NCBI RefSeq assembly: GCF_003544855.1 | Contig: NZ_CP032101.1 | Coordinates: 1,798,001-1,862,000, forward strand | Direction of reading: 5' to 3' | Source of the DNA: Malaciobacter marinus | GTDB taxonomy: Bacteria; Campylobacterota; Campylobacteria; Campylobacterales; Arcobacteraceae | Length of the DNA stretch: 64,000 nucleotides | Shown: positions 1 through 64,000 of the stretch, piece by piece | Layout of the letters: each line of letters starts with the position of its first letter | Numbering within the stretch: the stretch's first letter is position 1 | Translations under genes and position numbers: made by a program | Notes under the pieces: generated by a model | The model's input: only the letters and a program-made list of their open reading frames with translations | Databases searched by the model: none | What the model was told of the DNA's origin: nothing

Positions 1-1
1 T

Positions 2-196
2 CCTGAATACGCGAAGCGTTTTAAAAAGATGTATGAAGAGATAAAAGATAAATACAAACTTAAAAGTATGCCTTTTTTACTAGATGGTGTTGCTGGAGAA
101 AAAGAGCTTAATCAATCAGATGGAATTCATCCAAATGCTCAAGGACACAAATATATCGCAAAAGAAGTTTATAAGTTTTTAAAGGAAGAGTTATAA
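2..196 (+). CDS. tesA: GDSL-type esterase/lysophospholipase, C-terminal part only
   Basis: This is the last 64 codons of a gene that begins before the window. The frame is open from base 2 and stops at 194-196. Near the end it carries the DGIHPN block, the Asp-x-x-His pair that completes the catalytic triad in GDSL/SGNH hydrolases such as TesA (acyl-CoA thioesterase/lysophospholipase). The stop codon overlaps the ATG of the next gene (TAATG), so the two are translationally coupled. The order tesA-ybbA-ybbP is common in proteobacteria and supports the assignment. The catalytic Ser (GDSL block) lies outside the window and could not be checked. Confidence 0.75.
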   Translation, partial: PEYAKRFKKMYEEIKDKYKLKSMPFLLDGVAGEKELNQSDGIHPNAQGHKYIAKEVYKFLKEEL

Positions 197-858
197 TGCT
201 AAAAATAAAATCACTAAAAAAATCATACTCTCAAGGTTTAGAAACTATTGATATTTTTCAAGATTTGAATTTTCAAGTACAAAAAGCACAAACAGTTGCT
301 ATTATGGGTAAATCAGGAAGTGGTAAATCCACACTACTTTCATTGATATCAGGAATAATCAAGCCAAATAATGGAGATATAATTCTTGATAAAGTTTCTT
401 ATAAAGATTTAAAAGAGAGCCAGTTAAATGATTTTAGAGCTTCAAATATAGGTTTTGTTTTTCAAAATTTTCATTTAGTTTCTTACTTAAATGCTTTGGA
501 AAATGTAATGCTTCCTGCAAAAGTTTGTGGTATTTCAAATCCAAAAGAAAAAGCTATAGAACTTCTAAAAGATGTAGGCTTAGAGCATAGATTAAATCAT
601 CTTCCTTCACAACTAAGTGGTGGTGAAAAACAACGAGTTGCAATAGCAAGAGCACTTATTCATAATCCTAAAATAATCTTAGCAGATGAGCCAAGTGGAA
701 ACTTAGATGAAGAAACAGGCATTGCTGTTATGGATAAACTTTTTGAACTAATCAAAAAAAACAACACTACTTTGATTTTAGTGACACACTCAAAAGATGT
801 TGCAAAACGTTGTGAAGAAACTTATGAACTTGTATTGGGAGATTTGACTAAATGCTAG
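196..858 (+). CDS. ybbA: ABC transporter ATP-binding protein, YbbA/LolD-like
   Basis: The 220-residue ATPase of a MacB/LolD-type ABC system has the Walker A motif GKSGSGKST (about residue 38), the signature LSGGEKQRVAIARAL (about 140) and Walker B IILADEPSGNLDEE (about 160). The SGNLD ending is typical of the LolD/YbbA branch. It overlaps the esterase gene by one base and the downstream permease gene by seven, so all three form one operon. It should energise the FtsX-type permease that follows. The YbbA branch is chosen from the esterase neighbour; the substrate cannot be read from sequence. Confidence 0.85.
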   Translation: MLKIKSLKKSYSQGLETIDIFQDLNFQVQKAQTVAIMGKSGSGKSTLLSLISGIIKPNNGDIILDKVSYKDLKESQLNDFRASNIGFVFQNFHLVSYLNALENVMLPAKVCGISNPKEKAIELLKDVGLEHRLNHLPSQLSGGEKQRVAIARALIHNPKIILADEPSGNLDEETGIAVMDKLFELIKKNNTTLILVTHSKDVAKRCEETYELVLGDLTKC

Positions 859-3302
859 TATTGGATCTTGTTTCAAAAGCACTTGCACGCTCAAAATCTT
901 TTAGCTTGATATTTATATTAAACTTTTGTTTAACCATAGCATCACTCTCTTATTTACAATTTTTCAAAGGAAGTATGGAAAGCTCACTAGATACAAAAGC
1001 AAAAATATTACTTGGTTCTGATCTTGTGGTATCTTCAAGATTTCCTATAACACCACAACAAATAGAAAACATAAAAAACAAACTTCCAAAAATAAAAGAT
1101 TTTTCACAAGGAGTTTCTACTGTTAGTATGATCTCTTCATCTAAAAGAGCTAGATTGATGGAAGTTGTAAAAATAAATGAGTCTTACCCTTACTATGGAG
1201 GATTGGTTTTTAAAGACAAAACAATCTATCCAAAAGGTGAACCTTTACCAAAAGCAAATGAAGTTTGGGTTTCCCAAGAAGTTATTGACCTTCTTGGCTT
1301 AAAACTTTTAGAAAAGATAAAAATAGGTAAAGAAAACTTTATCATAAAGAAAATCATTGAAGAAGATAGCTTAAAAACAATAAATTTTTCTGGCTTCATG
1401 CCCAAAATTTATATAAGTGAAAAAGGCTTAGAAAAAACAGAGCTTTTGCAGTTTGGTTCTACTGCTAGATACAAACTAAACTTTCTTTTCCAAGATAATC
1501 TAGACAATGACACATTGGAAAAAATTGAAAATAAATTAGAAAAAAGTATTGAACAAAACCTAAGAGTACTCTCTCCAAATGATGGGAAAGACCGTTTATT
1601 GCGTGTTTTAAACTTCCTTACAGACTTTTTGTCTTTAGTCTCTCTTGTTTCGTTCTTTTTAGGACTTGTGGGGCTTATTTATTTATATTCAGGTTTTTTA
1701 AGAAAACATCAAAAAGATATTACAATCTTGAGTGATTTGGGTTTGAGCAAAAAAAATTTAGCAATTACATATATTCTTCATCTATTTATACTAATAACAA
1801 TTTCAAGTATTATTGTTTTTTCACTTATGGCAATATCTGCACAATTTATAAGTCCAATACTTGAAAAACTTATAGATTTTAATTTTAATTTATCATTGGA
1901 TTACTATTTTTTCTTAAAATCTTCATTAGTATTATTGCTTTTAAGTTTAAGTATAGGACTTCCTTTGATTTTACCTCTACTTCAAAGAGAAAAACAATCA
2001 TTTTCAAAAACTATTTTTAGTTTTACTCCTTTTGTTTTACTACTACTACTTATATCACACTTTGTAACACCTAGTAAAAATGTAGGACTTATATTTGCTA
2101 TAGCAATGCTTTTACTTATTATTTTGTTTTTTACAATTGGCTCATTTATTTTAAAAAGATTTGATTTTGTAGGACATTTAGAAAACTTATCATTATCTTT
2201 AGCCTTGAAAAATATTATTAGACAAAGAAAAACATCATTGACTTTATTTACTGCAATTGTTTTATGTACAACATTTTTTAGTCTAATCCCTCAAATAGGA
2301 TCATCACTATCAACTGCCTTAACTCAAAGTATTGATGAAAGACCTCGCTTTTTTGTTATAGATGCAAAAGAAGAGCAGATTAAAGATATAAAAAATGCAG
2401 TTAATAGTATGAATGCAAAATTAGAAAATATCTCACCCATGATTAGAGGAAGAGTAGTAAAAATAAACAATAAAGAAGAGCTTGAAAATACAGCTGTTAA
2501 TCTCTCATATAGAACTAAATTAAAAAATAGCGAAGAGATTGTTCAAGGCAGAGAGTTTAAAGGAGTTTATAACTCAAAAGACTTTTCAAAACCAATAGAA
2601 GTAAGTGTTGAAGAAAGATATGCAAACAGAAGAGGAATAAACTTAGGAGATACTCTTGTATTTGATGTTTTAGGATTAAAACTAAAAGCAGTTGTAGTTA
2701 ATATAAGAACAGTAAACTGGACAGAATTTGTACCAAACTTCTTTTTGATATTACAAAAAGGAGCCATTGATGATGCACCAAAAACTATTTTAGCCACAAT
2801 ATCAACAGGAGATTATGATGCCTCAAGTATGCTTTTAAAACTCACAGATCTTTTTCCAACCTTAACTGTTATAGATGTAAAAAATCTATTTGAAACTTTT
2901 ACAAGCCTTGTAAAAAATGTCACTAATGTAACTGAGAAGATGAGTTTATATTCTATCATCGTTGGTCTTCTTATGAGTTTTATTATCATTCAATACCAAA
3001 TGAATTTACAAAAAAACAATATACTAAGACTAAAAATGATTGGAGTAAAAAATAAAACCATCAGAAACTCTTTTTTAATAGAGTTTGGTCTTATCTCTTT
3101 TAGTGCAAGTACATTAGGAATAGTTTTAGGAAGCATAGGCTCTTATATTATAAGTACAATACTCTTTGAGTCATACTGGAATTTTAGAGCCGATATACTT
3201 TTACTATATTTTTTCTTTATTCCAGCACTAACCATACTAATAGTTAGCTTTTTTACTTCAAAAATGATTCATCAAAAAGAGAACATTCTTTTTGGTGAAT
3301 AG
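852..3302 (+). CDS. ybbP: FtsX-family ABC transporter permease, YbbP-like
   Basis: This 816-residue inner-membrane protein has one N-terminal membrane segment (about 18-38), a large external domain, then two groups of three to four helices (about 255-430 and 465-490) and a final FtsX block (about 690-800). The double-FtsX layout matches YbbP, the partner of YbbA. Its ATG lies inside the end of the ATPase gene. Such permeases extract or move lipid-like molecules or act mechanically on periplasmic partners, and the linked esterase points to a lipid. The exact role is not known from sequence. Confidence 0.8.
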   Translation: MLVLDLVSKALARSKSFSLIFILNFCLTIASLSYLQFFKGSMESSLDTKAKILLGSDLVVSSRFPITPQQIENIKNKLPKIKDFSQGVSTVSMISSSKRARLMEVVKINESYPYYGGLVFKDKTIYPKGEPLPKANEVWVSQEVIDLLGLKLLEKIKIGKENFIIKKIIEEDSLKTINFSGFMPKIYISEKGLEKTELLQFGSTARYKLNFLFQDNLDNDTLEKIENKLEKSIEQNLRVLSPNDGKDRLLRVLNFLTDFLSLVSLVSFFLGLVGLIYLYSGFLRKHQKDITILSDLGLSKKNLAITYILHLFILITISSIIVFSLMAISAQFISPILEKLIDFNFNLSLDYYFFLKSSLVLLLLSLSIGLPLILPLLQREKQSFSKTIFSFTPFVLLLLLISHFVTPSKNVGLIFAIAMLLLIILFFTIGSFILKRFDFVGHLENLSLSLALKNIIRQRKTSLTLFTAIVLCTTFFSLIPQIGSSLSTALTQSIDERPRFFVIDAKEEQIKDIKNAVNSMNAKLENISPMIRGRVVKINNKEELENTAVNLSYRTKLKNSEEIVQGREFKGVYNSKDFSKPIEVSVEERYANRRGINLGDTLVFDVLGLKLKAVVVNIRTVNWTEFVPNFFLILQKGAIDDAPKTILATISTGDYDASSMLLKLTDLFPTLTVIDVKNLFETFTSLVKNVTNVTEKMSLYSIIVGLLMSFIIIQYQMNLQKNNILRLKMIGVKNKTIRNSFLIEFGLISFSASTLGIVLGSIGSYIISTILFESYWNFRADILLLYFFFIPALTILIVSFFTSKMIHQKENILFGE

Positions 3303-3325
3303 TAGGAGTTGTTGAAAAACTCAAT

Positions 3326-4093
3326 TTATAGTATTTGTTCTTGCCCAATTCTATATAGTGCAAAATCATATTTTATTGGGTCTTGATTATCGAACTCTTT
3401 TAGTTTTTGTGTTAGTAATATTGCAGATTTTAGATCATATGTTTTTCTTTGAAGTAGTCCTAATTTTTGTGATACTTTAAAGGTGTGTGTATCAAGGGGG
3501 ATTATCAAGTCTTTTTTATCAACTTTTTTCCATAATCCTAAATCTAAGTTATCATCTCTTACCATCCATCTTAAAAACATATTCCATCTTTTATATGGGG
3601 CGTTTCCTATTTGTTTGATTTGTAAGTTTTTATCTCTTTTAAATGGGCTTGATACTAAAAAAGTAAAGCCTTGTGAGTTATAGTTTGATACTTCATGGAT
3701 TTGTTTTATCAATGTATCTAGACCGTCTAAAATGCTGTTTTCTTTTTTATAACCTTGTAAAAAGATATCATTCAAACTATTTGTTTGTTTTAATCTTCTA
3801 AATGTTTTAAAGATTGTTTTTACATCAGTACTATTTTGAAACCTATAATAAAACTTATCAAGTTCTTTTTCAATAACTTCTTCTTTTTCATCTAAAAGTT
3901 CAAAGTTTAAACTATCTAAAAACTTTACTATTAAAGAGGCTTTTCCATATCCAAAAAGTGCGCATAATAAAATTGTATATTCATCTTTGTATCTACTTGC
4001 TACTAAAAGTGGGTCAGGTTTTTCATATGAAAGTTCACAATCGCTATTTCTTGTGCAAACTTCACTATCTAAAAGTTTTTTGATATCTTGCAT
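3326..4093 (-). CDS. TIGR02757 (DUF2400) family protein
   Basis: This 255-residue soluble protein resembles the TIGR02757 family found in Helicobacter, Campylobacter and Bacteroidetes. The recognisable blocks are the ALFGYGKASLIVKFLDSL stretch (about residue 45), the KRWNMFLRWMVRDD stretch (about 170), and IPLDTHTFKVSQKLGL (about 195). The last two look like a helix-hairpin-helix DNA-glycosylase-like fold, but no catalytic role has been established. It converges on ybbP and is transcribed separately from the Mrp operon, whose end lies about 80 bases upstream. Confidence 0.7.
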   Translation of the reverse strand: MQDIKKLLDSEVCTRNSDCELSYEKPDPLLVASRYKDEYTILLCALFGYGKASLIVKFLDSLNFELLDEKEEVIEKELDKFYYRFQNSTDVKTIFKTFRRLKQTNSLNDIFLQGYKKENSILDGLDTLIKQIHEVSNYNSQGFTFLVSSPFKRDKNLQIKQIGNAPYKRWNMFLRWMVRDDNLDLGLWKKVDKKDLIIPLDTHTFKVSQKLGLLQRKTYDLKSAILLTQKLKEFDNQDPIKYDFALYRIGQEQIL

Positions 4094-4149
4094 TATTTTG
4101 CCTAAAAAATTTATTTTATATGTAGTAATAAAAAGTAACTATTATTTTT

Positions 4150-4182
4150 AAAGAAAAACAGATAATTTTATCTATTTTTCTT
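4150..4182 (-). terminator. Hairpin at the end of the mrp operon
   Basis: The arms at 4152-4164 and 4170-4182 pair over 13 positions, with one G-U wobble when read on the minus strand. They enclose the mrpG stop codon. The T-run that follows on the minus strand is short, so its strength as a terminator is uncertain. Confidence 0.4.
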
Positions 4183-4489
4183 CTGCTTCTTTAATTTTTT
4201 CTTCATTTTTTTTGATATGTATTGCAGACTTTGCCATCAAGTGAGCACTAATTGGCGCTGTTATAAATAAAAACAATGTTATTAAAACTTCATGTAAACT
4301 AAGCTCTCCTGTTGTAAATGTAAAATACAATGTTGAGGCTACTAAAACTGCACCTACTCCTAAAGTTGTTGCTTTTGTAGGGGCATGTAATCTTGTAAAG
4401 AAATCAGGTAATTTTACTAATCCTATAGAACCAACAAGAGTAAAAAAAGCACCTAAAAAAATAAGTAATGATATGATAAATTCAAACAT
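4172..4489 (-). CDS. mrpG: Na+/H+ antiporter Mrp subunit G
   Basis: MrpG is a 105-residue protein with three membrane helices. The conserved LPDFFTRLHAPTKATTLG block lies near residue 27, where the family signature is expected. It is one of the small hydrophobic subunits needed to assemble the hetero-oligomeric Mrp sodium/proton antiporter. It is the last gene of the operon, 11 bases after mrpF. The charged Lys/Glu-rich C-terminal tail is cytoplasmic in the family model. Confidence 0.92.
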   Translation of the reverse strand: MFEFIISLLIFLGAFFTLVGSIGLVKLPDFFTRLHAPTKATTLGVGAVLVASTLYFTFTTGELSLHEVLITLFLFITAPISAHLMAKSAIHIKKNEEKIKEAEEK

Positions 4490-4500
4490 AAAATCTCCTG

Positions 4501-4770
4501 TTATTCCATAATATCGCCACGCAACAAATATTTACTAAGCGCAACTGTTCCTACAAATCCCATAACTGCAATTAATAATGCAGCTTCAAAATATAATGTG
4601 TTTCCAAGATGTAAACTATATATTATTAAAAGTGCTATTGAATTAATATATAGTGTATCAAGTGAAAGTATTCTATCAGCAACACTTGGACCAACAATCA
4701 ATCTATATATATTAAATATCATTGCTATTGTAATCATTACAAATGCTATTGGTAATACAAATTCTAACAT
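4501..4770 (-). CDS. mrpF: Na+/H+ antiporter Mrp subunit F
   Basis: MrpF has 89 residues and three predicted helices. It contains the family block VGPSVADRILSLDTL near residue 27, with the conserved Asp in the membrane region. It overlaps mrpE by seven bases, so translation is coupled. It belongs to the same membrane complex as the neighbouring subunits. Confidence 0.92.
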   Translation of the reverse strand: MLEFVLPIAFVMITIAMIFNIYRLIVGPSVADRILSLDTLYINSIALLIIYSLHLGNTLYFEAALLIAVMGFVGTVALSKYLLRGDIME

Positions 4771-5264
4771 GATTTAAATACCTCCATCAAAGGTTTTTCA
4801 TACCTTTTTTTTATCTCTTTTATTGTCTTTTTTTCATCATCAATAACTAAACCATGAATAATTAAGTATTTTCTATCTTCACTTAAATCACAACTAACTG
4901 TTCCAGGAGTTAGTGATATAGTACTTGCAAGTGTACTAATACCTAAAGGGTGCTTTATATCAAGAGGTAAATTAAAAAAAGTTGGTTTCAAATTACTATT
5001 TGGTCCAATTACTTGTTTTGCAACTGTTAAATTAGCAACAACTATATCATAAATCACAAGAAGTGAAAACTTTAAAAAAGTTAATGGATTTCTAATATAG
5101 ACTGTTTCTGGCCAAAAACTTGATGTAAACCAAGGAATTAATACAGCCAAAAATGCACCTAATAATATATGCCCAGGTGCAATAGTATTATTTAATAAAA
5201 GCCAAATCACTACTAAAATAATACTTAAAATTGGGTGGGGTAAAATTCTATTTTTATTTTTCAT
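4764..5264 (-). CDS. mrpE: Na+/H+ antiporter Mrp subunit E
   Basis: MrpE has 166 residues. Two N-terminal membrane helices (about 12-50) are followed by a third hydrophobic stretch and a soluble C-terminal domain. The SLTPGTVSCDLSEDRKYLIIHGL block near residue 115 is the family hallmark. It overlaps mrpD by four bases (ATGA). In studied Mrp systems MrpE supports assembly and full activity of the complex. Confidence 0.92.
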   Translation of the reverse strand: MKNKNRILPHPILSIILVVIWLLLNNTIAPGHILLGAFLAVLIPWFTSSFWPETVYIRNPLTFLKFSLLVIYDIVVANLTVAKQVIGPNSNLKPTFFNLPLDIKHPLGISTLASTISLTPGTVSCDLSEDRKYLIIHGLVIDDEKKTIKEIKKRYEKPLMEVFKSC

Positions 5265-6781
5265 TTTATTACCTCTTCAATATTGATTACAGTTGTTATA
5301 TACTTACTTGTATCAAATAGATTTGCTGCTATTGTATTTGTAAATTCTGTAATTGGGTTTGCAAATATTACTAATAATGGAGCAAATAAAAATAAAAAGA
5401 ATATTGAAGCTAAAGTTGATTTTGATAGCTTGTACTCATCTAAAGGCTCTACATCTAAAGTTGTATCATAAAATATTGCTGAACCACTTTTTGATAAAGC
5501 TATAATAATCAATAAACTACTAATAAGAACTACTGATAAAATTATTGCTGTATGTGTATGTTCTAAAGAAGCTGATAAAATCATTATTTTTCCAAAGAAT
5601 CCTGATAAAGGTGGTAATCCAGCAACTGCAACTGCAAATATAAAAAATAATGCACCAATAATAATTGCTTCTTTAAATATTGGCATTTGTTTATCAAAAT
5701 ATCCTGTAGTTCTAGCTTTTAGTATTACATCTGCAACTAAGAAAAATCCAGCTGCAAGAAAAGTTGAATGAATCATATAATAAATTGCTCCACCCAAAGC
5801 ATCTTGAGAATTAATTCCAATTGCTATTAATAAAATACTAACAGAAGTCAATACTAAATATGCAACTTGATTTCTAATCTCTTTTGAAGCTAGGACACCA
5901 AATGTTGCTAAAGTTAATGTTATAAGTCCTATGTTTAAAACCCAAGGTATATAATAGTATGCTAATTCACCTGCATTTTCACCAAATATTGTTCCATGCA
6001 CTCTAATGATTGCATATAAACCTACTTTTGTCATAATTGCAAATAGTGCTGCTACTGGAGCACTTGTCTTTCCATATGCACTTGGCAACCATAAATATAA
6101 AGGAAACATAGCTGATTTCAATCCAAAAACTACAAGTAACAATAAACCAGCAGCAGCTACTACACTTATATTTTCTGAATCCAATAATGAAACTTTGTAT
6201 GCCATATCAGCAATATTTAAAGTACCTAAAATTCCATATAAAGTACCAACTGCAAATAAAAATAGTGTTGAACCTATTAGATTAATAATCACATAATGCA
6301 AACCTGCTTTTGTTCTTCCTTCTGCTTTTCCATGTAAAAGTAAACTATAACTTGCTAAAAGTAAGATTTCAAAGAATACAAATAGATTAAAAATATCTCC
6401 TGTTAAAAATGCCCCATTTAATCCAAATATTTGTAATTGAAATAAAGAGTGAAAATGTACTCCCTCTTTATCTATCTTTTCACTTATTGCATACCATAAT
6501 GCACCAAAAGCTAAAAGTGATGTAATACTAACCATCAAAATTGACAATGAGTCTAAAACTAATACAATCCCAAAAGGAGCTTCCCAATTACCTAGTTTAT
6601 AAACTAAAACTTCTTCTGTTGAAGTGATATCTATTAATGTAAAAATAGATACAAAAATTAAAGCTATGATAGATAAAAGTGAAATTGTTTGCCCTACTTT
6701 AAATCCATACCTTTTAGTAATAAGAATTGAAAAAGCAGCTATTAAAGGTATTAGAATAGGTATTATTGGTGTATGTGTCAT
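5261..6781 (-). CDS. mrpD: Na+/H+ antiporter Mrp subunit D
   Basis: MrpD, at 506 residues, is a NuoN/NuoM-like proton-translocating subunit with about 14 helices. The conserved Glu of helix 5 lies in FEILLLASYSLLLHG (about residue 137). The lysine-bearing FGLKSAMFPLYLWLPSAYGKT block is near 220. The start ATG overlaps the mrpC stop (TAATG). The length is normal. With MrpA it is expected to form the proton/sodium path of the antiporter in the cytoplasmic membrane. Confidence 0.95.
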   Translation of the reverse strand: MTHTPIIPILIPLIAAFSILITKRYGFKVGQTISLLSIIALIFVSIFTLIDITSTEEVLVYKLGNWEAPFGIVLVLDSLSILMVSITSLLAFGALWYAISEKIDKEGVHFHSLFQLQIFGLNGAFLTGDIFNLFVFFEILLLASYSLLLHGKAEGRTKAGLHYVIINLIGSTLFLFAVGTLYGILGTLNIADMAYKVSLLDSENISVVAAAGLLLLVVFGLKSAMFPLYLWLPSAYGKTSAPVAALFAIMTKVGLYAIIRVHGTIFGENAGELAYYYIPWVLNIGLITLTLATFGVLASKEIRNQVAYLVLTSVSILLIAIGINSQDALGGAIYYMIHSTFLAAGFFLVADVILKARTTGYFDKQMPIFKEAIIIGALFFIFAVAVAGLPPLSGFFGKIMILSASLEHTHTAIILSVVLISSLLIIIALSKSGSAIFYDTTLDVEPLDEYKLSKSTLASIFFLFLFAPLLVIFANPITEFTNTIAANLFDTSKYITTVINIEEVIK

Positions 6782-7125
6782 TATTTATCTCCATCCTTAT
6801 CTAAAACTTTTCCATCTACATGGTCACTTTTTAATTCACCATATGCTTTTAAAGATAAAACAATCACAAAAGCTGTCATACCAAAACTAATCACAATAGC
6901 TGTTAATACTAAAGCTTGAGGCAATGGATCTGAATAGTTTGATACATTTTCTTGTATTATTGCTGCTTGATTTATATTTAATCTACCCATTGCAAATAAA
7001 AATAAGTTAACTGCATAAGCTAAGAAAGTCAATCCTAAAACTACAGGAAATGTTCTAGCTCTTAGTGTTAAGAAAACTCCAACACCTGTTAGTACTGCAA
7101 TAATTAATGCTAATAATATTTCCAT
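6781..7125 (-). CDS. mrpC: Na+/H+ antiporter Mrp subunit C
   Basis: MrpC has 114 residues and three helices and is homologous to NuoK. The YSDPLPQALVLTAIVISFG block (about 66-84) is the family signature. It overlaps the mrpA stop codon by one base and the mrpD start by one base. The C-terminal tail is polar and variable. Confidence 0.94.
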   Translation of the reverse strand: MEILLALIIAVLTGVGVFLTLRARTFPVVLGLTFLAYAVNLFLFAMGRLNINQAAIIQENVSNYSDPLPQALVLTAIVISFGMTAFVIVLSLKAYGELKSDHVDGKVLDKDGDK

Positions 7126-9950
7126 TAGTTTTCACCTTCTTTATTATTATTTTCTTCACTTTGTAAATGAGACTCTTTACTTAACTTACCAAGTTGTAAA
7201 AGTATTAAAACAGTTGAGCCAACAACAACTAAAAATACACCTAAATCAAAGGCAATTGCACTTGCAAGTTCAAACTCGCCTACAATTGGCCAATGAACAT
7301 GAGTAAAGGTAGTAGTTAAAAATGGATAATCTATCACCATTGAAACTAAACCTGTAAGTGTTGCTATTAACAAACCAAATGAAATTAAAGTCTCTTTTTC
7401 AAATCTTAATCTAGCTTTTGTCCAATCAATTCCATTTGCTAAATACTGCACAATTAAAGCAACTGCTGCAATTAATCCTGCAATAAATCCACCACCTGGT
7501 AAATTATGTCCTCTTAAAAAGATATAAACAGCAACCATCAACATTAAAGGAAGAACTAGTCTTGTTACAGTTTGCATCATAGGTGGATGCATATCTGTTG
7601 ACCAAGCAAAACCTCTATCATCATATTTTGGTGCATAAAGTTTAAGACCTTGAAGCATAGAAAAAATTCCAAGTCCTGCTATTGCTAAAACTGTTATTTC
7701 TCCTAATGTATCAAATCCTCTAAAATCAACTAATATTACATTAACAACATTAGTTCCACCACCACCTGATACAGAGTTTTCTAAAAAGAAATTCCCTATT
7801 GTTGTATATTCTCTACTTAATACTGCTAAAGTTAAAACAAAAACTCCCATTGCAGCTAAAATTGAGATAATCAAATCTTTATTAATTCTTGTGTTTGATG
7901 ACTCTTTTGGAGTAGTTTGTGGCAAATAATATAATGCTAATAGTATTAATATTATCGTTACTACTTCTACACTTAATTGTGTTAGTGCTAAATCAGGAGC
8001 TGAAAATTTAATAAATATCAAAGATACAATTAGTCCCACTACTCCAATTGATATTAATGCAAGCAATTTTTTATGATGATAGATTGCAGTTACAAAAGTG
8101 GAAACTATCAAAATACAAACAGCAACTATACTAACCCAATCTATACTTAAAAATTCTCTATTCCCAAGTAATGAAGAATCCCCATAATTAAATCCAAAGA
8201 AACCTACAAATAAAGAAGCGACTAAGAACCAACTTATCATACTTTGAAGTGAGTTTTTATCAAAAAATGAAGTAACTTTACTTGCAAAAGAAAATATGAA
8301 ATTAATTGTTCCATCAAAAGGAACTCTTGCATCTATTCTTGCAACATATTTTTCATATAATAAATAACTTTTTTCTCTTTTTGAATATAAAAAGATACCA
8401 CCTAAAAAGGCAAGAATACTCATAATTAAAGGTGCATTAAAACCATGCCAAATTGCAAGTGAATACTCAGGTAAAGGAGTTTGTAAAGATCCCATAACAG
8501 CAGTTGCTAGTAAAGGTGCAATAGTAAAAGCAGGAATAGATCCAACAACAAGACAAGTAATTACAAGTAAATCAACAGGAATTTTCATAAATATTGGAGG
8601 TTCATGGGGTTGTTTTGGTAAATCTTTTAATTTACCATTAAAAAAGATATCATGAATAAATCTTAAAGAATAAGCCACAGAAAAAATTGCTGCTAATATT
8701 GCTAATAAAGGTGTAATGATATTAAATAATTCAGCATCTTTTAATGCTCTTTCAAAAAACATCTCTTTGGATAAAAATCCATTTAATAAAGGAACTCCTG
8801 CCATTGCAGATGCTGCAACCATTGCAAGGGTGGCAGTATGAGGCATATATGCCCAAAGTCCACTTAATTTTCGCATATCTCTAGTTCCTGCTTCATGGTC
8901 AATTATTCCTGCAACCATAAATAATGATGCCTTAAATGTTGCATGATTTATAATATGAAATATTGCTGCAACTGTTGCAAGGGGAGTTGATAGACCAAAT
9001 AAAAATGTAATTAAACCCAAGTGACTAATTGTTGAATAAGCTAATAATCCCTTTATATCATGTTTAAACATAGCACTAAAAGCACCTATTAATAAAGTCA
9101 ACAATCCTCCAATACCAACAATTAAAACCCATTCTGTTGTTCCACTTAAAGATGGATATAATCTAGCTAGTAAAAAGATTCCTGCTTTTACCATTGTTGC
9201 AGAGTGTAAATATGCTGAAACTGGTGTTGGTGCAGACATTGCATGAGGAAGCCAAAAATGGAAAGGAAATTGTGCTGATTTTGTAAATACTCCTAAAAGT
9301 ATTAAAAAAATAATTGGGGTATAAAGTTCATGGGATTTTATAAGTTCTGCATTTGCAAGTATATCAGTTAAATTATAACTACCTACTATATGCCCAAGCA
9401 TTAAAACCCCACCAAGCATTGCAAGACCACCAGCACCAGTGATAGTAAGTGCCATTTTTGCACCATCTCTACCCTCAGCTTTATGTTGCCAATAACTAAT
9501 TAGTAAAAAAGAGCTAAGAGAAGTCAACTCCCAAAAAACAACTAATTGCAATATATTTTCTGATAAAACAATACCAAGCATTGAGCCCATAAATAGAAGT
9601 AAATATGAATAAAATCTACCCATACAATCTTTTTCACTTATATAATATCTAGCATATATAATTACTAAAAGTCCAATACCTAAAATCAAACATGCAAATA
9701 AAAGTCCTAAACCATCTAGTCTAAAAGCAAAATCTAATCCAAGTGATTCAATCCATACCCAAGATTGTATTGTAGTAATACCATCAAAAGGAAGCTTTAT
9801 ATATTGTAGTAATACTAAAAAAGATAGTATCGTACTAACTCCCGCTCCCCATGCAGAAGCGAGTCTATTATACTTTGCTAAATAAGCAACAAAGGGTGCT
9901 GCAATAAACGGTAAAAGTACTATTATAGGCAAGCCTATTGTTTCTGACAT
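7125..9950 (-). CDS. mrpA: Na+/H+ antiporter Mrp subunit A fused to subunit B
   Basis: This 941-residue subunit starts with a NuoL-like core of about 14 helices. Its conserved Glu sits in FWELTSLSSFLLISYW (about 140), and the lysine-bearing FTKSAQFPFHFWLPHAM block follows near 220. After further helices the last roughly 140 residues form an MrpB domain, seen as FLRGHNLPGGGFIAGL near 820. No separate mrpB exists, so the fusion supplies it. It is the first gene of the A(B)-C-D-E-F-G operon and should drive sodium extrusion in exchange for protons. Confidence 0.95.
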   Translation of the reverse strand: MSETIGLPIIVLLPFIAAPFVAYLAKYNRLASAWGAGVSTILSFLVLLQYIKLPFDGITTIQSWVWIESLGLDFAFRLDGLGLLFACLILGIGLLVIIYARYYISEKDCMGRFYSYLLLFMGSMLGIVLSENILQLVVFWELTSLSSFLLISYWQHKAEGRDGAKMALTITGAGGLAMLGGVLMLGHIVGSYNLTDILANAELIKSHELYTPIIFLILLGVFTKSAQFPFHFWLPHAMSAPTPVSAYLHSATMVKAGIFLLARLYPSLSGTTEWVLIVGIGGLLTLLIGAFSAMFKHDIKGLLAYSTISHLGLITFLFGLSTPLATVAAIFHIINHATFKASLFMVAGIIDHEAGTRDMRKLSGLWAYMPHTATLAMVAASAMAGVPLLNGFLSKEMFFERALKDAELFNIITPLLAILAAIFSVAYSLRFIHDIFFNGKLKDLPKQPHEPPIFMKIPVDLLVITCLVVGSIPAFTIAPLLATAVMGSLQTPLPEYSLAIWHGFNAPLIMSILAFLGGIFLYSKREKSYLLYEKYVARIDARVPFDGTINFIFSFASKVTSFFDKNSLQSMISWFLVASLFVGFFGFNYGDSSLLGNREFLSIDWVSIVAVCILIVSTFVTAIYHHKKLLALISIGVVGLIVSLIFIKFSAPDLALTQLSVEVVTIILILLALYYLPQTTPKESSNTRINKDLIISILAAMGVFVLTLAVLSREYTTIGNFFLENSVSGGGGTNVVNVILVDFRGFDTLGEITVLAIAGLGIFSMLQGLKLYAPKYDDRGFAWSTDMHPPMMQTVTRLVLPLMLMVAVYIFLRGHNLPGGGFIAGLIAAVALIVQYLANGIDWTKARLRFEKETLISFGLLIATLTGLVSMVIDYPFLTTTFTHVHWPIVGEFELASAIAFDLGVFLVVVGSTVLILLQLGKLSKESHLQSEENNNKEGEN

Positions 9951-10093
9951 AATTTTCCCTATTTGTGTTAAGTTTTTTTATTTTATCCAAGTTTTTATTA
10001 AATTTTCTTTGCCAAAAAATCTTATAATTAAATTATTTTTTCTAATAATTAATTTAATATTTTGATTAACTTAATTAAAAGTTTTTCATTTGG

Positions 10094-10114
10094 TATAATA
10101 ACAACGATATAATA
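10094..10114 (+). promoter_or_regulatory. Putative promoter -10 region for the SDR gene
   Basis: A TATAAT hexamer lies at 10094-10099, with a second TATAAT-like block around 10109, in the 237-base divergent gap between mrpA and the SDR gene. No clear -35 box is visible, as is usual in this phylum. Confidence 0.4.
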
Positions 10115-10128
10115 TAAAAAGAGATTAA

Positions 10129-10188
10129 ATGAAATATAAACAAACAAAAAAAATAATTATTATTTATAATAATTTAGGTAAAAATTAA
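10129..10188 (+). CDS. Possible 19-residue leader peptide before the SDR gene
   Basis: An ATG at 10129 follows a GAG-containing ribosome-binding-like stretch. It opens a 19-codon frame (MKYKQTKKIIIIYNNLGKN) whose TAA overlaps the ATG of the SDR gene as TAATG. The arrangement would couple SDR translation to reading of the short frame. No homologue is known to me. In such A+T-rich sequence a short frame can arise by chance. Confidence 0.3.
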   Translation: MKYKQTKKIIIIYNNLGKN

Positions 10189-11012
10189 TGGAAAATATTT
10201 TAATAACAGGCTGTTCTACAGGCATTGGTTTTGAAACTGCAAAAGTGTTAAAAAATCATGGATTTAAAGTTTATGCAACAGCAAGAAAAGAAAAAGATGT
10301 AGAAATTTTAAAAAATTTAGGATTTATAAGTTATAAATTAGATATAACAAAACCTGAAAATATAAAAGATATTCTTGATAAAATATTAAAAGAAGATGGA
10401 AAATTATCTGCTGTTTTTAATAATGCAGGTTATGGACAACCAGGAGCTGTTGAAGATGTAAAAACAGAAGTTTTAAAAGAACAATTTGAAACAAATCTTT
10501 TTGGTTTACACGAAATGACAATTCAAACTATGAAGATATTTAGAAAACAAGGTTTTGGAAAAATAATTCAACATAGTTCAGTACTAGGTATAATTTCACT
10601 TAAATTTAGAGGTGCATATAATTCAAGTAAATATGCAATTGAAGGTCTTACTGATACTTTAAGACAAGAGTTAATTGGAAGTAATATAAGTGTGAGTTTG
10701 ATTAATACAGGACCTGTTACTTCAAAGTTTAGAGAAAATGCTTTAAAAATGTTTAATAAAAATATAATAATTGAAGATAGTTTTTTTGAATCTACATATA
10801 AAAATGAAGTAAAAAAAAGGTTAGAATCAACTGATGATACAAAAGCACCTTTTAATCTTCCTGCAACTTCTGTTGCAAATGTAGTATTAAAAATAATGAA
10901 TAGTAAAAAGCCAAAACCTAGATACTATGTGACTAAAGCTACACATATTTTAGGTTTTGCAAAAAGAGTTTTAAGTACAAATTTACTTGATAAACTATTA
11001 AATAGAGTATAG
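10188..11012 (+). CDS. Short-chain dehydrogenase/reductase
   Basis: This 274-residue classical SDR has the NAD(P)-binding TGCSTGIG motif at residues 7-14 and the NNAG motif near 82. The catalytic Ser lies in QHSSV (about 130) and the Tyr/Lys pair in YNSSK (about 145-149). Together they define an NAD(P)-dependent oxidoreductase acting on a hydroxyl or keto group. The substrate cannot be told from sequence. The gene stands alone, divergent from mrpA and convergent with nhaC, and may be coupled to a 19-codon frame just upstream. Confidence 0.88.
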   Translation: MENILITGCSTGIGFETAKVLKNHGFKVYATARKEKDVEILKNLGFISYKLDITKPENIKDILDKILKEDGKLSAVFNNAGYGQPGAVEDVKTEVLKEQFETNLFGLHEMTIQTMKIFRKQGFGKIIQHSSVLGIISLKFRGAYNSSKYAIEGLTDTLRQELIGSNISVSLINTGPVTSKFRENALKMFNKNIIIEDSFFESTYKNEVKKRLESTDDTKAPFNLPATSVANVVLKIMNSKKPKPRYYVTKATHILGFAKRVLSTNLLDKLLNRV

Positions 11013-11016
11013 TATA

Positions 11017-11040
11017 AAAAAAGAGTAAAACTCTTTTTTT
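11017..11040. terminator. Bidirectional intrinsic terminator
   Basis: The inverted repeat AAAAAAGAGT / ACTCTTTTTT has a three-base AAA loop (11027-11029). A T-run follows on the plus strand and the matching A-run precedes it. It sits between the convergent SDR and nhaC genes and should stop both. Confidence 0.75.
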
Positions 11041-11042
11041 AT

Positions 11043-12755
11043 TTATGCTTTTTGATTTAAAAAGGGTTTCCCATAAAATCTAATTGTTAAAATAATAACA
11101 ACGATTCCTAAAGGAAGTAAAATAGTAGCTGAGTATCCTAATGCCGCTGGAATATATCCAAAAATAATAGCAACAGCACCTACAAATAAAGCGTATGGTA
11201 ACTGTGTAGAAATATGATCCATATGGTCACAACTAGCACCCATTGATGAAAGAATTGAAGTATCAGAGATTGGTGAACAGTGATCTCCAAAAATCGCACC
11301 TGTTAAAACAGCACCAATATTTAAAATAATATAATCACCTAAAGCAACAGGTTCTAAACCAACATGAAGTCCAACAGCATTTGCTAAAGGAATAGTCAAA
11401 GGCATCAAAATTCCCATAGTACCATATGATGTACCAGTTGAAAATGAAATAATCGAACCTAATATAAAAATAATAGATGGTAAAATAAATTGAGGAGTAG
11501 AATCAGATAATAAAGATACCAAATAAACTGATGTTCCAAGATCTTTAATAATAGCAGAGATTGACCAAGCTAAAATTAAAATAACAGCAGTAATAACTAA
11601 AGCCTTTACTCCTAATACCCATGTTTCAAGTGCTTCACTTAAATTAAATATTTTCTGTTGCATCCCCATTGCAATAGCCACAATTGAAGCAAAAAGTGCA
11701 GCTTCAAAAAGTACAATAGAAGCATCAGCAGCACCAAAACAATCTCTAATTGAACTAAATGCATATGGATTAGCTTGAACAGCTTTTAATGTTTCACCCT
11801 CTAAAGAACTCATTCCATTAAAATAAAATCCTAAAAATGCAACAATAATCAATGAAAAAATAGGAATTATAGCATTCCACATTGAATATTCAACATCTTC
11901 TTTAGGAGCAAGAGTTGATGATTCTTGATTTAAGTGTTCTTCTTGTCTTTTATGTCTTGAAACCTTACCTGTATTAGCAGCTCTAATTGCAGCTGTTCTC
12001 ATAGGTCCAAACTCTCTTAAAAAATATGCAGAGAAGAAAACAAATGCTAGCATTAAAATATTGTAAAATCTATATGGAATAGTTTCAACAAAAATAGCAT
12101 AAGCATTTATATTAGGTTGTCCAATCATTACATAAGCATCTTTTATAAGTGAAATTTCATATCCTATCCATGTAGAAATAAGTGCAATACCAGCAATTGG
12201 CGCAGCAGTTGCATCAATAACAAATGCTAACTTTTCCCTTGCAATTTTTAACTTATCTGTAACAGGTCTCATAATTGGACCAATAATTAAAGAGTTTGCA
12301 TAATCATCAAAAAAGATAAAAAACCCCATTAACCAAGTATATATTTGAGCACTAGCAGGTGTTTTTGCTTTTTTTGCAAGTTTTTGTGCAATTGCTCTTG
12401 GGCCACCCATTTTAGTAATTACTGCAATTAGTCCACCAATAGTAAGAACTTGTAGAATAATTCCTGCATTCCATGAGTCAGCCATTGATCCAATCATCTT
12501 TCTAACTAGATCCACAAACGCACCTGCAAATGCTTGAAAAATATTTCCATCCACTACATTTACCATAAATGTTCCCACAAAAATACCCATAAATAGTGAA
12601 AAAATCACATTTCTAGTAATAAAAGCTAATACAATTGCAACCAAAGGAGGAAGTAAGGTCCACACTCCAAACAATTCAGCATTAGCATTCTTATCAGCTA
12701 ATAGCATTACGGGTAAAAATGCTACTAACAACACGCTTTTTGTTAATCTATTCAA
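11043..12755 (-). CDS. nhaC: NhaC-family Na+/H+ antiporter
   Basis: This 570-residue polytopic protein (about 12 helices) belongs to the NhaC / Na+/H+ antiporter superfamily. Family-like blocks are GGPRAIAQKLAKKAKTP (about 115), FFDDYANSLIIGPIMRP (about 150) and GDHCSPISDTSILSSMGA (about 490). The acidic pair in the FFDD block and the GDHCSPISDT block are expected to line the ion path. The first 20 residues are hydrophobic and end in LLADKNANA, like a signal sequence ahead of the first true helix. It is monocistronic and lies next to the Mrp operon, which also handles sodium. Confidence 0.85.
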   Translation of the reverse strand: MNRLTKSVLLVAFLPVMLLADKNANAELFGVWTLLPPLVAIVLAFITRNVIFSLFMGIFVGTFMVNVVDGNIFQAFAGAFVDLVRKMIGSMADSWNAGIILQVLTIGGLIAVITKMGGPRAIAQKLAKKAKTPASAQIYTWLMGFFIFFDDYANSLIIGPIMRPVTDKLKIAREKLAFVIDATAAPIAGIALISTWIGYEISLIKDAYVMIGQPNINAYAIFVETIPYRFYNILMLAFVFFSAYFLREFGPMRTAAIRAANTGKVSRHKRQEEHLNQESSTLAPKEDVEYSMWNAIIPIFSLIIVAFLGFYFNGMSSLEGETLKAVQANPYAFSSIRDCFGAADASIVLFEAALFASIVAIAMGMQQKIFNLSEALETWVLGVKALVITAVILILAWSISAIIKDLGTSVYLVSLLSDSTPQFILPSIIFILGSIISFSTGTSYGTMGILMPLTIPLANAVGLHVGLEPVALGDYIILNIGAVLTGAIFGDHCSPISDTSILSSMGASCDHMDHISTQLPYALFVGAVAIIFGYIPAALGYSATILLPLGIVVIILTIRFYGKPFLNQKA

Positions 12756-12852
12756 ATTAAAATCTCCGTTTAAAAAATTTTGCTATTTTAACATAAAAAT
12801 CATTTAATTGTTATTTGTAAGTTTCAATTACTTTAAATAAAAGCTATGATTA

Positions 12853-13647
12853 TTATAAAATATCTTTGGTATTTGCTTTTTGTTGTAAAAAATCTGAAAT
12901 TTGAATTAAAGAAAAAGTAACAAGAAATATCATAAGACCAGGGAAAAAACTAACCCACCAAGCTATATCAATTACAGCTTTTCCATCACTTAATAAACTA
13001 CCCCAAGACATATTTGGAGGATTAATACCAAGTCCTAAAAATGAAAGTCCAGACTCTGCTAAAATTGCACCGCCTACTGTAAAAGTAAAAGATATTAAAA
13101 AAAGTGGTGCTAAAAGTGGAGCAAAATATTTAAATATTATCTTACTATTTGATACCTTTGCTAATTTTAATATTTTAATATATGGCTTATTGGAAATAGC
13201 AAAACTTTCACTTCTAATAAGTCTTGCCATTCCCATCCATCCTGTTATTGAAATAACAATAATTAAGATTATTGTTGAAGCTTGAATATATGAAACCAAT
13301 GCTAAAAGTAAAAAAAATGTAGGAAAAGTTAAAAATAAATCAATCAAAATTATTATTGATTTATCTATTTTACCTTTAAAGTATCCAGCATTTATTCCAA
13401 TAAAAAGTCCAATCAATGAAGTAATAATTGCAGATAAAAACCCTATAATTAGTGATGTTTGTCCACCTTGAAGAACCCTTGCTAGAATATCCCTTCCTAA
13501 TCTATCAGTTCCTAAAGGATGAGAAAGAGAAGGTGAAGACAAAATCTCACTTGGATTTAATGCATATGCAGATGTAGTATAAATATATGGAAGAAAAAAT
13601 ACCATTAATATCAGTGATACAAGTATAACAACTGCAATTTTAAACAT
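12853..13647 (-). CDS. Peptide/nickel-type ABC transporter permease (OppC/DppC family)
   Basis: This 264-residue permease has one N-terminal helix, the GTDRLGRDILARVLQGGQTS block (about 46-65), then five helices. The EAA-type loop is seen in ILAESGLSFLGLGINPPNMS (about 195-215). These are features of DppC/OppC/NikC, the second permease of a five-part importer. No partner permease, ATPase or binding protein lies nearby; instead it follows rsmD by ten bases. The substrate is unknown. Partners are presumably encoded elsewhere. Confidence 0.82.
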   Translation of the reverse strand: MFKIAVVILVSLILMVFFLPYIYTTSAYALNPSEILSSPSLSHPLGTDRLGRDILARVLQGGQTSLIIGFLSAIITSLIGLFIGINAGYFKGKIDKSIIILIDLFLTFPTFFLLLALVSYIQASTIILIIVISITGWMGMARLIRSESFAISNKPYIKILKLAKVSNSKIIFKYFAPLLAPLFLISFTFTVGGAILAESGLSFLGLGINPPNMSWGSLLSDGKAVIDIAWWVSFFPGLMIFLVTFSLIQISDFLQQKANTKDIL

Positions 13648-13657
13648 TGACTAACTC

Positions 13658-14251
13658 TTATTTATAAATATAATATGATAATGAACTTTTACCAAATTTT
13701 TTTGTTTTCTTAAGTTTAAAAAGCCCTAATTCTTCTGGCATTTCTAAGCTTGTTACATGTTCAAAAGTAATCATATAAATATTTTCATTTTTTATATTTC
13801 TTACAATTTCAAAAGAGTTTTCATAAATATCATCCATCCCATCTCTAAAATCAAATGGAGGATCAATATAAACAATTAATTCATCACTTGAATTTTTTAG
13901 ACTATTAAGTATTGATGGTAATTGAATAAAAGTATCTGCATGCATTGTTTGACACTTACTTGCTTCTATTAAGTTACAATTTCTAACTAATGTTGAATAA
14001 GAGTTTTTATCTTTTTCTACAAAATATGCTCTTTTAGCATCTCTACTTATTGCTTCTAAGCCTATACTTCCACTTCCAGCAAATGCTTCTATAAAAATCT
14101 TATCTATTATATCAAACTGCAATACATTAAAAAATGACTCTTTTAATCTTGCTTTTGAACTTCTTGTAACATCAAGAGATGGAAGTTCAATCTTTTTACC
14201 CTTATATTTTCCTGCTATTATTTGTGTTGTTAATATATTGTTATTTTTCAT
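13658..14251 (-). CDS. rsmD: 16S rRNA (guanine966-N2)-methyltransferase RsmD
   Basis: This 197-residue SAM-dependent methyltransferase has the RsmD N-terminal block GKYKGKKIELP (about 14-24) and TRSSKARLKESFFNVLQFD (about 29-47). The SAM-binding FAGSGSIGLEAISR sits near 58, and the catalytic N6/N2-methylase tetrapeptide DPPF occurs in VYIDPPFDFRD (about 127). It modifies the small ribosomal subunit RNA. It lies in a minus-strand run after purE. Confidence 0.9.
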   Translation of the reverse strand: MKNNNILTTQIIAGKYKGKKIELPSLDVTRSSKARLKESFFNVLQFDIIDKIFIEAFAGSGSIGLEAISRDAKRAYFVEKDKNSYSTLVRNCNLIEASKCQTMHADTFIQLPSILNSLKNSSDELIVYIDPPFDFRDGMDDIYENSFEIVRNIKNENIYMITFEHVTSLEMPEELGLFKLKKTKKFGKSSLSYYIYK

Positions 14252-14275
14252 ATTTCCTAAAACTTATCTTTAAAA

Positions 14276-14794
14276 TTACATTGTTTTTAAATACTGTTCG
14301 TATTTAACATCTTCTAGTTTATCAATCTTTGTTTGTACCTCATCAAGCATTTTTTCTTTATACTCTTTGATTTTTTTTCTAGTATCTTTGCTTTTTACAC
14401 CAAGTATTTGGGCAGCTAATATTCCTGCATTTTTTGCACCATTGATTGCAACTGTTGCAACAGGAACTCCTCCTGGCATTTGAACAATAGATAAAAGTGA
14501 ATCCATACCCTCTAAAGAAGAACCTTTCACAGGTACACCAATTACAGGAAGTGGTGTAAGTGAAGCAACCATACCAGGTAAATGTGCAGCACCACCAGCA
14601 CCAGCAATAATTACTCGAAGTCCTCTTTTTTCTGCACTTTCTGAATATTTCACTAATCTTTTTGGTGTTCTATGTGCTGATACTATTGTAACTTCATACT
14701 CAATACCAAACTCTTCACACATTTGTGCAGCTGCTTTCATAACTGGAAGATCAGAATCACTTCCCATAATAATTCCAACTAATGGCTTACTCAT
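14276..14794 (-). CDS. purE: N5-carboxyaminoimidazole ribonucleotide mutase PurE
   Basis: This 172-residue class I PurE converts N5-CAIR to CAIR in purine synthesis. Hallmarks are [13 protein letters not shown] (8-20), [10 protein letters not shown] with the catalytic-loop His (about 39-48), and [20 protein letters not shown] (about 65-84). It overlaps purK by four bases, the usual pairing of the two enzymes that replace ATP-independent carboxylation. Confidence 0.95.
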
Positions 14795-15942
14795 ATTTTT
14801 TTGCTCCCTTTAATCTTTAAAATATTTTTTGCTTTATTTGCTTTTTCTAAAGCTTTATTTATATCATCATCTAAAACAGTAATATGTCCCATTTTTCTAA
14901 ATGGCTTTGTTACACTTTTTCCATAAAAATGAAAAGATAACTCAGGAATAGCAAGTGCTTCATGAATTCCTTCAATAAATGGCTCACCCTCATATCCCTC
15001 TTCTCCAAGTAAATTAACCATCACAGAAGCAGATATAAGTTTTGTTGAACCTAAAGGTAAGTTTGTAACAGCTCTAATTATCTGTTCAAACTGAGATGTA
15101 GCACATGATTCAACTGTATAATGACCTGAATTATGAGGTCTTGGAGCTATCTCATTTACTAAAACCTCGCCTTTTTTAGTTAAAAATAACTCAACTCCAA
15201 AAATACCAACACCATCAAGTGCTTTAATTGATTGTGTAGATATTTCAATGGCTTTTTCTTCAATCTCTTTTGAAATTCTAGCAGGAGCCATCACACTATC
15301 ACAAATATTTACTCTTTCATCAAATAACATTTCAACTACTGGATAACATTTAATCTCACCCTCAATATTTCTAGCAACAATAATTGCCAACTCTTTATCA
15401 ATATCAACTAATTCTTCAATAAATGATTCAGTTTTTATACAATTTTTCATATCTTCTGGTGTTTTTAACATTTGAACACCTTTTCCATCATAACCACCAA
15501 ATTTAGTTTTTTGGATTACAGGGAAACCAAAAGAAGCTAAGTCCTCTTGAGTTTTTACATCTTTATATGCAGGAACAGCAATACCTTTATCATTAAGAAG
15601 TTTTTTTTGTTCATATTTATTTTGTATTAACTCCATTACATAAGGAGAAGGATGAATATTATGCCCTTTATCAAATAACTCTTTTAAAACAGATGTATCA
15701 ATATGCTCTAATTCAAATGTAGTAACATCACTCTCTTCTACTATTTTTGTTAGTTTTTCTTTATCATAAAATCCAGCAATAATTTGTTTATCTGAAACTT
15801 GAGCAGCAGGACAATTAGGTGTTGGATCTAAAATTGTCACATGAAAACCCATTTTTTTTGCTTTTTGAGACATTATTCTACCTAATTGTCCCCCACCTAT
15901 AATTCCTAATTTTAACCTTGAATAGTTAAAGTTTTTATCCAT
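14791..15942 (-). CDS. purK: N5-carboxyaminoimidazole ribonucleotide synthase PurK
   Basis: This ATP-grasp enzyme makes N5-CAIR from AIR, ATP and bicarbonate. Landmarks are [20 protein letters not shown] near the start, [13 protein letters not shown] in the ATP-grasp, and [15 protein letters not shown] with metal-binding residues. An upstream in-frame ATG at 15957 exists but has no ribosome-binding site. The GGAG at 15952-15955 is well placed for the ATG at 15942, which I prefer (383 residues). It is the first gene of purK-purE-rsmD-permease. Confidence 0.93.
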
Positions 15943-16093
15943 TAATAATTTCTCCATATAAATTTTTGCTATTAAAAAATAGCACCAAGCATTTTAAGTT
16001 AGTAAATTGTCATTTAGTACTATATTATATCAAGTCCTTCTTTAAAAGTTGTTCACCCAAGATAAAATGGCTTCTGTTTAAACTTTGTTAATA

Positions 16094-16111
16094 AATGAAT
16101 AAATATTCATT
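16094..16111. promoter_or_regulatory. Perfect palindrome upstream of the PepSY gene, possible Fur-type operator
   Basis: AATGAATA and TATTCATT form perfect 8-base arms around AA, 46 bases before the PepSY start. Size and composition resemble A+T-rich Fur/PerR operators, and PepSY membrane proteins are often tied to iron uptake. The link to a regulator is inference. Confidence 0.35.
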
Positions 16112-16156
16112 AAGAAAAAAAATGTACAATTAAAAAAAACAAGGAGTAAAAAAGAA

Positions 16157-16753
16157 GTGAAAAAAAAATTTAATTTATCACAAACATTTAGAAAGTGGCA
16201 TAGAGATTTAGGTTATTTAGTTATAGGAATTACAATTGTATATTCTCTTTCAGGGATTATGTTATCATTTAGAGATCTACATATTTTTGAAAAAGAGTAT
16301 ATGCTTACAAGTAAAATTGAAAAAAATCTAAAAAATCCAGAAGATAGTTTCATAGATAGTTTTATAAAAAATGAAGAAAAATCAAATTTACCAAGTCATG
16401 TAGTTAAAAAATCAGTTATTGATTCACTAAAACAAATAGAAAATACAGATACATATATAAAATATCAAATTTCTAGAAAAAAAGATTTGAAAACCATAAC
16501 TTATTATAAAAATAGTGGAGAGGTAATATACTCTATTAGCGCTTACCCTACTTTTATTAAGCCTTTTATTGATGCCCATAAATCATCATCACAAGACAAA
16601 TGGTTATACCTTTCATTGACATATTCAGTAATACTTTTTTTCTTAGCAATATCTGCTATTTTTATGGTTAAAGGAAAAAATGGATTTAGACAAAGGGGAG
16701 TTTATTTAACTCTTTTAGGAATTATTTTAATAGCTTTATTTTTATATATATAA
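16157..16753 (+). CDS. PepSY-associated transmembrane protein
   Basis: This 198-residue protein opens with RKWHRDLGYLVIGITIVYSL, the start of PepSY-associated TM proteins. A membrane helix follows (about 18-37), then an external domain (about 40-145) and two further helices (about 150-170 and 180-197). It starts with GTG at 16157, after AAGGAG at 16141-16146. Family members are often linked to siderophore-receptor genes or reductases. None is adjacent here, so the function is open. Confidence 0.72.
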   Translation: MKKKFNLSQTFRKWHRDLGYLVIGITIVYSLSGIMLSFRDLHIFEKEYMLTSKIEKNLKNPEDSFIDSFIKNEEKSNLPSHVVKKSVIDSLKQIENTDTYIKYQISRKKDLKTITYYKNSGEVIYSISAYPTFIKPFIDAHKSSSQDKWLYLSLTYSVILFFLAISAIFMVKGKNGFRQRGVYLTLLGIILIALFLYI

Positions 16754-16785
16754 TCTTATGCATTTTGCATAAGATTATATTTTTA
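16748..16785 (+). terminator. Intrinsic terminator after the PepSY gene
   Basis: The arms 16748-16762 and 16766-16780 pair perfectly around a TTT loop, and TTTTT follows at 16780-16784. The stop codon TAA lies inside the left arm. Confidence 0.75.
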
Positions 16786-16791
16786 AGTTAT

Positions 16792-18357
16792 TTATCTAGC
16801 ATAACTTTCTGCTCGTGATTCTCTAATAACATTAACTTTAATTTCGCCAGGATATTGAACTTTTGTTTCAATATCTTGTGCAATTTCATTTGCAAGAAGT
16901 ACCGCTTCATCATCATTTATCAATTCTGCTTTTACGATAACTCTCACTTCCCTTCCTGCGTTAATTGCAAATGCATTTAACACACCTGTTTTACTAGTTG
17001 AAATATTTTCAACCTCTTCTACTCTTCTTAAAAAGCTTTCTAATACTTCTCTTCTAGCCCCAGGTCTTGCAGCACTTAAAGCATCAGCTGCACATACTGC
17101 TGCACTTTCTACATTTATTGGTTCTTCATGTCCATGATGAGCATAAATTGCATTGATTACAGTTTCATTTTCATCATATCGTTTACACATTTCTGCACCT
17201 AAATGTACATGTGAACCTGGCATATCATGAGTTAAAGCTTTTCCTATATCATGTAAAAGTCCTGCTCTTCTTGCTAGGATTGTATCTCCACCCATTTGTG
17301 CAGCTAATAATCCAGCTAAATTTGCAACTTCTAAAGTATGTTTTAAAGCGTTTTGACCATATGAAGCTCTATATCTTAGTCTTCCTACTAGTTTCACAAG
17401 TTCTGGGTGCATAGAAGTAATTCCAAGTTCTAAAATAACATCTTCACCCTCTTTTAAGATATTTTTATCAAACTCATGTTTTACTTTTTTATAAATCTCT
17501 TCTATTCTTGCTGGTTGAATTCTTCCATCTTCTAGCAACTCTTCTATCGTTCTTGTAGCTATTGCTCTTCTGTATAGATTAAAAGAAGAAATAGTAATTG
17601 TATTTGGAGTATCATCAATAATAATATCTACACCTAAAAGCATCTCTAAAGCTTTTATATTTCTTCCTTCTTTACCAATAATTTTACCTTTAGTTTCTTC
17701 ATCACTTAATGGTAAATTATTAATCAGCCTCTCAGCAGCAAACTCACCTGCATATCTTGTAACTGCTTGAGATAACATATTATTTATCTCATCTTTTGCG
17801 TTAGTTTCTGCTGCTTTGTATTGTCTTCTAAAAATAGAAGCTATTTGAGCTCTACTATCTTCTTTAACTTTTTCAAGCATAAGTTTTTTTGCCTCTTCAA
17901 GAGTAAGTCCAGAGGCATTTTCTAGAACTTTTATTGCTTTACTTATTTTTTCATCATAAGTTTTTTGTTGTTTTTTTAAGCCTTCTTTAATTGTAGTTAT
18001 TTTTTTATTTTTTTCCACAATTTCAGCTTTTTGTTCTTTTATAACTTTAAGTTCAGATTCTAAATGTTTATTTAGCTCTTTTTCTTTTTTTTCAATTTGA
18101 AAAAGCATATCATCATACTCTTTCTTTGCTGCTCTAAACTCTTTGTCATAATCTCTTTTTGCTTTAACTTGAGCATCTTTTAATATTACTTCTGCTTCAT
18201 GCTCAATAACTTTTGCTTTTGCTTTTGCTTGTTCGATTAAAATATCAAACTTAGCACTATAAAACTTTTTTACTATTAATACACTAATCAAAGCTGTAAG
18301 AAGTGCTGTTATAACACCTACAACAATTGATTCCATCATTATTAAATCCATATTCAA
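16792..18357 (-). CDS. rny: Ribonuclease Y
   Basis: RNase Y, here 521 residues, is a membrane-anchored endoribonuclease that initiates mRNA decay. An N-terminal membrane helix (about 9-30) is followed by a long Lys/Glu-rich coiled coil (about 35-200). A KH domain contains GKIIGKEGRNIKALE (about 224-238). An HD domain has the metal ligands in HTLEVANLAGLL (about 340) and RAGLLHDIGKALTHD (about 365). The length is normal. It shares a leftward operon with the upstream cyclo-ligase gene, four bases away. Confidence 0.95.
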   Translation of the reverse strand: MNMDLIMMESIVVGVITALLTALISVLIVKKFYSAKFDILIEQAKAKAKVIEHEAEVILKDAQVKAKRDYDKEFRAAKKEYDDMLFQIEKKEKELNKHLESELKVIKEQKAEIVEKNKKITTIKEGLKKQQKTYDEKISKAIKVLENASGLTLEEAKKLMLEKVKEDSRAQIASIFRRQYKAAETNAKDEINNMLSQAVTRYAGEFAAERLINNLPLSDEETKGKIIGKEGRNIKALEMLLGVDIIIDDTPNTITISSFNLYRRAIATRTIEELLEDGRIQPARIEEIYKKVKHEFDKNILKEGEDVILELGITSMHPELVKLVGRLRYRASYGQNALKHTLEVANLAGLLAAQMGGDTILARRAGLLHDIGKALTHDMPGSHVHLGAEMCKRYDENETVINAIYAHHGHEEPINVESAAVCAADALSAARPGARREVLESFLRRVEEVENISTSKTGVLNAFAINAGREVRVIVKAELINDDEAVLLANEIAQDIETKVQYPGEIKVNVIRESRAESYAR

Positions 18358-18361
18358 AACC

Positions 18362-18901
18362 TTAATTTGTAATTATATAATTAGCTTGAATATCGTAATC
18401 ATTAGATAATATTTTTGGCGTTTTACAAAGTTTCAGTTGTGTAAAAACCATACATGGAGTATAGCCTAAACGATAAAAGAACCTATCATACATTCCTTTT
18501 CCAAAGCCAATTCTTTTACATAGTCCATCTACTCCCACTACAGGAACTATTGCTAAATCAATCTTTTTTGCTTTGAAGTTAGAATTTGGTGGTTCTTTTA
18601 TACCAAACTTTTTTTTCTTCAATGGTAATCTATATTTGACTGCTTTAAAACTATCACCTATCATATAAGGAACATAAACTTCACACACCCTCTCTTTGCG
18701 GAGTTTATTTATTAGTGGTAAAACATCAACTTCAATTCCCATTGGAATATATAAAAGTACACTTTTTGCTTTATATTGTTTTATTAATATATGTAAATTT
18801 CTTACTACTTTTTTATCTTTATAAATCTTTGAAAAACGACTCTCAAATTCTAATCTTTTAATACACGATTTTCTAAAATCACGCTTGTGACTCTCTTCCA
18901 T
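18362..18901 (-). CDS. 5-formyltetrahydrofolate cyclo-ligase
   Basis: This 179-residue protein of the MTHFS family converts 5-formyl-THF to 5,10-methenyl-THF using ATP. The family shows in VLLYIPMGIEVDVLPLINKL (about 50-69), IGDSFKAVKYRLPLKKKKFG (about 81-100), and the nucleotide-binding GFGKGMYDRFF (about 134). It is slightly short but complete. It diverges from the thioredoxin-like gene across about 60 bases and precedes rny. Confidence 0.88.
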   Translation of the reverse strand: MEESHKRDFRKSCIKRLEFESRFSKIYKDKKVVRNLHILIKQYKAKSVLLYIPMGIEVDVLPLINKLRKERVCEVYVPYMIGDSFKAVKYRLPLKKKKFGIKEPPNSNFKAKKIDLAIVPVVGVDGLCKRIGFGKGMYDRFFYRLGYTPCMVFTQLKLCKTPKILSNDYDIQANYIITN

Positions 18902-18962
18902 ATTTAAGCCTTACTTGGATAAAATTCTTACCCAGCAAATTATTTTACCAAAAGGAATTAAA

Positions 18963-19523
18963 ATGCAGTTTAAGAATATAGCATTTATAGCAATTTTATC
19001 TATACTTTTTTTCACAGGTTGTGGTGATTCAAAAGTAAATGAAGATGGTAAAACTGAAGCTAAAATACAAACTAAATTTCAATTAAGCAATATTGACGGA
19101 ACTACTTTTACAATAAATAAAGAAGGTGAAAAGGTTATATTTGATTGGCCTAAAAAAAAGATAGTATTATTAAACTTTTTTGGAACATGGTGCAATCCTT
19201 GTATAGCAGAGATACCTCACTTTAATAATTTGATAAAAAAATATCAAGAAGATTTAGAAATTGTTGCTGTAAGTTTGGAGAAAAAAAATGAAAAACAAAC
19301 TACAAATGAAGCTTTAGAATCATTTAAAAATAAATACAATATTCAATATAAAATAGTAAATAGTGAAGAAAAATACAACCTTGCAAGTGCATTAGGAGAG
19401 ATAAAAACTATTCCTACAATGTTTTTAATTGATAAAAAAGGTAACATTAAACAAAAATACACAGGTATTATTCCAGAAGAGATGATAGAAACAGATATAA
19501 AAAAAGAGCTTGAGGACAAATAA
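18963..19523 (+). CDS. TlpA/ResA-like thioredoxin lipoprotein
   Basis: This is a periplasmic membrane-anchored thioredoxin-fold protein. The signal sequence ends in a lipobox, FFTGC. A TlpA-type domain follows with the redox centre WCNPC and the cis-Pro region IKTIPTMFLI. An in-frame ATG exists at 18915. I choose 18963 because AAAGGAATT sits just upstream and because this start places the lipoprotein signal at the N terminus (186 residues). The likely role is disulfide reduction or cytochrome c maturation. The stop overlaps the ftsY start (TAATG). Confidence 0.85.
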   Translation: MQFKNIAFIAILSILFFTGCGDSKVNEDGKTEAKIQTKFQLSNIDGTTFTINKEGEKVIFDWPKKKIVLLNFFGTWCNPCIAEIPHFNNLIKKYQEDLEIVAVSLEKKNEKQTTNEALESFKNKYNIQYKIVNSEEKYNLASALGEIKTIPTMFLIDKKGNIKQKYTGIIPEEMIETDIKKELEDK

Positions 19524-20524
19524 TGTTTAGTTTTTTTAAGAAAAAAAATGAAGAGATTAAAGAAGAAATACCAAAAGAAGAAGTTGAACAAACTACTCAA
19601 AAAGCTTTAGATGAAGAAAAAATTCAAGATAATAATGAAGAAGAACACAAAGGTTTTTTCTCAAAAGCTTTAGAAAAAACTTTTGCAAATATTAAAACTG
19701 TAGTTCCCCATAAAAAAGAGAAGATAAGTTTTGATGACATTGAAGAACTTTTAATTGAAGCAGATGTTGAATACGAAATAATAGAAAAAGCTATGGATGG
19801 ACTTCCTGAGATGATTACAAGAAAACAATTAAGACACAGACTTGTGATGCTTTTTGAACATGCTCCTGATGTAGATTTATCAAACCTTCCAAAACCATTT
19901 GTAAGACTGATAATTGGAGTAAATGGTGCAGGTAAAACAACAACAATAGCAAAACTTGCTACAAAATCAAAAAAAGAGAATAAAAGTGTTATTTTAGGTG
20001 CAGGAGATACATTTAGAGCGGCTGCTATTGAACAGCTTTCATCTTGGGCTGATAAAATTGATGTTCCAATTATAAAAACAAAACAAGGACATGATCCAAG
20101 TGCTGTTGCATTTGATACAATTTCATCTGCTGTTGCAAGAGGAATTGATAATGTTATTATTGATACAGCAGGAAGATTGCAAACTCAAACAAATCTAAAT
20201 AATGAACTTAAGAAAATTGTAAAAGTTTGTAATAAAGCATATGAGGGTGCTCCTCATCAAAAATTACTTATAATAGATGGAACACAAGGAAATAGTGCAA
20301 TTTCTCAAGCACAAGCTTTTAATGAGATGGTTCAAGTTGATGGAATTATTGTAACAAAACTTGATGGAACAGCAAAAGGTGGAGCTTTATTTTCTATCTC
20401 AAACAGACTTGAACTACCAATATTTTATGTGGGGGTTGGGGAAAAACAAGATGATTTAATAGAGTTTAGTCCTGATGAATTTGTTGATAGTTTATTGGAT
20501 GAAATCTATACAAAAGAACAATAA
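19523..20524 (+). CDS. ftsY: Signal recognition particle receptor FtsY
   Basis: FtsY is the docking GTPase for SRP-bound ribosomes at the inner membrane. The first roughly 50 residues are acidic, with the Glu/Lys-rich A region. The N domain follows, then the SRP-type G domain with GVNGAGKTTTIAKLA (about 131-145), GDTFRAAAIEQL (about 158), DTAGRLQT (about 212) and TKLDGTAKGG (about 272). At 333 residues it is normal for the phylum. It is coupled to the upstream lipoprotein gene by a one-base overlap. Confidence 0.95.
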   Translation: MFSFFKKKNEEIKEEIPKEEVEQTTQKALDEEKIQDNNEEEHKGFFSKALEKTFANIKTVVPHKKEKISFDDIEELLIEADVEYEIIEKAMDGLPEMITRKQLRHRLVMLFEHAPDVDLSNLPKPFVRLIIGVNGAGKTTTIAKLATKSKKENKSVILGAGDTFRAAAIEQLSSWADKIDVPIIKTKQGHDPSAVAFDTISSAVARGIDNVIIDTAGRLQTQTNLNNELKKIVKVCNKAYEGAPHQKLLIIDGTQGNSAISQAQAFNEMVQVDGIIVTKLDGTAKGGALFSISNRLELPIFYVGVGEKQDDLIEFSPDEFVDSLLDEIYTKEQ

Positions 20525-20546
20525 AACATAAAACATGAGGTGAATA

Positions 20547-21431
20547 TTGCAATTTTTTAAAGCAAATAAATACTTAATAATAATTGTATTTGTAACCTCA
20601 TTTTTTATCTTACTAACATTTTATTTTTTAAAACATTTAAATAATAGTGATGATTTATTAAATAATCTAGAAAACTCTTTAAATACTACTAAAAATCTCT
20701 TTGAAGAACAGAAAAGATATGCTTTATCATTATCTATTTTATTATCAGAAGATAAAGAGATTGTAAACAGCTTTTTAAATAACAATAGAGTTGAAACTTT
20801 TAATGTAGTAAATAGAAAAATAAAAACACTGAAAAAACTTCAAAATAGTAATTTAGAAGTTCAAATTCATAACAAAGATTTAAGTACATATTTAAGAAGT
20901 TGGGATTTAAGCATAAAAGATATACCTCTTTCAAGTTTTAGAAAAGGACTTGTAAAAGTAAAAGAAGAAAAAAAACCTATTGTTTCAATAGAACTTGGTA
21001 AAAGATTAAATATAAAAGCCATATCTCCTATAAAAAATAATGGAAAATATATTGGTTCGCTTGAAGTTATTGTTGGGTTTAAATATTTGACAAAGCAACT
21101 AAAACAAAAAGGTTCTACTCTTTATGTATTATTAAATAAAAAATATTTGAATATTGCTACTAACTTAAAAGATAATCCCAAAATAGATAATTATCTTTTA
21201 GTAAACAGTGTAGATATAGAAGATTTAAAAGACTTGGATTTGAATAACTTAAAAGATTATGGATACGTTTCAACAAAAAAACACTCCTTTGCATACTTTT
21301 CATATTATGACTTAGACAATAAACATTTAGGTTATATATTTACATCAATTCTAAATAAAAATAAAATAAATCTAAATAACTCTTTTGATTATGAAGAGAT
21401 TAATAGCAACACAAAGGTGCAGATAAAATGA
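20547..21431 (+). CDS. Membrane-anchored sensor protein with a Cache-like external domain
   Basis: This 294-residue protein has one N-terminal membrane helix (about 8-28) and a long external region. The latter looks like a Cache-type ligand domain, for example ISPIKNNGKYIGSLEVIVGF (about 154-173). It has no kinase, HAMP or output domain. The start is TTG after GAGG at 20537-20540. Its end overlaps the response regulator start (ATGA), so it is made together with the two-component pair. I infer that it supplies ligand recognition to the histidine kinase, whose own external loop is short. Confidence 0.65.
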   Translation: MQFFKANKYLIIIVFVTSFFILLTFYFLKHLNNSDDLLNNLENSLNTTKNLFEEQKRYALSLSILLSEDKEIVNSFLNNNRVETFNVVNRKIKTLKKLQNSNLEVQIHNKDLSTYLRSWDLSIKDIPLSSFRKGLVKVKEEKKPIVSIELGKRLNIKAISPIKNNGKYIGSLEVIVGFKYLTKQLKQKGSTLYVLLNKKYLNIATNLKDNPKIDNYLLVNSVDIEDLKDLDLNNLKDYGYVSTKKHSFAYFSYYDLDNKHLGYIFTSILNKNKINLNNSFDYEEINSNTKVQIK

Positions 21432-22093
21432 GACTTTTATTACTTGAAGATGACTTAGAATACAAACTTAGCATAAAAGACTATTTGGAATCTTTAGGAT
21501 ATGAAATTGATGATTTTGATGATGGAGAAGATGCCTTAAGTGCAATATATGAAAACAAATATCATTTGTTAATTTTAGATATTAGAGTTCCAAATATAAA
21601 TGGCTATGAAGTAGTAAAAAACATAAGAGAAAATGGTGATAATACACCTGTTATCTATATTACCTCGCTTACTGATATAAATAATCTAAGTTTAGGATAT
21701 GAGCTTGGTTGCAATGATTATATTAAAAAACCTTTTTCACCTAAAGAGTTAAAATATAGAGTTGAACAACTTTTAAAACTTTTTTATACAAATGAAAACA
21801 GTGATAAAATAAAATTAAAATTAGAATTTACATATGATATTTTAAAAAAACAACTCTTTCAAAATTCAGAATTAATACAGTTAACAAAAAAAGAATCTGA
21901 AGTTGTTTTTTGTTTGATTACGAATAAAAATCAATTTGTAAGCATAGATAAACTAAGAAGTGAAGTTTGGGATGATAGATATATTTGTGAAGCAGATATT
22001 AGAGTTTGTATCAAGAAGATAAGAGATAAAACCTCAAAAGATTTTATAATAAATCAAAGGGGAATAGGATATAAAATTGATAGAGAAGAATAA
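21428..22093 (+). CDS. OmpR-family response regulator
   Basis: This 221-residue two-domain regulator has acidic residues in LLEDD (5-9), the phospho-acceptor Asp in LLILDIRVP (about 51), a Thr in YITSLTD (about 79) and Lys in YIKKPFSP (about 101). The winged-helix DNA-binding domain covers about 130-220, with LTKKESEVVFCLI and the terminal IINQRGIGYKID. It overlaps both neighbours, four bases with the sensor and 17 with the kinase. It probably controls tsdA, whose promoter carries direct repeats of the spacing OmpR-type proteins use. Confidence 0.9.
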   Translation: MRLLLLEDDLEYKLSIKDYLESLGYEIDDFDDGEDALSAIYENKYHLLILDIRVPNINGYEVVKNIRENGDNTPVIYITSLTDINNLSLGYELGCNDYIKKPFSPKELKYRVEQLLKLFYTNENSDKIKLKLEFTYDILKKQLFQNSELIQLTKKESEVVFCLITNKNQFVSIDKLRSEVWDDRYICEADIRVCIKKIRDKTSKDFIINQRGIGYKIDREE

Positions 22094-23213
22094 ACATTTT
22101 ATATTTAAAATATCGTTTTTTTATACAACAATATTTTTTATATTTATTGCCATTCCTATATATTTTTATACAAACTTAGAGTTAGAAAATTACAAAAACA
22201 ATCAAGATAGACTTCTAATAGAACATGCACAAAAAATACAAAGAGCAATATATGATTTTTCAAGTTCAAAAAGTAATACATTTAATTTTCCTAAATCTTT
22301 TAAATTTGAAGCGACATTAATCTCAAAAGAAAAAGAAAATATATATAAAACAAGAAATATAAATATTAATAAAAACTCTAAATTAAGTATAAAAATAGAA
22401 TTAGCAAAAAATAGATTAAATGCAAAATATCTAAAAGTTGAAAAACAACTCTCTTATGAAGAAATATATTTAAAGATTTTAGTACTTATTTTATGTATTG
22501 GATTATTTGTATTCATATCTATATATTTAATTATAAAAGCAAGTATTGAGCCATATAAAAAAGCAAATGAATATTTAGACGCTTTTTTCAATGATGCCAT
22601 GCATGAGTTAAAAACTCCTTTGGGTGTAATACAGTTAAACTTAGAGATATTGGATGAAAAACAAGCAAATACAAAAGAGATAAATCGCTCAATTAATGCT
22701 GTCAAAAATCTTTTTTTAGTTTATGAAGATATAGAATACTTAATTAAACAAAAAAGCGTAAAGTACAATAAAGAAGAAGTTGACTTTAGCTATATTTTGA
22801 AACAAAGAATTGATCAATTTGAAAGTTTAAGTGTTACAAAAAATTTAAAATTTATCTTAAATATAAAAGATAATATTAATATTTATATAAATAGAACTCA
22901 TCTACAAAGAATCATAGATAATACAATCTCAAATGCAATAAAATACTCTTATAAAGATACAAATATAACAATAACTTTAAAAAGTGATGATAAAAATAAT
23001 ACCATTTTTAGTGTACATAACTTCTCAAATCCCATAAAAGATACTAAAACAGTTTTTAATAGATACTATAAAGAAAACCATATAAAGGGGGGCTTTGGTA
23101 TAGGTTTGAATATTGTAGAAAATATTTGCAAATTAAATAATATTAAAATAAAACTAAGTTCAACAAAAGAAATTGGTACAAGTTTTACCTACACATTCTT
23201 AACTAATACTTAA
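22077..23213 (+). CDS. Sensor histidine kinase
   Basis: This 378-residue kinase has two membrane helices (about 10-30 and 130-152) around a 100-residue external loop. The dimerisation box is DAMHELKTPLGVIQ, with His near 176. The ATPase domain has the N box TISNAIKYSYKD and the G box GGFGIGLNIVENIC. There is no obvious HAMP domain. The small external loop and the coupled Cache-like protein suggest a two-part receptor. It lies directly upstream of tsdA on the same strand. Confidence 0.9.
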   Translation: MIEKNKHFIFKISFFYTTIFFIFIAIPIYFYTNLELENYKNNQDRLLIEHAQKIQRAIYDFSSSKSNTFNFPKSFKFEATLISKEKENIYKTRNININKNSKLSIKIELAKNRLNAKYLKVEKQLSYEEIYLKILVLILCIGLFVFISIYLIIKASIEPYKKANEYLDAFFNDAMHELKTPLGVIQLNLEILDEKQANTKEINRSINAVKNLFLVYEDIEYLIKQKSVKYNKEEVDFSYILKQRIDQFESLSVTKNLKFILNIKDNINIYINRTHLQRIIDNTISNAIKYSYKDTNITITLKSDDKNNTIFSVHNFSNPIKDTKTVFNRYYKENHIKGGFGIGLNIVENICKLNNIKIKLSSTKEIGTSFTYTFLTNT

Positions 23214-23224
23214 TTTATACTATT

Positions 23225-23261
23225 AAAAGTAAACATAAAAGTAACTTTATATTTATATAAT
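23225..23261 (+). promoter_or_regulatory. tsdA promoter with direct repeats
   Basis: AAAAGTAA occurs at 23225-23232 and again at 23237-23244, a 12-base period. TATAAT follows at 23256-23261. The repeats sit where a -35 box and an OmpR-type regulator site would be, 25 bases before the tsdA start. Confidence 0.45.
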
Positions 23262-23285
23262 AACTTATAAATAAAAGGAGCTACC

Positions 23286-24233
23286 ATGAATAAGAAAAAA
23301 TTAGTTGTTACAACAGCATTAATTACTTTACTTTCATCATTTGCATATGCAGCACAAGAAATGGCTGCACCAAAGACTTATCCAAAAGGAGAAATTGGTA
23401 AAATTGTTAAATTAGGTGAAGATATTGTAAATAACACAGATACACATCCTTTAACAAAAGATTTTGTAGGAAATAAACTACAATGTAAAAGTTGTCACTT
23501 AAAAGGTGCAGATGGCAAAGTGGGTACAGGAAAAGGTATATCTAGTTGGATTGGTACAGCAGCAACATTCCCAGCATGGTCAAAAAGAGAAAAAACAGTT
23601 CAAACATTACAAGATAGATCAAATAACTGTTTTATGAGAAGTATGAATGGGAAAAGACCAATTATTGATACAGAAGCAAGTATTGCTATTGCTGCTTATA
23701 TAACTTGGTTATCAGAAGGTAGTAAAATCAAAATGAATGCAAAAGGTCCTTGGAGTGAACATAATACTAAGTTATATCCAAAAGCTGTAAAACATTTCAA
23801 AAAAATACAAAAAAATGCCACACATGAAAATTATCTTGCAGGAAAAGAGATTTATAAAAATCAATGTGCATCATGTCATGGAGTAAATGGGGAAGGTCTT
23901 GCAACATTTCCACCATTATGGGGTAAAGATGCAAATGGAAATTGGTTAAGTTATAATACAGGTGCAGGAATGAGTAAACTAGATAAAGCAGCAGCATGGG
24001 TTAAATCAAATATGCCTTTAGGACAAGGAAATAGCATGAGTGATCAAGATGTAGCAGATGTTGTTTTATATATGAATGCACAAGAAAGAGACTCATTTGA
24101 TCTTAAGAAAAGACTTCTACCAAAAGAAGAAATGGGCTATTATAACTCTAAAGTATTTGAAGAAAAACACACAGTTGAAAGCAATTTTAAAGCTTTAGGA
24201 CTTGACTTAAATAAAATCAAAAATGGTAAATAG
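23286..24233 (+). CDS. tsdA: Dihaem cytochrome c, TsdA family (thiosulfate dehydrogenase/tetrathionate reductase)
   Basis: This 315-residue periplasmic protein has a signal peptide ending AYA at residue 22 and two haem sites, CKSCH (about 62) and CASCH (about 197). Between them is NNCFMRSMNGKRP, which contains the Cys that ligates the active-site haem in TsdA. The second haem's distal region reads KSNMPLGQGN, with Met as the likely ligand. TsdA interconverts thiosulfate and tetrathionate. The Campylobacter jejuni enzyme works mainly as a tetrathionate reductase, so direction here is uncertain. It follows a sensory operon that may regulate it, and ends at a strong hairpin. Confidence 0.87.
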   Translation: MNKKKLVVTTALITLLSSFAYAAQEMAAPKTYPKGEIGKIVKLGEDIVNNTDTHPLTKDFVGNKLQCKSCHLKGADGKVGTGKGISSWIGTAATFPAWSKREKTVQTLQDRSNNCFMRSMNGKRPIIDTEASIAIAAYITWLSEGSKIKMNAKGPWSEHNTKLYPKAVKHFKKIQKNATHENYLAGKEIYKNQCASCHGVNGEGLATFPPLWGKDANGNWLSYNTGAGMSKLDKAAAWVKSNMPLGQGNSMSDQDVADVVLYMNAQERDSFDLKKRLLPKEEMGYYNSKVFEEKHTVESNFKALGLDLNKIKNGK

Positions 24234-24253
24234 TAAGCAAGCGCTTACTATTT
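24228..24253. terminator. Bidirectional terminator between tsdA and the esterase gene
   Basis: The arms AAATAGTAAGC (24228-24238) and GCTTACTATTT (24243-24253) are perfect complements around AAGC. They contain the tsdA stop codon and the end of the convergent esterase gene. Confidence 0.7.
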
Positions 24254-24802
24254 ATTAAAAAAAGAATCAATTTTAAAAAAATAGTTTTCTATATTACAAA
24301 AAGAGTGATTCCCTCCTTCATAAACTTCCAAATAGCTATTTGGAAGTTTTTTAATAGCTTGTTTATAATCTAAAATTTCATCACCAGTTTGAAGCAATGT
24401 TAAAAAATTCTTTTCATTTTCTATACTTTTAACTTCTATTTGTTTTAATTGTTGCATATGTATTAAAGTTACTTCAAAAGATGTTTCATCAAAATAGTTC
24501 TTTGCCATACCAATTTTACCTAATATTTTATATGGAAAGATTGCTGGATTTATTAATACTGCTTTTAAGTTATACTTATTTGCTAAATAAATAGAGTAAT
24601 ATCCACCTAAAGATGAACCAATAAGATTTATTGTTTCACCTTTTAATTGAAAAGCTTTTATTAATTGTTCTAAAGTATCAATTGCTAAAGTAGGAACATA
24701 AGATAAAGAAGGAGTTATAATATCATTTTTAAAAAACTCTTTAAATAAAGTGGCTTTTCCTCCATGTCCACTACTTCCAAAACCATGTATATAAATTATC
24801 AT
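24248..24802 (-). CDS. YqiA/YcfP-like alpha/beta hydrolase
   Basis: This 184-residue compact hydrolase opens with IIYIHGFGSSGHGGKA, the oxyanion-hole region. The nucleophile elbow is GSSLGG (about 62-67), an Asp lies in QTGDEILDY (about 139) and the His in GGNHSF (about 163). This is the layout of YqiA-type esterases; the natural substrate is unknown. It overlaps the transporter gene before it by four bases. Confidence 0.8.
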   Translation of the reverse strand: MIIYIHGFGSSGHGGKATLFKEFFKNDIITPSLSYVPTLAIDTLEQLIKAFQLKGETINLIGSSLGGYYSIYLANKYNLKAVLINPAIFPYKILGKIGMAKNYFDETSFEVTLIHMQQLKQIEVKSIENEKNFLTLLQTGDEILDYKQAIKKLPNSYLEVYEGGNHSFCNIENYFFKIDSFFNK

Positions 24803-25695
24803 TTTTTAAGCCTTTTGTTTTTTTGTAATAAAAATGTTGCAATAGAAGTAATTATAATACCTGGGATAACTATAGTTTCAATACTTTTATGATCAATAAT
24901 TAAAAGTAAAATAGCAACAGCAACAGGATTTAAATATATATATGACATAACTTTTGTAGGTCCTAAAATCACAGTACTTTTTTGATATAAAAACAAAGTT
25001 ATAATTGTTGTTCCAATTATTAAATAAAGCATATGATAAATCAAGTTACCTTCAATTAATTCCCAATTTAGTGGCTTTTGAAAAATCATCATTCCAAGTG
25101 CCATCCAAATTGCCCCACCAATTAATGTACAAAATACAAGAACTAAAGGATTATCATTTCTATATAAAAGTTTAATAGAAATTGAGTAACAACACATACA
25201 AAAAGAACCTATTATAAATATATAATCACCATCATTTAAAGAAAAAGATAAAAGTAATTCAAGATTTCCTTTAAAAATAACCCATAAGGTTCCAATTAAA
25301 CCAATAAGATATACAAGTAATTTATTAAAACTAATTTTTTCTTTAAATATAAACAGTGCTAAAATTGCAGTCATTAAAGGAACAAGTGTATATAAAGTTC
25401 CAGTATTTAATACAGTTGTTAATTTTAAAGCCTCAAACATTCCCATAAAATACAAAGAATAAAAAAGACTAATAACAAGTGCTCTTGGTAAAGTTTTCAA
25501 GATACCATCTCTTAATGATTTTCTAAATAAAATAAATGGTGCCATTATAATTATAGCTCCAATAAATCTAAGAAAAGTTAAAGACAAAGGGTTAACAACA
25601 TTTGCTAGTCTTTGTGAAGCTAAAAATGAACCTGCTACTAAAAAAGTAGCAAATAATACATACATATGTGCTTGTAAAGTTGAAGTATTTTTCAA
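24799..25695 (-). CDS. EamA/DMT-family transporter
   Basis: This 298-residue protein has ten hydrophobic segments forming two EamA repeats. The first ends in VLNTGTLYTLVPLMTAILAL (about 95-114) and the second in ILGPTKVMSYIYLNPVAVAI (about 242-261). Members export amino acids, nucleobases or other small metabolites; the substrate is not predictable. It lies between a Crp-type regulator gene and a hydrolase gene on the same strand. Confidence 0.85.
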   Translation of the reverse strand: MKNTSTLQAHMYVLFATFLVAGSFLASQRLANVVNPLSLTFLRFIGAIIIMAPFILFRKSLRDGILKTLPRALVISLFYSLYFMGMFEALKLTTVLNTGTLYTLVPLMTAILALFIFKEKISFNKLLVYLIGLIGTLWVIFKGNLELLLSFSLNDGDYIFIIGSFCMCCYSISIKLLYRNDNPLVLVFCTLIGGAIWMALGMMIFQKPLNWELIEGNLIYHMLYLIIGTTIITLFLYQKSTVILGPTKVMSYIYLNPVAVAILLLIIDHKSIETIVIPGIIITSIATFLLQKNKRLKK

Positions 25696-25743
25696 TAATA
25701 ATCCTTGATTTTTTTGAAATTTTAGTAAATAAAAAAGTTTTTG

Positions 25744-26343
25744 TCATTTACATATGTTGATGCTTTTTCTAATTCTACTTAATTGCGTAGCTGATATACC
25801 AATATGAGAAGCGATATGGTGTTGTGCAACCCTACTTTCAATATTGGGGTGTTTATTAATAAAATTCAAATATCTTTTTTTTGCATCATCTATAACTAAA
25901 GATATTTCGATATTTTCTTTTTCAATAATCCAATTTTTTTCAATATATGCAATATAAAAATCTTTTAATTCATTGTTTTTATTTATCAATTCTTTATACA
26001 ATTCAAAATCAATATCAATAACAATACTATCTTCTAAACTTTCAATACCTAAGTAAGACTCTTGTTTTGTTAATAAGGATACAACAGATGCAGAAAAGAA
26101 GTTTTCAAAAAAAAGATTTTTATTATATAAAGCACCATTTTCATCTAAAAAATAAGTTCTTAATAAACCTTTACATATAAAATGAATATATTTTGCTTTA
26201 TCACCTAAGTAAAGTAATGTTTCACCTTTTTTTATCACATTTAATGTGCAAAACTTTTTAAATTCATTAAAGGTTTCATCACTAATAGTGGAGTAACTAT
26301 TAAGCGCTTTATGAAGTTGCATAAAATAATTGTTTTTATTCAA
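25744..26343 (-). CDS. Crp/Fnr-family transcriptional regulator
   Basis: This 199-residue regulator has an N-terminal cyclic-nucleotide-binding-like domain (about 25-125, with IKKGETLLYLGDKAKYIHFI). The C-terminal helix-turn-helix reads AQHHIASHIGISATQLSRIR (about 171-190). It lacks the Fnr N-terminal cysteine cluster, so iron-sulfur oxygen sensing is unlikely. It starts with TTG after GGAG. It may control the adjacent EamA transporter gene, 48 bases downstream; this is inferred from position only. Confidence 0.85.
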   Translation of the reverse strand: MNKNNYFMQLHKALNSYSTISDETFNEFKKFCTLNVIKKGETLLYLGDKAKYIHFICKGLLRTYFLDENGALYNKNLFFENFFSASVVSLLTKQESYLGIESLEDSIVIDIDFELYKELINKNNELKDFYIAYIEKNWIIEKENIEISLVIDDAKKRYLNFINKHPNIESRVAQHHIASHIGISATQLSRIRKSINICK

Positions 26344-26433
26344 TAATAATCTCCATTAAATATTAAATATTAACAAAATTATAATAAGAGAGTACTTTTG
26401 ATTTATTTATAAGTTAGATTTTAAATAAAAATT

Positions 26434-26464
26434 AAAATAGTATCTTAAAAAAAGATACTATTTT
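26434..26464 (-). terminator. Terminator of the chemotaxis receptor gene
   Basis: The arms at 26434-26446 and 26452-26464 pair over 13 bases around AAAAA. They enclose the receptor stop codon, and a T-rich stretch follows on the minus strand. Confidence 0.6.
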
Positions 26465-28386
26465 TGAATGAATTTATTCTTTTTAACTTCATTTTCAATC
26501 TCTTTAGACATACCCTCAACAGTTTTTACTACTTCATTTGTTTGTGTTGCAATCAAAGCATTCTCTTGTGTAGTTTTGTCTAACTGGGAAATTGCACTAT
26601 TAATTTGTTCTAAACCTTTCATTTGTTCACTTGAATTAGTTGTTACTGTTTCAACTATTTTTGTTGTATGTATAATATTATCATTTAAACTTTCAAAGCC
26701 TTTATACATTTGCTCAACAACTTCTTTACCACTAGTTGTACTAATTGTTGCACTTTCAACTAGCTCTTTAATTTTACTTGCAGCTTGAGCACTTCTATTT
26801 GCTAAGTTTCTAACTTCAGCAGCTACAACTGCAAAACCTTTTCCAGCTTCCCCTGCAGTTGCTGCCTCTACTGCTGCGTTTAGAGAAAGAATATTTGTTT
26901 GAAAAGATATTTGGTCAATTATTGTAATTGATTCAATAATTGCTTGAACATGATTATTTATATCTTCCATTGAATTTGTTGTTTTTCTTGATAATTCTTT
27001 ACCTTTTGATACTTCATCTTTTAAAGTATTTGAATTTTTTGCAAGTTCATTTGTATATTTACTATTTTCTCTCATAGTTTGTGTTATTTCTTCAAGATTT
27101 GCAGCACTTTCCTCTAGAGAAACTGCTTCTTCATTTGCACTTGTTGATAATCTATTCATATTTGAAGATAAGGTGTCTGAACTTTCACGTAATGTCTCTC
27201 CATTGTGTAAGTTTATATTTAACATCTTTGAAATTTCAATACCTAAATTATTAACCCCACTCATCAAAGTACAAAGGTGTCCCTCACATGACATATTAGT
27301 AACTTTTGTGAAATCTCTTTGTTCATATGATTTTAACACTTCAATTGTATGCATAATTGTAGTTTCTAAATTAGTAATCATTATATTTAAATCATGTGTT
27401 AGCTCATTTATAACAGCATTTGATGTTGTTGCTTTAACTCTATTTGATAAAATACCTGAACTTACATCACTAACAACTTTTGATACATCTTGTAAAACGA
27501 TATCATCTTGTTCAATTGTTTGCTTGATTTTTTTGATATTTTCATTTATTTGTTTTGTCATTTTCCCTATTTCATCTTTTGTTGTAACTTCAATAAGTTC
27601 AACACTTTTTTTCTCTTTATTTAAAAAAGATAAAAATGAAAGTAAACCTTTTTCAAAAACTTCTAAAGGCTGTATTAATGATACCTTTGAAATATATGAA
27701 ACTATTAAAACTAAAATTATTAATATAACAACAATAATTGAAATAAGCGTAATAATCAAACTACTTACATTATCATCAACTCTTTTTTCAATTTTAATTA
27801 CTTTTTCTTGAACATCATCAAGATAAATTCCAGTAACTAAAGTCCAATTAAATTTATCTATATTTTTTGAAAAAGCCATCTTTTTTATAAGTTTATTGGT
27901 ATTTGGTTTCTTATAAAAATATTCAACAAAATGATTATCATCTTTTGCATTTTCAACTAATGCTTCTCTAAAGGCAAAACCTTTAATATCAGTCTTTGAT
28001 AAATCAGTTTTTGTACCGTTTAGTTCAGGCTTTGCACCATGAAATCCAAAATAGTATCCATCTTGTTTTTTTTCATATGCAAAAAAATATCCACTACCAT
28101 CTAGAAATCTTGCTTTTGATATAAGCTCTATAACCTTTTCTTTTGCTTCTTTTTTTGTATCACTACTATTTATGACACCTTGGACTATTGTATGTATAGT
28201 CATTATTTGATTTTTAAGTAACTCTTTTTTTTCATTTACAACAGAGCTTTCAAAATCATTAACTGTCTCCTCACTATTTTTATATGTTAAGTTTACTGTA
28301 ATAATTGTAGTAATCAGTATTGCAAAAAATACAGGTAATACTACAAGTGTTAACAATTTACTTTTTATACTATTAAACATCGCCAT
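26458..28386 (-). CDS. Methyl-accepting chemotaxis protein with an sCache_2-type sensor
   Basis: This 642-residue receptor has a first membrane helix (about 11-32) and a periplasmic sCache_2-like domain with GSGYFFAYEKKQDGYYFGFHG-like sequence near 97. A second helix (about 210-232), a HAMP-like linker and a long cytoplasmic signalling coil follow. The hairpin tip reads IDQISFQTNILSLNAAVEAA (about 498-517), where CheA and CheW bind. AGGAGG six bases before the ATG supports this start. sCache_2 domains often bind small carboxylates; the ligand here is unknown. Confidence 0.92.
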   Translation of the reverse strand: MAMFNSIKSKLLTLVVLPVFFAILITTIITVNLTYKNSEETVNDFESSVVNEKKELLKNQIMTIHTIVQGVINSSDTKKEAKEKVIELISKARFLDGSGYFFAYEKKQDGYYFGFHGAKPELNGTKTDLSKTDIKGFAFREALVENAKDDNHFVEYFYKKPNTNKLIKKMAFSKNIDKFNWTLVTGIYLDDVQEKVIKIEKRVDDNVSSLIITLISIIVVILIILVLIVSYISKVSLIQPLEVFEKGLLSFLSFLNKEKKSVELIEVTTKDEIGKMTKQINENIKKIKQTIEQDDIVLQDVSKVVSDVSSGILSNRVKATTSNAVINELTHDLNIMITNLETTIMHTIEVLKSYEQRDFTKVTNMSCEGHLCTLMSGVNNLGIEISKMLNINLHNGETLRESSDTLSSNMNRLSTSANEEAVSLEESAANLEEITQTMRENSKYTNELAKNSNTLKDEVSKGKELSRKTTNSMEDINNHVQAIIESITIIDQISFQTNILSLNAAVEAATAGEAGKGFAVVAAEVRNLANRSAQAASKIKELVESATISTTSGKEVVEQMYKGFESLNDNIIHTTKIVETVTTNSSEQMKGLEQINSAISQLDKTTQENALIATQTNEVVKTVEGMSKEIENEVKKNKFIQK

Positions 28387-28600
28387 CTCTTTCCTCCTAG
28401 CTTGAGTATCATATATATATTGAAATTAAATTTTAGTTTAAATTATAAAATTTAATAGTATTTTATAAGTTGTGCTTCAGTTTGTAACAAAAGTGTAACT
28501 TTTTTTTGACCATATCATTTTATTGCAATTTGAAATATTTTATTTCTAATAAGATTTTTTTGTGTATTATTTCATATAGAAAAGCTAAAGGTAATATAAA

Positions 28601-29950
28601 ATGGCGAAAAAGAAAAGATCTTTATTTGAATGTCAACACTGTGGAGAACAAGCAACAAAGTGGTTAGGAAAATGTCCTAATTGTGGTGCTTGGGATAGCT
28701 TTATAGAATTAAATGAAGAACAACAAGAAGTTTTAAAAAAAACAACAAAACTAGTATCTACAACATCAAAAGCAAAATCAATCACTCAAGTCAAGCAAGA
28801 TGATATCACAAGATTTAGTTCAAATAACAGTGAATTTGACTTAGTTTTAGGAGGAGGTATAGTTCCTGGAAGCTTAACATTAATTGGAGGAAGTCCAGGT
28901 GTTGGAAAATCAACTTTACTTTTAAAAGTAGCTGGAAATATCGCACAAAGTAATAAAAAAGTTTTATATGTTTCAGGAGAAGAGAGTGCGGGACAAATAA
29001 AACTAAGAGCAAATAGACTTGAAGCAAATCATGATGACTTATATTTATTAAGTGAAATTAAACTTGAAGAGATAATGGATGAATTATTAAGAGAAAATTA
29101 TGAAGTAGTAATTATTGACTCTATACAAACAATTTATTCAGCAGCTTTAACTTCAGCTCCTGGTTCAGTTTCACAAGTAAGAGAGATAACTTTTGAACTT
29201 ATGAGAAAAGCAAAAGATACTGATATTGCTATGTTTATTATTGGACATATTACTAAAGATGGTGCAATTGCAGGTCCAAGAGTATTAGAGCATATGGTTG
29301 ATACTGTTTTATATTTTGAAGGTGATGCAAGTAAAGAAATACGAATGCTAAGAGGTTTTAAAAATAGATTTGGCTCAACATCAGAAATAGGTATTTTTGA
29401 AATGACAAATGAGGGATTAGTTAGTGCAAAAGATATAGCTTCAAAATTTTTTGATAAATCTAAACCACAAAGTGGTTCTGCTTTGACAGTTGCTATGGAA
29501 GGAAGTCGTGCACTTATTCTTGAAGTTCAAGCTTTAGTTACAGAAAGTACCCATCCAAATCCAAAAAGAAGTGCCACAGGCTTTGATGCAAATAGATTAA
29601 ATATGCTTTTAGCACTACTTGAGAAAAAAATTGATTTACCTTTAAACCATTATGATGTATTTGTAAATATAAGTGGAGGAATAAGAATAAAAGAGAGTTC
29701 TGCTGATTTAGCAGTAATTGCAAGTATTATAAGCTCTTTTAGAGATAGACCATTATCAAAAGAGTCTGCATTTATTGGTGAAGTTTCATTAACTGGTGAG
29801 ATAAAAGATGTATATTCAATTGATATGAGATTAAAAGAGGCTCAAGCACAAGGAATAAAAAAAGCAATATGTGCACAAAAGCCATCAACAAAACTTGAAA
29901 TAAAAGTTTTTGCTGTTGATGAAGTTACAAAAATGTTAGAACTATTTTAA
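28601..29950 (+). CDS. radA: DNA repair protein RadA
   Basis: RadA, 449 residues, is a RecA-like branch-migration helicase used in recombination. A four-Cys zinc finger (CQHCGEQ and CPNCGAW, about 10-30) is followed by Walker A GGSPGVGKST (about 88-97). The RadA-specific KNRFGST is near 250. A Lon-like C-terminal domain begins at about 285 and ends with GEVSLTGEIKDV-type sequence. The length is normal. It is monocistronic and closed by a strong hairpin. Confidence 0.95.
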   Translation: MAKKKRSLFECQHCGEQATKWLGKCPNCGAWDSFIELNEEQQEVLKKTTKLVSTTSKAKSITQVKQDDITRFSSNNSEFDLVLGGGIVPGSLTLIGGSPGVGKSTLLLKVAGNIAQSNKKVLYVSGEESAGQIKLRANRLEANHDDLYLLSEIKLEEIMDELLRENYEVVIIDSIQTIYSAALTSAPGSVSQVREITFELMRKAKDTDIAMFIIGHITKDGAIAGPRVLEHMVDTVLYFEGDASKEIRMLRGFKNRFGSTSEIGIFEMTNEGLVSAKDIASKFFDKSKPQSGSALTVAMEGSRALILEVQALVTESTHPNPKRSATGFDANRLNMLLALLEKKIDLPLNHYDVFVNISGGIRIKESSADLAVIASIISSFRDRPLSKESAFIGEVSLTGEIKDVYSIDMRLKEAQAQGIKKAICAQKPSTKLEIKVFAVDEVTKMLELF

Positions 29951-29951
29951 T

Positions 29952-29985
29952 AATTAAAAGCTCAAAAGAGCTTTTAATTTTATTT
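29952..29985. terminator. Bidirectional terminator after radA
   Basis: AATTAAAAGCTC (29952-29963) and GAGCTTTTAATT (29968-29979) are perfect 12-base arms around AAAA, with T-rich sequence after. It separates the convergent radA and coiled-coil genes. Confidence 0.75.
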
Positions 29986-30429
29986 ATCTATATTTTCCAA
30001 CTCTTTTTCAGCTTTTTGCCAAGAAAGCTCAACTCTTTTATAAGCTTGTTCAAAACCATTTTTAATAGTTTGCCAAGCATCTAAAGAACTAGATTTTAAT
30101 TGTCCTAAATTTTCAGCTAATTCAACTCTTTGTTTTCGTAACTCTTTTAAAGTTTCTCTAGATTTTTCTTTTGCTTTTGTACTCATTTTTGTAAAGTTTT
30201 TATCAACTTTACTTTCTAAGTTATCTATTCTTTTATCTAGTTTTTCTAAACTTTTTTCACTCTTTTTTACTAATTGTTCTTTTTTATCAAAAGAGTAGTT
30301 TTTAATTGTACTTACCAACTCTTTTGTATCTTGCTTAATATCCTTAATAGTAATATCATTTGCACTTAAAGGAATAGCAATCACAACAAAACTAACAACT
30401 AAAAAATAAAATAGTTTTAATATTCTCAT
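29980..30429 (-). CDS. Exported coiled-coil protein, unrecognised
   Basis: This 149-residue protein is of no family I can name. A signal peptide (about 1-24, ending PLSA) is followed by an almost wholly helical Lys/Glu-rich coiled coil. Near the C terminus come the Trp-containing blocks SLDAWQTIKNGFEQAYKRV and ELSWQKAEKEL. Similar Trp-spaced repeats occur in the protein encoded just upstream, whose gene overlaps by four bases. The pair may form a structural or stress-related assembly at the periplasmic side, but this is speculation. Confidence 0.6.
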   Translation of the reverse strand: MRILKLFYFLVVSFVVIAIPLSANDITIKDIKQDTKELVSTIKNYSFDKKEQLVKKSEKSLEKLDKRIDNLESKVDKNFTKMSTKAKEKSRETLKELRKQRVELAENLGQLKSSSLDAWQTIKNGFEQAYKRVELSWQKAEKELENIDK

Positions 30430-30731
30430 TTTGAAGACTCCTCATCTTTGAATTTTTTCTTTAAATTTGTTATTTCATCACTTAGTTTATCCCAATTGTG
30501 TTCAACTGATTCTTTAAAACTCTCCCAAGAATCATCACCCTTTTGTTTGAATTCACTAAGTTTCTCTTCTGCTTCTTTTTCTAATTTTTTAAGTTTTTCT
30601 ATTTGATTTATATACTCAAGTTGCACATCGTTTTTTGCATTATCAACTCTTGTTTTTAAAATAACTATCTCGTCTTTTAACTCTTCAAGTCTACCCTCAA
30701 TTTTTTTTTGATAAAGTTCTTTTTTAGTCAT
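30426..30731 (-). CDS. Small cytoplasmic coiled-coil protein, unrecognised
   Basis: This 101-residue protein has no signal peptide and is helical throughout. The C-terminal part reads DDSWESFKESVEHNWDKLSD, echoing the Trp-spaced blocks of the exported partner encoded next. It has a good ribosome-binding site (AAAGGAG) before the ATG at 30731. It diverges from ybeY across about 140 bases. The spaced Trp/Lys/Glu pattern recalls small stress-associated or membrane-surface helices, without homology I can vouch for. Confidence 0.6.
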   Translation of the reverse strand: MTKKELYQKKIEGRLEELKDEIVILKTRVDNAKNDVQLEYINQIEKLKKLEKEAEEKLSEFKQKGDDSWESFKESVEHNWDKLSDEITNLKKKFKDEESSK

Positions 30732-30870
30732 AATGTTCTCCTTTTTTAGTTTTTATTTTTTTGGACAACTTTCTAAGCCTAATGCTTATCAAGTTAAATC
30801 CTGCTTAAATATTTTTTTAATCTTATTTCAATCTATTTTAGATATTATTTCAAAAAAAATAGGACAATTA

Positions 30871-31290
30871 ATGGTTGATTTAGACAATCGTGTAGAATTT
30901 GAAGTAGATACAAAAAAAATTGAAGAGATTACTTTAGATTTAACAAATAAAGATATTGAATTAATCATCACAAATAATGATGAAATTCAAGAAATAAACA
31001 AAGAGCATAGACAAAAAGATATGCCAACTGATGTTTTAAGTTTTCCACTGGAGTTTGATATGCCAAATATGCCTTTAGGTTCTATTGTTATATCAAATGA
31101 ATTCGTTCAAGAAAAAGCAAAAGAGTATAATCATTCAATACAAGATGAGTTTACTCTTTTATTTATACACGGTCTTCTTCACCTTTTAGGATATGACCAT
31201 GAAATTGATAATGGTGAACATAGATTAAAAGAAGAAGAACTAATCAAAAAGTATAATTTACCAAATAGTTTAATTGTAAGGAACTCGTAA
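30871..31290 (+). CDS. ybeY: Endoribonuclease YbeY (16S rRNA maturation)
   Basis: YbeY is a zinc-dependent RNase for 16S rRNA 3' processing and ribosome quality control. The metal motif HGLLHLLGYDHE (His-x3-His-x5-His) and MPTDVLSFPLEF are both present. The open frame extends upstream to 30733, but that extension is hydrophobic, unlike YbeY, and overlaps the divergent promoter region. The ATG at 30871, preceded by AGGAC, gives the expected 139 residues. The exchanger gene follows after two bases. Confidence 0.92.
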   Translation: MVDLDNRVEFEVDTKKIEEITLDLTNKDIELIITNNDEIQEINKEHRQKDMPTDVLSFPLEFDMPNMPLGSIVISNEFVQEKAKEYNHSIQDEFTLLFIHGLLHLLGYDHEIDNGEHRLKEEELIKKYNLPNSLIVRNS

Positions 31291-31292
31291 AA

Positions 31293-32213
31293 ATGGATTT
31301 TTTAATTTTCACTATCTCTATGGCTGCACTTATTTATGGTGCTGATTTTATTATACAACAAAGTGAAAAAATCGCACTTCACTATAATATTTCACATTTT
31401 GTTATTGGAGCAACTTTAGTAGCAGTAGGAACAAGTTTACCTGAAATGGCAGTATCAATGTCTGCTGCTATTAAAGGTAATGCAGATATAGCTGTTGCAA
31501 ATGTAATTGGAAGTACAATATTTAATATTTCCCTTGTTTTAGGTGCAGTATTTTTAGTTGCTAAAAAAATATCTCCAGATAGAGATTTATTTGCAAAAGA
31601 TTCTGCTTGGTCACTATTTCCAATATTAATTTTTATTCTTATGGCAATTGATGGAAAATTAAATGCTATTGATGGAATTTTATTTTTATTATTAATGGCA
31701 GGATATGTTATATTCTTAATTGGTTCAAATCAAGTTGAACAAATAGATGAAGAACTTGCTAAAGAGAAATTTGATTGGAAAAAAAGTATTGTGCTTTTAT
31801 TAATAGGATTTGTTTTTGTTGTAGTAGGTGCTGATTTTGCAATTGATAGTGCATCAAATATTGCAAGAACATTTGGAATTAGTGAATGGGCTATTGGATT
31901 ATTCTTAATCGCATTTGGGACAAGTTTACCTGAACTTACAATTTCTATTAAATCTGCACTAAAAAACAATGCTGATTTAGCAATTGGTAATATTATTGGT
32001 TCAAATGTAGCAAATTTTACTATGGTTTTAGGTGTTAGTTCTATTGTAAGTGTATTAAATGTAGATTTATCTAAAAACTTTTTTGATATAGCAGCTGCAT
32101 TTATAGTATCATTAATGCTTGTGTTTATAACAGCAAATAAACTTTATAATAAATCTGCTGGTATTGCACTACTTGTAGTATTAGCTCTTGTAATTCAAAA
32201 TAGTTTAGTTTAA
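31293..32213 (+). CDS. Calcium/sodium antiporter, CaCA family (YrbG-like)
   Basis: This 306-residue exchanger has about ten helices and the two inverted alpha repeats, GATLVAVGTSLPEMAVS (about 42-58) and LFLIAFGTSLPELTIS (about 205-220). The Glu in each GTSLPE motif binds the ion. It exchanges Ca2+ for Na+ or H+ across the inner membrane, which fits with the Mrp and NhaC sodium systems in this window. It is probably cotranscribed with ybeY. Confidence 0.9.
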   Translation: MDFLIFTISMAALIYGADFIIQQSEKIALHYNISHFVIGATLVAVGTSLPEMAVSMSAAIKGNADIAVANVIGSTIFNISLVLGAVFLVAKKISPDRDLFAKDSAWSLFPILIFILMAIDGKLNAIDGILFLLLMAGYVIFLIGSNQVEQIDEELAKEKFDWKKSIVLLLIGFVFVVVGADFAIDSASNIARTFGISEWAIGLFLIAFGTSLPELTISIKSALKNNADLAIGNIIGSNVANFTMVLGVSSIVSVLNVDLSKNFFDIAAAFIVSLMLVFITANKLYNKSAGIALLVVLALVIQNSLV

Positions 32214-32222
32214 ACTAAACTA
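32201..32222. terminator. Perfect 22-base palindrome between convergent genes
   Basis: The sequence from 32201 to 32222 equals its own reverse complement. It covers the stop codon of the exchanger and the end of the Fur-family gene, so it is probably a compact shared terminator hairpin. Confidence 0.5.
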
Positions 32223-32624
32223 CTTTGAACAATCTGGACAAACTCCAGCAAAAATAATACTTGCTTGATTTATAGTATAATTTTTTGAAGAACTTGCTTC
32301 TTTCACTAAATTAGAAATATCTAAATCTACATCTTCTATTTTTCCACAAGATGAACACACTAAATGTGAATGCTCATCTTTTACTAATTCATAAACTGAT
32401 TTTGCATTTGGTATTTTAACTTCATTTAAAAATACTTTTTCTATCATTGCATTTATATTTTTATAAATAGTTGCTAAAGAAATAGATGGAAACTTTTCTA
32501 ATAATTTTTTATATAAGTCATCAATATTCATATGACCGTTTGAATAAAGCTCTTCAACTATTGCTACTCTTTGAGGAGTAACTTTTAAATCATACTCTTT
32601 TAGTAAAATTGTATAATTAATCAT
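32220..32624 (-). CDS. perR: Fur-family regulator, PerR-like
   Basis: This 134-residue metalloregulator has a winged helix (about 10-80) with TPQRVAIVEELYSNGHMNID and SLATIYKNINAMIE. A dimerisation domain follows with the sensor region HSHLVCSSCGKIEDVDL and a second Cys pair, GVCPDCSK, at the C terminus. The two CxxC pairs form the structural zinc site. The short length and the neighbouring Dps and desulforubrerythrin genes point to peroxide-sensing PerR rather than iron-sensing Fur. The distinction is inferred. Confidence 0.8.
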   Translation of the reverse strand: MINYTILLKEYDLKVTPQRVAIVEELYSNGHMNIDDLYKKLLEKFPSISLATIYKNINAMIEKVFLNEVKIPNAKSVYELVKDEHSHLVCSSCGKIEDVDLDISNLVKEASSSKNYTINQASIIFAGVCPDCSK

Positions 32625-32744
32625 TTTTGTACCCTTTTATACCTTTCGTGAAATATTACTATATATATCTTTTAATTTCCTAATTTTTTTGTTATTATAA
32701 GTTTATTTAAAAAAATAAAAAAATTAGATAAGTATTAAAAACTA

Positions 32745-32769
32745 TTAAAGGAAAATAATTTTCCTTTAA
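32745..32769. promoter_or_regulatory. 11-base inverted repeat upstream of the dps promoter
   Basis: TTAAAGGAAAA (32745-32755) and TTTTCCTTTAA (32759-32769) are perfect arms around TAA. The repeat ends 11 bases before the TATAAT of dps, so it overlaps the -35 region, as an operator would. Being followed by GTTTTT, it could alternatively terminate a short upstream transcript. Confidence 0.4.
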
Positions 32770-32780
32770 GTTTTTATTGA

Positions 32781-32786
32781 TATAAT
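32781..32786 (+). promoter_or_regulatory. dps -10 box
   Basis: TATAAT lies 37 bases before the dps start codon, preceded by the T-rich stretch usual for this phylum. AAGGAG at 32811-32816 is the ribosome-binding site. Confidence 0.5.
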
Positions 32787-32822
32787 TTCTCTAAAGAAAA
32801 AAATTATCCAAAGGAGATCAAA

Positions 32823-33260
32823 ATGAAAAAATTGTTAAAACAACTAAAATTAATACAAGGAAGTTCTTTAGTAATGTACACTAAAGTTCACAATTACCAC
32901 TGGAATATAAAAGGTTTGCAATTCTTTGCAATTCATGAAATGACTGAAAAAATATATGGTGAATTTAGTACAATTTATGATGATGCAGCAGAAAGATTGC
33001 TTCAATTAAATGAAAAACCTCTAATATTAATAAGTGAAATAACTGAAAACTCATTTATTAAAGAAGATAAAAAAACAGATTTTGATGCAAAATATGTATT
33101 ATCAAATATATTAGAAGATTTTGAAAAATTTTTAAAAGAGTTTAAAAAACTTTCAGAACTTGCAGATGAAAATGGTGATAATACAACAGTGGCATTTGCT
33201 GATGATAATATTGCACATTTAGAAAAAAATATTTGGATGATTAAAGCCTCTATATCTTAA
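32823..33260 (+). CDS. dps: Dps family DNA-protection ferritin
   Basis: This 145-residue Dps/NapA-type ferritin forms 12-subunit shells that oxidise and store iron. The ferroxidase signature reads KVHNYHWNIKGLQFFAIHE (about 21-39) and DDAAERLLQLNE (about 56-67). The length matches Campylobacter and Helicobacter Dps/NapA. It has its own promoter, diverges from the PerR-like gene, and lies before the desulforubrerythrin gene, forming a peroxide/iron defence group. Confidence 0.92.
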   Translation: MKKLLKQLKLIQGSSLVMYTKVHNYHWNIKGLQFFAIHEMTEKIYGEFSTIYDDAAERLLQLNEKPLILISEITENSFIKEDKKTDFDAKYVLSNILEDFEKFLKEFKKLSELADENGDNTTVAFADDNIAHLEKNIWMIKASIS

Positions 33261-33279
33261 TCATATTGTCTTTTTTAAG

Positions 33280-33321
33280 TTTAGATGAATTATAATCACT
33301 AATGATGAATATTCATCTAAA
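33280..33321 (+). promoter_or_regulatory. rbr promoter inside an inverted repeat
   Basis: TTTAGATGAAT (33280-33290) and its exact complement (33311-33321) flank a 20-base spacer that contains TATAAT at 33291-33296. A second perfect 14-base palindrome lies at 33304-33317. A regulator bound here would cover the -10 box and start site. It may be a PerR operator. Confidence 0.5.
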
Positions 33322-33349
33322 CATTATATAAAATATACCAGGAGTTAAA

Positions 33350-34003
33350 ATGAGACAGTATGAATCTTATAAGTGTAATAAATGTGGAAATGTTGTTGAA
33401 GTACAAACAGTAGGTGGAGGTGAACTACACTGCTGTGGCGAAAAAATGGAGATGATTACGCAGAATTTAACTGCTGTTAATCTTATGAAAGCTTTTGCTG
33501 GCGAATCAATGGCAAGAAACAAATATGAATACTTTGCGAAGATTGCTCAAAAAGAGGGATTTAGAGATATTGCAGAACACTTCCAAAGAGCTGCAAACAA
33601 TGAAAAAATGCATGCAAAACTTGAACTTAAAGCCTGTAATGAATTGCTAACTGGCAAAGAGTTTGAAGATACTATTGGTAATTTAAAAATTGCAATTGCA
33701 GGTGAAAATTATGAAAATGAAACTATGTATCCAGATTTTGCAGAAATTGCAAAAGAAGAAGGACATAGACAAATCTCTAAAATGCTTGAAATGATTGGAA
33801 AAATCGAAATTGAACATGAGAACATGTATAAAGAACTTCTTGAAAGATTAGAAGCAGGAAAAGAGTTTGAAAGTGAAGATGATGAGGAAGAGTGGATTTG
33901 TGAAGTATGTGGACATGTACACAGAGGTAAAAAAGCTTTAAAAATGTGCCCAGTATGCAAACACCCTCAAGAATATCAATCAAGACAAAATACAAAAAAA
34001 TAA
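33350..34003 (+). CDS. Desulforubrerythrin
   Basis: This 217-residue three-domain peroxidase corresponds to Campylobacter Rrc. The N-terminal desulforedoxin-like domain has CNKCG and the adjacent CC pair (about 9-29). The central diiron four-helix bundle has [34 protein letters not shown] and EIEHENMY as metal ligands. The C-terminal rubredoxin has CEVCG and CPVCK (about 183-203). It reduces hydrogen peroxide with electrons passed through the iron centres. It is preceded by an operator-like repeat and followed by a hairpin. Confidence 0.93.
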
Positions 34004-34026
34004 AGTAGAGAACTCTCTACTTTATT
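33999..34026 (+). terminator. Hairpin after the desulforubrerythrin gene
   Basis: TAAAGTAGAG (34001-34010, which includes the stop codon) pairs with CTCTACTTTA (34015-34024) around AACT. The T-run is short and the next gene starts 16 bases later, so some readthrough is likely. Confidence 0.5.
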
Positions 34027-34041
34027 ATCAATAAACTAAAC

Positions 34042-35580
34042 ATGAAAAAATATCTATTTTTATTTACATTTTTATTATCTTTTTCTTTTGCAAATGAATT
34101 TAAAGTTGCATCATATAATGTTCAAAACCTTTTTGATTTAAAATATGATAAAACTGAATACAAACAATACATACCAAATACAAAATCAAATTGGAATAAA
34201 AATACATATAATACCAAAATAAAAAATCTAGCAAAAGTTCTAAAAGATTTGGATGCAAATATTATTGCATTACAAGAAATTGAATCAATACAAGTTTTAA
34301 AAGATTTAAAAAAACAACTTCCAAGATATAGATATACATCACTTTTAAAATATAAAAATGGTGCGGTTGGTCTTGGCTTTTTAAGTGATATAAAAATCTT
34401 GCACAATAAAAAAATTTCTGTAAAATTTAATAATAAAATCTTTCGGCCTATAATGGAAACAACTTTTTATTATGAAAATATAAAATTTAAGATTTTTAAT
34501 AATCATTGGCCTTCAAAAAAAGCACAAGAGAGTTATAGAATAAAATATGCTTACACACTTTTAAATAGAATAAAAGAACTACCAAAAGATTATGATTATA
34601 TAATCTTAGGTGACTTAAATTCAAATTATGATGAAAAACAAACACTTTACTTAAATAAAAATCTTGATGATAGTTTAAATATCACTGGAATAAACGATAT
34701 TTTAAATACTATAAAAGAAGATAATACATTTATAAATAAAACATCTATTAAAACAGAAGAAAAAAGAGTTCATTATAATCTTTGGTTAGAGTTAGCATAT
34801 CAAAAAAGATTCTCTTATAAATATAGAGGAAGAAATACAACACCTGATAATATACTTCTACCCTACTCTTTATTTGATGGAAAAAAAATATCTTACATAA
34901 ATGGAAGTTTTAAAGTTTTTAAACCAAATTATTTATATAAAAATAAACAAATAAATAATTGGAAAGTAAAAAGAGGAGTACATCAAAATAAAGGTTATTC
35001 AGATCACCTTCCTATAATTGCAAGTTTTAATGTAAATGCATATAAAACTGAAGCTCAAAATGTAACTTCAATAAAAGATTTGTATAAAGTAAATAATATA
35101 AATAAACCTTTAATCATAAAAGATGCGGTAGTAATATATAAAAATGGGAAAAGTGCTATTATAAAACAAAAAAATAATCGTGCAATTTTTGTTTATAATG
35201 CTAAAAATTTAAAAGCGTTTTATAATTATGACTTAAAAATCTTTTCAATTGAGAGTTTTCATGGATTAAAAGAGATAAAAAGCCTTGCTATTATTAATGA
35301 AAAAAATAAACTTGATAATATTGATGAATATTATTTAAATAATACAAAAGATTTAACTAATATAAAATTTCAAAATGAAATAATAAAAGGGTTAAAAGTT
35401 ACTTATAAAAAAAGATATGCATATTTCAATAAAAATAAAATTAGCATATACTTCAAAAATAAAGAACTAATTCCAAAAGACAATACGAAACTTCTTTTAA
35501 AAAAAGCTCATATTGGCTATTTTAGACAAAAACCACAACTTGTAATTTATAAAAAAAGCGATTTTGAGATACTTAAATAA
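34042..35580 (+). CDS. Exported endonuclease/exonuclease/phosphatase-family nuclease
   Basis: This 512-residue protein has a signal peptide (about 1-17, ending SFA). The first roughly 335 residues form an EEP domain: NVQNLF, IIALQEIESI (catalytic Glu), NNHWPSK, LGDLNSNYD, and a terminal YSDHLPIIASF block with the active-site Asp-His. The following region (about 345-430, KDAVVIYKNGKSAIIKQ and after) looks like an OB-type fold seen in other secreted nucleases; this is tentative. It probably degrades extracellular or periplasmic DNA. No ribosome-binding site is clear. Confidence 0.75.
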   Translation: MKKYLFLFTFLLSFSFANEFKVASYNVQNLFDLKYDKTEYKQYIPNTKSNWNKNTYNTKIKNLAKVLKDLDANIIALQEIESIQVLKDLKKQLPRYRYTSLLKYKNGAVGLGFLSDIKILHNKKISVKFNNKIFRPIMETTFYYENIKFKIFNNHWPSKKAQESYRIKYAYTLLNRIKELPKDYDYIILGDLNSNYDEKQTLYLNKNLDDSLNITGINDILNTIKEDNTFINKTSIKTEEKRVHYNLWLELAYQKRFSYKYRGRNTTPDNILLPYSLFDGKKISYINGSFKVFKPNYLYKNKQINNWKVKRGVHQNKGYSDHLPIIASFNVNAYKTEAQNVTSIKDLYKVNNINKPLIIKDAVVIYKNGKSAIIKQKNNRAIFVYNAKNLKAFYNYDLKIFSIESFHGLKEIKSLAIINEKNKLDNIDEYYLNNTKDLTNIKFQNEIIKGLKVTYKKRYAYFNKNKISIYFKNKELIPKDNTKLLLKKAHIGYFRQKPQLVIYKKSDFEILK

Positions 35581-35700
35581 ATATGAACTTGATGGAGAAT
35601 TAAAATAAATATTAAATAAGTTTCCAAAAAACTAGCTCCTTTAATAACAAATTAAATTATTTTAAACTAAAATACCATAAATTACAATTAGGTTATAAAA

Positions 35701-35988
35701 ATGGGCAATACATATAATGTAATAGAAGCAGGGGTTATACAATGCGCTTGTGGAGGTAAAGTAACATTAACTTCAACAGCAAAAGTAGAACGAATAGCAG
35801 GAGCAAAGCCTTTATACCTAAAAGATATAATAGGAGCCCCAGTAGCTTGCCCAAGAAGTAAAAATAAATGTACAAAAGTAGCTTCAATATCAACAGCAGG
35901 GACAGAAACAAATGTAAAATCAACTGCTAATCATTTTTTATTAAGAACAGATGATTTAAAACAGATAAAGGAAGAGCAGTTGTATTAG
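35701..35988 (+). CDS. DUF4280 (PAAR-like) domain protein, frame-split from the following gene
   Basis: This 95-residue frame holds most of a DUF4280 domain, the PAAR-like tip that caps secretion spikes and delivers attached toxins. Two Cys pairs (15/17 in CACGG and 50/57 in CPRSKNKC) fit its metal site. The domain breaks off at RTDDLK; the last residues QIKEEQLY do not fit the family. The matching end, TDKGRAVVLVSPGQTTSKI, lies in the -1 frame, which runs straight into the 1139-residue gene. T-TTA-AAA at 35955-35961, a canonical -1 slippery heptamer, sits exactly at the switch point. Confidence 0.8.
   Translation: MGNTYNVIEAGVIQCACGGKVTLTSTAKVERIAGAKPLYLKDIIGAPVACPRSKNKCTKVASISTAGTETNVKSTANHFLLRTDDLKQIKEEQLY
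35955..35961 (+). promoter_or_regulatory. Candidate -1 ribosomal frameshift site (or one-base deletion)
   Basis: TTTAAAA is read T-TTA-AAA in the DUF4280 frame and becomes TTT-AAA after a -1 slip, entering the frame of the large downstream ORF. A weak 6-base stem (35978-35983 with 36003-36008) lies downstream. One extra A in this run would also restore a single gene. Confidence 0.45.
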
Positions 35989-36065
35989 TAAGTCCAGGAC
36001 AAACAACTTCAAAAATAATTGCCCCACCAAGTATAGAAAATGAAGATGTAATTGCAAATAAAAAA

Positions 36066-39000
36066 ATGATTGAAGAAGAATATGTAAAACAAGAAGATAA
36101 AACTATAGAAAATTATGAACTTTATTTAATAAGAAAATCACAAAAAATATATAAACCAATAAGACCTTCAAGAGGATTTAGAAAAGCAGATGAAACCTAT
36201 GTAACTAATAAAGAAGAATCAGAATTTGATAATATATATTCTCATACCTTAGCTTTTGTATATGTTGTAAAAGGAAGTGAATATTCAGAATATAAAATTT
36301 ATAATAATGGCGGAATAAATGCAGAAGAATTAAAAGATATAAGGTATCAAGATACAAAAACTGAAATAATAAGAAAATTTATTCCACTTAAAGAAAAAAG
36401 TTCATATCAAATTTATTATAGTAATTTCAAATTAAATAACCTAAGCGATATACAAAAACTTTCTGAACTAAAAATAGATACCAAATCCCTAGATAGTAAA
36501 AGTGGAATTTATATAAAAGATATAGATAGTATCAATAAAAATAAAATTGAACAAAAACTTCTAGATGTACAAAAAAGTAAAAATGAAGAAAAAAATTTAA
36601 ATATTATAGTTGGATTTATAGAAGATCCTATAGGAGAAATAGAAGATTTATATGAAGAGTATTATACAAATTATAAATTAGCATATAGTTATAATCAAAA
36701 TATTTTTGATGATATAAAAAAGAGAAACTCATATGCATATACTATTGCAAATCTTGTAGATTATTTTTATGTTTCTGACTTTGAAGAGGAAAAATATAGA
36801 AAAAATTTATTTACATTAAGAGATTGTTATAAAGAATTTATTGAGATGATATTTCTTAATAAAGAACTATATAACTATGTTTTAAAATTTAAAGATATTG
36901 AAAATATTGTTCATAAAGATGTAAAGAAAAAAGCATTTTCGTACATAAAGATGCTAACAAACTATTCAAAAGGATTTTTTGATCATAGCTTTATATATTT
37001 TGAAGATGAAAATAAATCAAAAATAAAAAAACATTATTTAAAAAAAAACATTTATTTTAATAATGAATTTATTATGTTAGATAATATCAAATTTTTTTAC
37101 TCTACAAATGTTAAAAAAGAATCATTGATGAGATTTACAGGAAATGATGATTATACACTAGTCAAAGAAGATGCAGAACAAGTTTTGGCTCATATTGTTT
37201 TTTGTTTGTTTTTTTTAGATGATTTTAAAGATGATATTAAACCTTTAATAGATTATCAAAAATTTATAAAAATAAGAAATGATTTTTTAATCGCATATAG
37301 AAGAATTATTCCTTTACCAAATATAGGATATGGAAAAATTTCAAATGTAAAATCAGTTGTAGAAAATCAAGAATTCTATAATGAAACAGTATTTAAAAAT
37401 AGTCAAACAACAAGAAATAAGAAAAACTTTATTAAAAAGATTTTTTCAAATAATGAAAAAAATAATCACTTCTTAAAAGATTATAAACAATTGGATAATC
37501 ATCACATTATGAAATCTTTTGATTACTCATATAAAATAAGCTATAAAAGCGATTTACTTTATATTCCAAAAGATATAAAGTATTATCAAGAAAAAGCAGT
37601 CAAATCGCCTAAAACTATTTTAAAAACTATTAAAACAAAGTTTTTAGAAGGAAAATTAGAAAAGTTACTTTTAAAATATCAAAGTTGTAATATAGACAGT
37701 TTTGAATATGTAGTGGGAGGTATGAATATTATCTATTCTCTTTGTTCTTGTAAAATTCCTTTAGATGAAGAAGTATTAGTAAATGGAATATTTGCTAGTG
37801 AAGATATTAAATACCTTTTAAATTTTACAGATGATATAGTAGACAAAAAAATTAAATTAGAAGATACTAAAAAAGAGCTTATTTTAGGAAATTATCAAAT
37901 ATCAGAACATTTTGATGAGTATCTTATAAAACAACTTTTAAATGAACTACTTTTTCTAAAATCAAGTAATATAGCAAAAGAAAAAGCTCAAAAGTTTTTT
38001 GATAAATATCATAACTTAGCAAAAAAAGAAAAAAAGAAAAAAGATGAAAAAACAGTAAAAAAAGATAAAAATAATGAAGATGAAAATGAAAAAATAGAAC
38101 CTTTAGATTTAGATAATGATATTAAAAAATCAGAAAAAGAGGTACATTTTGTTTTAAAATTTATGTGTGGAATAACAGATTTAATTGATAAAAGTTTGGA
38201 TAAGTTTTTGGAAGAATACTCAAATGATGAAACATATCAAGTAAAAGGAGTGTCAAAAACAAGAGCTTTGCAATTAGGTTTAGCATTTAAAGCCTACGCT
38301 TCTATGTTAGCAATAGCATCAATAAAAGAGTATATCTACGATAATAAAAATAAAGATATAAAATCAACAATAGGCTTTGTAAATGATTTCGCAGGATTAA
38401 ATAGTGCTTTAATAGGAATATTGCAAAATGAAAAGTTTGAAAATATAGCACAAACTTTTTTAAATAAAATGAATAAAAAATCAGCTGGTAAAAATCTAAT
38501 AAAAATAAACCTTGCAAATAATGACTTTTTAACAGCAAGTGGCAAATTCTTTGCAAAAGTATCAGCATACACAGTAATAATTATTGCTATAGTAGATGCA
38601 ATAAAATATGAGAAAAATGAAGATTATGATGCTTTAGCTGTAAGTGTTGGGATGATAACTTTAAATGTAGTGGCATTTTTAGTAACTAGTGGAACACCTT
38701 TAATTACGTTTGTATCAATAAGTTCAATTGCATATGCAATTGTAATGTTAAAGTTTGTTGATAGTGCATTTGAAAGCTATTTAAAAAAGTCATTGTTTTA
38801 TAAAGATGATATATATCTAGAAAGTAAAGATAAAAATATAAAAGGCTTTCCTTCAAAATATCTATTAGAAACAACAAATAGAAAAGAAGAACTAAAAACT
38901 ATAAATAGTGAAGGATTTAGAAGTGCTAAAAATATAACAAATTTTATAGGAGAAAATTATAAAACAAATGAGTCGTATTTTGATATAGCACTAAAAAATG

Positions 39001-39485
39001 AATTAAGCTTTTTACAGTCTGTTATGTATGGATTCAAATTAGATAAAGAAGAAATAAAAAGTCATCAAAAAGTAAAAACAGTAAATGGTTATGAAATAGA
39101 TTTTTATGCTTATGAAGGATTAAAGATACCAAAAATAATTGCAGATGATAAAGAGTTTAAACTTTTCTTTTCTCCCTATGGAGATGAGTATTTAGAAATA
39201 AATAAAGCAGCATTAATTGATACTAATGGTATATTTAATTTTTTCCCAAAAGAAAATTCTTATTTTATTTTAAATAATTTTACAAATAAAATAAAAAAAG
39301 AAAATCATAGCTCATATATAATAGTTACAAGCTCTTTAATAGATTTAAAATATAAAGTAGTATTTAAAGATTTAAATAAAATAGAAACTTCATCAGATTT
39401 TCTACCAAAAATGAATTGCAAAATAGAAATAGAATCATTAGAACAGATAAGTTTTATACCTAAAGATATAAAATACTTAGAATAA
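36066..39485 (+). CDS. Large putative spike-delivered effector (toxin body)
   Basis: This unrecognised protein has 1139 residues from ATG 36066, but its frame is open from 35955 and continues the DUF4280 domain. The ATG lacks a ribosome-binding site and lies mid-frame. The joined product would have 1261 residues. A Lys/Glu-rich linker covers about 650-685. Hydrophobic segments at about 825-842 and 858-898 could insert in a membrane. The block NLNIIVGFIEDPIGEIEDLY (about 178-197) recalls VasX-type T6SS effectors, which form pores. A pore-forming role is inference. Two lipoprotein genes follow. Confidence 0.7.
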   Translation: MIEEEYVKQEDKTIENYELYLIRKSQKIYKPIRPSRGFRKADETYVTNKEESEFDNIYSHTLAFVYVVKGSEYSEYKIYNNGGINAEELKDIRYQDTKTEIIRKFIPLKEKSSYQIYYSNFKLNNLSDIQKLSELKIDTKSLDSKSGIYIKDIDSINKNKIEQKLLDVQKSKNEEKNLNIIVGFIEDPIGEIEDLYEEYYTNYKLAYSYNQNIFDDIKKRNSYAYTIANLVDYFYVSDFEEEKYRKNLFTLRDCYKEFIEMIFLNKELYNYVLKFKDIENIVHKDVKKKAFSYIKMLTNYSKGFFDHSFIYFEDENKSKIKKHYLKKNIYFNNEFIMLDNIKFFYSTNVKKESLMRFTGNDDYTLVKEDAEQVLAHIVFCLFFLDDFKDDIKPLIDYQKFIKIRNDFLIAYRRIIPLPNIGYGKISNVKSVVENQEFYNETVFKNSQTTRNKKNFIKKIFSNNEKNNHFLKDYKQLDNHHIMKSFDYSYKISYKSDLLYIPKDIKYYQEKAVKSPKTILKTIKTKFLEGKLEKLLLKYQSCNIDSFEYVVGGMNIIYSLCSCKIPLDEEVLVNGIFASEDIKYLLNFTDDIVDKKIKLEDTKKELILGNYQISEHFDEYLIKQLLNELLFLKSSNIAKEKAQKFFDKYHNLAKKEKKKKDEKTVKKDKNNEDENEKIEPLDLDNDIKKSEKEVHFVLKFMCGITDLIDKSLDKFLEEYSNDETYQVKGVSKTRALQLGLAFKAYASMLAIASIKEYIYDNKNKDIKSTIGFVNDFAGLNSALIGILQNEKFENIAQTFLNKMNKKSAGKNLIKINLANNDFLTASGKFFAKVSAYTVIIIAIVDAIKYEKNEDYDALAVSVGMITLNVVAFLVTSGTPLITFVSISSIAYAIVMLKFVDSAFESYLKKSLFYKDDIYLESKDKNIKGFPSKYLLETTNRKEELKTINSEGFRSAKNITNFIGENYKTNESYFDIALKNELSFLQSVMYGFKLDKEEIKSHQKVKTVNGYEIDFYAYEGLKIPKIIADDKEFKLFFSPYGDEYLEINKAALIDTNGIFNFFPKENSYFILNNFTNKIKKENHSSYIIVTSSLIDLKYKVVFKDLNKIETSSDFLPKMNCKIEIESLEQISFIPKDIKYLE

Positions 39486-39505
39486 TATAAAAAAAGAGGA
39501 ATTAA

Positions 39506-40339
39506 ATGAAAGTAAAAACAATAATAAATATATTAATAATAGCAATAATAAGTCTAAACTTAACTGCATGTGAAGATAATAAAAGTTCAAATAATACAAA
39601 AGAAAAGGAAATTAAATTTACTCCTTCTTTACCTATGCCTGATGTTAAAGAAGAATATATAAATAAATATTTTAAATTAAGTCAATTATCTAATGCAAAA
39701 AAAGACCCAGTCCCAGCTATGAAGATAGGATATGCATATTCAGAAAAGTTACATGATTATGAAAAAGCCTTAGAGTGGTATAAATATGCTGATTCGATGA
39801 TTGCATTAGGAGAGAATTCATATTTTGCATGTTATGCATTGCAAAAGTTAAAAAGATATGATGAAGCAATTAGTTGGTGTAAAAAAGCTATTGATTTAAA
39901 ATGGGATAAAGCTTTATTTAGAATAGGAGATATTTATAAGGAACTAAATGATTATGATAAGGCAGTATTTTATTATAAACAATCATTTGAAAAAACAAAA
40001 GATAAAATGTCTGCAAATAATTTAGGATTTATTTTTTCTAAAAAATTAAATAATTATCAAAAAGCTGAAAAATGGTATAAAGAAGCAATAAAATTAAATA
40101 ATTATGAATCATATAAAAATATTTCGAGTTTATATCATGAAAAATTAAAAAATGATATAAAAGCTTCAGCTTATGCAATAGCAGTAATAGATACAAAATA
40201 TACAAAAGCTTCAGTTCTAAGGGTTCTACAGAATGACATGAAAATACCAAATGATATAATCCAAAAAGGCTATGAGTTACAACTAAATTCAGATGAATTT
40301 CCAATAAAATATAAAGGTAAATTAGATTTAGATGAGTAG
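39506..40339 (+). CDS. TPR/Sel1-like lipoprotein, copy 1 (candidate immunity protein)
   Basis: This 277-residue lipoprotein has a signal sequence with lipobox LTAC (Cys 22). TPR/Sel1-like helical repeats follow: DYEKALEWYKYADSM, RYDEAISWCKKAIDLKWDKA, DYDKAVFYYKQSFEK and NYQKAEKWYKEAIKL. It begins 20 bases after the toxin gene and overlaps its paralogue by eight bases. Periplasmic repeat lipoproteins directly after a spike-linked effector are typical candidates for immunity. That role is inferred from position and duplication, not shown. Confidence 0.7.
   Translation: MKVKTIINILIIAIISLNLTACEDNKSSNNTKEKEIKFTPSLPMPDVKEEYINKYFKLSQLSNAKKDPVPAMKIGYAYSEKLHDYEKALEWYKYADSMIALGENSYFACYALQKLKRYDEAISWCKKAIDLKWDKALFRIGDIYKELNDYDKAVFYYKQSFEKTKDKMSANNLGFIFSKKLNNYQKAEKWYKEAIKLNNYESYKNISSLYHEKLKNDIKASAYAIAVIDTKYTKASVLRVLQNDMKIPNDIIQKGYELQLNSDEFPIKYKGKLDLDE
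39755..39912 (+). repeat. Near-identical 158-base segment, copy 1
   Basis: This segment matches 40569-40726 at 154 of 158 positions by my alignment. The four differences cluster in one short stretch, while the rest of the two genes has diverged much more. It suggests recent gene conversion or purifying selection on this part. Confidence 0.8.
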
Positions 40340-41150
40340 ATTAATAAAAATAGTACTAATAGGAATAGTAGCATTAAGTTTTATATCTTGTGAAAATAAT
40401 GAAACAACAAATAAAAAAGAAGTTAAGTATAAAGCATCTTTGCCTATGCCAGAATGGGATAAAAAAGCAGATAAAATCATTCATAATTATTATAATAATT
40501 GGCATGATGCAAAAAAAGACCCAATCCCAGCGATGAAAATAGGATATGCATATTCAGAAGAACTAAAAGATTATGAAAAAGCCTTAGAGTGGTATAAATA
40601 TGCTGATTCGATGATACCTTTAGAAGAGAATTCATATTTTGCATGTTATGCATTGCAAAAGTTAAAAAGATATGATGAAGCAATTAGTTGGTGTAAAAAA
40701 GCTATTGATTTAAAATGGGATAAAGCATTGCCATTATTAGCAACAGTTTATGAAGATAATAAAAGATATTATGAAGCAATTAAATATTATAAACAATCAT
40801 ATAATAAAACTAAAGATGGTTTATCTGCAAATAATTTAGGATATTTATATTCTTCAAAAATTAAAGATTATAAAGAAGCTGAAAAATGGTATAAAAAAGC
40901 AATTAGATTAAATCATCAATCTACTTATCAAAGTTTTGCAACTTTTTACCATGAAGATTTAAAAGAAGATATTAAAGCAAGTGCTTATTCTATAGCATTA
41001 ATAGATACAAAGTATACAAAAAGTTCAGTTTTAAAAGTATTACAAGATGAATGGAAAATCCCAAACAATATAATCCAAAAAGGCTACGAACTACAATTAA
41101 ATTCAGATGAATTTCCAATAAAATATAAAGGTCAGTTAGGATTACCATAA
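40332..41150 (+). CDS. TPR/Sel1-like lipoprotein, copy 2 (candidate immunity protein)
   Basis: This 272-residue paralogue of the preceding lipoprotein has lipobox FISC (Cys 20) and the same repeat order. The identical core is LEWYKYADSMI and YFACYALQKLKRYDEAISWC. The C-terminal block GYELQLNSDEFPIKYKG is also almost the same in both. The N-terminal region and the third and fourth repeats differ, as expected if each copy binds a different toxin variant. It overlaps copy 1 by eight bases. Confidence 0.7.
   Translation: MSRLIKIVLIGIVALSFISCENNETTNKKEVKYKASLPMPEWDKKADKIIHNYYNNWHDAKKDPIPAMKIGYAYSEELKDYEKALEWYKYADSMIPLEENSYFACYALQKLKRYDEAISWCKKAIDLKWDKALPLLATVYEDNKRYYEAIKYYKQSYNKTKDGLSANNLGYLYSSKIKDYKEAEKWYKKAIRLNHQSTYQSFATFYHEDLKEDIKASAYSIALIDTKYTKSSVLKVLQDEWKIPNNIIQKGYELQLNSDEFPIKYKGQLGLP
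40569..40726 (+). repeat. Near-identical 158-base segment, copy 2
   Basis: This is the partner of 39755-39912, with 154 of 158 bases identical. The direct repeats are 814 bases apart and could recombine to delete one gene. Confidence 0.8.
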
Positions 41151-41174
41151 TTATAAATAAACAAAAGATACTTA

Positions 41175-41516
41175 TTAAGCATCTTTAGCTTTTTGTATCT
41201 CTTTTGTATATTTATATTCAATAAAATTATAAACATTTGCTTCTTTATTTTTTGATAAAAATAAAAACATTTCAAATAACTTAAAGCCTACTTTGAAAAA
41301 GCCTGTAAAAGGAAGCATATAAGCCAACAATGTCATTTGTTTATGATATGGATAATATATATCGTACTCTTTTTTTAATTCATTTAATTGAATACTTTGC
41401 TCTTTTAATTTTTCAGTATCATTTGTCTTCACAACCATTAAAACAACTAGAATATTTGCAAATATCATAAAAATATTTGCTAACCAACCTAAAATAAAAA
41501 TCTCTTCATAACTCAA
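41175..41516 (-). CDS. Small membrane protein, unrecognised
   Basis: This 113-residue protein of no known family to me has a membrane helix at about 7-29, a polar loop with Lys/Glu (about 30-60), a second hydrophobic segment (about 62-88) and a charged C-terminal tail. It points leftward between the lipoprotein pair and murJ, so it is transcribed towards the toxin locus. Its start ATG at 41516 lies about 85 bases from murJ. Confidence 0.55.
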   Translation of the reverse strand: MSYEEIFILGWLANIFMIFANILVVLMVVKTNDTEKLKEQSIQLNELKKEYDIYYPYHKQMTLLAYMLPFTGFFKVGFKLFEMFLFLSKNKEANVYNFIEYKYTKEIQKAKDA

Positions 41517-41601
41517 AACAAAACATTCCTTATTTAAATTTTATATAATTATACAATAATTTCTTTGAACCTCTAAAGCAAGATTTGGCTAATATATCAA
41601 A

Positions 41602-42912
41602 ATGTTAATTAAATCAATTTTTACAAATAGTAGTGGTATTTTATTTTCAAGAATTTTAGGTTTTATAAGAGATTTACTAACTGCCTCAATTTTGGGAGCA
41701 AATATTTATAGTGATATATTTTTTGTTGCTTTTAAATTACCTAACCTTTTTAGAAGAATTTTTGCAGAAGGTGCATTTACACAAGCCTTTATCCCAGCAT
41801 ATGCAAAAGCAAAACATAAAATTAGATTTTCATCAATTATTTTTTTACAACTTATTGGTTTTTTATTGATTTTATCTTTATTTGTTACACTTTTTTCAGA
41901 ATTAATAACAAAAGCAATTGCATTAGGATTTGATGAAAAAACTGTAAAACTAGCAGCACCACTTGTAGCTATCAATTTTTACTATTTACCTTTAATATTC
42001 ATAGTTACATTTATGGCTGCTTTATTACAATATAAAAATCATTTTGCTACAACTGCATTTTCAACGGCTCTTTTAAATTTAGCATTAATAGCAGCTTTAT
42101 TAGTCTCAAAAGATTTAGATAAGTACCAAATAACATACTATTTATCTTATGGTGTTTTAATTGGTGGTTTTTTACAAGTTATAGCTCATATAATTGCAAT
42201 TAAAAAGAAAAATTTATTAAAAATTTTCACTTTTGATAGAAAGAAAAAAGAAGAAAACAGATTTTATAAAAGTTTCTTAGGTGCAACAATAGGAAGCTCA
42301 ACAGCGCATATTTCAGCATTTTTAGATACTTGGTTAGCTTCATTTTTAGTTAGTGGATCTATTTCTTATCTTTATTATGCAAATAGAGTTTTTCAACTAC
42401 CATTAGCTCTTTTTGCAATTGCTACATCAATTGCACTTTTTCCAATGATTTCAAAAGCTATAAAAAATAAAGATGAACAAAAAGCACTGCGACTTTTAAA
42501 AAAATCAACTTTTATACTTTTTATTTTATTAAGTATTGCAACAATAATTGGAATAATATTCAATGAATTTATAATATGGTTACTTTTTCAAAGAGGTGCT
42601 TTTACACAAATAGATACACAAAATACAGCCCTAATTTTAATTATGTATTTAATAGGTCTTTTACCTTTTGGAATAGCTAAAATTTTTTCACTTTGGTTAT
42701 ATTCCCATGAAAAACAGTTTTTAGCAGCAAAAATATCAATGAAAGCATTAGCTTGGAATATTGTATTTTCACTAGCTTTAATTATTCCTTATGAAGCAGC
42801 TGGACTTGCATTAGCAAGTACACTTAGTGGGTTTATTTTATTTTATTTAACTATTAAAGAGTTTGGACTAAGTAAATTCCTCAATCTTTTTACAAACAAA
42901 TCTTTGCTATAA
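41602..42912 (+). CDS. murJ: Lipid II flippase MurJ
   Basis: This 436-residue MATE-like flippase moves lipid II across the inner membrane for peptidoglycan synthesis. Its N terminus (SRILGFIRDLLTASILG, and KLPNLFRRIFAEGAFTQAFIP at about 45-65) is the classic MurJ signature. About 12 helices are visible; the family usually has 14. It heads a long rightward run of envelope and housekeeping genes. Confidence 0.92.
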   Translation: MLIKSIFTNSSGILFSRILGFIRDLLTASILGANIYSDIFFVAFKLPNLFRRIFAEGAFTQAFIPAYAKAKHKIRFSSIIFLQLIGFLLILSLFVTLFSELITKAIALGFDEKTVKLAAPLVAINFYYLPLIFIVTFMAALLQYKNHFATTAFSTALLNLALIAALLVSKDLDKYQITYYLSYGVLIGGFLQVIAHIIAIKKKNLLKIFTFDRKKKEENRFYKSFLGATIGSSTAHISAFLDTWLASFLVSGSISYLYYANRVFQLPLALFAIATSIALFPMISKAIKNKDEQKALRLLKKSTFILFILLSIATIIGIIFNEFIIWLLFQRGAFTQIDTQNTALILIMYLIGLLPFGIAKIFSLWLYSHEKQFLAAKISMKALAWNIVFSLALIIPYEAAGLALASTLSGFILFYLTIKEFGLSKFLNLFTNKSLL

Positions 42913-42943
42913 TTACAGCTTTAATTTTTAGATTAGGATTTTT

Positions 42944-44653
42944 ATGAAACAATTTTTAAAACAATACATACCATATTACAAGGACTATAAACTTAAATTT
43001 TTTTACGCATTTATAGGTATGGCATTGGCTGCTGGAGGGACTGCTGGTTCTGCTTATGTGGTTAAGCCATTACTTGATGAAATCTTTATAGCTAAAGATT
43101 TAGATTTACTTTATACAATACCTGCTTTAGTTATCTTATTATATTTTGCAAAAGGTTTTGGGAAATATATTCAATCTTATTATATTTCATATATAGGACA
43201 AGATATAATTAGAAAAATCAGAGATAAATTACTTGGTCATACTTTGACTTTGGATATTGATTTTTTTCAAAAAAAACAAGGTGGAGAACTTATATCAAGA
43301 ATTACAAATGATATAAACAAAATCCAATCAGCTGTATCTAGTCAAATTGCTGAACTAATTAGAGAATCACTAACTATTTTTGCTTTAATTTTTGTTGTAA
43401 TTTACCAAAGTCCAGAACTTGCTTTTTATGGTTTAGTTATTATGCCAATTGCAGTTATTCCTCTTTCAAGACTTGCTAAAAAAATGAAAAAACTATCTTA
43501 TGCTTCGCAAGAAAGTATTTCTGATATTACAAGTCATTTAAGTGAGATTTTTAACAATATAGAAATAATAAAAGCAAATTCAACAGAAAAAACGGAAACA
43601 GACAAATTTCAAAAACACAATAAAAAATATTTTGATATTTCAATAAAAAGTGTAAAAACCAATGAGTTAGTATCTCCAATAATGGAAACTCTTGGGGCTT
43701 TAGCAATTGCTACTGTTATTGTGCTTGGTGGTACTAAAGTTATTGATGGGGATTTAACTGTTGGTGAATTTTTCTCTTTTATGACTGCATTATTTATGCT
43801 TTATACACCTATTAAAAAGTTATCATCTTTATATAATAAAATGCAAGCTGCCCTTGCTGCAAATGATAGAATCAATTCACTATTTGACATAAAAAGTAAT
43901 ATTCCATCTGGTAATGAAATACTAAATGAAGAGATAAAGAAAATAACTTTAGAAAATGTAAATTTAAAATATGATGATATTCCTGCACTTAAAAATATCA
44001 ATCTTGAAGTCAACCAAGGAGAAACTCTTGCACTTGTTGGTGATAGTGGAGGAGGAAAATCTTCTTTAGTAAATTTAATAGTTAGATTTTATGAAACACA
44101 CAGTGGTGAAATTAAGTTCAATAATAAAAATATTAAAGGGTTTGATATAAAATCACTAAGAGATAATATCTCAATAGTTACACAAAGAGTTTATATTTTT
44201 AATGATACTGTTTGTGCTAATATTGCCTATGGACAAGAAATAGATGAACAAAGAGTAATAAAAGCATTAAAACAATCCCATGCATATGATTTTATAAAAG
44301 ATATGGAAGATGGAATTTATACTAAGTTAGATGAGTTTGGTACAAATTTAAGTGGTGGACAAAGACAAAGAATTGCAATTGCTAGAGCTTTGTATAAAAA
44401 CCCACAAATACTTATACTTGATGAAGCAACATCAGCACTTGATAATGAGAGCGAATCTATAATTTCAGAAGTAATAGATGAAATAAGTAAAGATAAAATC
44501 ACTTTTGTAATTGCGCATAGATTAAGCACAGTAAAACATGCAACAAATATAGCAGTTTTCAGTAAAGGTAAAATTGTGTGTATTGGTAACGAATCAAAAC
44601 TAAAAGAAGAGTGTAAAGAGTATAAAAGACTATATAATTTAGCAAATTTCTAA
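42944..44653 (+). CDS. msbA: MsbA-like ABC transporter (lipid flippase type)
   Basis: This 569-residue half transporter has six helices (about 15-300) followed by an ATPase domain. The latter has Walker A GDSGGGKSS (about 367), Q-loop TQRVYIF, signature LSGGQRQRIAIARAL (about 470) and Walker B ILILDEATSALD. A homodimer would export lipid A-core or a related glycolipid. The msbA assignment rests on family and on the position next to murJ; another exporter of the family is possible. A GC-rich hairpin follows. Confidence 0.82.
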   Translation: MKQFLKQYIPYYKDYKLKFFYAFIGMALAAGGTAGSAYVVKPLLDEIFIAKDLDLLYTIPALVILLYFAKGFGKYIQSYYISYIGQDIIRKIRDKLLGHTLTLDIDFFQKKQGGELISRITNDINKIQSAVSSQIAELIRESLTIFALIFVVIYQSPELAFYGLVIMPIAVIPLSRLAKKMKKLSYASQESISDITSHLSEIFNNIEIIKANSTEKTETDKFQKHNKKYFDISIKSVKTNELVSPIMETLGALAIATVIVLGGTKVIDGDLTVGEFFSFMTALFMLYTPIKKLSSLYNKMQAALAANDRINSLFDIKSNIPSGNEILNEEIKKITLENVNLKYDDIPALKNINLEVNQGETLALVGDSGGGKSSLVNLIVRFYETHSGEIKFNNKNIKGFDIKSLRDNISIVTQRVYIFNDTVCANIAYGQEIDEQRVIKALKQSHAYDFIKDMEDGIYTKLDEFGTNLSGGQRQRIAIARALYKNPQILILDEATSALDNESESIISEVIDEISKDKITFVIAHRLSTVKHATNIAVFSKGKIVCIGNESKLKEECKEYKRLYNLANF

Positions 44654-44657
44654 CTTT

Positions 44658-44678
44658 CAAGCCTCATCTTGAGGCTTG
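44658..44678 (+). terminator. Hairpin after the msbA-like gene
   Basis: CAAGCCTCA and TGAGGCTTG are perfect nine-base arms around TCT. No T-run follows, so it may be a weak terminator or an mRNA-stabilising structure. Confidence 0.5.
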
Positions 44679-44746
44679 CTATGATATTAAAACGACTTTT
44701 TAATCTAATTTGGATAAAATAATGAAATTTTCAAAAAGGTAATATA

Positions 44747-45811
44747 GTGTTTAATTATAAAAATTTAAAAAAAGTACTATTTTTATTTCAACCAGAAACA
44801 GCCCACAATATTGCAGAGCTTGGATTAAGAGCACTTCCAAAATGCAGAATTATAACAAATTACTTGACAAAAAGAAATTTTGTAAGTGATCCAAAACTTA
44901 CACAAGAAGTTTTCAATGTAAAATTTATAAACCCAGTAGGACTAGCAGCAGGTTTTGATAAAAATTGTACTATGGTAAAATCAATGCCAGCACTTGGCTT
45001 TGGATATACTGAAATTGGAACAATGACACCAAGACCACAAGATGGAAATCCAAAACCTAGAATGTTTAGATATCCAAAAAATAATTCAGTACAAAATGCA
45101 ATGGGATTCAATAATGAAGGTGCACATGCAGTACTTAAAAATCTTGAAAAAGTTTATCCTTTTGTTTTACCAATTGGAGTAAATATTGGAAAAAATAAAA
45201 CAACACCTGAAGAGTATGCTTTAAGTGATTATAAAACATTAATTAAAAAATTTGAAAAAACAAGTGATTATATAGCAATTAATATCTCTAGTCCAAATAC
45301 ACCAAATCTTAGAGATTTACAAAATGAAGAGTTTATCACTGCATTATTTGAAATGGCAAAAGAGCTTACAAATAAACCGATTTTATTAAAAATAGCTCCA
45401 GATATGCAAGCACAAGCAGCTATAAACTTATGTAAAACAGCTGTTAATGCTGGTGCTGCTGGAATTATTGCAACAAATACAACTATTGATTATGATTTAC
45501 TTCCAGGATGCAAAGATTTTGGTGGGTTAAGTGGAGAAGTATTAACACAAAAATCATACGAACTATTTAAAGAAATAGCAAATGAGCTATTTGATAAAAC
45601 TGTTTTAATTTCAGTTGGTGGTATAAGCTCAGCACAAGAAGCCTACAAAAGAATTAAAGCAGGTGCTAGTTTAGTACAAATATATACTGGAATGATTTTT
45701 GAGGGACCTTCGGCTGTAAAAAATATAAATGAAGGTATTTTAGAACTTATGGAAAAAGATGGATATAGCCACATTAGTGAAGCTATTGGAGCAGATTTAA
45801 AAAATAACTAA
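44747..45811 (+). CDS. pyrD: Dihydroorotate dehydrogenase (quinone), class 2
   Basis: PyrD, 354 residues, oxidises dihydroorotate to orotate in pyrimidine synthesis and passes electrons to quinone. Landmarks are NPVGLAAGFDKNC (about 63), IGTMTPRPQDGNPKPRMFR (about 91), NISSPNTPNLRDLQ (about 178) and SVGGISSAQEAYKRIKAGAS (about 286). The N-terminal amphipathic helix of class 2 is present. It starts with GTG at 44747. It is followed three bases later by the M16 peptidase frame. Confidence 0.94.
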   Translation: MFNYKNLKKVLFLFQPETAHNIAELGLRALPKCRIITNYLTKRNFVSDPKLTQEVFNVKFINPVGLAAGFDKNCTMVKSMPALGFGYTEIGTMTPRPQDGNPKPRMFRYPKNNSVQNAMGFNNEGAHAVLKNLEKVYPFVLPIGVNIGKNKTTPEEYALSDYKTLIKKFEKTSDYIAINISSPNTPNLRDLQNEEFITALFEMAKELTNKPILLKIAPDMQAQAAINLCKTAVNAGAAGIIATNTTIDYDLLPGCKDFGGLSGEVLTQKSYELFKEIANELFDKTVLISVGGISSAQEAYKRIKAGASLVQIYTGMIFEGPSAVKNINEGILELMEKDGYSHISEAIGADLKNN

Positions 45812-45823
45812 AAGGTGAAAAAA

Positions 45824-47188
45824 ATGAAACTTAAAAATGTTATAAAAAGAACGAATAGTTCTATTTTATATCTACTGTTTTTCACTATATTTATGGGGGA
45901 ACTTATGAGTAGTAATAGCTTACCAAAATATTATACAAAAAGCCTAGAAAATGGACTACAAATTGTAGCTATTCCTATGGACAATGGCTCAAATGTTGTA
46001 TCAACTGATATTTTCTATAAAGTTGGAAGCAAAGATGAGAAAATGGGCAAAAGTGGAATTGCTCATATGCTAGAACATTTAAATTTCAAATCAACAAAAA
46101 ACCTAAAGTCTGGTGAGTTTGATGAGATTGTAAAAGGTTTTGGAGGGGTAAACAATGCTAGTACAAGTTTTGATTACACTCATTATTATATAAAATCAAG
46201 TTCAAAAAATATGGCTAAATCTCTTGAACTGTTTGCTGAACTTATGGAGAATCTTACTTTAAAAGATGAAGAATTTCAACCAGAAAGAGATGTTGTAGCA
46301 GAAGAAAGAAGATGGAGAACAGACAATAACCCTATGGGATATATGCAGTTTAGGCTTTTTAATAATGCTTATATATACCATCCATATCATTGGACTCCAA
46401 TTGGATTTATGAATGATATTAAAAATTGGGATATAAAAGATATTAAAAACTTCCATAGTACATTTTATCAACCAAAAAATGCAATAGTTGTAGTTGCTGG
46501 AGATATTAATAAAGATGAAGTTTTTGAACAAACAAAAAAATATTTTAACAATATTAAAAATGATAAAGAAATAGTAAGACAATCATATACAGTTGAGCCA
46601 AAACAAGATGGTGCAAAAAGATTAATTGTAAAAAAAGATAGTCAAGTTGAAATGCTTGCTATGGCTTATCATATTCCAAGCTTTGAACATAAAGATCAAG
46701 TTGCACTTAGTGCCTTAAGTGAATTACTAAGTTCAGGTAAAAGTTCAATTTTACATAAAGTTTTAGTGAATGAAAAGAAATTAGTTAATTCTATATATGC
46801 ATATAATATTGAACTTAAAGACCCTGGATTATTTTTATTCTTTGCTGTTTGTAATCAAGATGTTAAAACAAAGACTGTAGAAAAAGAGATATTAAAAATA
46901 ATAAAAGATATTAAAAAAGGAAATATTTCTAAAAAAGATATTGAAAAAATAAAAATCAATACAAAAGCAGATTTTATTTTCTCACTTGAAAACTCAAGTT
47001 CAGTTGCTTCTCTTTTAGGAAGTTACTTTGTAAGAGATAATATAAAACCACTTTTTGAATATGAAGAAGATATAGAAAAACTGAAAAAAAGTGATATTAT
47101 TGAAGTTGCTAAAAAATATCTTATAAAAGATAACTCTACAACAGTGATTTTAAAAAAGGGAGAGAAAGATGAAAAAAAAGAGCTTTAA
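45824..47188 (+). CDS. M16-family zinc peptidase
   Basis: This pitrilysin/insulinase-type peptidase has the inverted zinc motif HMLEH (in GIAHMLEHLNFKS, about 82) and a downstream Glu in ERDVVAEERRW. The frame is open from a GTG at 45815, but that GTG lies in the AAAGGTG that serves as ribosome-binding site for the ATG at 45824, which I choose (454 residues). An N-terminal hydrophobic segment (about 15-30) suggests export or anchoring. Gene order with pyrD and dapA is conserved in the phylum. Confidence 0.88.
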   Translation: MKLKNVIKRTNSSILYLLFFTIFMGELMSSNSLPKYYTKSLENGLQIVAIPMDNGSNVVSTDIFYKVGSKDEKMGKSGIAHMLEHLNFKSTKNLKSGEFDEIVKGFGGVNNASTSFDYTHYYIKSSSKNMAKSLELFAELMENLTLKDEEFQPERDVVAEERRWRTDNNPMGYMQFRLFNNAYIYHPYHWTPIGFMNDIKNWDIKDIKNFHSTFYQPKNAIVVVAGDINKDEVFEQTKKYFNNIKNDKEIVRQSYTVEPKQDGAKRLIVKKDSQVEMLAMAYHIPSFEHKDQVALSALSELLSSGKSSILHKVLVNEKKLVNSIYAYNIELKDPGLFLFFAVCNQDVKTKTVEKEILKIIKDIKKGNISKKDIEKIKINTKADFIFSLENSSSVASLLGSYFVRDNIKPLFEYEEDIEKLKKSDIIEVAKKYLIKDNSTTVILKKGEKDEKKEL

Positions 47189-47225
47189 GATTACAACTAA
47201 AAATAGAAAAAAAGCAAATATATAA
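47169..47225 (+). CDS. Possible 18-residue basic peptide between the M16 gene and dapA
   Basis: An ATG at 47169, overlapping the end of the peptidase gene and following a GGGAGAG stretch, opens MKKKSFKITTKNRKKANI. Its TAA lies beside the dapA ribosome-binding site. It is very basic. No homologue is known to me; it may be a coupling frame or chance. Confidence 0.3.
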   Translation: MKKKSFKITTKNRKKANI

Positions 47226-47236
47226 AGGATCGTTCA

Positions 47237-48124
47237 ATGGAAAATATTATTGGTGCGATGACCGCACTTATAACACCATTTAAAAATGGAAAAGTAGATA
47301 CAGCAAAATATGAAGAACTTATCAAAAGACAAATAGCTCAAGGTATAGATGTAGTTGTTCCAGTTGGAACAACAGGAGAGAGTGCAACTTTATCACATGA
47401 AGAGCATAGATTATGTATTGAAATAGCAGTTGCTGCATGTAAAAATACAGATGTAAAAGTAATAGCAGGTGCTGGTTCAAATGCAACACATGAAGCAGTA
47501 GGTATTGCACAACATGCTCAAAAAGTTGGAGCTGATGGACTTTTATCTGTTGCGCCATATTATAATAAACCAAGTCAAGAAGGTTTATATCAACACTACA
47601 AAACTATTGCAAGTTCAGTAGAAATACCATTTATGATTTATAATGTACCAGGTAGAACAGGTGTTGATATAGAAGCTGATACAGCTATTAGATTATTTGA
47701 TGATGTATCAAATATCTATGCTATAAAAGAAGCTACTGGATCACTTGAAAGAGCTATTGAATTAAGTTCAAAAAGACCAGATTTTTGTGTAATCTCAGGT
47801 GAAGACTCAATTGATTATGCAATGCTTGCAAATGGAGGTAAAGGTATTATCTCTGTTACAGCAAATCTTTTACCAAACTATAAAAGTAAATTAGTTGATA
47901 GTGTATTTAATAAAGATTTTGACACTGCAAAAAAAATAAATGATGATTTATACTCTATAAATAAAGCACTTTTTGTTGAAAGTAATCCTATTCCAATAAA
48001 AGCTGCTATGTATCTTGCTGGGCTGATTGATACATTAGAGTATAGATTACCATTAACTCCTCCAAGTAGAGAGACAATGAATAAATTAGAAGATGTATTA
48101 AAAGGTTATGAGGTAATTAAATAA
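47237..48124 (+). CDS. dapA: 4-hydroxy-tetrahydrodipicolinate synthase
   Basis: DapA, 295 residues, condenses pyruvate with aspartate semialdehyde for lysine and diaminopimelate synthesis. It has GTTGESATLSHEEH (about 43-56), the catalytic Tyr in MIYNVPGRTGV (about 131), and the Schiff-base Lys in YAIKEATGSLE (about 161). The length is standard. AAAGGA at 47224-47229 is its ribosome-binding site. The last codon overlaps the next ATG. Confidence 0.96.
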   Translation: MENIIGAMTALITPFKNGKVDTAKYEELIKRQIAQGIDVVVPVGTTGESATLSHEEHRLCIEIAVAACKNTDVKVIAGAGSNATHEAVGIAQHAQKVGADGLLSVAPYYNKPSQEGLYQHYKTIASSVEIPFMIYNVPGRTGVDIEADTAIRLFDDVSNIYAIKEATGSLERAIELSSKRPDFCVISGEDSIDYAMLANGGKGIISVTANLLPNYKSKLVDSVFNKDFDTAKKINDDLYSINKALFVESNPIPIKAAMYLAGLIDTLEYRLPLTPPSRETMNKLEDVLKGYEVIK

Positions 48125-48903
48125 TGAAAGAAAACAAAAAAGGTAAAACTCTAGTAATTTCTGGAGGAACAAAAGGTATAGGGAAAGCATGCGTTTATAG
48201 ATTTGCACAAGAGGGAGCAAATGTAGCTTTTACTTATAATTCAAATGCTCAAGTAGCACAAGAAATAGCTGATGATGTAGAATCAAAATTTGGGGTAAAG
48301 TGTAGATGTTACCCTTTTAATATACTTGAGCCTGAAAAATATAAAGAACTATTTTTAGAAATTGACAAAGATTTTGATAGAATTGATTTTTTTATTTCAA
48401 ATGCTATGATTTATGGAAGAGCAGTTGTTGGTGGATATGGTAGATTTATGAAACTTAAACCAAGAGGACTAAATAATATCTACACTGCAACTGTTAATGC
48501 CTTTGTTTGTGGAGCACAACAAGCTGCAAAAAGAATGGAAAAAACAGGTGGTGGTTCAATTGTTAGTTTAAGTAGTACTGGAAACTTAGTATATATTGAA
48601 AACTATGCTGGACATGGAACAAATAAAGCAGCAGTAGAAGCAATGGTTAAATATGCAGCAACAGAACTAGGAGATATGGGAATTCGAGTAAATGCTGTAA
48701 GTGGTGGTCCAATTGATACAGATGCACTTAAAGCATTTACAAACTATGAAGAAGTTAGAGAAAAAACAGCAGAATTATCTCCACTAAATAGAATGGGACA
48801 ACCAACTGACTTAGCAAGTGCTTGTTACTTCTTATGTACAAAAGAAGCATCATGGGTAACAGGACATACGTTAATTGTAGATGGTGGGACTACATTTAAA
48901 TAG
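48124..48903 (+). CDS. fabL: FabL-type enoyl-ACP reductase (SDR)
   Basis: This 259-residue SDR has the NADPH motif SGGTKGIGKA (13-22). Its catalytic block is YAGHGTNK, a Tyr-x6-Lys spacing that marks enoyl-ACP reductases rather than the Tyr-x3-Lys of ketoreductases. VDGGTTFK at the C terminus is also family-like. It would complete fatty-acid elongation. The gene lies between dapA and pgsA, as in related genomes where it is often annotated only as a short-chain dehydrogenase. Assignment to FabL rather than FabI is by overall resemblance. Confidence 0.78.
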   Translation: MKENKKGKTLVISGGTKGIGKACVYRFAQEGANVAFTYNSNAQVAQEIADDVESKFGVKCRCYPFNILEPEKYKELFLEIDKDFDRIDFFISNAMIYGRAVVGGYGRFMKLKPRGLNNIYTATVNAFVCGAQQAAKRMEKTGGGSIVSLSSTGNLVYIENYAGHGTNKAAVEAMVKYAATELGDMGIRVNAVSGGPIDTDALKAFTNYEEVREKTAELSPLNRMGQPTDLASACYFLCTKEASWVTGHTLIVDGGTTFK

Positions 48904-48906
48904 TTT

Positions 48907-49440
48907 ATGTTTAATTTACCAAATATATTAGCACTTTTTAGAATAGCATTAGCCCCACTAATGCTATGGTTTTTAGTAGATAGAGAAAATATAATTTTCT
49001 CTTCTTGGCATCCAACATGGTTAGACTATTTTGCTGGTTTAATTTTTGTTATTGCTTCTGTTACAGATTTTTTTGATGGATATATAGCAAGAAGCTGGAA
49101 TCAAATGACTAAACTTGGAGCTATTCTTGATCCACTTGCAGATAAGATGCTTATTCTTGCAGGTTTTCTAGGACTTATGGTAATAGATAGAGCCTCTGCA
49201 TGGGCAGTTTTTTTAATACTTTCAAGAGAATTTTTCATTACAGGACTTAGAGTTGTAGCAGCTGATGAGGGAAGAAATGTAGCTTCGACGATGATAGGTA
49301 AAATAAAAACAGTTGTTCAAATGATTGCAATTGGATTTTTACTTATGAATTGGCCATATGCAACACAGCTTTTATGGTTGGCTGTTATACTAACTTTATA
49401 TTCTGGATATGAATATTTAAGAGATTATTATAAAGATTAA
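48907..49440 (+). CDS. pgsA: CDP-diacylglycerol-glycerol-3-phosphate 3-phosphatidyltransferase
   Basis: PgsA, 177 residues, makes phosphatidylglycerol phosphate in the inner membrane. The CDP-alcohol phosphotransferase motif is complete: DFFDGYIARSW, then GAILDPLADKM (about 58-85), with all the metal-binding Asp residues. About five helices are visible. It is tightly packed between the fabL-like gene and rseP. Confidence 0.94.
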   Translation: MFNLPNILALFRIALAPLMLWFLVDRENIIFSSWHPTWLDYFAGLIFVIASVTDFFDGYIARSWNQMTKLGAILDPLADKMLILAGFLGLMVIDRASAWAVFLILSREFFITGLRVVAADEGRNVASTMIGKIKTVVQMIAIGFLLMNWPYATQLLWLAVILTLYSGYEYLRDYYKD

Positions 49441-49452
49441 TTGGAGATTATA

Positions 49453-50511
49453 TTGGGTACTATTACTTTTTTAATTGTTCTATCAATTCTTGTATTTATA
49501 CATGAATTAGGACATTTTTTAGCAGCAAGATATTTTGGAGTGACAGTTCATGTATTTTCTATTGGATTTGGGAAAAAACTTTATTCAAAACAATGGATGG
49601 GAACTGAATGGCAGTTTGCATTAGTGCCACTTGGTGGTTATGTAAAGATGAAAGGTCAAGATGATACAAAACCAGGTCTTGTAGAAAATGGAAATGATTC
49701 ATATAATAACAAAAAACCTTGGCAAAGAATTATTATTCTTTTTGCTGGACCTTTAGCAAACTTTTTATTAGCGGCAGTATTATACTTTTCAATAGCAATC
49801 TTAGGAGCAAACTCTTTATCTCCAACAATTGGAAAAATCATTAAAGATTCTCCTGCTCAAAGAGCTGGACTTCAAACTGAAGATAAAATAGTTAGAATAA
49901 ATGATACTGATATAAAAACTTGGAAACAAATTGGTGAAACAATAACACAAACAAAAACAGCCTTGAAGTTTTATGTTCAAAGAAATAATGAGCTTAGAAC
50001 TTTTGTAATAAATCCTGAAATAAATGATTCAGAAAATATTTTTAGAGAAAAAATCAAAAAAAGAATGATTGGAATTGCTCCAGCACCTAAACTTGTAACT
50101 ATTTATCACTCACCTATTGAAGCTATTTCATATGCATATGATAAAACAATCGAATCATCGACAATGATTTTTAAAGGTGTTCAAAAATTAATTCAAGGAA
50201 TAATCCCAAGTAGTGAAATTGGTGGAGTTATAACTATTGGTAAAGTAATATCAGATGCTAGTGAATCAAGTTTTATTGCGCTTTTAGCAATAAGTGCATT
50301 GATTTCAGTTAATCTTGGTGTATTAAATCTTCTTCCAATTCCTGCACTTGATGGTGGGCATATAATGTTTAATTTATATGAAATAATTACAAGAAGAAAG
50401 CCAAGTGATAAAGTATTTATGTACTTAACACTTTTAGGATGGTTTATATTAGGCTCACTGATGTTATTAGGTATATATAACGACATAAATAGAATATTTT
50501 TAAAAGGTTAA
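49453..50511 (+). CDS. rseP: RseP-type site-2 intramembrane metalloprotease
   Basis: This membrane zinc protease cleaves regulated membrane proteins, in other bacteria anti-sigma factors. It has HELGH near the start of the first helix, a PDZ domain (about 110-185, with SPAQRAGLQTEDKIVRIND), and the conserved NLLPIPALDGGH in the last third. The frame is open from a TTG at 49441 directly after pgsA, but GGAG at 49443-49446 suits the TTG at 49453 (352 residues). No anti-sigma gene is adjacent. Confidence 0.9.
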   Translation: MGTITFLIVLSILVFIHELGHFLAARYFGVTVHVFSIGFGKKLYSKQWMGTEWQFALVPLGGYVKMKGQDDTKPGLVENGNDSYNNKKPWQRIIILFAGPLANFLLAAVLYFSIAILGANSLSPTIGKIIKDSPAQRAGLQTEDKIVRINDTDIKTWKQIGETITQTKTALKFYVQRNNELRTFVINPEINDSENIFREKIKKRMIGIAPAPKLVTIYHSPIEAISYAYDKTIESSTMIFKGVQKLIQGIIPSSEIGGVITIGKVISDASESSFIALLAISALISVNLGVLNLLPIPALDGGHIMFNLYEIITRRKPSDKVFMYLTLLGWFILGSLMLLGIYNDINRIFLKG

Positions 50512-50515
50512 TATT

Positions 50516-51193
50516 ATGCAAATACAAAAAGCAATTGATAACTTAGATAAGCTAATTGCAGATGTTGAAGATGCAAGACTTCAACTTTCTGAACACCATA
50601 TTGTTAAGATAGTTGGAATTAGTAAATATAATTCAAGCGAAGATGTTTCTAGTTTATATAAAGCTGGGCAAAGAGCTTTTGGAGAAAATAAAGTACAAGA
50701 TCTAAAACAAAAAATGATTGATTTAGAAGATTTTCCTCTTGAATGGCACTTTGTAGGAAGATTACAAAAAAATAAAATCAATAATCTTATTGATTTAAAG
50801 CCAACACTTATGCAAAGTCTAGATTCAATTGAATTAGCAGAAGAATTAAACAAAAAACTTGAAGCAAAAGATAAAAAGATGAACTGCTTACTTCAAATAA
50901 ACTCTGCTAAAGAAGATAGTAAAGCAGGTGTTATGCCAGAAGATGCAATAGAAATTTACAAGCAAATTATACAAACTTGTTCAAATATCACACTAAAAGG
51001 TGTTATGAGTATTGGAGCACATGTACAAGATGAAGAAATTATTGAAAAAAGTTTTAATACAACAAAAATTATTTTTGATGAATTAAAACCACTTGGAGCA
51101 AAATATTGTTCAATGGGTATGAGCAATGATTTTAAACTTGCAATAAAGTGTGGCTCAAATATGATAAGAGTTGGTTCAAGCCTTTTTAAATAA
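50516..51193 (+). CDS. yggS: YggS/YBL036C-family pyridoxal-phosphate homeostasis protein
   Basis: This 225-residue PLP-binding TIM barrel has no known catalytic reaction and maintains the vitamin B6 pool. The PLP Lys is in VGISKYNSSED (about 36). EWHFVGRLQKNKIN (about 79) and SMGMSNDFKLAIKCGSNMIR (about 201) are family blocks. It is the last gene of the run from murJ and ends at a strong terminator. Confidence 0.92.
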   Translation: MQIQKAIDNLDKLIADVEDARLQLSEHHIVKIVGISKYNSSEDVSSLYKAGQRAFGENKVQDLKQKMIDLEDFPLEWHFVGRLQKNKINNLIDLKPTLMQSLDSIELAEELNKKLEAKDKKMNCLLQINSAKEDSKAGVMPEDAIEIYKQIIQTCSNITLKGVMSIGAHVQDEEIIEKSFNTTKIIFDELKPLGAKYCSMGMSNDFKLAIKCGSNMIRVGSSLFK

Positions 51194-51221
51194 GAGAAAT
51201 TTTTTCTCTTATATTTTTTTA
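51191..51221 (+). terminator. Intrinsic terminator after yggS
   Basis: TAAGAGAAA (51191-51199) pairs with TTTCTCTTA (51203-51211), and ATATTTTTTT follows. The stop codon is in the left arm. Confidence 0.75.
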
Positions 51222-51320
51222 TTATTTTGTGCTAAAAATACATAAGAGTTAACTTTTATTATGAATAGTTTATGTTTTATAGATTAAAATCTACTTATAA
51301 AAATAAATTAAGGAGATTTT

Positions 51321-52013
51321 ATGAAAAAGTTCACGTTAGCTTTAGTTCTTGCAACATCTACAATGTTTGCTCACCAAATTACTGCAAAAAAAGCTGAGAA
51401 CAACACTTACCAAGCTCAATTTTGGGCACATGGGAAATATCAAAAATTTGAAGCAAAGCAACTAAAAGGTGCAACTGCTTATGATTTAAACAATAATATT
51501 ATTAAAACAGGAATTGATTACTCAAAAGGTACTACACTTTTAACTGCTAAAAAACCTGCAATGATTAGTTTAACTTTTGATGCTGGTTATTGGGTTGAGG
51601 GAGATAATGGCTATGAAGCTATAAAAAACCCATCAAAATATAAAGGTATTGTTTATAATAGTTTAAAAAGTATTAAATACGGAAAAAGATATTTTCAATG
51701 GAGTGATAGTTTCTTAAATCCAATTGGAATGAAACTTGAAGTAATTCCTTTAATTAATCCACTAAATATCAAAGTAGGAGAAAAACTTCCAGTATTAGTA
51801 TTAAAAGATGGAAAAGCTTTTGAAAATGCATCATTTGAAACTTCTGATTATGGTGATTTAAATGTTAAAACAAATAAGTATGGAATTGCTAATATCCCAG
51901 TAAAAAACAAAGGTTTACAAATTATTGCAGCTGTTTTTGTAGGTGATGAAGTAAGTGATATAAATGTAAATAGTATTACTATTCAAAGTAGTATTTCGTT
52001 TGAAGTAAAATAG
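51321..52013 (+). CDS. DUF4198 periplasmic protein, possible metal-uptake accessory
   Basis: This 230-residue exported protein has a signal peptide (about 1-17, MFA followed by His). The body resembles DUF4198, with AQFWAHGKYQKFEAKQLKG early and a carboxypeptidase-regulatory-like beta domain at the end (KAFENASFETSDYGDLNV and NKYGIANIPV). DUF4198 proteins are often encoded with nickel/cobalt ECF transporters. None is adjacent. AAGGAG precedes the ATG. It is cotranscribed with the next gene. Confidence 0.7.
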   Translation: MKKFTLALVLATSTMFAHQITAKKAENNTYQAQFWAHGKYQKFEAKQLKGATAYDLNNNIIKTGIDYSKGTTLLTAKKPAMISLTFDAGYWVEGDNGYEAIKNPSKYKGIVYNSLKSIKYGKRYFQWSDSFLNPIGMKLEVIPLINPLNIKVGEKLPVLVLKDGKAFENASFETSDYGDLNVKTNKYGIANIPVKNKGLQIIAAVFVGDEVSDINVNSITIQSSISFEVK

Positions 52014-52014
52014 T

Positions 52015-52455
52015 ATGATTATAAGAGCTATAATTACAGCATTATTATTAAACCTAAGTGCATTTGCACATGGTGTATTTTATGAACTAGTTGATGGGGC
52101 AATTGGAGTTAGAGTAACTGCACCTAATAATATAGCAATTAGTGATGCAGATATTACTATTTATGCACCAGAAGCTTCACTTCCATTTACAAAAGGTAAA
52201 ACAGATGTAAATGGAAACTTTGCATTTATGCCTGATAGCCATGGTCAATGGAGAGTAGTTATAAATGTAGGAAGTGATCATGGAGCACATATTAAAGATT
52301 TTAAAATCACTATAGATGAGAACCAAAAAGTTAAAGAGTTTGAAAAAACACCTTATGAAAGATACATGAAAATTTTAAGTGTATTAGGTCTTTTACTTGG
52401 ATTATTTGGAATAATTGTTTTACTTAAAAATAGAAAAAAAGATACAACTAAATAG
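52015..52455 (+). CDS. Membrane-anchored beta-domain protein, NikL/CbiL-like
   Basis: This 146-residue protein has a signal peptide (about 1-18), a carboxypeptidase-regulatory-like domain (VRVTAPNNIAISDADITIY and DVNGNFAFMPDSHGQWRVVI), and a C-terminal membrane helix (about 118-138) ending in basic residues. The layout is that of small accessory proteins of nickel/cobalt uptake. It follows the DUF4198 gene after one base. Its stop codon lies in the loop of the hairpin at 52438-52465, just before the accessory island. Confidence 0.65.
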   Translation: MIIRAIITALLLNLSAFAHGVFYELVDGAIGVRVTAPNNIAISDADITIYAPEASLPFTKGKTDVNGNFAFMPDSHGQWRVVINVGSDHGAHIKDFKITIDENQKVKEFEKTPYERYMKILSVLGLLLGLFGIIVLLKNRKKDTTK

Positions 52456-52465
52456 TTGTATCTTT
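52438..52465. terminator. Terminator hairpin at the left edge of the island
   Basis: The arms 52438-52450 and 52453-52465 pair perfectly over 13 bases around AA. The A-run before it becomes a T-run on the minus strand. Rejoined to 60142 and onward it would lie directly after the stop of the aspartoacylase-like gene, so it was probably a shared terminator before the insertion. Confidence 0.6.
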
Positions 52466-52466
52466 A
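52459..52466. repeat. Target-site duplication, left copy
   Basis: TATCTTTA lies immediately outside the left terminal repeat and recurs at 60142-60149. Eight bases is a normal duplication size for IS256-family transposition. Confidence 0.65.
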
Positions 52467-52490
52467 GAGACTGTTCAGAATTTTGTGTCA
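52467..52490. repeat. Terminal inverted repeat, left end of island
   Basis: These 24 bases match the reverse complement of 60118-60141 at 19 of 24 positions without gaps. The inner 12 bases, AATTTTGTGTCA, are identical. Confidence 0.65.
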
Positions 52491-52611
52491 AAGTTTGATA
52501 ATCTTAAAATTTAGCATGTTAAACTTACTTAGTCAAATTGTTCCAAATATTACAGGTTTTGGAATTTGTTTTTATAACTTGTTTGATACCCTATTTAGTG
52601 TTGACAGAAAA

Positions 52612-54207
52612 CTAATCCTCTTCTTTTCTAAATGGTTCTAAAATGTCTAACTCTTTTTTATAATATTCACTCTGCACTTCAAATAATCCTAAAAGGGTAT
52701 GAGAAAGATTATCTTGTGAATAGCTGTTTTTGCTATTGGCTTTGAGTTCATCAACTTTTAATTCACCCTTGACTTTATCTCCAAACCATAAAACTGATGG
52801 CACGTGTGTTTGCTCAATAGGAGCTAATAAGTCAGGCATTCCATGTAAATAAATTCCATGCTCTCCTAATGATTCCCCATGATCACTCATATAGACCATT
52901 GCTGTTTCAAAATCATTATTCCGTTTTAGAAGGTCAATGACTTTTTTCAAAAAGTAATCGGTATATAAAATCGCATTATCATAGGCATTATCAATCTCTT
53001 CTTTACTACACTCTTCAAGTTGATTGGTTGTACATACAGGGGTAAATTTCTCAAATCGTTTTGGATATCGCTTATAATAAGCTGGCCCATGATTTCCCAT
53101 TTGATGTAAAACAATCATGATATCACCTTTGGGATGAGTATTGATATACTCTTGTAATCCAGATAACATTCCTTCATCTCTACACTCTATATCACAAATA
53201 GGGTTTGTGTCAGAGCTTTGGAAATCTTCATAATCAACTCGTAGGGCAACACCCTTTGAATCAGAATTATTATCTCTCCATAAGACATTGACACCAGATC
53301 GTTTTAAAATGTCCAAAACATTATCTGTATTTCTAACTGCTGTTGAATCGTAGTCTTTCTTTTGTGTCAGGGAGAACATACAAGGTACGGATTTAGCAGT
53401 GGCAGTACCACATGAACTGACTTGTGGAAAATTGATAATATCTTCTTGCTCCAGTAAAGGGTTGGTTTGCTTTGCATATCCATTAAGTGAGAATCTATCT
53501 GCTCGTGCAGTCTCTCCTACAACCATGACAATCAATTCTCTCTCAGGAATTGGTTCATCAATTTTAGCATCCATGGCGACATGTTGAAACTCAACACTTT
53601 TATGAAAATACTTCTCTTTGATAAATTTTTTTACGCTATAGATTTGAAAAGTTGGCGTGGCATAATATCGTATTTGTTTGTGTTCTCTAAAGAACGTTGC
53701 ATAGTAATCCCCTTGAGATACAATGGTAATAACAATCACCAATAAACTTAAAATAAATGATTGTGCTTTTCTTTTGAGTTCCATTTTTAAACTACCAAAT
53801 TGCAGTGGTGTAAAATAGATAAAAATAGATGGGAGAACAAATAAGAATAGAATATATAGCACCATGTTTAAACTGAATAAATCAAGAGATTCTTTCATAC
53901 TTGTTTCAACTGCGTTTTCAATCATACTATGGTCAATAACTACATCATACGTTGTCATAAAGTAATTACTAAAAGCAGCTGTAAGCAACATCAAAATCAA
54001 TAGAGGTTTCGTTGTATATTTTGAAGAGAACAGTAGAAATACTAAGTTCATAAACAAAATGGAGTTTATAATGACTGTTATATCAAATATAATGTTATCT
54101 GAGAATGGATAGATTTCAAATAAGTGTTTAAAAAACGCATTATTACTAAATAGTCCAATCCAAAGTGCAACCAAAAATATAAGTAGGGTTTGTTGTCGTA
54201 TTTTCAA
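52612..54207 (-). CDS. eptA: Lipid A phosphoethanolamine transferase, EptA/MCR family
   Basis: This inner-membrane enzyme transfers phosphoethanolamine from phosphatidylethanolamine to lipid A, reducing polymyxin binding. It has five N-terminal helices (to about 185) and a periplasmic sulfatase fold. The metal site includes VVGETARADRFSLNGY and SDHGESLGEHG. The catalytic Thr is in SCGTATAKSVPC, and HQMGNHGPAYYKRYP binds substrate. The frame opens with GTG at 54270 inside dgkA. AAGGA eight bases before TTG at 54207 makes that start more likely (531 residues). One row I counted (53221-53280) is 22/60 G+C, above its neighbours. Confidence 0.92.
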   Translation of the reverse strand: MKIRQQTLLIFLVALWIGLFSNNAFFKHLFEIYPFSDNIIFDITVIINSILFMNLVFLLFSSKYTTKPLLILMLLTAAFSNYFMTTYDVVIDHSMIENAVETSMKESLDLFSLNMVLYILFLFVLPSIFIYFTPLQFGSLKMELKRKAQSFILSLLVIVITIVSQGDYYATFFREHKQIRYYATPTFQIYSVKKFIKEKYFHKSVEFQHVAMDAKIDEPIPERELIVMVVGETARADRFSLNGYAKQTNPLLEQEDIINFPQVSSCGTATAKSVPCMFSLTQKKDYDSTAVRNTDNVLDILKRSGVNVLWRDNNSDSKGVALRVDYEDFQSSDTNPICDIECRDEGMLSGLQEYINTHPKGDIMIVLHQMGNHGPAYYKRYPKRFEKFTPVCTTNQLEECSKEEIDNAYDNAILYTDYFLKKVIDLLKRNNDFETAMVYMSDHGESLGEHGIYLHGMPDLLAPIEQTHVPSVLWFGDKVKGELKVDELKANSKNSYSQDNLSHTLLGLFEVQSEYYKKELDILEPFRKEED

Positions 54208-54236
54208 AATATGATTCCTTATAAAGTAACAGTAAA

Positions 54237-54599
54237 TTATAAATAAAGATCTAATATTATAGATCCCCACGAAAAAATAAAGACTATAATACTAATAAAT
54301 ACAATAGCACTTCCAACATCTTTTGCTCTTCCTGCCATATGATGGTGTTCTAATGTAACTAAGTCAACAACTCTTTCTATGGCACTATTTGTTGCTTCTG
54401 CAAGTAACATCCCAAATAAGGTAATAAACATAATTAGTTTATATATTAAAGTAGTATCAATTATTATTATATATGGAAATAAAATTAATGTAATAATTAG
54501 TTCAATTTTAAAAGATGTTTCAGTTTTTACTAAATCTAATAAACCTTTTATTGCATACATAGTATTTTTTAGAAAATTATATTTTGGTTGATTTCTCAA
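54237..54599 (-). CDS. dgkA: Diacylglycerol kinase
   Basis: This 120-residue trimeric-type DgkA phosphorylates diacylglycerol to phosphatidic acid. The signature EATNSAIERVVDLVTLEHHH and then AGRAKDVGSA (about 68-97) is complete, with three helices. It sits just before eptA. EptA releases diacylglycerol when it takes phosphoethanolamine from phosphatidylethanolamine, so the pair makes a transfer-and-recycle module. The same pairing is known beside mcr-3 in Aeromonas-type contexts. Confidence 0.93.
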   Translation of the reverse strand: MRNQPKYNFLKNTMYAIKGLLDLVKTETSFKIELIITLILFPYIIIIDTTLIYKLIMFITLFGMLLAEATNSAIERVVDLVTLEHHHMAGRAKDVGSAIVFISIIVFIFSWGSIILDLYL

Positions 54600-54628
54600 G
54601 TTTTTTCCTTAATGAAAATATATTTATT

Positions 54629-56539
54629 TTATTTATAAAGCTTATTTTGATATAAATAATCCAGTGTAATAATAAATGCCAATGCATCTTGTTCTAATTC
54701 TGTATCAGAAACAGTTTCTAAAAGATGCTTATTTTTATATTTATACGTTACCGGTTTTTTCCCAGGTTGAATTATAGCAATACTATCATTTACTCGTAAA
54801 GCATAAGAGTTATGAAACTGCATAAAAGAGAGATTCTGTTTTTTATCACTAAAAATTGAATGTCCAAGAATAGGGAAATTCAAGTCAATACCGATTAAAT
54901 CAAGTGCTGTTGCTAAGATATCTGGCTGTGTTGTTATCTTGTCATACTTCATTGGCTTCACGCTTTCTGAAATTATAAATCCTGGTATATGAAACATATT
55001 TACAGGAATTACATCTTCTCCATACACACGTATGTTATGATCTGCTACGACAACAAAAACGGTGTCTTTATAATAAGATTCTTGTTTTGCTAATTCAAAA
55101 AACTTTCCAATTGCAAAATCTGCATATTTAATTGCATTTTTGACACTTTTTTTAGGTACATTATCAATAAGTTCTATTTTATTATTTGGGAAATCAAAAG
55201 GTGAATGATTTGAAGTTGAGAACATTACACTAGCAAACTTTTGATTATTTTTATAATGTTTAGCAAATTCATTATTAGCTCTAATAACCATATCTTCATC
55301 ACTAACACCCCACGTGCCAGTAAAAGAAGGATTATTAAAACGTGGTTGGTCAATAATTTCATCAAAACCATTTCCTAAAAACCATCCTCTCATATTATCA
55401 AATCGACTTTCACCACCATAAATAAAAGAAGTATGATAACCATACGGTTTTAATAAAGAAGCGATGGTAAAGAAATCTCTTTGAGATTTATTTCTTTTGA
55501 TTACCCCTTTACCTGGAATTGCAAAGTTTCCAGCCATACACCCAGCTATTCCTCGTACACTTCGTGTACCATTTGAATATAAATCTGTAAATAAAATACC
55601 CTCTTTACTTAAACGATTTATATTGGGAGTAATTCCTTTTTCACCACCTACAGCTTCTACAAATTGTGCACCTAAACTCTCTTGTATAAAAATAACCAGA
55701 TTTTTTGATGAAACATCATGAAAATTCGTTGGTTGAACTCTTGAAAAAGGCAATTTTACATTGTTACTACTTATATTTAATCTTTTTTGAACTCGATTCA
55801 ATGCTTCATCTATAGGCATATTACCGTACTGCTTTAATAAAGCTTTGTTATTATTCTTTTTATTGATATAAATAGCATATCCTATACTGTACAATGAATT
55901 TTTTGTAATCTCATTTAGTATTCTATTTGATGAATACATTGCATCAGATTGATTTGCAGGTCGATGTCCAAATGATGAACGAATACCTATAAATAAAAGT
56001 ATTGATAATGGCAAAAATAATGCAAGTCTTTTTATATAATGAATGTCAAAGAGTCCTTTAAAATAAAATTTGAAAAGTTTTAAATATCCTATAATAAATA
56101 TAGAAATTAATAAGACTGCAAAAAATAGTTCTAATTTATATTCTGCAAAAATCATAGAGAAAACTTCTTGTGGATATACTAAGTATTCCACAAATAAATA
56201 ATTTGGACGAACATCATATTCTAAGATAAAAGGAAAAGTGGCAACTTCAATATATATCATACAAGATATTGTAATGACAAAGTAATATTTTAATGTGGAT
56301 TCATAAAACTTAGATGCATATTTAGGTAATAAAGTCATCATAAATAAAGGAATAATTAGAATGATAGAGACACTAATAGTATCCATTCTCAATCCATAAA
56401 TAAAAGTCAGCCAGTAATTAACATCTGTGTGATTACTAAAATTATCAAAGTACATAATAAACAGACATAAACGTCCAATAAAAAGTATACCTATCATTAT
56501 TAAATAATGTATTGCCAATGTTTTAAAGATTCTCATCAA
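54629..56539 (-). CDS. LTA-synthase-like membrane sulfatase (phosphoglycerol or phosphoethanolamine transferase)
   Basis: This 636-residue protein has five N-terminal helices (about 7-190) and a large external sulfatase-fold domain. Family blocks are FIQESLGAQFVEAVGG (metal-binding Glu, about 290), YSNGTRSVRG with the catalytic Thr (about 325), TSNHSPFDFP (about 445) and VVVADHNIRV with metal-binding Asp-His (about 505). LtaS/MdoB relatives transfer phosphoglycerol from phosphatidylglycerol, also releasing diacylglycerol that DgkA could reuse. Substrate and acceptor are unknown. Confidence 0.82.
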   Translation of the reverse strand: MMRIFKTLAIHYLIMIGILFIGRLCLFIMYFDNFSNHTDVNYWLTFIYGLRMDTISVSIILIIPLFMMTLLPKYASKFYESTLKYYFVITISCMIYIEVATFPFILEYDVRPNYLFVEYLVYPQEVFSMIFAEYKLELFFAVLLISIFIIGYLKLFKFYFKGLFDIHYIKRLALFLPLSILLFIGIRSSFGHRPANQSDAMYSSNRILNEITKNSLYSIGYAIYINKKNNNKALLKQYGNMPIDEALNRVQKRLNISSNNVKLPFSRVQPTNFHDVSSKNLVIFIQESLGAQFVEAVGGEKGITPNINRLSKEGILFTDLYSNGTRSVRGIAGCMAGNFAIPGKGVIKRNKSQRDFFTIASLLKPYGYHTSFIYGGESRFDNMRGWFLGNGFDEIIDQPRFNNPSFTGTWGVSDEDMVIRANNEFAKHYKNNQKFASVMFSTSNHSPFDFPNNKIELIDNVPKKSVKNAIKYADFAIGKFFELAKQESYYKDTVFVVVADHNIRVYGEDVIPVNMFHIPGFIISESVKPMKYDKITTQPDILATALDLIGIDLNFPILGHSIFSDKKQNLSFMQFHNSYALRVNDSIAIIQPGKKPVTYKYKNKHLLETVSDTELEQDALAFIITLDYLYQNKLYK

Positions 56540-56570
56540 TACTCTTCTCCAATTAAAATAAAGTAGAATA

Positions 56571-57545
56571 TTAAATTATGAAAATGAAATGAAAATGAAA
56601 AGGGTATAGTGTATAGTGTATAGTGATAATATGAGGATAAGTTTTAGCCCACTTATCTTCAAACTCTTTTAAAGCATTTAATGCTGATTTTTCATTTACT
56701 GCTTTATAGATGAATTTTAAATCATCTGCAAGCTCTTTTCTATCTTTCCATGAGACAAACTTCAAAGAGTTTCTAATTTGATGTACAATACATCTTTGAA
56801 CTTCAGAGTGAGGATAAACTACTTGAATAGCATTAGAGAATCCATTTAATCCATCTACTGCAAAGATAAGAACATCATTTACACCTCTATTCTTCAGTTC
56901 ATTTAAAACACCTAACCAATACTTGGATGATTCAGTCTTAGCAATCCAAACACCTAAGACATCTTTATGTCCATCAAGGGTAATTCCAATCATCAAATAA
57001 GCAGCTACATTTCTGACTTGTCCTTCAAGTCTTACTTTTAAAAATGTGGCATCCATAAAGATAATGGCATAGATTGATTCTAATGGTCTTATTTGCCACT
57101 CTTTGGCTTTTTCAATAACTGCATCAGTGATATTGGAAATGGATTCATGAGAGATATTATGATCATAGAGTTCTTCAATATGGGATTGAATATCTCTGGT
57201 ACTCATTTCTTTAGCATAAAGTGATATTACAGCATCTTCAATACCATGAATATCTGTTTGTCTTTTTTTAATGATTTCAGGGTGAAAATCAGAGTTTCTA
57301 TCTCTTGGAATTGAGACATCTATAACACCAAACTTGGAGTTCAGTGATTTATCATTATGACCATTACGGTAATTGTCAATTTGAGAACTTTGATGCTTCT
57401 CATAGCCCAAATGGTGTGTTATTTCTTGTTCGGTTAAAACTTCAATAACATCTTTAACCATCGACTTCATAACATCATTGACATCATCTAAGGACTTTAT
57501 CTGTCCACTCTTGTAAGCCTCTTTGATTGCTTCTTTATCTATCAT
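56571..57545 (-). pseudogene. IS256-family transposase, C-terminally truncated
   Basis: The 324 codons match an IS256/mutator transposase from the N terminus (ITHHLGYEKHQ) through the first two catalytic Asp blocks, FMDATFLKV and FAVDGLNGF. Similarity ends near residue 305 at KTYPHI. The last 19 codons (reading ITIHYTLYPFHFHF) come from low-complexity flanking sequence. Full proteins have about 400 residues, and the missing part contains the catalytic Glu and the right inverted repeat. It should be inactive. It lies between the kinase and the sulfatase genes. Confidence 0.88.
56605..56625. repeat. Three tandem copies of TATAGTG at the IS breakpoint
   Basis: Seven-base units at 56605, 56612 and 56619 lie exactly where transposase similarity ends. 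They contain AGTGTATA, which also borders the intact IS end at 57606-57613. Confidence 0.6.
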
Positions 57546-57580
57546 GTAAATCTCCTTCTTAGATTTTATCTAATTTGGAA

Positions 57581-57605
57581 TTTACACAGTTTTATTTACA
57601 CTCCC
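57581..57605. repeat. Left terminal end of the truncated IS256 element
   Basis: Read on the minus strand it begins GGGAGTGT and continues to TGTGTAAA, the pattern of an IS256 end, about 35 bases before the transposase start. It resembles the island right end at 16 of 24 positions. Confidence 0.5.
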
Positions 57606-57626
57606 AGTGTATATAGTTTTACTAAT

Positions 57627-58958
57627 TTATAATGGGAGTTTAACGGTTACTAAGGTACCTTGATTAGTAGAATTGATTTGTAATATTCCTTTATGAAGGT
57701 CAATACAAGATTTAACAATGAATAATCCTAATCCAACTCCTTGTATATTTTTATTTCTTGATTCTTCAACTCTAAAAAATTCATCTGTAACTTTTTCTAT
57801 TTTGTCTTTTGGAATACCAATCCCTTCATCTTGAATTTTGAAAATAGCATAGTTTTCTTCTAAATAAAGTTCAATATTGATATTAGAATTGTTATGACTA
57901 TATTTAATTGCATTATCAACTAAGTTCTTAAAAATGGTATGAAGAAGATTATGATTGCCCAAATATTTTAATGAATGAAACTCTTTCAAAGTTAAATTGA
58001 TATTCTTATTTTTTAAATCATTGTTATACTGTTCAATTATATTCATAATAATAGAATCTAATTGACACCAACTAAAAGAGTTTTTTACATTATATTTTGT
58101 ATATTTTGTGTAGAACAGCATTTCATCAGTAATGTTTGATAATTGGTTTACCGCTTTTAATATAACTTCTAAACTTTTAATATAGTAATCAGGTTCTCGA
58201 ATATTTTTCAATGTAACTTCAGCTTCACCTTTTATGATAGTCAATGGAGTTCTAAATTCATGAGAAACATTTTTATTAAAGGTATCTAATTTGGAAACTC
58301 CTTCTTTTAGACGAGAAATCATACTATTAAATGATGAAATTAATTCAGATATTTCATCTTTATTAGATGGGTTTTCAATTGAAGTTGATAAATCTGAAAC
58401 TGTAATATTTTTAGCATCTCTTGTAATGTTTTTAATTGGTATTAATATTTTATCAATAATCTTATTTGCAAGAAACATTAATACTATCAATAATATAGGA
58501 ATTGTGCCGAGTAAAATATGCTCAATGTCTTCTGCTTGATTATGTATATTTTTTTTATATAAAAGAATATTTCCTACAAAGGGATTTGTAAATTTATATG
58601 AATATATTGCATCTACTTCAAAGTTATTGATTTCATTAATATATAACTGAGGCTCTTGATATAATGTTTCATAATTCTTTAATGTAAATTTTTTCGTTTG
58701 ATATATTAATTTATTTTTTTTTAGAATAGCAACTTCTACGTCTTTTAGTGTTTCATCAATAATTATGTTTGTATTAAATTTATTTTCTTTTAAATCAAGA
58801 TGTAATGAAATTGCATATTGCTCTAGTTGTTCAAGTATGCGCTTGTTAATACTTTCTTCAAGTAAATAATATAAAGCATAACTAAAAATAAAAAGTATAA
58901 TAAAAATTACACTTGAAAACCAAAAAAGAATTTTATGTTTAATACTTTTAAATCTCAA
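57627..58958 (-). CDS. Sensor histidine kinase (PmrB-like position)
   Basis: This 443-residue kinase has two helices (about 10-30 and 150-170) around a periplasmic loop of about 115 residues. A HAMP domain follows, then the H box NVSHEFRTPLTIIKGEAEV (about 229), N box FKNLVDNAIKYSHNN (about 345), and G boxes DEGIGIPKD and GVGLGLFIVKSC. Its start lies 11 bases inside the regulator gene. In the undisturbed order it would be followed by the sulfatase, dgkA and eptA, which it probably controls. Confidence 0.92.
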   Translation of the reverse strand: MRFKSIKHKILFWFSSVIFIILFIFSYALYYLLEESINKRILEQLEQYAISLHLDLKENKFNTNIIIDETLKDVEVAILKKNKLIYQTKKFTLKNYETLYQEPQLYINEINNFEVDAIYSYKFTNPFVGNILLYKKNIHNQAEDIEHILLGTIPILLIVLMFLANKIIDKILIPIKNITRDAKNITVSDLSTSIENPSNKDEISELISSFNSMISRLKEGVSKLDTFNKNVSHEFRTPLTIIKGEAEVTLKNIREPDYYIKSLEVILKAVNQLSNITDEMLFYTKYTKYNVKNSFSWCQLDSIIMNIIEQYNNDLKNKNINLTLKEFHSLKYLGNHNLLHTIFKNLVDNAIKYSHNNSNINIELYLEENYAIFKIQDEGIGIPKDKIEKVTDEFFRVEESRNKNIQGVGLGLFIVKSCIDLHKGILQINSTNQGTLVTVKLPL

Positions 58959-59601
58959 TTTTATACCCTATGCCTCTAAAACTTTTAATAAGTTCTTTAC
59001 CTACTTTCTTTCTTAAATTATATATTGTAACTTGAATCACATTGCTATTGAGAAACTCCTCATTACTATATAGCATTTCCTCAATAGTATCTTTTGAAAT
59101 ATAGGAGTTTTTGTTTTTAATTAACAATAACAAAAGTTCATATTCTCTTATAGATAAATTAATAATAGAATTATCTTTTAAAACCTCTTTGGTATCTAAA
59201 TTTACTTTTAGATTAGAAAATTCCATTATATTACTCATTTGTGAACTTCTTCTATACAGTGAAGTTACTCTAGCCTCTAATTCTTCAAATGAAAAAGGTT
59301 TAGATAGATAATCATCACAACCTGTTTTTAAACCTGTTATCTTATCTTCAACTGCATCTTTTGCTGTTAACATTAATATCGGTGTAAAAATGTTCTTTTG
59401 TCTTAAATTGTTTAAGATTTCGATACCATTTTTTTTAGGTAGCATCCAGTCTAATATAATTACGTCATATTTGTTAATGATAGAAAGATACTCTCCTTCT
59501 TCCCCATCATTTGAAATTTCAATAGTATAATGTAATTCTTCAAATCCTCTTTTTAGGAAATTTGCAATATCTTTATCATCTTCAATTATTAAAATCTTCA
59601 T
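58948..59601 (-). CDS. OmpR-family response regulator (PmrA-like position)
   Basis: This 217-residue regulator has the acidic pocket IIEDDKD (5-11), phospho-Asp in VIILDWMLPKKNG (about 51), Thr in LMLTAKDAVED and Lys in YLSKPFSFEELEARV (about 101). The winged-helix domain spans about 125-217, ending SFRGIGYKIEI. It is the first gene of the island's leftward series. By analogy with PmrAB it would switch on lipid A modification under envelope stress. That role is inferred from context. Confidence 0.92.
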   Translation of the reverse strand: MKILIIEDDKDIANFLKRGFEELHYTIEISNDGEEGEYLSIINKYDVIILDWMLPKKNGIEILNNLRQKNIFTPILMLTAKDAVEDKITGLKTGCDDYLSKPFSFEELEARVTSLYRRSSQMSNIMEFSNLKVNLDTKEVLKDNSIINLSIREYELLLLLIKNKNSYISKDTIEEMLYSNEEFLNSNVIQVTIYNLRKKVGKELIKSFRGIGYKIEI

Positions 59602-59968
59602 AACTACTATACTCTATATATAAATTTATTTAACAAACTATGTTGGAATTATTTTATAATATAATATATGTTAAATCAACATTAATTATAAATCTCAACT
59701 TTTACACATAGAAAATCATAAGTAAATCCATATATAGGTGATTTTAGGTATAATTATTTACCTTAAACATCAATATATAAAGGGGGGGGATAATATGTGT
59801 CAAACTATGGTAAATATATACCACCACTGGAAATCTCCCGTAAACAATATTTTTGGTTCACTCTACAACTTCTTATATTAGAAAATCTTACTTACTGGCT
59901 TTACAACCTTTATATAGAGATATAATTTGTTCCAAAAAGTGTTCAATAAGTAGAATTTATAGATTCTT
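59602..59968. other. Gene-poor stretch inside the island
   Basis: These 367 bases upstream of the response regulator hold its promoter region. They also include a run of eight G (59782-59789) and a 28-codon frame at 59795-59881 after it. I see no convincing gene. Confidence 0.5.
59782..59789 (+). repeat. Homopolymeric G tract (G8)
   Basis: Eight consecutive G stand out in very A+T-rich sequence. They precede an ATG (59795) by five bases, where a ribosome-binding site would be. Poly-G tracts are the usual phase-variation sites in Campylobacter. Confidence 0.5.
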
Positions 59969-60130
59969 TTAAACCCTTAAGACTTTTTGAATAACAAAAA
60001 TCACTTTTGTAAGCTGTTTAATAAGAGGAGCTGAAACTACATATTTAGTATCTTTTGCATCAGATTTTAATTGTTCAAATGCACCTGTTAAATCCTCTAG
60101 AATAAATTCTATCAGACTGACACAAAATTT
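59969..60130 (-). pseudogene. Gene remnant at the right end of the island
   Basis: An open minus-strand frame without a start begins inside the right terminal repeat. It reads protein-like sequence, including EDLTGAFEQLKSDAKDTKYV and SAPLIKQLTKVIF, then stops at 59969. It looks like the 3' end of a gene cut by the element end. The family is not recognised. Confidence 0.35.
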
Positions 60131-60141
60131 CTAACACTCCC
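60118..60141. repeat. Terminal inverted repeat, right end of island
   Basis: This is the reverse-complement partner of 52467-52490 (19 of 24 matches). Read inward from the right end it starts GGGAGTGT, like the internal IS256 end at 57605. Confidence 0.65.
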
Positions 60142-60149
60142 TATCTTTA
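60142..60149. repeat. Target-site duplication, right copy
   Basis: TATCTTTA is identical to 52459-52466. It overlaps the stop codon of the aspartoacylase-like gene (60147-60149). Confidence 0.65.
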
Positions 60150-61211
60150 CTCTTCGATTATCTCTTCATTATTAAGTTCAAAAAACTCACTTTCATTTAA
60201 AATTTCTTCATTAAAATACTCTATTTTTGTTTCAGCAGCTTCTAGATTTTTAAACTTAGCTATATGAAAAATTGCATCACCTTCTTGAACTAAAGGTATT
60301 TCTGATTTTCCAATGATTATTCCATCAAATATTGATTTTATTTCAAAAGAAGCATCACCAAATGGTTCATCTATAAAAGCAATGATTTCATCTTTTTTTA
60401 CAATATCTCCTAAGGCTTTGATTGTTCTTAAAACTCCACTTTCACTTGCTCTTATCCATTGACTACTTCTTGTAATAACTGGTAATCTTTTAGATTTTCT
60501 TTTTGAAATAGGAAGCATGTTTAATTCTCTTAATACATTTACAATGCCCTTTACACCTATTCTAATACATGTTTCATCAAATCTCAAAGCTTCCCCTGCT
60601 TCATATAATAAAATAGGGATACCATCTTCTTGTGCCACTTGTCTTAAAGAACCATCTCTTAATTCTGAGTGCAAAACAACAGGTGCTTCAAAAGCTTTTG
60701 CAAGTTTATAAGTAAACTCATCTTTTGTATTTGTTCTAATTTGAGGCAAGTTTGATTTGTGAATAGAAGCAGTATGCAAATCAATACCCAAATCGCATTT
60801 TGAAACAATCTCTTTAAAAAATATATTAGCCACCCTACTTGCAAGTGAACCTTTAACAGAACCTGGGAAACTTCTATTTAAATCTCTTCTATCTGGCATA
60901 TATCTAGATAAAGTCATAGTTCCATAAACATTTACAATTGGAACAAGAATAAGTGTACCTTTTAATCTTTTTAAAATATTTAATTTTCTTAATCTTCTAA
61001 TTATTTCTATACCATTTAATTCATCACCATGTACAGCAGCACTTACAAATACAACTGGACCATCTTTTTTGCCCCTAATTACATGTATAGGAAGTTTTGT
61101 TGGAGTATTATAAAGTTTTGGAAGCTCTATATTTATTGTGATGTTTACCCCTTTAGGAATATTTTGTTCTCCTAAAGTTATAAAATCTTTATCCATTTTA
61201 TTATGCTCCAA
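60147..61211 (-). CDS. Succinylglutamate desuccinylase/aspartoacylase-family protein
   Basis: This 354-residue zinc carboxypeptidase-like amidohydrolase has [14 protein letters not shown] with metal-binding His and Glu (about 60-73), RDLNRSFPG (about 113), and DLHTAS with the third metal ligand (about 144). The C-terminal part adds a lipoyl-like beta domain. It overlaps rimK by 11 bases. AstE-like genes beside rimK are a recurring pair, so this enzyme may remove a group that RimK or a similar ligase adds. The precise substrate is unknown. Confidence 0.85.
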
Positions 61212-62130
61212 TATTATCTTTTTTTAATTTTCTTTTTCTAAGTAAATCATCATTTGGTGTTACATTTTGACCAATATAATCCATAATTTTACCTGCGATA
61301 TCAAGGTTTGTTGATGTTTCAATTCCTTCTAAACCAGGAGAAGAGTTTACTTCCATTACAAGAGGTCCTCTTTTTGAGGGAATCATATCAACTCCACAAA
61401 CACCCAATCCCATAGCTTTTGCTGCTGCAATTGCAGTTGCTTTTTCTTTTCTTGTAAGTTTATGTGCCATTGCTGTTCCACCTTGATGTAAGTTTGACCT
61501 AAAATCACCTTCAGCACCTTGTCTTTTCATAGCTCCTACAACTTCACCACCTACTACTAAAACTCTTATATCAGAACCATTTGCCTCTTCTATAAACTCT
61601 TGTACAAGTAAGTTTACATCCATCCCATAAAAAGCATCAAGTACTGATTTTGCTGCTTTTTCACTCTCAACTAATACAACACCTACGCCTTGAGTTCCTT
61701 CAAGTATTTTCAAAACAAGAGGTGCTCCACCACTTAAGGCTATTACATCTTTTGCACTTGATTCATTTGAAGCAAAAACTGTTTTTGGCATATCTATTGA
61801 CTTTTTTGAAAGTATTTGTAAACTTCTTAATTTATCTCTACTTCTTTTAATAGCTAAACTTCCTGTAACTGTAAACACATCCATCATCTCAAAGTGCCTT
61901 ACCATTGCAGTTCCATAAAATGTCCTACTTGCTCCAATTCTTGGAATAATAGCATCAGGTTTAGGCAACTCTTCTCCAAAATAGCTAATTTTTAGTTCAC
62001 CTTTCATAATCTCAATACTACACTTTAAATAATCAATAACTCTAACTTCCCAACCTCTTTGTTTACCAGCTTCTACAAGTCTTTTTGTTGAGTAAAGTTC
62101 TTCGTTTCTTGATAGGATGTATAATCTCAT
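61201..62130 (-). CDS. rimK: RimK-type ATP-grasp ligase
   Basis: RimK, 309 residues, adds glutamate residues to the C terminus of ribosomal protein S6, and makes poly-glutamate, in Escherichia coli. ATP-grasp landmarks are [20 protein letters not shown] (about 136), [20 protein letters not shown] (about 175), [11 protein letters not shown] (about 209) and [14 protein letters not shown] (about 267). N-terminal [20 protein letters not shown] also matches RimK. The acceptor here could be S6 or another molecule. Confidence 0.9.
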
Positions 62131-62222
62131 AAAATTTTTCCTTATTTAATCTAAAATGCAATTATATTCAAAAAAAATGGATTTGCAGAAAATAAATGCA
62201 AATATTTTGAATAAAAAGAGAA

Positions 62223-62906
62223 TTAATCGTAAAATTTATATTTTAATAAAATATCCCTTATTTCAATTTCTAAATTAATTTGATAAAAACCTTTTGTTAC
62301 AAGCTCTTGAAAAGGAATAAGAGTTACTTCACCATTTCCTATTTTTCTATTCCAAAGTAAGTTTATTAAAATTGCAGTATACTTTTTTAATATTATATGT
62401 ATAATATTTAAAGATGCTATACTATGTTTTTTAAGATCATTTATACTGCAATTTTTTATATTAATTAAAGATACCACATCAAAAATACTTCCTATATATT
62501 CCCCCATATCAAACATTTCATTATTTTGAAGATTAAAGTTTATATATCGATATCCTCCTTTTACTGTTACTATTTTAGTTAAAATATCTAACGATTTTTC
62601 AATATATATACTATCCTTTTTTTCAATATAGTTAACAAAAAATTTTTTATGAATATCTGATATATTATGTCCTAAACTATTTTTTAATTCTTTATCAGTT
62701 ACTTGTTTTTTATTTTTATCATAAAAATCAACCATATATACAATTTTTTGTAACCTTTCTATTAAAGTAGCTTGAAGTAATAAATAAGCATAGATTGTAT
62801 CAAAGTTTGATTTATCATCATTAAGTAATACCTCAGCACCTTTATAAAAAGCAAAAACTGAATCAATAACCTCATCATTTAGTTTAATTTTTTCTATAAT
62901 TTCCAT
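62223..62906 (-). CDS. Helical protein, unrecognised (weakly HEPN-like)
   Basis: This 227-residue mostly helical soluble protein belongs to no family I can name. The segments LLLQATLIERLQKIVYMVDF (about 46-65) and LKNSLGHNISDIHKKF (about 79-94) have the look of HEPN-type helical domains. The Arg-x4-6-His nuclease motif is not clearly present. A perfect 12-base stem separates it from the small Cys-containing gene upstream on the same strand. It could be an accessory or defence gene; evidence is slight. Confidence 0.55.
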   Translation of the reverse strand: MEIIEKIKLNDEVIDSVFAFYKGAEVLLNDDKSNFDTIYAYLLLQATLIERLQKIVYMVDFYDKNKKQVTDKELKNSLGHNISDIHKKFFVNYIEKKDSIYIEKSLDILTKIVTVKGGYRYINFNLQNNEMFDMGEYIGSIFDVVSLINIKNCSINDLKKHSIASLNIIHIILKKYTAILINLLWNRKIGNGEVTLIPFQELVTKGFYQINLEIEIRDILLKYKFYD

Positions 62907-62923
62907 TTTTTTCCTTTACTTAT

Positions 62924-62952
62924 ATAAAGATAGGGCTAATCCCTATCTTTAT
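62924..62952 (-). other. 12-base hairpin between two small genes
   Basis: The arms 62924-62935 and 62941-62952 are perfectly complementary around CTAAT. It contains the stop codon of the 78-residue gene and lies 17 bases before the next start. No T-run follows, so it may be a processing or attenuation structure. Confidence 0.5.
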
Positions 62953-63172
62953 TTGTTAATCCACTATTATAATATGGACACCATTCGTGTATATCAGGTT
63001 CACAATAGAAAAATCTAGTTCTTTGTACTACCTCAGGATGTGTACATTTTTCTATTATAATAGGCATAGGTTTTATAAAACTATTTAACCCCATTAAATT
63101 TCTTTCTTTCTTTACCTCAGTATAATACTCACATTGTTTATTAAATACTTCATTTTTTTCTTGATTTTCCAT
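62936..63172 (-). CDS. Small Cys-containing protein, unrecognised
   Basis: This 78-residue protein has no signal peptide. Its second half holds KCTHPEVVQRTRFFYCEPDI followed by HEWCPYYNSG, with three Cys and two His that could bind a metal; another Cys lies at 14. No family is recognised. It is the first of two small genes on the minus strand, with 828 bases of apparently non-coding sequence upstream. Confidence 0.5.
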   Translation of the reverse strand: MENQEKNEVFNKQCEYYTEVKKERNLMGLNSFIKPMPIIIEKCTHPEVVQRTRFFYCEPDIHEWCPYYNSGLTNKDRD

Positions 63173-64000
63173 TTATATCCTTATTTAAAATCATTTAATT
63201 ACTACTACAGTTTATAACTATATTAGTACCAATTAACTTATATTTTCAGGCAATACTAATGCCCTACTAACAACTGTTTTAACAATGATAAGACTTTTGA
63301 TTTTTTAAAGCCGTTCTACTGCACAAGTAGCATTAAAAAGAGTGGGTTTAAGAAAGTATTTAGAAGAATGTAAGTATCATTCTATTAACAATTTATTAAA
63401 CACTTTCAAAATCTTGACTCTTTTGTCAAGTTAAATTTTACATAATAATACCTCCTTTTTTTAGATATACTTTATTCTTGCAACTAGTGCAATAACACTT
63501 TTTCAAACATAGTTAAGCCTTGCCCTAAGACAATTTAAAAGCTTTGTTTGCTTGATTTTAACATTGTAATTTAAATGATTGATTTTTGAGAGAATTTCAA
63601 TAAGTAGATTTTGTATAAAGTATGTCTTTAATTACTTTTTTTCCAAACTCCTTTTAACAATACATTTTTTCATAATTTACCTTTCATACATATTAACATA
63701 AAATTATAACAAATATAATCTTAATCTTTGCTTTAATTTTTATATTATTTTTTAACATATCTATTAAACATATTTATTTTATATAAAACATCATCTTTTG
63801 TCAACTTCAACCTTACACATTATAAAACTTATAAATATAAATCAAATTTCCCTCTATTTATATATGGGACTAAATCGGCATTTTTATAGGTTTTATTTTT
63901 ACAAAGTTTGAAATTTCTTATTACATGAGTATTTTAGTAACACTTTAAGAAATTTATTATCTCAGTTTGAATGTTAGTAATATTTTCTTACTCACTTTAT
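63173..64000. other. 828 bases without a convincing gene
   Basis: This stretch is very A+T-rich and has only short open frames. It holds a stem CTTGAC/GTCAAG at 63413-63430. On the minus strand a strong AGGAGG precedes an ATG followed at once by TAA (63438-63443). A 13-codon frame follows AAAGG near 63670. No tRNA, rRNA or repeat array is visible. It may contain decayed genes. Confidence 0.45.

Follow-up and report, generated by a model that had tools for sequence, protein, structure and literature searches.

We analyzed a 64,000-nucleotide stretch of the Malaciobacter marinus genome (the window) and found that five genes with a predicted role in modification of the cell envelope lie within a transposon. 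In our judgment it is likely that an IS256-family cargo transposon delivered these genes as a self-regulated LOS/lipid A modification operon. The reading as a transposon follows from its ends, target-site duplication (TSD), empty sites in related genomes, a transposase remnant and the same ends on other cargoes. The reading as a module follows from conserved catalytic residues, intact genes and the repeated linkage of these five types of gene.

Extent and ends of the transposon

The transposon spans positions 52467–60141 (7,675 bp) and is inserted between a NikL-like gene and an AstE-like gene. Its extent is defined by empty sites in two sister species (G001 and G003), where the NikL-like and AstE-like neighbors directly abut, and by a perfect 8-bp TSD, TATCTTTA, with a left copy at 52459–52466 and a right copy at 60142–60149 (no strand is assigned to the transposon or to either copy). 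G001 (locus L223) has these 8 bp just once at its empty site. The termini are 24-bp asymmetric inverted ends: end A, GAGACTGTTCAGAATTTTGTGTCA, at 52467–52490 on the plus strand, which recurs in other elements, and its partner end B, GGGAGTGTTAGAAATTTTGTGTCA (reverse complement), at 60118–60141 on the minus strand. Inverted ends, an 8-bp TSD and an empty site, the features expected of an IS256-family cargo transposon, are thus all present. An earlier note on this DNA had given the module as 52612–59601, which places the five genes correctly but falls short of the real unit, the larger transposon; rather than a generic island or a bare operon, the genes are cargo of a TSD-flanked element of IS256 type. 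No tRNA was found in the window, which rules out a tRNA-targeted island. Promoter and terminator scans gave no useful excess over shuffled sequence.

Transposase remnants

Near end B, in the expected place and orientation, a remnant of the transposon's own transposase is detectable by tblastn (60005–60094, minus strand). The match is N-terminal and of the IS256 family, covering residues 6–36 of about 400 at up to 64.5% identity. In sibling elements the IS256-family transposase adjoining end B (NF033543-type, PF00872) is intact, and the terminal 52 nt at this end in the window are identical to those of intact elements at 50 of 52 positions. Because residues 6–36 are all that remains of this transposase in the window copy, the element is not autonomous and would depend for movement on a related transposase acting in trans.

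A second IS256-family transposase remnant (56571–57545, minus strand; PF00872, NF033543) lies between the kinase gene and the LTA-synthase-like gene. Its C-terminal part is lost, with homology stopping at 56625, and it may have uncoupled the two-component system from the remaining genes. Both this remnant and the transposon ends with their TSD had been overlooked in the earlier note. The presence of a second IS256 remnant inside the element would be in keeping with a composite transposon mobilized by an insertion sequence (IS) on either side, or with a repeat pair due to chance, rather than a unit served by one transposase. In intact relatives, however, a single transposase lies proximal to end B, and the cargo occupies the space from its stop codon to end A. 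The inner remnant is of a different IS256 group (about 42% identity to the transposon's own transposase family) and is present as a single copy in the genome, with no partner. We therefore consider a composite or chance origin highly improbable, and we reject the idea that the inner remnant moved the module.

Related elements with the same ends

This asymmetric end pair also bounds at least 15 other cargo elements, 2.2–16.7 kb in length, in Campylobacterota, and a reversed control pattern of the ends gave no matches. Perfect 8-bp TSDs flank 13 of the 16 elements, the one in the window included; a matching TSD is absent in three. The largest cargo with a TSD is 14.7 kb, and a plain 1,305-bp form of the element, also with a TSD, is present in genome G229. 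One element, carrying ArsR and ArsP, is 98–99.6% identical in four genomes from three genera, at unrelated sites with unrelated flanks. Searching the window's genome with the end pair returned the element at 52467–60141 as the single hit, viral contigs contained 16 scattered single matches to the end pattern, and among the 227 loci compared the present module was not found in another transposon of the same type.

The IS256 family was stated in a 2014 survey to "contain only ISs" (PMC3942029), that is, plain insertion sequences, whereas the elements described here carry up to 14.7 kb of cargo within a TSD. They resemble IS256-family ISs and the transporter IS (tIS) concept (PMC9330008) in combining a Mutator-family transposase, terminal inverted repeats, an 8-bp duplication and passenger genes in one IS-like unit. 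A search of the literature, ISfinder not included, found no work on Arcobacter IS256 transposons. The IS256-type cargo vehicle is new.

Gene content of the operon

Five intact open reading frames on the minus strand encode, in leftward order, a response regulator, a sensor kinase, an LTA-synthase-like transferase, DgkA and EptA; the order is the one originally proposed, and Pfam and NCBIfam confirm the families. The OmpR-type response regulator (58948–59601, minus strand) has PmrA as its best NCBIfam model, and the sensor histidine kinase (57627–58958, minus strand) has HAMP, HisKA and HATPase_c domains, but neither reaches the level of the PmrA/PmrB equivalogs (187 vs 330 for the regulator against PmrA and 136 vs 314 for the kinase against PmrB). 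A genomic link of this type of two-component system to envelope-lipid genes is apparent from the 20 nearest kinases, six of which adjoin eptA or LTA-synthase-like genes, while others adjoin DedA or PAP2. The dgkA gene (54237–54599, minus strand) encodes a prokaryotic diacylglycerol kinase, with a score of 96.7 bits against a cut-off of 22.3 for PF01219.

The gene at 54629–56539 (minus strand; start at TTG 56539 or ATG 56536) encodes an LTA-synthase/OpgB-like membrane transferase (PF00884) that resembles 3lxq, LtaP and LtaS in both sequence and fold, with TM scores, normalized by target, of 0.85 for 3lxq and about 0.70 for LtaP and LtaS. As in LtaS/OpgB-type enzymes, membrane helices are combined with an extracytoplasmic sulfatase fold bearing metal and nucleophile residues, and the invariant residues are Glu287, Thr325, His445, Asp500 and His501. 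The fold and catalytic residues are thus shared with LtaS, LtaP, OpgB and PDB entry 3lxq (VP1736), but the window protein has a Gram-negative LOS-gene context and scores below the cut-offs of all named transferases; its best NCBIfam matches are to OpgB, and against the curated OpgB and LtaS equivalogs it reaches 60 bits vs 572.

Recurrence of the gene cluster

The joining of two transferases with dgkA and a two-component system, as put forward in the earlier note, recurs elsewhere; both transferases are membrane-anchored and of the sulfatase fold. Within 3 kb of an LTA-synthase-like homolog, eptA is present at 9 of 31 loci, dgkA at 11 and a two-component system at 6–7, against an expected 0.08, and this clustering is far beyond chance. 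All five gene types occur together in genomes G380 and G349 and, with PAP2 added, on a Methylophaga plasmid. The LTA-synthase-like gene could instead belong to another envelope pathway, as a phosphoglycerol transferase for osmoregulated periplasmic glucan or capsule, and be a mere neighbor sharing DgkA rather than part of one lipid A module. This would fit the OpgB-type phosphoglycerol transferases among its best matches and the 22 of 31 loci at which no eptA lies within 3 kb. We nevertheless regard it as rather unlikely, given that the commonest neighbors of the homologs are eptA, dgkA and LOS or lipid A genes, namely those for PAP2 proteins resembling lipid A phosphatases, for heptosyltransferase, for the synthesis of heptose and for LpxL.

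Three known arrangements resemble the proposed lipid A module in part. (i) In Vibrio, rstAB/carRS-dgkA-eptA operons likewise combine a two-component system with adjacent dgkA and eptA; colistin resistance mediated by eptA depends there on dgkA, and both genes are under the control of the neighboring two-component system (PMC12064563). They differ in that no LTA-synthase-like gene is named (0 occurrences in the paper), the copies are conserved in the Harveyi clade with no mobile element and the EptA is gammaproteobacterial. (ii) Plasmid-borne mcr-3-dgkA is likewise mobile and pairs the gene of an EptA-type transferase with an adjacent dgkA, but the enzyme is only distantly related to the window EptA (36%), the transposase context is different and neither a two-component system of its own nor an LTA-synthase-like gene is present. 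The earlier note linked the pairing of eptA and dgkA with mcr-3, but it is not confined to that setting, being resident in the genus and known in Vibrio (PMC12064563). (iii) On the Methylophaga pinxianii plasmid pWTT2411, a single stretch of 7 kb holds eptA, histidine kinase, response regulator, dgkA and a divergent member of the LTA synthase family; this cluster differs in its additional PAP2, its gene order and an LTA-synthase-like protein only 34.5% identical. A literature search found no paper in which LTA synthase, eptA and dgkA appear together, and the LTA-synthase-like partner of the two-component system, dgkA and eptA is new.

Identity and origin of EptA

The eptA gene (52612–54270, minus strand) encodes a lipid A phosphoethanolamine transferase of Campylobacterota type, 552 aa from a GTG codon, although the true start may be internal to this open reading frame. 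The protein has both the membrane domain and the sulfatase domain (PF08019, 150 bits; PF00884, 207 bits), scores 660 bits against NF028537 (cut-off 500), and contains the catalytic motifs GETAR, SCGT.T..S.PCMFS, NHGP and SDHGESLGE.G.YLHG when aligned with MCR-1 and Neisseria meningitidis EptA. Its position beside dgkA, which resembles mcr-3, and on a mobile element would suit an MCR-type mobilized colistin-resistance gene that entered from Gammaproteobacteria. All MCR models, however, fall far below cut-off (the best at 441 bits vs 1200), MCR-1 is 41.6% identical and other plasmid matches reach at most 41.7% over most of the query, and the phylogenetic tree places the protein among 53 Campylobacterota sequences, apart from all MCRs. 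On the basis of scores, identities and tree, we reject the assignment of this EptA as an MCR, and such an entry is very unlikely.

Among the Campylobacterota EptA proteins, the tree groups the window protein with those of a different family instead of its own genus. Vertical inheritance of the genus eptA operon, subsequently rearranged and invaded by ISs, has in its favor that sister species have a resident RR-HK-eptA-dgkA arrangement (response regulator, histidine kinase, eptA, dgkA), which is usual for the genus, and that approximately unbiased (AU) tests forcing EptA to group with its own genus (p = 0.056) or family (p = 0.23) firmly reject neither. On the other hand, the resident locus persists elsewhere in the window's genome with its own regulator and kinase (50.7% and 31.4% identical to those in the window) but with eptA-dgkA gone, and the window copy sits in an insertion flanked by a TSD, for which clean empty sites exist. 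EptA is also only 55–57% identical to the sister-species copies, compared with 80–91% for the flanking AstE, and the G+C content of eptA is 0.32 vs 0.23–0.25 for resident eptA. Synteny leads us to reject a strictly vertical origin, for which the AU tests alone are not decisive: sister species have empty sites, and the resident two-component system is still in place. We consider vertical descent very unlikely. Since the resident eptA-dgkA is missing, the transposon probably gave back a function that the genome had lost and is probably its sole source.

Base composition had also been taken as a hint that the module is a mosaic. The underlying counts of G+C (22/60 at 53221–53280 and 17/60 at 55801–55860) are exact, and the difference holds at the level of whole genes, which supports the hint: 0.323 for eptA (GC3 0.26), 0.279 for the LTA-synthase-like gene, 0.231 for the kinase gene and 0.237 for dgkA.

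Proposed mechanism and implications

In the proposed sequence of events, an IS256-family transposon would have inserted between the NikL-like and AstE-like genes, duplicating 8 bp, and delivered the response regulator, sensor kinase, LTA-synthase-like transferase, DgkA and EptA as one operon. From what is known of the families, we infer that the genes act in modification of lipid A, in phosphoglycerol transfer and in resistance to polymyxin. EptA would transfer phosphoethanolamine from phosphatidylethanolamine to lipid A, and the LTA-synthase-like enzyme may transfer a phosphoglycerol-type group from phosphatidylglycerol to LOS or another periplasmic acceptor. Both reactions would release diacylglycerol, which DgkA would rephosphorylate, and the two-component system would be expected to turn the gene set on under envelope stress.

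More broadly, we propose tentatively, as a quite possible reading, that IS256-family unit transposons of a class not yet described move adaptive operons between Campylobacterota genera (arsenic permease, RND efflux, cytochrome bd, SIR2-STAND defense and, here, a self-regulated LOS-modification operon), and that EptA is here coupled to a second, LTA-synthase-like LOS transferase drawing on phosphatidylglycerol, with one DgkA serving both. The genes arrived together on an element whose relatives bear other cargo in sister bacteria, which suggests a mobile, self-regulated envelope kit rather than a fixed chromosomal trait. Lipid A modification genes of the intrinsic type would thus travel in Campylobacterota as a complete, regulated operon, on a type of vehicle that also transports efflux, arsenic-resistance, respiration and defense genes. 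This bears on the spread of traits such as polymyxin tolerance in a group whose members include emerging pathogens, and on the annotation of the IS256 family, so far described as plain insertion sequences alone. The cluster of LTA-synthase-like, EptA, DgkA and two-component system genes, found in two phyla, predicts a second lipid-derived decoration of LOS in Gram-negative bacteria.

Boundaries of the transposon

In the nearest sister species (G001) and a second sister (G003), an AstE-like gene follows directly after DUF4198 and NikL-like genes; in the window, 7.7 kb lies between these neighbors. The 7,675-bp insert (52467-60141) has exact junctions on both sides, with the target duplication TATCTTTA at 52459-52466 followed by the transposon end GAGACTGTTCAGAATTTTGTGTCA (end A), and TATCTTTA again at 60142-60149, preceded by the inverted end GGGAGTGTTAGAAATTTTGTGTCA (end B). 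In G001, TATCTTTA is present once. The lipid A gene unit is a transposon. Its own transposase is reduced to residues 6-36, but end B still agrees with intact elements at 50 of its first 52 positions; the window transposon is therefore non-autonomous, a family member that has lost its autonomy.

Sibling elements with different cargoes

With a consensus of the ends we searched first 101 genomes belonging to the family, then 397 of the phylum; convergent A/B end pairs turned up in other genomes, and a reversed control pattern gave no pairs in these sets. We read 15 further cargo elements of 2.2-16.7 kb (loci L264-L274 and L284-L287, in genomes G445, G449, G375, G293, G427, G325, G300, G208, G378, G347, G018 and G327, with four in G325 alone). 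A perfect 8-bp duplication was present in 13 of the 16 elements, including the window's. In intact elements a 400-aa IS256-family transposase adjoins end B and is transcribed inward, and the cargo fills the stretch from the transposase stop codon to end A. Sibling cargoes include ArsR with an ArsP permease, an RND efflux operon, a LysE exporter with PhzF, a cytochrome bd oxidase, and a SIR2-STAND protein. Four genomes from three genera share the ArsR-ArsP element at 98-99.6% identity; its flanks there are unrelated and its target duplications differ, so cargo and transposase travelled as one in the recent past. In genome G229 there is a plain form of 1,305 bp that has its own duplication.

A 2014 survey describes IS256-family elements as insertion sequences only (PMC3942029), and other families are known to include transporter IS (PMC9330008, PMC10132070). 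Operons of a two-component system (TCS) with dgkA and eptA are already known; an LTA synthase linked with eptA and dgkA was not found in the literature searched. Measured against the literature searched, the finding combines familiar kinds in a new form: an IS256-family transposon that carries cargo, here an extended eptA operon.

Cargo genes

The five genes described in the earlier note are all intact and on the minus strand, in the order given there: response regulator (RR, 58948-59601), sensor histidine kinase (HK, 57627-58958), LTA-synthase-like gene (LTAS, 54629-56539), dgkA (54237-54599) and eptA (52612-54270). Absent from that note is an inner IS256-family transposase remnant (56571-57545) between kinase and LTAS, running in the same direction as its neighbors. 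Pfam and NCBIfam models identify EptA (PF08019 and PF00884; NF028537 at 660 bits, cut-off 500), DgkA (PF01219), a HAMP/HisKA-type kinase and an OmpR-type regulator. LTAS encodes a membrane protein with a sulfatase domain; among named models, OpgB-type phosphoglycerol transferases come nearest to it. The G+C counts by which eptA had appeared richer than LTAS were exact and hold at whole-gene level. Because eptA (0.32) differs from dgkA and HK (0.23-0.24), the cargo may itself be mosaic. An A+T-rich stretch of the transposon contains a run of 8 G (59782-59789), ~180 bp upstream of the RR start; G runs in Campylobacterota are often variable in length.

Among solved structures the LTAS protein is closest to 3lxq (E 7e-108), from a Vibrio protein that is uncharacterised, followed by Listeria LtaP and Bacillus LtaS2. 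Its AlphaFold model (mean pLDDT 73) has a TM score of 0.85 to 3lxq and about 0.70 to LtaP/LtaS. Residues E287, T325, H445, D500 and H501 are invariant in 14 relatives; their positions correspond to those of the metal ligands, the nucleophile and the substrate histidine in LtaS. The best reading is a transferase of the phosphoglycerol type, whose putative acceptor would be LOS or another periplasmic molecule and whose donor is likewise putative.

Recurrence of the gene set

The proposal that transferases, dgkA and TCS form a module is supported by recurrence of the set. Among 31 LTAS homologues (at least 50% identity, sampled evenly over the phylum), 9 have eptA within 3 kb, 11 have dgkA, 6 HK and 7 RR, far above the ~0.08 expected for a single-copy gene. 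All five genes occur together in genome G380 (LTAS-dgkA-RR-HK-eptA), and all five types in G349 (eptA-dgkA-LTAS-RR-HK), where LTAS is a more distant paralogue. A Sulfurimonas MAG has LTAS-dgkA-eptA in the window's order, and on Methylophaga pinxianii plasmid pWTT2411 (L329, 150385-162265) the set eptA-HK-RR-PAP2-dgkA is joined by a divergent gene of the LTA synthase family; this eptA cluster adjoins glycosyltransferases. Within 4 kb of LTAS the commonest families are eptA (27 loci) and dgkA (23), followed by a PAP2 family, for which lipid A phosphatase is the best-scoring model, then by heptosyltransferase, and less often by HldE, GmhA, GmhB and LpxL. Among the nearest relatives of the window kinase, eptA or LTAS adjoins in 6 of 20, and DedA or PAP2 in others.

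A second LTAS paralogue clade, 26-31% identical, repeatedly stands beside the first (L073, L074, L075, L138, L150, L105, L165), often with TCS, eptA or PAP2 genes nearby, and scores higher with OpgB and LtaS models (up to 95 bits). Where RR-HK pairs are most closely related to the window TCS (L299, L306, L316), small PepSY-domain proteins lie beside them; in some Vibrio, PepSY likewise adjoins eptA.

Origin of the cargo

In four of five other species of the genus, RR-HK-eptA-dgkA stands at another chromosomal place, and EptA there shares 55-57% identity with that of the window; none of the five has the LTAS gene, and G001, the closest sister, lacks eptA altogether. At the matching place the window's genome keeps RR and HK, with no detectable remnant of eptA-dgkA. 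The simplest history is that eptA-dgkA were lost in an ancestor shared with G001 and regained through the transposon. An AT-rich gap lies where eptA-dgkA is missing from this resident locus (L332/L333, G000:C1 about 2.902-2.907 Mb), and the genome thus holds two PmrAB-like systems (RR 50.7% and HK 31.4% identical between them).

In a tree of 67 proteins that takes up the phylogeny proposed earlier, against MCR and chromosomal EptA groups, window EptA is placed within 53 Campylobacterota rows and outside all MCRs. Its closest neighbors there come from three genomes of another family (support 88), not from its own genus. In AU tests, grouping with the genus (p 0.056) or the family (p 0.23) was not firmly excluded. 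The LTAS protein groups with an Arcobacter sp. inside a Sulfurimonas-rich clade. Gammaproteobacterial MAGs and vent symbionts also have homologues, at 58-66% identity (L134, L135, L152-L154, L160, L161, L163, L168, L170), suggesting exchange with Campylobacterota in sulfidic habitats, unless they are binning errors.

Proposed mechanism

Enzymes of the EptA type draw on phosphatidylethanolamine, and the diacylglycerol left over is recycled by DgkA. In Vibrio, colistin resistance needs dgkA with eptA, and a neighboring TCS controls both (PMC12064563); mcr genes adjoin dgkA or pap2 (PMC10285318, PMC7559476). The inner IS256 remnant, though co-directional, may uncouple the regulator from the enzymes. 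EptA and the LTAS protein, both expected to release diacylglycerol, would share the single kinase DgkA, and both transferases and DgkA would come under one TCS switch.
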